Shown here one piece after another: positions 1-5,431 of a stretch of DNA of 5,431 nt. The stretch is from the NCBI GenBank assembly GCA_027029065.1, contig JALVGO010000041.1, positions 1-5,431 of the forward strand, read 5' to 3'. The translations under genes and the position numbers were made by a program. The DNA comes from Sulfurovum sp. (GTDB lineage Bacteria; Campylobacterota; Campylobacteria; Campylobacterales; Sulfurovaceae). The notes below the pieces were generated by a model, which worked only from the letters and a program-made list of their open reading frames with translations, was not told the DNA's origin and ran no database searches. The stretch's first letter is position 1; each line of letters starts with the position of its first letter.

Positions 1-1040
1 TCGCTTTGAATAAGCAGTTCTATTTTGTTCTTCGGTATCTCCTCCGTGACAATGACAGCGGAGAGGTCAAACGGAGAAAATCCAAGTCTGTTACGAAGGG
101 TAACTTCTTCTTCAAACGGTGGCGGGTTAAAAAGGAGTTCTGTAACCGAACCATACGCTGTCTGCATCAATGTGTTGTAGGTCTCAAGCGTAATGAATTT
201 GACTTCATCACGGCTCATGTGGTGTAGATCTCCTGTAGCATATTCGATTTTACCGCGTGTATATTCACCCCTGAGTGTAGAGTAGGGGAGTATGTGTGAG
301 GCAACGACCTCTTTACGGACTTTGAGCTGTGCGAACTTCAGCCGCCAGTTGAGAAAACGCTGCTTGACGATGCGGTAAGGGGTGCCTTGTTCTTCTAACT
401 CCCACCGTTTTTCATAGAGGGCAATACGTGCTTCGATGGACTCAGGCTGCACCTGTCCGGAGATGGGAACGAAAAGCTCATCGGCAAGTTTTTGCTGCTG
501 GTCACGTTGCATGGTAAGCCCAAAGAGGCAGCCGCAGTAGTCTTGTCGGTAGAGCTGATCGGCTTTGGCAAGGATATTCTGCTCCTGCGTACCGGAGGCT
601 TTACGGTAGTCGGGTGCGACAAAAGCAATGCCAAACTTTTCAGCAAGTACATCACCGGCAGTTTTGAGCTGTTTGAGCGACTTTTTGGGAGAGGTCAGCA
701 GGGTAGAGGTAAACGTTTTTTCACCTATTTGCGCCGCTTTTTGCGCACTCACTTCAAAACGCCGGTCAAAACAGACTGCACACCGAGCCCCCTTTTCGGG
801 TTCATGCTCCAGCCCTCTGACAGCCTCAAGCCACGCCTCGGTGTCATACTCCCCCTCGATCAGTTCGATACCGAGCATCTTGCAGCTTCTCTTGACATCA
901 AGCAGCCGCAGATAGTACTCTGAGTAGGGGTGGATGTTAGGATCGTAGAAAAAGCCGACCAGCTTTTCGTCCGGATAGTCCTTTTGCAGCTTTTGAAGGA
1001 AGTAGTGGCTGTCTACGGCGCAGCAGATATGCACTAACAA
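1..1040 (-). CDS. queH: Epoxyqueuosine reductase QueH, long form, C-terminus cut by window edge
   Basis: QueH reduces epoxyqueuosine in tRNA to queuosine, the last step of queuosine synthesis, and is a cobalamin-free iron-sulfur alternative to QueG. Seen: an open frame of 346 codons running off the left edge without a stop. Family signatures are the N-terminal HICC (Cys6, Cys7), YDPNIHPYSEY near 32-42, RCAVCFDRR (Cys87, Cys90), DYRKASGTQEQ near 144-154 and YRQDYCGC (Cys169, Cys171). These cysteine pairs are the expected iron/cluster ligands and redox cysteines. No ATG fits the start. TTG at 1038-1040 gives MLVHICC, which matches how the family normally begins, and AAGGGG lies 6 nt upstream; GTG at 1032-1034 is the alternative. 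The ~175 residues after Cys171 exceed the short QueH core; this charged extension has no motif I recognise. The start codon and ribosome site lie inside a perfect palindrome. lpxB lies 192 bp upstream on the same strand. Confidence 0.9.
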   Translation of the reverse strand, partial: MLVHICCAVDSHYFLQKLQKDYPDEKLVGFFYDPNIHPYSEYYLRLLDVKRSCKMLGIELIEGEYDTEAWLEAVRGLEHEPEKGARCAVCFDRRFEVSAQKAAQIGEKTFTSTLLTSPKKSLKQLKTAGDVLAEKFGIAFVAPDYRKASGTQEQNILAKADQLYRQDYCGCLFGLTMQRDQQQKLADELFVPISGQVQPESIEARIALYEKRWELEEQGTPYRIVKQRFLNWRLKFAQLKVRKEVVASHILPYSTLRGEYTRGKIEYATGDLHHMSRDEVKFITLETYNTLMQTAYGSVTELLFNPPPFEEEVTLRNRLGFSPFDLSAVIVTEEIPKNKIELLIQS

Positions 1041-1061
1041 GGGGTACCCCTTGTTAGTGCA
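1030..1061. repeat. 32-bp perfect palindrome spanning the queH ribosome site and start codon
   Basis: The half-site TGCACTAACAAGGGGT is followed directly by its exact reverse complement. Flanking bases 1029 and 1062 do not pair, so the palindrome is exactly 32 bp. As RNA it could fold to a 14-bp stem with a 4-nt loop. In the queH message one arm carries the AAGGGG ribosome site and the other the start region TTG-TTA-GTG-CA, so folding would hide both. There is no T-run after the stem on either strand (AGTGAATAG on plus, TATCTGCTG on minus), so it is not a typical intrinsic terminator. Confidence 0.9.
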
Positions 1062-1089
1062 GTGAATAGTGAATGGTGAATGGTGAATA
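1062..1089 (+). repeat. Heptanucleotide tandem repeat, four units of GTGAATR
   Basis: Four contiguous 7-bp units are seen: GTGAATA, then GTGAATG twice, then GTGAATA. The block begins one base after the 32-bp palindrome. A related four-unit block in the opposite orientation sits at 1217-1244, so the two blocks bracket the queH/lpxB spacer like inverted arms. Short heptamer arrays of this kind occur between genes in several bacterial groups; whether this one is dispersed in this genome cannot be told from one window. Confidence 0.8.
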
Positions 1090-1130
1090 GTGTCGGTATG
1101 TGTTGCTTTGCAACGCTTTTATTTTTCGGT

Positions 1131-1158
1131 TGCTCATTGCTCACTGCTCGGTTACTCA
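1131..1158 (+). repeat. Degenerate heptamer block related to TGCTCAT
   Basis: Units TGCTCAT, TGCTCAC and TGCTCGG follow each other without spacing, with a more diverged TTACTCA after them. The 7-bp period matches the blocks on either side although the unit differs, suggesting the whole spacer grew by slippage or recombination of 7-bp units. No gene overlaps it with confidence. Confidence 0.55.
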
Positions 1159-1180
1159 TTCTTCTGTTCCTCATTTCAAT

Positions 1181-1206
1181 CAATAAAAGCTTTTCGCCAG
1201 AAAAGC
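1181..1206 (-). terminator. Candidate intrinsic terminator of lpxB
   Basis: On the minus strand a 7-bp stem GCTTTTC / GAAAAGC with loop TGGC (1189-1206) is followed by TTTTATTG. It begins 27 bp past the lpxB stop, the expected place. The stem is AT-rich with only three G-C pairs, so termination may be partial and some transcripts may continue into queH, for which no convincing promoter of its own was found. Confidence 0.5.
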
Positions 1207-1216
1207 ATACCACAAC

Positions 1217-1244
1217 TCTTCACTCTTCACTATTAGCTATTCAC
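1217..1244 (-). repeat. Heptanucleotide tandem repeat overlapping the lpxB 3' end
   Basis: Read on the minus strand, four contiguous 7-bp units are GTGAATA, GCTAATA and GTGAAGA twice. The unit is the same type as at 1062-1089 but inverted. The last three sense codons of lpxB (GTG AAT AGC) and its TAA stop lie inside the block. Because 7 is not a multiple of 3, the TGA and TAG/TAA triplets in the units fall in successive frames, so the block ends reading in any frame. Confidence 0.75.
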
Positions 1245-2273
1245 TAAAATGTCCGCGACATTTTCACTGCTTCCATGCCCCAGATATGCTCTGAGCTCTG
1301 CGGCTTTGTCAGCGAATTTTTTCCGGTCGGTATTGTAGTATTCTGCAAGCAGATTGTCAACCGTGACATTTTCCTGAAGGAGTTCGTTGTGAAGTGTCGT
1401 GCCGTTGTGGTGGGTGAGGATGATGTTTGCCAGTCCTACCTGTTTGATGCCCAAAATTTTTGTGCCGATGAAGTAGTCGAGTTTCTTTGCGATGTAGGCA
1501 AGGGTAAAAGGGGTACCGATAAGAGCAGCTTCCAGTGTGGCGGTACCGGAACAAATAAACGCAAATTCTGATCTTGCCAATGCCGTATGGGTATCACGGC
1601 TGATGGTGAACATGCTGATATCACCATAGAGTGTGGCTATCTTTTCCTTAGAGAAACTTGGCGGGATGACAAGTTGTGCCTCTTTGTCGGGAAGGGCAGC
1701 TACTACCTCTTTAAATATAGGAAGCAAACGGCTGATCTCGCCGCTTCTGCTGCCTGGAAGGAAGGTGATGACACCCGGTTTGCCCTCATAGTTTATGTCG
1801 ATCTCATCAAGCAGCGGATGACCTACATACTCCGCTTTACCGCCCGGGTAGCAGGATGTCTCAAAGGGTAAAATACCCAGCAGTCTGTCGCAGTAGCGCT
1901 CCAGCTTCTCCACACGTTTGGGGCGGCTTGCCCAGACCTGAGGGAGGATGTAGTAGATGATCTCCTTGTCAGGGTAGGCGGTTTTGAGCTTCTTTGCCAG
2001 CGGCAGGTTGAAGCCTGAACCGTCCATCAGAAGCACTTTGTCAGCATCTTTGGCGAGTGCTACCATCTCATCGGCTACTTTAAAGAACCAGGGCAGTTTT
2101 TTCACCGCATCGACCACCCCCATGATCGCCATATCGCTGATGTCATACAGCGGTGTACCTGCCTCGATGCGCTTGTCGAAAATGCCGGAAAGTGTAATAT
2201 TTTCGGTGTGTTGGAGTACCTCGCGCAGATGCAGGTTAGAGGAGGGTTCCAGTGCGGAAACAAGCAGTTTCAT
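1233..2273 (-). CDS. lpxB: Lipid-A-disaccharide synthase LpxB
   Basis: LpxB is the GT19 glycosyltransferase that joins UDP-2,3-diacylglucosamine and lipid X (2,3-diacylglucosamine 1-phosphate) into the disaccharide core of lipid A at the inner face of the inner membrane. Seen in order over 346 residues: MG at 51-52, DGSGFNLPLAKKL from 84, YYILPQVWASRPKR near 107-120 (family YY-x-SP-x-VWAW type), YVGHPLLD 149-156, FLPGSRSGEI 171-180, CSGTATLEAAL 241-251 and VGLANIIL 279-286. The PGSR...EI and SGT-x-TLE motifs form the nucleotide-sugar side. The length is slightly below the usual 360-390. The N-terminal motif is ALEPSSNLHL where many LpxB have GE-x-SGD, probably a lineage trait. The ATG at 2271-2273 has AAGGA about 8 nt upstream. 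The 3' end runs into a heptamer repeat. lpxB is divergent from amrS across 118 bp. Confidence 0.95.
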   Translation of the reverse strand: MKLLVSALEPSSNLHLREVLQHTENITLSGIFDKRIEAGTPLYDISDMAIMGVVDAVKKLPWFFKVADEMVALAKDADKVLLMDGSGFNLPLAKKLKTAYPDKEIIYYILPQVWASRPKRVEKLERYCDRLLGILPFETSCYPGGKAEYVGHPLLDEIDINYEGKPGVITFLPGSRSGEISRLLPIFKEVVAALPDKEAQLVIPPSFSKEKIATLYGDISMFTISRDTHTALARSEFAFICSGTATLEAALIGTPFTLAYIAKKLDYFIGTKILGIKQVGLANIILTHHNGTTLHNELLQENVTVDNLLAEYYNTDRKKFADKAAELRAYLGHGSSENVADILVNS

Positions 2274-2310
2274 AGTGCTTCCTTAAGATCTGTAATGATG
2301 CATTTTCGAG

Positions 2311-2339
2311 AGTATACCCCAAAATTTGACAAATACAAA
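2311..2339 (-). promoter_or_regulatory. Candidate lpxB promoter
   Basis: On the minus strand a -10 candidate TATACT lies at 2311-2316. A weak -35 (TTTGTA, 2334-2339) sits 17 bp upstream. Transcription would start near 2304, leaving a leader of about 31 nt before the lpxB ATG. The weak -35 is normal for Campylobacterota. The element overlaps the -35 box of the rightward amr promoter, so the two polymerases would compete for this DNA. Confidence 0.5.
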
Positions 2340-2354
2340 GTTTAGTGATATAAT
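2326..2354 (+). promoter_or_regulatory. Consensus sigma70 promoter of the amrSBA operon
   Basis: The -35 TTGACA (2326-2331) and the -10 TATAAT (2349-2354) are both perfect and are separated by exactly 17 bp. TG at 2346-2347 supplies an extended -10. The predicted start is near 2361, about 30 nt before the amrS ATG. So complete a match is unusual for Campylobacterota, where the -35 is normally poorly conserved, and implies strong intrinsic activity. Confidence 0.85.
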
Positions 2355-2369
2355 GAAATAAAGTTTAGT
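2337..2369 (+). repeat. Direct repeat AAAGTTTAGT in the amr promoter
   Basis: The 10-mer AAAGTTTAGT occurs at 2337-2346 and again at 2360-2369, 23 bp start to start, or roughly two DNA turns. The first copy lies in the -35/-10 spacer and the second at the predicted transcription start. This would suit a regulator binding one face of the helix, but an AT-rich chance repeat is possible. Confidence 0.4.
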
Positions 2370-2378
2370 CAGTGACTA
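2366..2378. promoter_or_regulatory. Candidate operator palindrome TAGTCA-G-TGACTA
   Basis: This is a perfect 6+1+6 inverted repeat just after the predicted transcription start of the amr operon and 13 bp before the amrS ATG. Its position fits a repressor site of the MarR/HxlR dimer type. The regulator is unknown and no regulator gene lies in the window. Confidence 0.4.
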
Positions 2379-2391
2379 TAAAGGTGTAACG

Positions 2392-3402
2392 ATGACATAC
2401 CATCCTAAATTTGAATACTTTACCCCCAAAGAGAACGGAAAGATCGTCTGTAATCTCTGCCGGCACAGCTGTCAGCTCAAAGAGGGGCAGGTGGGTATCT
2501 GCGGGGTGAACCAGAATGTTGGGGGCAGACTCAAGACGCTGGTCTACGGGCATCCCATCGCCGTACATGTAGATCCGGTCGAGAAGAAACCGCTTTATCA
2601 TCTGCTGCCCAACTCGAAAGTGCTTTCGTTTGGTACGGTGGGATGCAACTTCAAGTGTCCTTTCTGCCAGAACTGGGACATCTCACAGAGCAAAGAGGTC
2701 AATGAGAACATCGAGGTCTCACCCGAGCAGATGGTACAGCTTGCCATTGAACACGGTGCGAAGTCCATCGCCTATACCTACAACGAACCGACTATCTTCT
2801 ACCCCTATGCCAAAGATATTGGGCTGATCGCCAAAACCAGAGGCATCAAGAACATCTTTGTCAGCAACGGTTTTGAGAGCAAGGAGATGATTGACGATAT
2901 GGCGACATGGGTCGATGCAGCCAATATCGATCTCAAAAGCTGGGATGACAAGTACTACAAAAAGGTGCTCAAAGGCGGGCTTGAAGAGGTGAAAGATACC
3001 CTCAGGCGTCTTGTAAAAAACGGCGTGTGGGTAGAGGTGACCACACTGCTCATTGAAGGTGAAAACGACAGTGACAAAGCGCTTGAAGAGATGGCATCTT
3101 TCATCGCCAATGATCTTGGAGTGCATGTGCCGTGGCATCTGAGTGCGTTTTACCCCAACTACAAGATGCGTGACCATCAGGCAACAGCACTGGCAACGCT
3201 GAAACGGGCAGAGGCTATTGGCAAAAAGGCAGGTTTGAAATATATCTATCTTGGCAACGTAGGGCAGGATTCACCGACACGCTGCCACCACTGCGATACC
3301 ATTCTTATTGCCCGCAACGGGTATGGACAGATAGATAACCGCATCAAAGAGGAGGGCAGCTGTCCGGTCTGCAGCAGCATCATAGAAGGAGTGTGGAGAT
3401 GA
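2392..3402 (+). CDS. amrS: AmmeMemoRadiSam system radical SAM protein AmrS
   Basis: This is a radical SAM enzyme related to pyruvate formate-lyase activating enzymes. It binds a [4Fe-4S] cluster and S-adenosylmethionine; its substrate is not established. Seen over 336 residues: an N-terminal four-cysteine segment typical of the family (Cys20, Cys23, Cys27, Cys37 in CNLCRHSCQLKEGQVGICG), the radical SAM signature C-x3-C-x2-C at Cys85, Cys89 and Cys92 (GCNFKCPFC), YTYNEPT at 128-134, a glycine-containing SNGF at 158-161 and DLKSW at 180-184. A C-terminal pair CHHC (298-301) and CPVC (324-327) looks like a zinc ribbon or an extra cluster site, followed by the usual GVW end. Length and domain order are normal. 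AAGGTG lies about 7 nt before the ATG. It is the first gene of the operon and its TGA overlaps the amrB ATG. Confidence 0.94.
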   Translation: MTYHPKFEYFTPKENGKIVCNLCRHSCQLKEGQVGICGVNQNVGGRLKTLVYGHPIAVHVDPVEKKPLYHLLPNSKVLSFGTVGCNFKCPFCQNWDISQSKEVNENIEVSPEQMVQLAIEHGAKSIAYTYNEPTIFYPYAKDIGLIAKTRGIKNIFVSNGFESKEMIDDMATWVDAANIDLKSWDDKYYKKVLKGGLEEVKDTLRRLVKNGVWVEVTTLLIEGENDSDKALEEMASFIANDLGVHVPWHLSAFYPNYKMRDHQATALATLKRAEAIGKKAGLKYIYLGNVGQDSPTRCHHCDTILIARNGYGQIDNRIKEEGSCPVCSSIIEGVWR

Positions 3403-4214
3403 GTGCAAGAGAGACAGCCGTTGCAGGACAGTTCTATCCGGCAACAGCAAATGAGATAGAGAAGATGATAGAACACTATAACAGTATATTGGATGCACAT
3501 ACCAATACCGATGCGCTTTTTTCGCTCAAGAGCCGTGCGGTAATCGTACCGCATGCGGGGTATGTCTACAGCGGTTTTACTGCCAATGTCGCTCTGCGTC
3601 TGCTCGGGATGCAGGATATCCGGCGTGTGGTGGTCATTGGTCCGAGCCACCGGGTCTACCTGGAGGGAGTCTCGGCAGCGGAGTATGACAGCTACGAGAC
3701 ACCCTTTGGTGCATTGCGGGTGGACAAAGCCCTTGTTGCAGAGCTTAAAGCGATGTATGGGGTGCACTTCTACCCCGAAGCACACCATGAGCACAGCACT
3801 GAAGTGCAGATGCCTTTTGTGAAGTACTATATGCCCGATGTAAGTGTGGTAGAGCTTGTTTACGGTGATGCTTCACCCGCAAAGATAGCCGAGATGATCG
3901 ACTACCTGCTGGACGATCCGCATACGGGAGTGGTCATCAGTACAGACTTGAGCCACTACTATGACATAGAAAAAGCCAAACGGCTTGACAGCATCTGTCT
4001 GGATGCTGTGATGAAGCTTGATGTGTCCCAACTTCATCAAGGATGTGAAGCGTGCGGGAAGATCGGTGTAGAGGCGATGCTGATCGCGGCACGGCACAAA
4101 GGGCTCAAGCCACACATTCTCGACTACCGTACCAGTGCGGATGCCAGCGGTGACAGGTCGCAAGTGGTGGGCTATACCAGTGTTGCATTTACCAAGGAGG
4201 ATGAAGATGGATAA
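3399..4214 (+). CDS. amrB: AmmeMemoRadiSam system protein B, Memo family
   Basis: This protein belongs to the Memo family, which has the fold of non-haem iron (LigB-type) dioxygenases; human MEMO1 is a homologue, and the bacterial role is unproven. Seen over 271 residues: VPHAGYVYSG at 50-59 (His52), IGPSHRVY at 80-87 (His84), EHSTEVQMPF at 131-140, STDLSHYYD at 181-189 (Asp183, His186) and EACGKIGVEAML near 217-228 (Cys219). His52, His84, His186 and Cys219 correspond to the metal/active-site set described for MEMO1, so the site looks intact. It ends DASGD...VVGYTSVAF, as is normal. The ATG at 3399 is chosen because AAGGAG ends 7 nt upstream; the in-frame GTG at 3393 sits almost on that site. 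The start forms ATGA with the amrS stop, indicating translational coupling. Confidence 0.93.
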   Translation: MSARETAVAGQFYPATANEIEKMIEHYNSILDAHTNTDALFSLKSRAVIVPHAGYVYSGFTANVALRLLGMQDIRRVVVIGPSHRVYLEGVSAAEYDSYETPFGALRVDKALVAELKAMYGVHFYPEAHHEHSTEVQMPFVKYYMPDVSVVELVYGDASPAKIAEMIDYLLDDPHTGVVISTDLSHYYDIEKAKRLDSICLDAVMKLDVSQLHQGCEACGKIGVEAMLIAARHKGLKPHILDYRTSADASGDRSQVVGYTSVAFTKEDEDG

Positions 4215-4764
4215 AAGAGAAGTACTGTTGAAGTTGGCACGCGCTGCCATTGCCGAGTCGTTCGGTATCGATTATGGGGTCGACATGGAGGCGCTGCGGC
4301 GTGCCAATCCGTGGCTTGAGGAGAAAGGGGCGGCATTTGTCACACTCAACAAGAAAAACAGCGGTGCACTCCGAGGCTGCATCGGCTCCATTGTTGCCCA
4401 CCGAAAACTCTATGATGACATTGTCAGCAATGCCAAAAGTGCGGCATTTCACGATCCGCGTTTTGTGGCACTGACACCTGAAGAGTTTAACGACATTACT
4501 ATAGAGGTCTCACTCCTGACCGACCCCAAACCGCTGCCGTACAGCTCGCCTGCGGATCTGAAGTCCAAACTCAGACCCGGCATTGACGGTGTCATTTTGA
4601 AAAAAGGGAACTATCAGGCAACCTATCTGCCGCAAGTGTGGGAACAGCTGCCGACATTTGAGAGCTTCATGGCACATCTGTGCCAGAAAGCGGGCATGTC
4701 ATCAGACTGCCTCTCTGAGCATCCTGATGTCTTTGTCTATCAGGTGGAAGAGTATCATGAGTAG
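4207..4764 (+). CDS. amrA: AmmeMemoRadiSam system protein A, AMMECR1 family
   Basis: This is an AMMECR1-domain protein whose biochemical function is unknown; the human homologue is affected in a contiguous-gene syndrome with Alport syndrome, midface hypoplasia and elliptocytosis. Seen over 185 residues: the hallmark LRGCIGS at 55-61 (Cys58), AFHDPRF at 80-86, ITIEVSLLTDPKPL at 97-110, IDGVILKKG at 126-134 and TYLPQVWEQLP at 139-149. Length and order are normal for the single-domain form. The ATG at 4207 is preferred because AAGGAGG (4194-4200) lies 6 nt upstream; the ATG at 4201 touches that site, and longer in-frame extensions to 4135 lie wholly within amrB. The start overlaps the amrB stop by 8 nt, so translation is probably coupled. 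It is the last gene of the operon. Confidence 0.93.
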   Translation: MDKREVLLKLARAAIAESFGIDYGVDMEALRRANPWLEEKGAAFVTLNKKNSGALRGCIGSIVAHRKLYDDIVSNAKSAAFHDPRFVALTPEEFNDITIEVSLLTDPKPLPYSSPADLKSKLRPGIDGVILKKGNYQATYLPQVWEQLPTFESFMAHLCQKAGMSSDCLSEHPDVFVYQVEEYHE

Positions 4765-4795
4765 AGAAGTATTGTGAATAGTATAGTAGGTAGAT

Positions 4796-4816
4796 AAAAA
4801 ACAGCTGTTAGCCTTT
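4796..4816 (-). terminator. Weak candidate terminator facing left in the convergent gap
   Basis: On the minus strand AAAGGCT-AAC-AGCT-G leads into six T (positions 4801-4796). Stem GGCT/AGCT has one G-T wobble and can lengthen by AAA/TTT across a bulged G. It would serve the small gene ending at 4922, but it is about 105 bp downstream and the stem is weak. Confidence 0.25.
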
Positions 4817-4840
4817 GGACTTTTTGAGTATTACAAGAGC

Positions 4841-4855
4841 ATCATTTTTAATGAT
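4841..4855. other. AT-rich hairpin in the amrA / small-gene convergent gap
   Basis: ATCATT, TTT and AATGAT form a 6-bp stem with a 3-nt loop, 77 bp after the amrA stop. With a single T-rich triplet after it on plus, it is only a marginal terminator for the amr operon. The rest of 4765-4921 shows no gene or stronger signal, apart from a lone GTGAATAG at 4774-4781 that resembles the heptamers near 1062. Confidence 0.25.
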
Positions 4856-4921
4856 TTGTCACTATCGGGAGTGTGAAATCTTTCCAGCTCAATTTTGCAT
4901 GGCGGACAAGGCAGACGCTTT

Positions 4922-5215
4922 TCATGCGGCATTGGAGGCGTTGTTGTAGCGGTGCCAGACCTCCCAGATCTCACCTGCCATCTGCACATAGAGCTCTTTG
5001 TCTCCCACCTCTTCTCTGCCGTACCAGCTTTGAAACTCTTCGTAGACGATATCGGCAAGCTCTTCTTTGGTATGCACCTCTTTGATGCGGGAGAGAATGG
5101 TCGCCGCTTCAAGATCATACTCGTCTGTTTCAGCCACTGCACCAATCTGCATAGGGTCGTACTTCAGAAGGATGGCACTGATATCAAGATGAAGTGCTCT
5201 GTTTTTCTTTTTCAT
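4922..5215 (-). CDS. Small acidic hypothetical protein, 97 aa
   Basis: I cannot name this family with certainty. Seen: a basic start MKKKNRALHLD, then KYDPMQIGAVAETDEYDLEA at about 18-37, then an amphipathic, Glu/Lys-rich helical stretch with EEFQSWYG near 59-66, and a helical tail rich in aromatics (GEIWEVWHRYN). The pattern '(W/Y)DP...DEYD.EA..I...I' with a later F..W(F/Y)G resembles small cytoplasmic DUF1871-like or immunity-type helical proteins, but this is recall, not a search. There is no signal peptide, membrane segment or cysteine. A strong AGGAGGG lies 8 nt before the ATG at 5213-5215; a GTG directly before it (5216-5218) could also initiate. Its stop is convergent with amrA, 157 bp away. 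The upstream neighbour on the same strand is the antiporter gene, 83 bp away with an AT-rich promoter candidate between. Confidence 0.75.
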   Translation of the reverse strand: MKKKNRALHLDISAILLKYDPMQIGAVAETDEYDLEAATILSRIKEVHTKEELADIVYEEFQSWYGREEVGDKELYVQMAGEIWEVWHRYNNASNAA

Positions 5216-5251
5216 CACAGTTTCCCTCCTTTTTTGTATGAAATATTGAAA

Positions 5252-5262
5252 AATATAGTATA
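5252..5262 (-). promoter_or_regulatory. Candidate -10 region for the small hypothetical gene
   Basis: On the minus strand TATACT (5257-5262) and overlapping TATATT (5252-5257) sit in a T-rich tract about 40 bp before the ATG. No good -35 is seen at 16-18 bp. An AT-rich upstream tract with a lone -10 is common for sigma70 promoters in Campylobacterota. Confidence 0.45.
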
Positions 5263-5298
5263 AAAAATGAAGGTATACGGATGGTTAACAGTTCTGGA

Positions 5299-5431
5299 TT
5301 AGCGTGTCAAATATCCAGCCACCAAAAACGCCAATGCTGCTAAAGTACCGCCAATGAGCGCATAGGGAAGCTGTGTACGTACGTGCTCCACATGGTCGCA
5401 GCCTGCTGCCATGGAGGAGATGATGGTGGTG
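5299..5431 (-). CDS. Na+/H+ antiporter, NhaC family, C-terminal fragment
   Basis: Only the last 43 codons are in the window; the start lies beyond the right edge. Seen: TTIISSMAAGCDHVEHVRTQLPYAL, which matches the highly conserved 'SSMASGCDH..HV.TQ.PYAL' segment near the end of NhaC-type antiporters, followed by a hydrophobic span (IGGTLAALAFLVAGYL, about residues 26-41 of the fragment) that would be the last transmembrane helix, then TR and a TAA stop at 5299-5301. Such inner-membrane proteins exchange Na+ (or organic solutes in some subfamilies) for protons or another ion. The fragment cannot tell which substrate applies. No clear terminator follows before the small gene. Confidence 0.8.
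   Translation of the reverse strand, partial: TTIISSMAAGCDHVEHVRTQLPYALIGGTLAALAFLVAGYLTR

What the first reader, a model, noticed from the sequence alone, without database searches (positions are those of the whole stretch)
2392..4764. Complete, translationally coupled AmmeMemoRadiSam operon of unknown chemistry
The radical SAM, Memo and AMMECR1 proteins are encoded head to tail with 4-nt and 8-nt overlaps, and all key residues are intact (radical SAM Cys85/89/92; Memo His52/His84/His186/Cys219; AMMECR1 LRGCIG with Cys58). The triad recurs across bacteria and archaea, and two members have human homologues, yet no reaction has been firmly assigned to my knowledge. Tight coupling suggests the three act on one substrate in fixed proportion. 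Inference: a radical SAM step could feed a metal-dependent Memo step, with the conserved AMMECR1 cysteine as a carrier or acceptor.
Basis: partly seen in the sequence, partly recalled or inferred. Interest (0 to 1): 0.7.

Follow-up and report, generated by a model that had tools for sequence, protein, structure and literature searches.

The report
Amr three-gene radical enzyme operon
This is an ordinary copy of a widespread but functionally unsolved three-gene enzyme set, here in a Sulfurovum or a close relative; natural gene fusions and a structure prediction suggest that at least two of its proteins work as one complex.

Summary
Window 2392-4764 holds amrS, amrB and amrA with 4-nt and 8-nt overlaps and all named residues. 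It is a standard AmmeMemoRadiSam system of a Sulfurovum or near kin; no reaction is assigned in the passages I read.

Found here: (1) two natural proteins hold all three domains (A-S-B); S-B, B-A and A-B fusions exist too. (2) AlphaFold2 of an S-B fusion gives pTM 0.87, a fixed packing; the triple fusion gives 0.64, so A seems looser. (3) Of 150 Campylobacterota genomes, 37 have all three, 4 A+B, 1 A only, 108 none. (4) S-B coupling is the conserved part; A is unlinked in 43 of 60 informative loci, against a fixed proportion of three. (5) A second isoaspartate-methyltransferase clade (Pcm2) follows S-B in 26 of 66 loci and occurs in 8 of 37 AmrS genomes, 0 of 113 others.

AmrS folds like a glycyl-radical-enzyme activase. 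Best reading: an oxygen-independent S-B complex acting on one substrate, A as third partner. The chemistry is unproven.

The parts
2326..2354 (+). sigma-70-like promoter TTGACA-17-TATAAT, 12 of 12 matches with TG before the second hexamer
   Evidence: consensus scan of 2200-4950; 5 promoter-like sites found against 2.6 expected, this the only 12 of 12
2392..3402 (+). amrS, AmmeMemoRadiSam radical SAM enzyme (336 aa); SAM-cluster C85/C89/C92; extra Cys sets C20/C23/C27/C37 and C298/C301/C324/C327
   Evidence: (TIGR04337)
3399..4214 (+). amrB, Memo family (271 aa); H52, H84, C219 align with the human Fe ligands H49, H81, C244; H132, D183, H186 invariant; extra C200 and C216 in nearly all Campylobacterota rows
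   Evidence: (TIGR04336)
3399..3402 (+). ATGA overlap of amrS stop and amrB start
   Evidence: same overlap in 46 of 74 related loci
4207..4764 (+). amrA, AMMECR1 family (185 aa), LRGCIG with C58
   Evidence: (TIGR04335)
4194..4214 (+). AAGGAGG ribosome-binding site for amrA inside the end of amrB, and the 8-nt overlap 4207-4214

Best explanation
An Amr system of the common kind, working without oxygen. AmrS, a radical SAM enzyme with the fold of the pyruvate formate-lyase activase, docks on AmrB; the S-B pair is the mechanical core. AmrS makes a 5'-deoxyadenosyl radical and takes a hydrogen from a substrate held at or near the S-B interface. AmrB's Fe(II) site (two His, one Cys) acts on the same substrate. 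AmrA joins as a third, more loosely held or exchangeable partner, with its LRGCIG pocket (C58) as a binding or transfer site. Shown: family membership, operon, fusions, co-occurrence, conserved residues. Predicted: S-B packing. Inferred: shared substrate, order of steps, metal and oxygen-free reaction in this protein, role of AmrA. The activase-like fold makes a protein or peptide substrate somewhat more likely than it would otherwise be; I put that at about 0.4.
Against: Four genomes (G011, G109, G125, G130) keep A+B with no AmrS match, so A+B can do something without S. In 3 of the 77 loci with room, no amrB lies next to amrS. No coordinates or inter-domain error were available: the S-B packing rests on pTM alone, with no non-interacting fusion as control, and the fusion has almost no linker, which limits the possible geometries. 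A's place in the triple fusion is not confident. Lone amrS genes lie on plasmids of Sinorhizobium and Methylocystis (AmrB could be on other replicons, not tested), organisms I recall as aerobes. No substrate or product is known.
Confidence: 0.5

Rival explanations
1. AmrS is a maturase: it modifies AmrB or AmrA itself once, as glycyl-radical-enzyme activases modify their partner, and the mature A/B pair is the real enzyme.
Against: G258 is Ala in two S-B fusions that keep AmrS, stays Gly in all four S-lacking genomes, and aligns with Ser in human MEMO1; the G and Y begin a predicted strand. The triple fusion P0300 lacks C168 as read by eye, and the S-lacking set is four rows only. A+B persists without S.
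Confidence: 0.2
2. AmrB is an oxygen-dependent extradiol-type dioxygenase and AmrS prepares its aromatic or base substrate.
Against: Glu ligand replaced by Cys (for MEMO1; C219 394 of 394 here); strong bias to anaerobes; no activity found for MEMO1 with tested substrates; the dihydroorotase-like neighbour is absent from the window and may be mere synteny of a few lineages.
Confidence: 0.12
3. Amr is a protein-damage or protein-modification system: the radical step and the Memo site act on a peptide, and the Pcm2 methyltransferase acts on an aspartyl or isoaspartyl residue of the same target.
For: Pcm2, a PIMT clade apart from the housekeeping one (100/99 support), follows S-B on the same strand in 26 of 66 loci, precedes S by 12 nt in L097 and occurs in 8 of 37 AmrS genomes and 0 of 113 others (Fisher).
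Against: The window and its nearest relatives have no pcm2 beside the operon; 29 of 37 AmrS genomes lack it; four of the eight copies lie elsewhere in the genome and one at a contig end; the genomes are related by descent, so the Fisher value is too small; no target is known.
Confidence: 0.15
4. AmrB mainly handles iron or copper, and the other two serve its metal state.
For: MEMO1 binds Fe and Cu at H49/H81/C244 and is tied to iron homeostasis; Memo1 binds reduced copper (PMC9477392, title and passages).
Against: Does not explain a radical SAM enzyme packed onto AmrB, nor the nearly all-or-none co-occurrence.
Confidence: 0.08

Closest known systems
AmmeMemoRadiSam system (NCBIfam TIGR04335/TIGR04336/TIGR04337)
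   Same: all three proteins over the curated cut-offs, adjacent, key residues intact
   Different: nothing essential; the S-B-A order with an unfused A is one of several arrangements
Human MEMO1 (PDB 7kq8, 7l5c, 3bcz)
   Different: no AmrS partner known to me in humans (recalled); Ser at the G258 position; extra C200/C216 in Campylobacterota rows
Pyruvate formate-lyase activating enzyme (PDB 3cb8, 3c8f)
   Same: nearest solved fold of AmrS over 225 residues
   Different: 45 bits against a 231.75-bit cut-off for PFLA; AmrS has extra N- and C-terminal Cys modules; no glycyl radical enzyme gene among the frames named in the window
Class III extradiol dioxygenases (2-aminophenol 1,6-dioxygenase 3vsg; LigB recalled)
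   Same: fold and His/His metal site
   Different: Cys in place of Glu; no dioxygenase activity reported for MEMO1
Archaeal AMMECR1 structures 1vaj, 1wsc, 1zq7
   Same: family of AmrA
   Different: deposited as hypothetical proteins; give no function

Membership tests
AmmeMemoRadiSam system | AmrS over TIGR04337 cut-off (220 bits) | tested here: met
   370.7 bits
AmmeMemoRadiSam system | AmrB over TIGR04336 cut-off (26 bits) | tested here: met
   258.7 bits
AmmeMemoRadiSam system | AmrA over TIGR04335 cut-off (99 bits) | tested here: met
   201.9 bits
AmmeMemoRadiSam system | the three genes in one neighbourhood | tested here: met
   2392-4764 with overlaps
AmmeMemoRadiSam system | CX3CX2C SAM-cluster motif, Memo metal ligands, LRGCIG | tested here: met
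Glycyl radical enzyme activase | PFL-AE-like fold | tested here: met
Glycyl radical enzyme activase | score over an activase family cut-off | tested here: not met
   PFLA 45 of 231.75 bits; YjjW 49.5 of 250.2
Glycyl radical enzyme activase | partner with an activatable glycine | tested here: inconclusive
   AmrB VVGY with G in 391 of 393, but Ala in two AmrS-bearing fusions and kept without AmrS
Class III extradiol dioxygenase | two His and one Glu as metal ligands | tested here: not met
   third ligand position is Cys (C219 394 of 394; alignment with MEMO1)
Class III extradiol dioxygenase | oxygen-dependent ring cleavage | not testable with these tools
   needs an assay

The most novel reading that the evidence does not exclude
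Amr is an anaerobic protein-modifying machine: AmrS, built like a glycyl-radical activase and docked on the Memo protein, makes a radical on a peptide or on AmrA/AmrB themselves, the His2Cys iron site of Memo completes a redox step without oxygen, and in many Campylobacterota a dedicated isoaspartate-methyltransferase paralogue (Pcm2) acts on the same target.
Probability: 0.12. Interest if true: 0.8.

Novelty: new member of a known kind. Interest (0 to 1): 0.4.

Why it matters
Memo and AMMECR1 have human relatives (AMMECR1's is recalled), and MEMO1 is studied in cancer and metal balance without a known reaction. The natural one-chain A-S-B and S-B fusions are ready-made tools for reconstitution, the S-B complex is a concrete prediction to test, the four S-lacking genomes are natural knock-outs, and Pcm2 gives a lead to the kind of target in this phylum.

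Tried and rejected
Glycyl radical on AmrB G258: considered because AmrS is activase-like and VVGY is nearly invariant; disfavoured because Ala replaces it in P0291 and P0292 and the S-lacking genomes keep it.

C216 of AmrB as part of a general CxxC site: it is lineage-bound (382 of 393; absent in the Ideonella and Segatella AmrB and in several fusions), so not a system-wide feature.

PIMT as a universal partner: PF01135 is over its cut-off in 144 of 150 genomes, so only the separate Pcm2 clade carries information.

Adenosine-specific kinase PF04008 as a partner: near amrS on two plasmids, but 0 of 150 Campylobacterota genomes; dropped for this window. In one search I first scanned the wrong one of two overlapping frames on L086 for the PIMT there; one search scanned the right one.

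amrS in phages or viral contigs: no match. amrB and amrA were not searched there.

Literature: 'AmmeMemoRadiSam' 5 papers, AMMECR1 / radical SAM / Memo 40 of 171 listed, 'AMMECR1'+'MEMO1' 2, 'MEMO1'+'radical SAM' 1, six-term search with isoaspartate 1, AMMECR1 since 2023 25 of 50 listed, further searches. No assigned reaction seen in these listings or in the passages read. The key paper, Burroughs et al. 2019, is not held, so I cannot say whether it already reports the PIMT link, the fusions or the complex.

Rows dropped before counts: one search kept only hits covering at least 75% of the window protein and dropped identical sequences; one search left out eleven loci (L081-L086, L088, L089, L128-L130); one search counted pcm2 only above 45% identity to the L040 copy; the co-occurrence counts AmrS only over its cut-off (42 genomes have some match at 0.001, 37 over the cut-off).

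Alignment A3 was discarded because its A-B fusions were misaligned; A4 replaced it after a test.

Limits: distant phyla could not be sampled, because the single genome-contig scan kept 80 of 146 confirmed stretches, all Campylobacterota by title; outside them I have plasmid hits only.

Full report
What is there. The window carries amrS (2392-3402), amrB (3399-4214) and amrA (4207-4764) on the + strand. The overlaps are ATGA and ATGGATAA, and AAGGAGG ends 6 nt before the amrA start. A 12-of-12 TTGACA-17-TATAAT site with TG before the second hexamer lies at 2326-2354, upstream of amrS (a consensus match, not proof of a promoter). All three proteins pass the curated cut-offs of the AmmeMemoRadiSam families. 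The closest genome hits are titled Sulfurovum: L010 is 95% identical in AmrS. lpxB and queH lie divergently upstream, as in L001-L007 and L010. No whole genome is held for the window.

Residues. C85/C89/C92, H52/H84/H186/C219 and C58 are at the numbers given. On alignments of the relatives gathered here, nearly all Campylobacterota, with hits covering under 75% and identical rows dropped, C85/C89/C92 are 242 of 242, H52/H84/H132/D183/H186/C219 394 of 394, and C58 123 of 123. AmrS also has two sets of nearly invariant cysteines: C20/C23/C27 (239 of 240) and C37 (239 of 239), and C298/C301 (237 of 237) and C324/C327 (236 of 239). They lie outside the stretch that matches PFL-AE and probably bind an extra cluster or zinc (inference). 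In human MEMO1 iron is held by H49, H81 and C244, not H192 (PMC11081632, passages). By the profile alignment the ligands correspond to H52, H84 and C219, and H192 to H186 (positions counted by hand on the printed alignment for the three ligands).

Arrangement in relatives. Of 80 loci from the genome collection (the best 80 of 146 confirmed), 74 have amrB directly downstream of amrS. Of the other six, three end within 300 nt of amrS and three have none. Of the 74 gaps, 46 are exactly -4 and 62 are 20 nt or less, with AmrB starts mapped by alignment. AmrA follows B in 9, is fused to B in 4, precedes S in 4; in 43 there are at least 700 nt on both sides and no A; in 14 the contig is too short. 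So the coupled unit is S-B. The complete S-B-A operon is the pattern of the window and its nearest kin.

Fusions. Searches with a B-A fusion and an S-B fusion as queries (best 120 listed of 7,907 and 7,926 hits) returned 46 B-A fusions with LRGCIG and 33 A-B fusions of opposite order (of 80 proteins over 400 aa; the last one fits neither rule), 88 full-length S-B fusions, and two proteins with all three domains in the order A-S-B, P0295 (763 aa) and P0300 (805 aa). An S-B fusion also stands in genome G047 with amrA just upstream (L127). This is strong evidence that the three proteins work together, with Memo as the hub.

Co-occurrence. In one sample of 150 Campylobacterota genomes, AmrS over its cut-off is in 37, AMMECR1 in 42, Memo in 41. 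By handle: 37 have all three, four (G011, G109, G125, G130) A+B without S, one (G108) A only, 108 none. Fisher: S against B 5e-31, A against B 4e-36. The genomes are related, so these values overstate the case; I asked for 90% completeness, but the answers show none.

Neighbours. A PIMT-family gene follows S-B on the same strand in 26 of 66 loci with at least 800 nt after B, and in L097 lies 12 nt before a lone amrS. In a tree of 48 PIMT rows, 28 of the 29 rows from Amr loci fall with four second copies from unlinked places on one side of a 100/99 branch (32 rows), apart from the 15 housekeeping copies; the 29th, a long-branched row from a Sinorhizobium plasmid, lies outside. A profile of this Pcm2 clade scores 278.6-356.5 bits in 8 of 150 genomes; the best other match is 134.4 bits, and 62 genomes have none at 1e-30; all 8 have the full Amr set. 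Three of the 8 copies are next to S or B, four are elsewhere, and one (G040) has a stop inside the match at a contig end. PF01135 as a whole is over its cut-off in 144 of 150. A gene of about 380 aa with no family over its cut-off accompanies pcm2 in six loci (L022, L023, L030, L031, L044, L062), and a 52% identical one stands beside the unlinked pcm2 of L154. A dihydroorotase-like gene (217 bits to NF006268, cut-off 499) precedes S-B in about 20 loci, five of them titled Nautiliaceae, some fetched twice. A flavin-reductase-like gene precedes lone or tandem amrS in six loci and might supply electrons (inference).

Chemistry. AMMECR1 is an anaerobe marker among bacteria: 3.38% of 4,227 aerobes, 50.66% of 1,293 anaerobes (PMC13386939, table passage). 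Among 524 archaeal genomes it is in 429 (PMC6393860, table passage). With an oxygen-sensitive radical SAM partner, an oxygen-free reaction is the better bet in bacteria. A glycyl radical on AmrB was considered and disfavoured. The four genomes with A+B but no S show that A+B has a use without the radical step; three of their four Memo proteins also lack H129, and none of their four AmrA proteins has C168, too few rows to build on.

Verdict. A real, intact, ordinary member of a known but unsolved system. Function remains open, but with specific tests.

Noticed in passing
window 2326-2354: Perfect sigma-70 consensus (12 of 12, 17-nt spacer, TG) in a Campylobacterota genome, where -35 boxes are often weak (recalled).
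   Followed up: no
window 1041-1232: Repeat-like non-coding stretch (runs such as gtgaatagtgaatggtgaatggtgaatagtg) between queH and lpxB, seen by eye.
   Followed up: no
window 4765-5431 against L010 12379 on: Downstream of amrA the close relatives L002, L003, L005, L006 and L010 have a 579-593 aa gene on the opposite strand at the end of amrA; the window has only short frames there, so the junction differs.
   Followed up: no
window 3-1040 (-): QueH here has at least 170 residues beyond the Pfam QueH domain (PF02677 matches residues 1-175; the frame runs off the window).
   Followed up: no
   Followed up: partly
L101, L102, L110: Two amrS genes in tandem behind a flavin-reductase-like gene, with A and B elsewhere in those genomes.
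   Followed up: partly
L142 6218-7666 (-): Second Memo copy, fused to AMMECR1, in genome G012, with a hydrophobic N-terminus that looks like a signal or anchor.
   Followed up: no
L086 10161-10646 (+), L089 4863-5393 (-): Adenosine-specific kinase family (PF04008) genes near amrS on plasmids of two phyla; absent from 150 Campylobacterota genomes.
   Followed up: partly
L144, L145, L148, L149, L150: Genes that look by eye like pyruvate:ferredoxin oxidoreductase subunits lie near the unlinked amrA in some genomes; not scanned against families.
   Followed up: no
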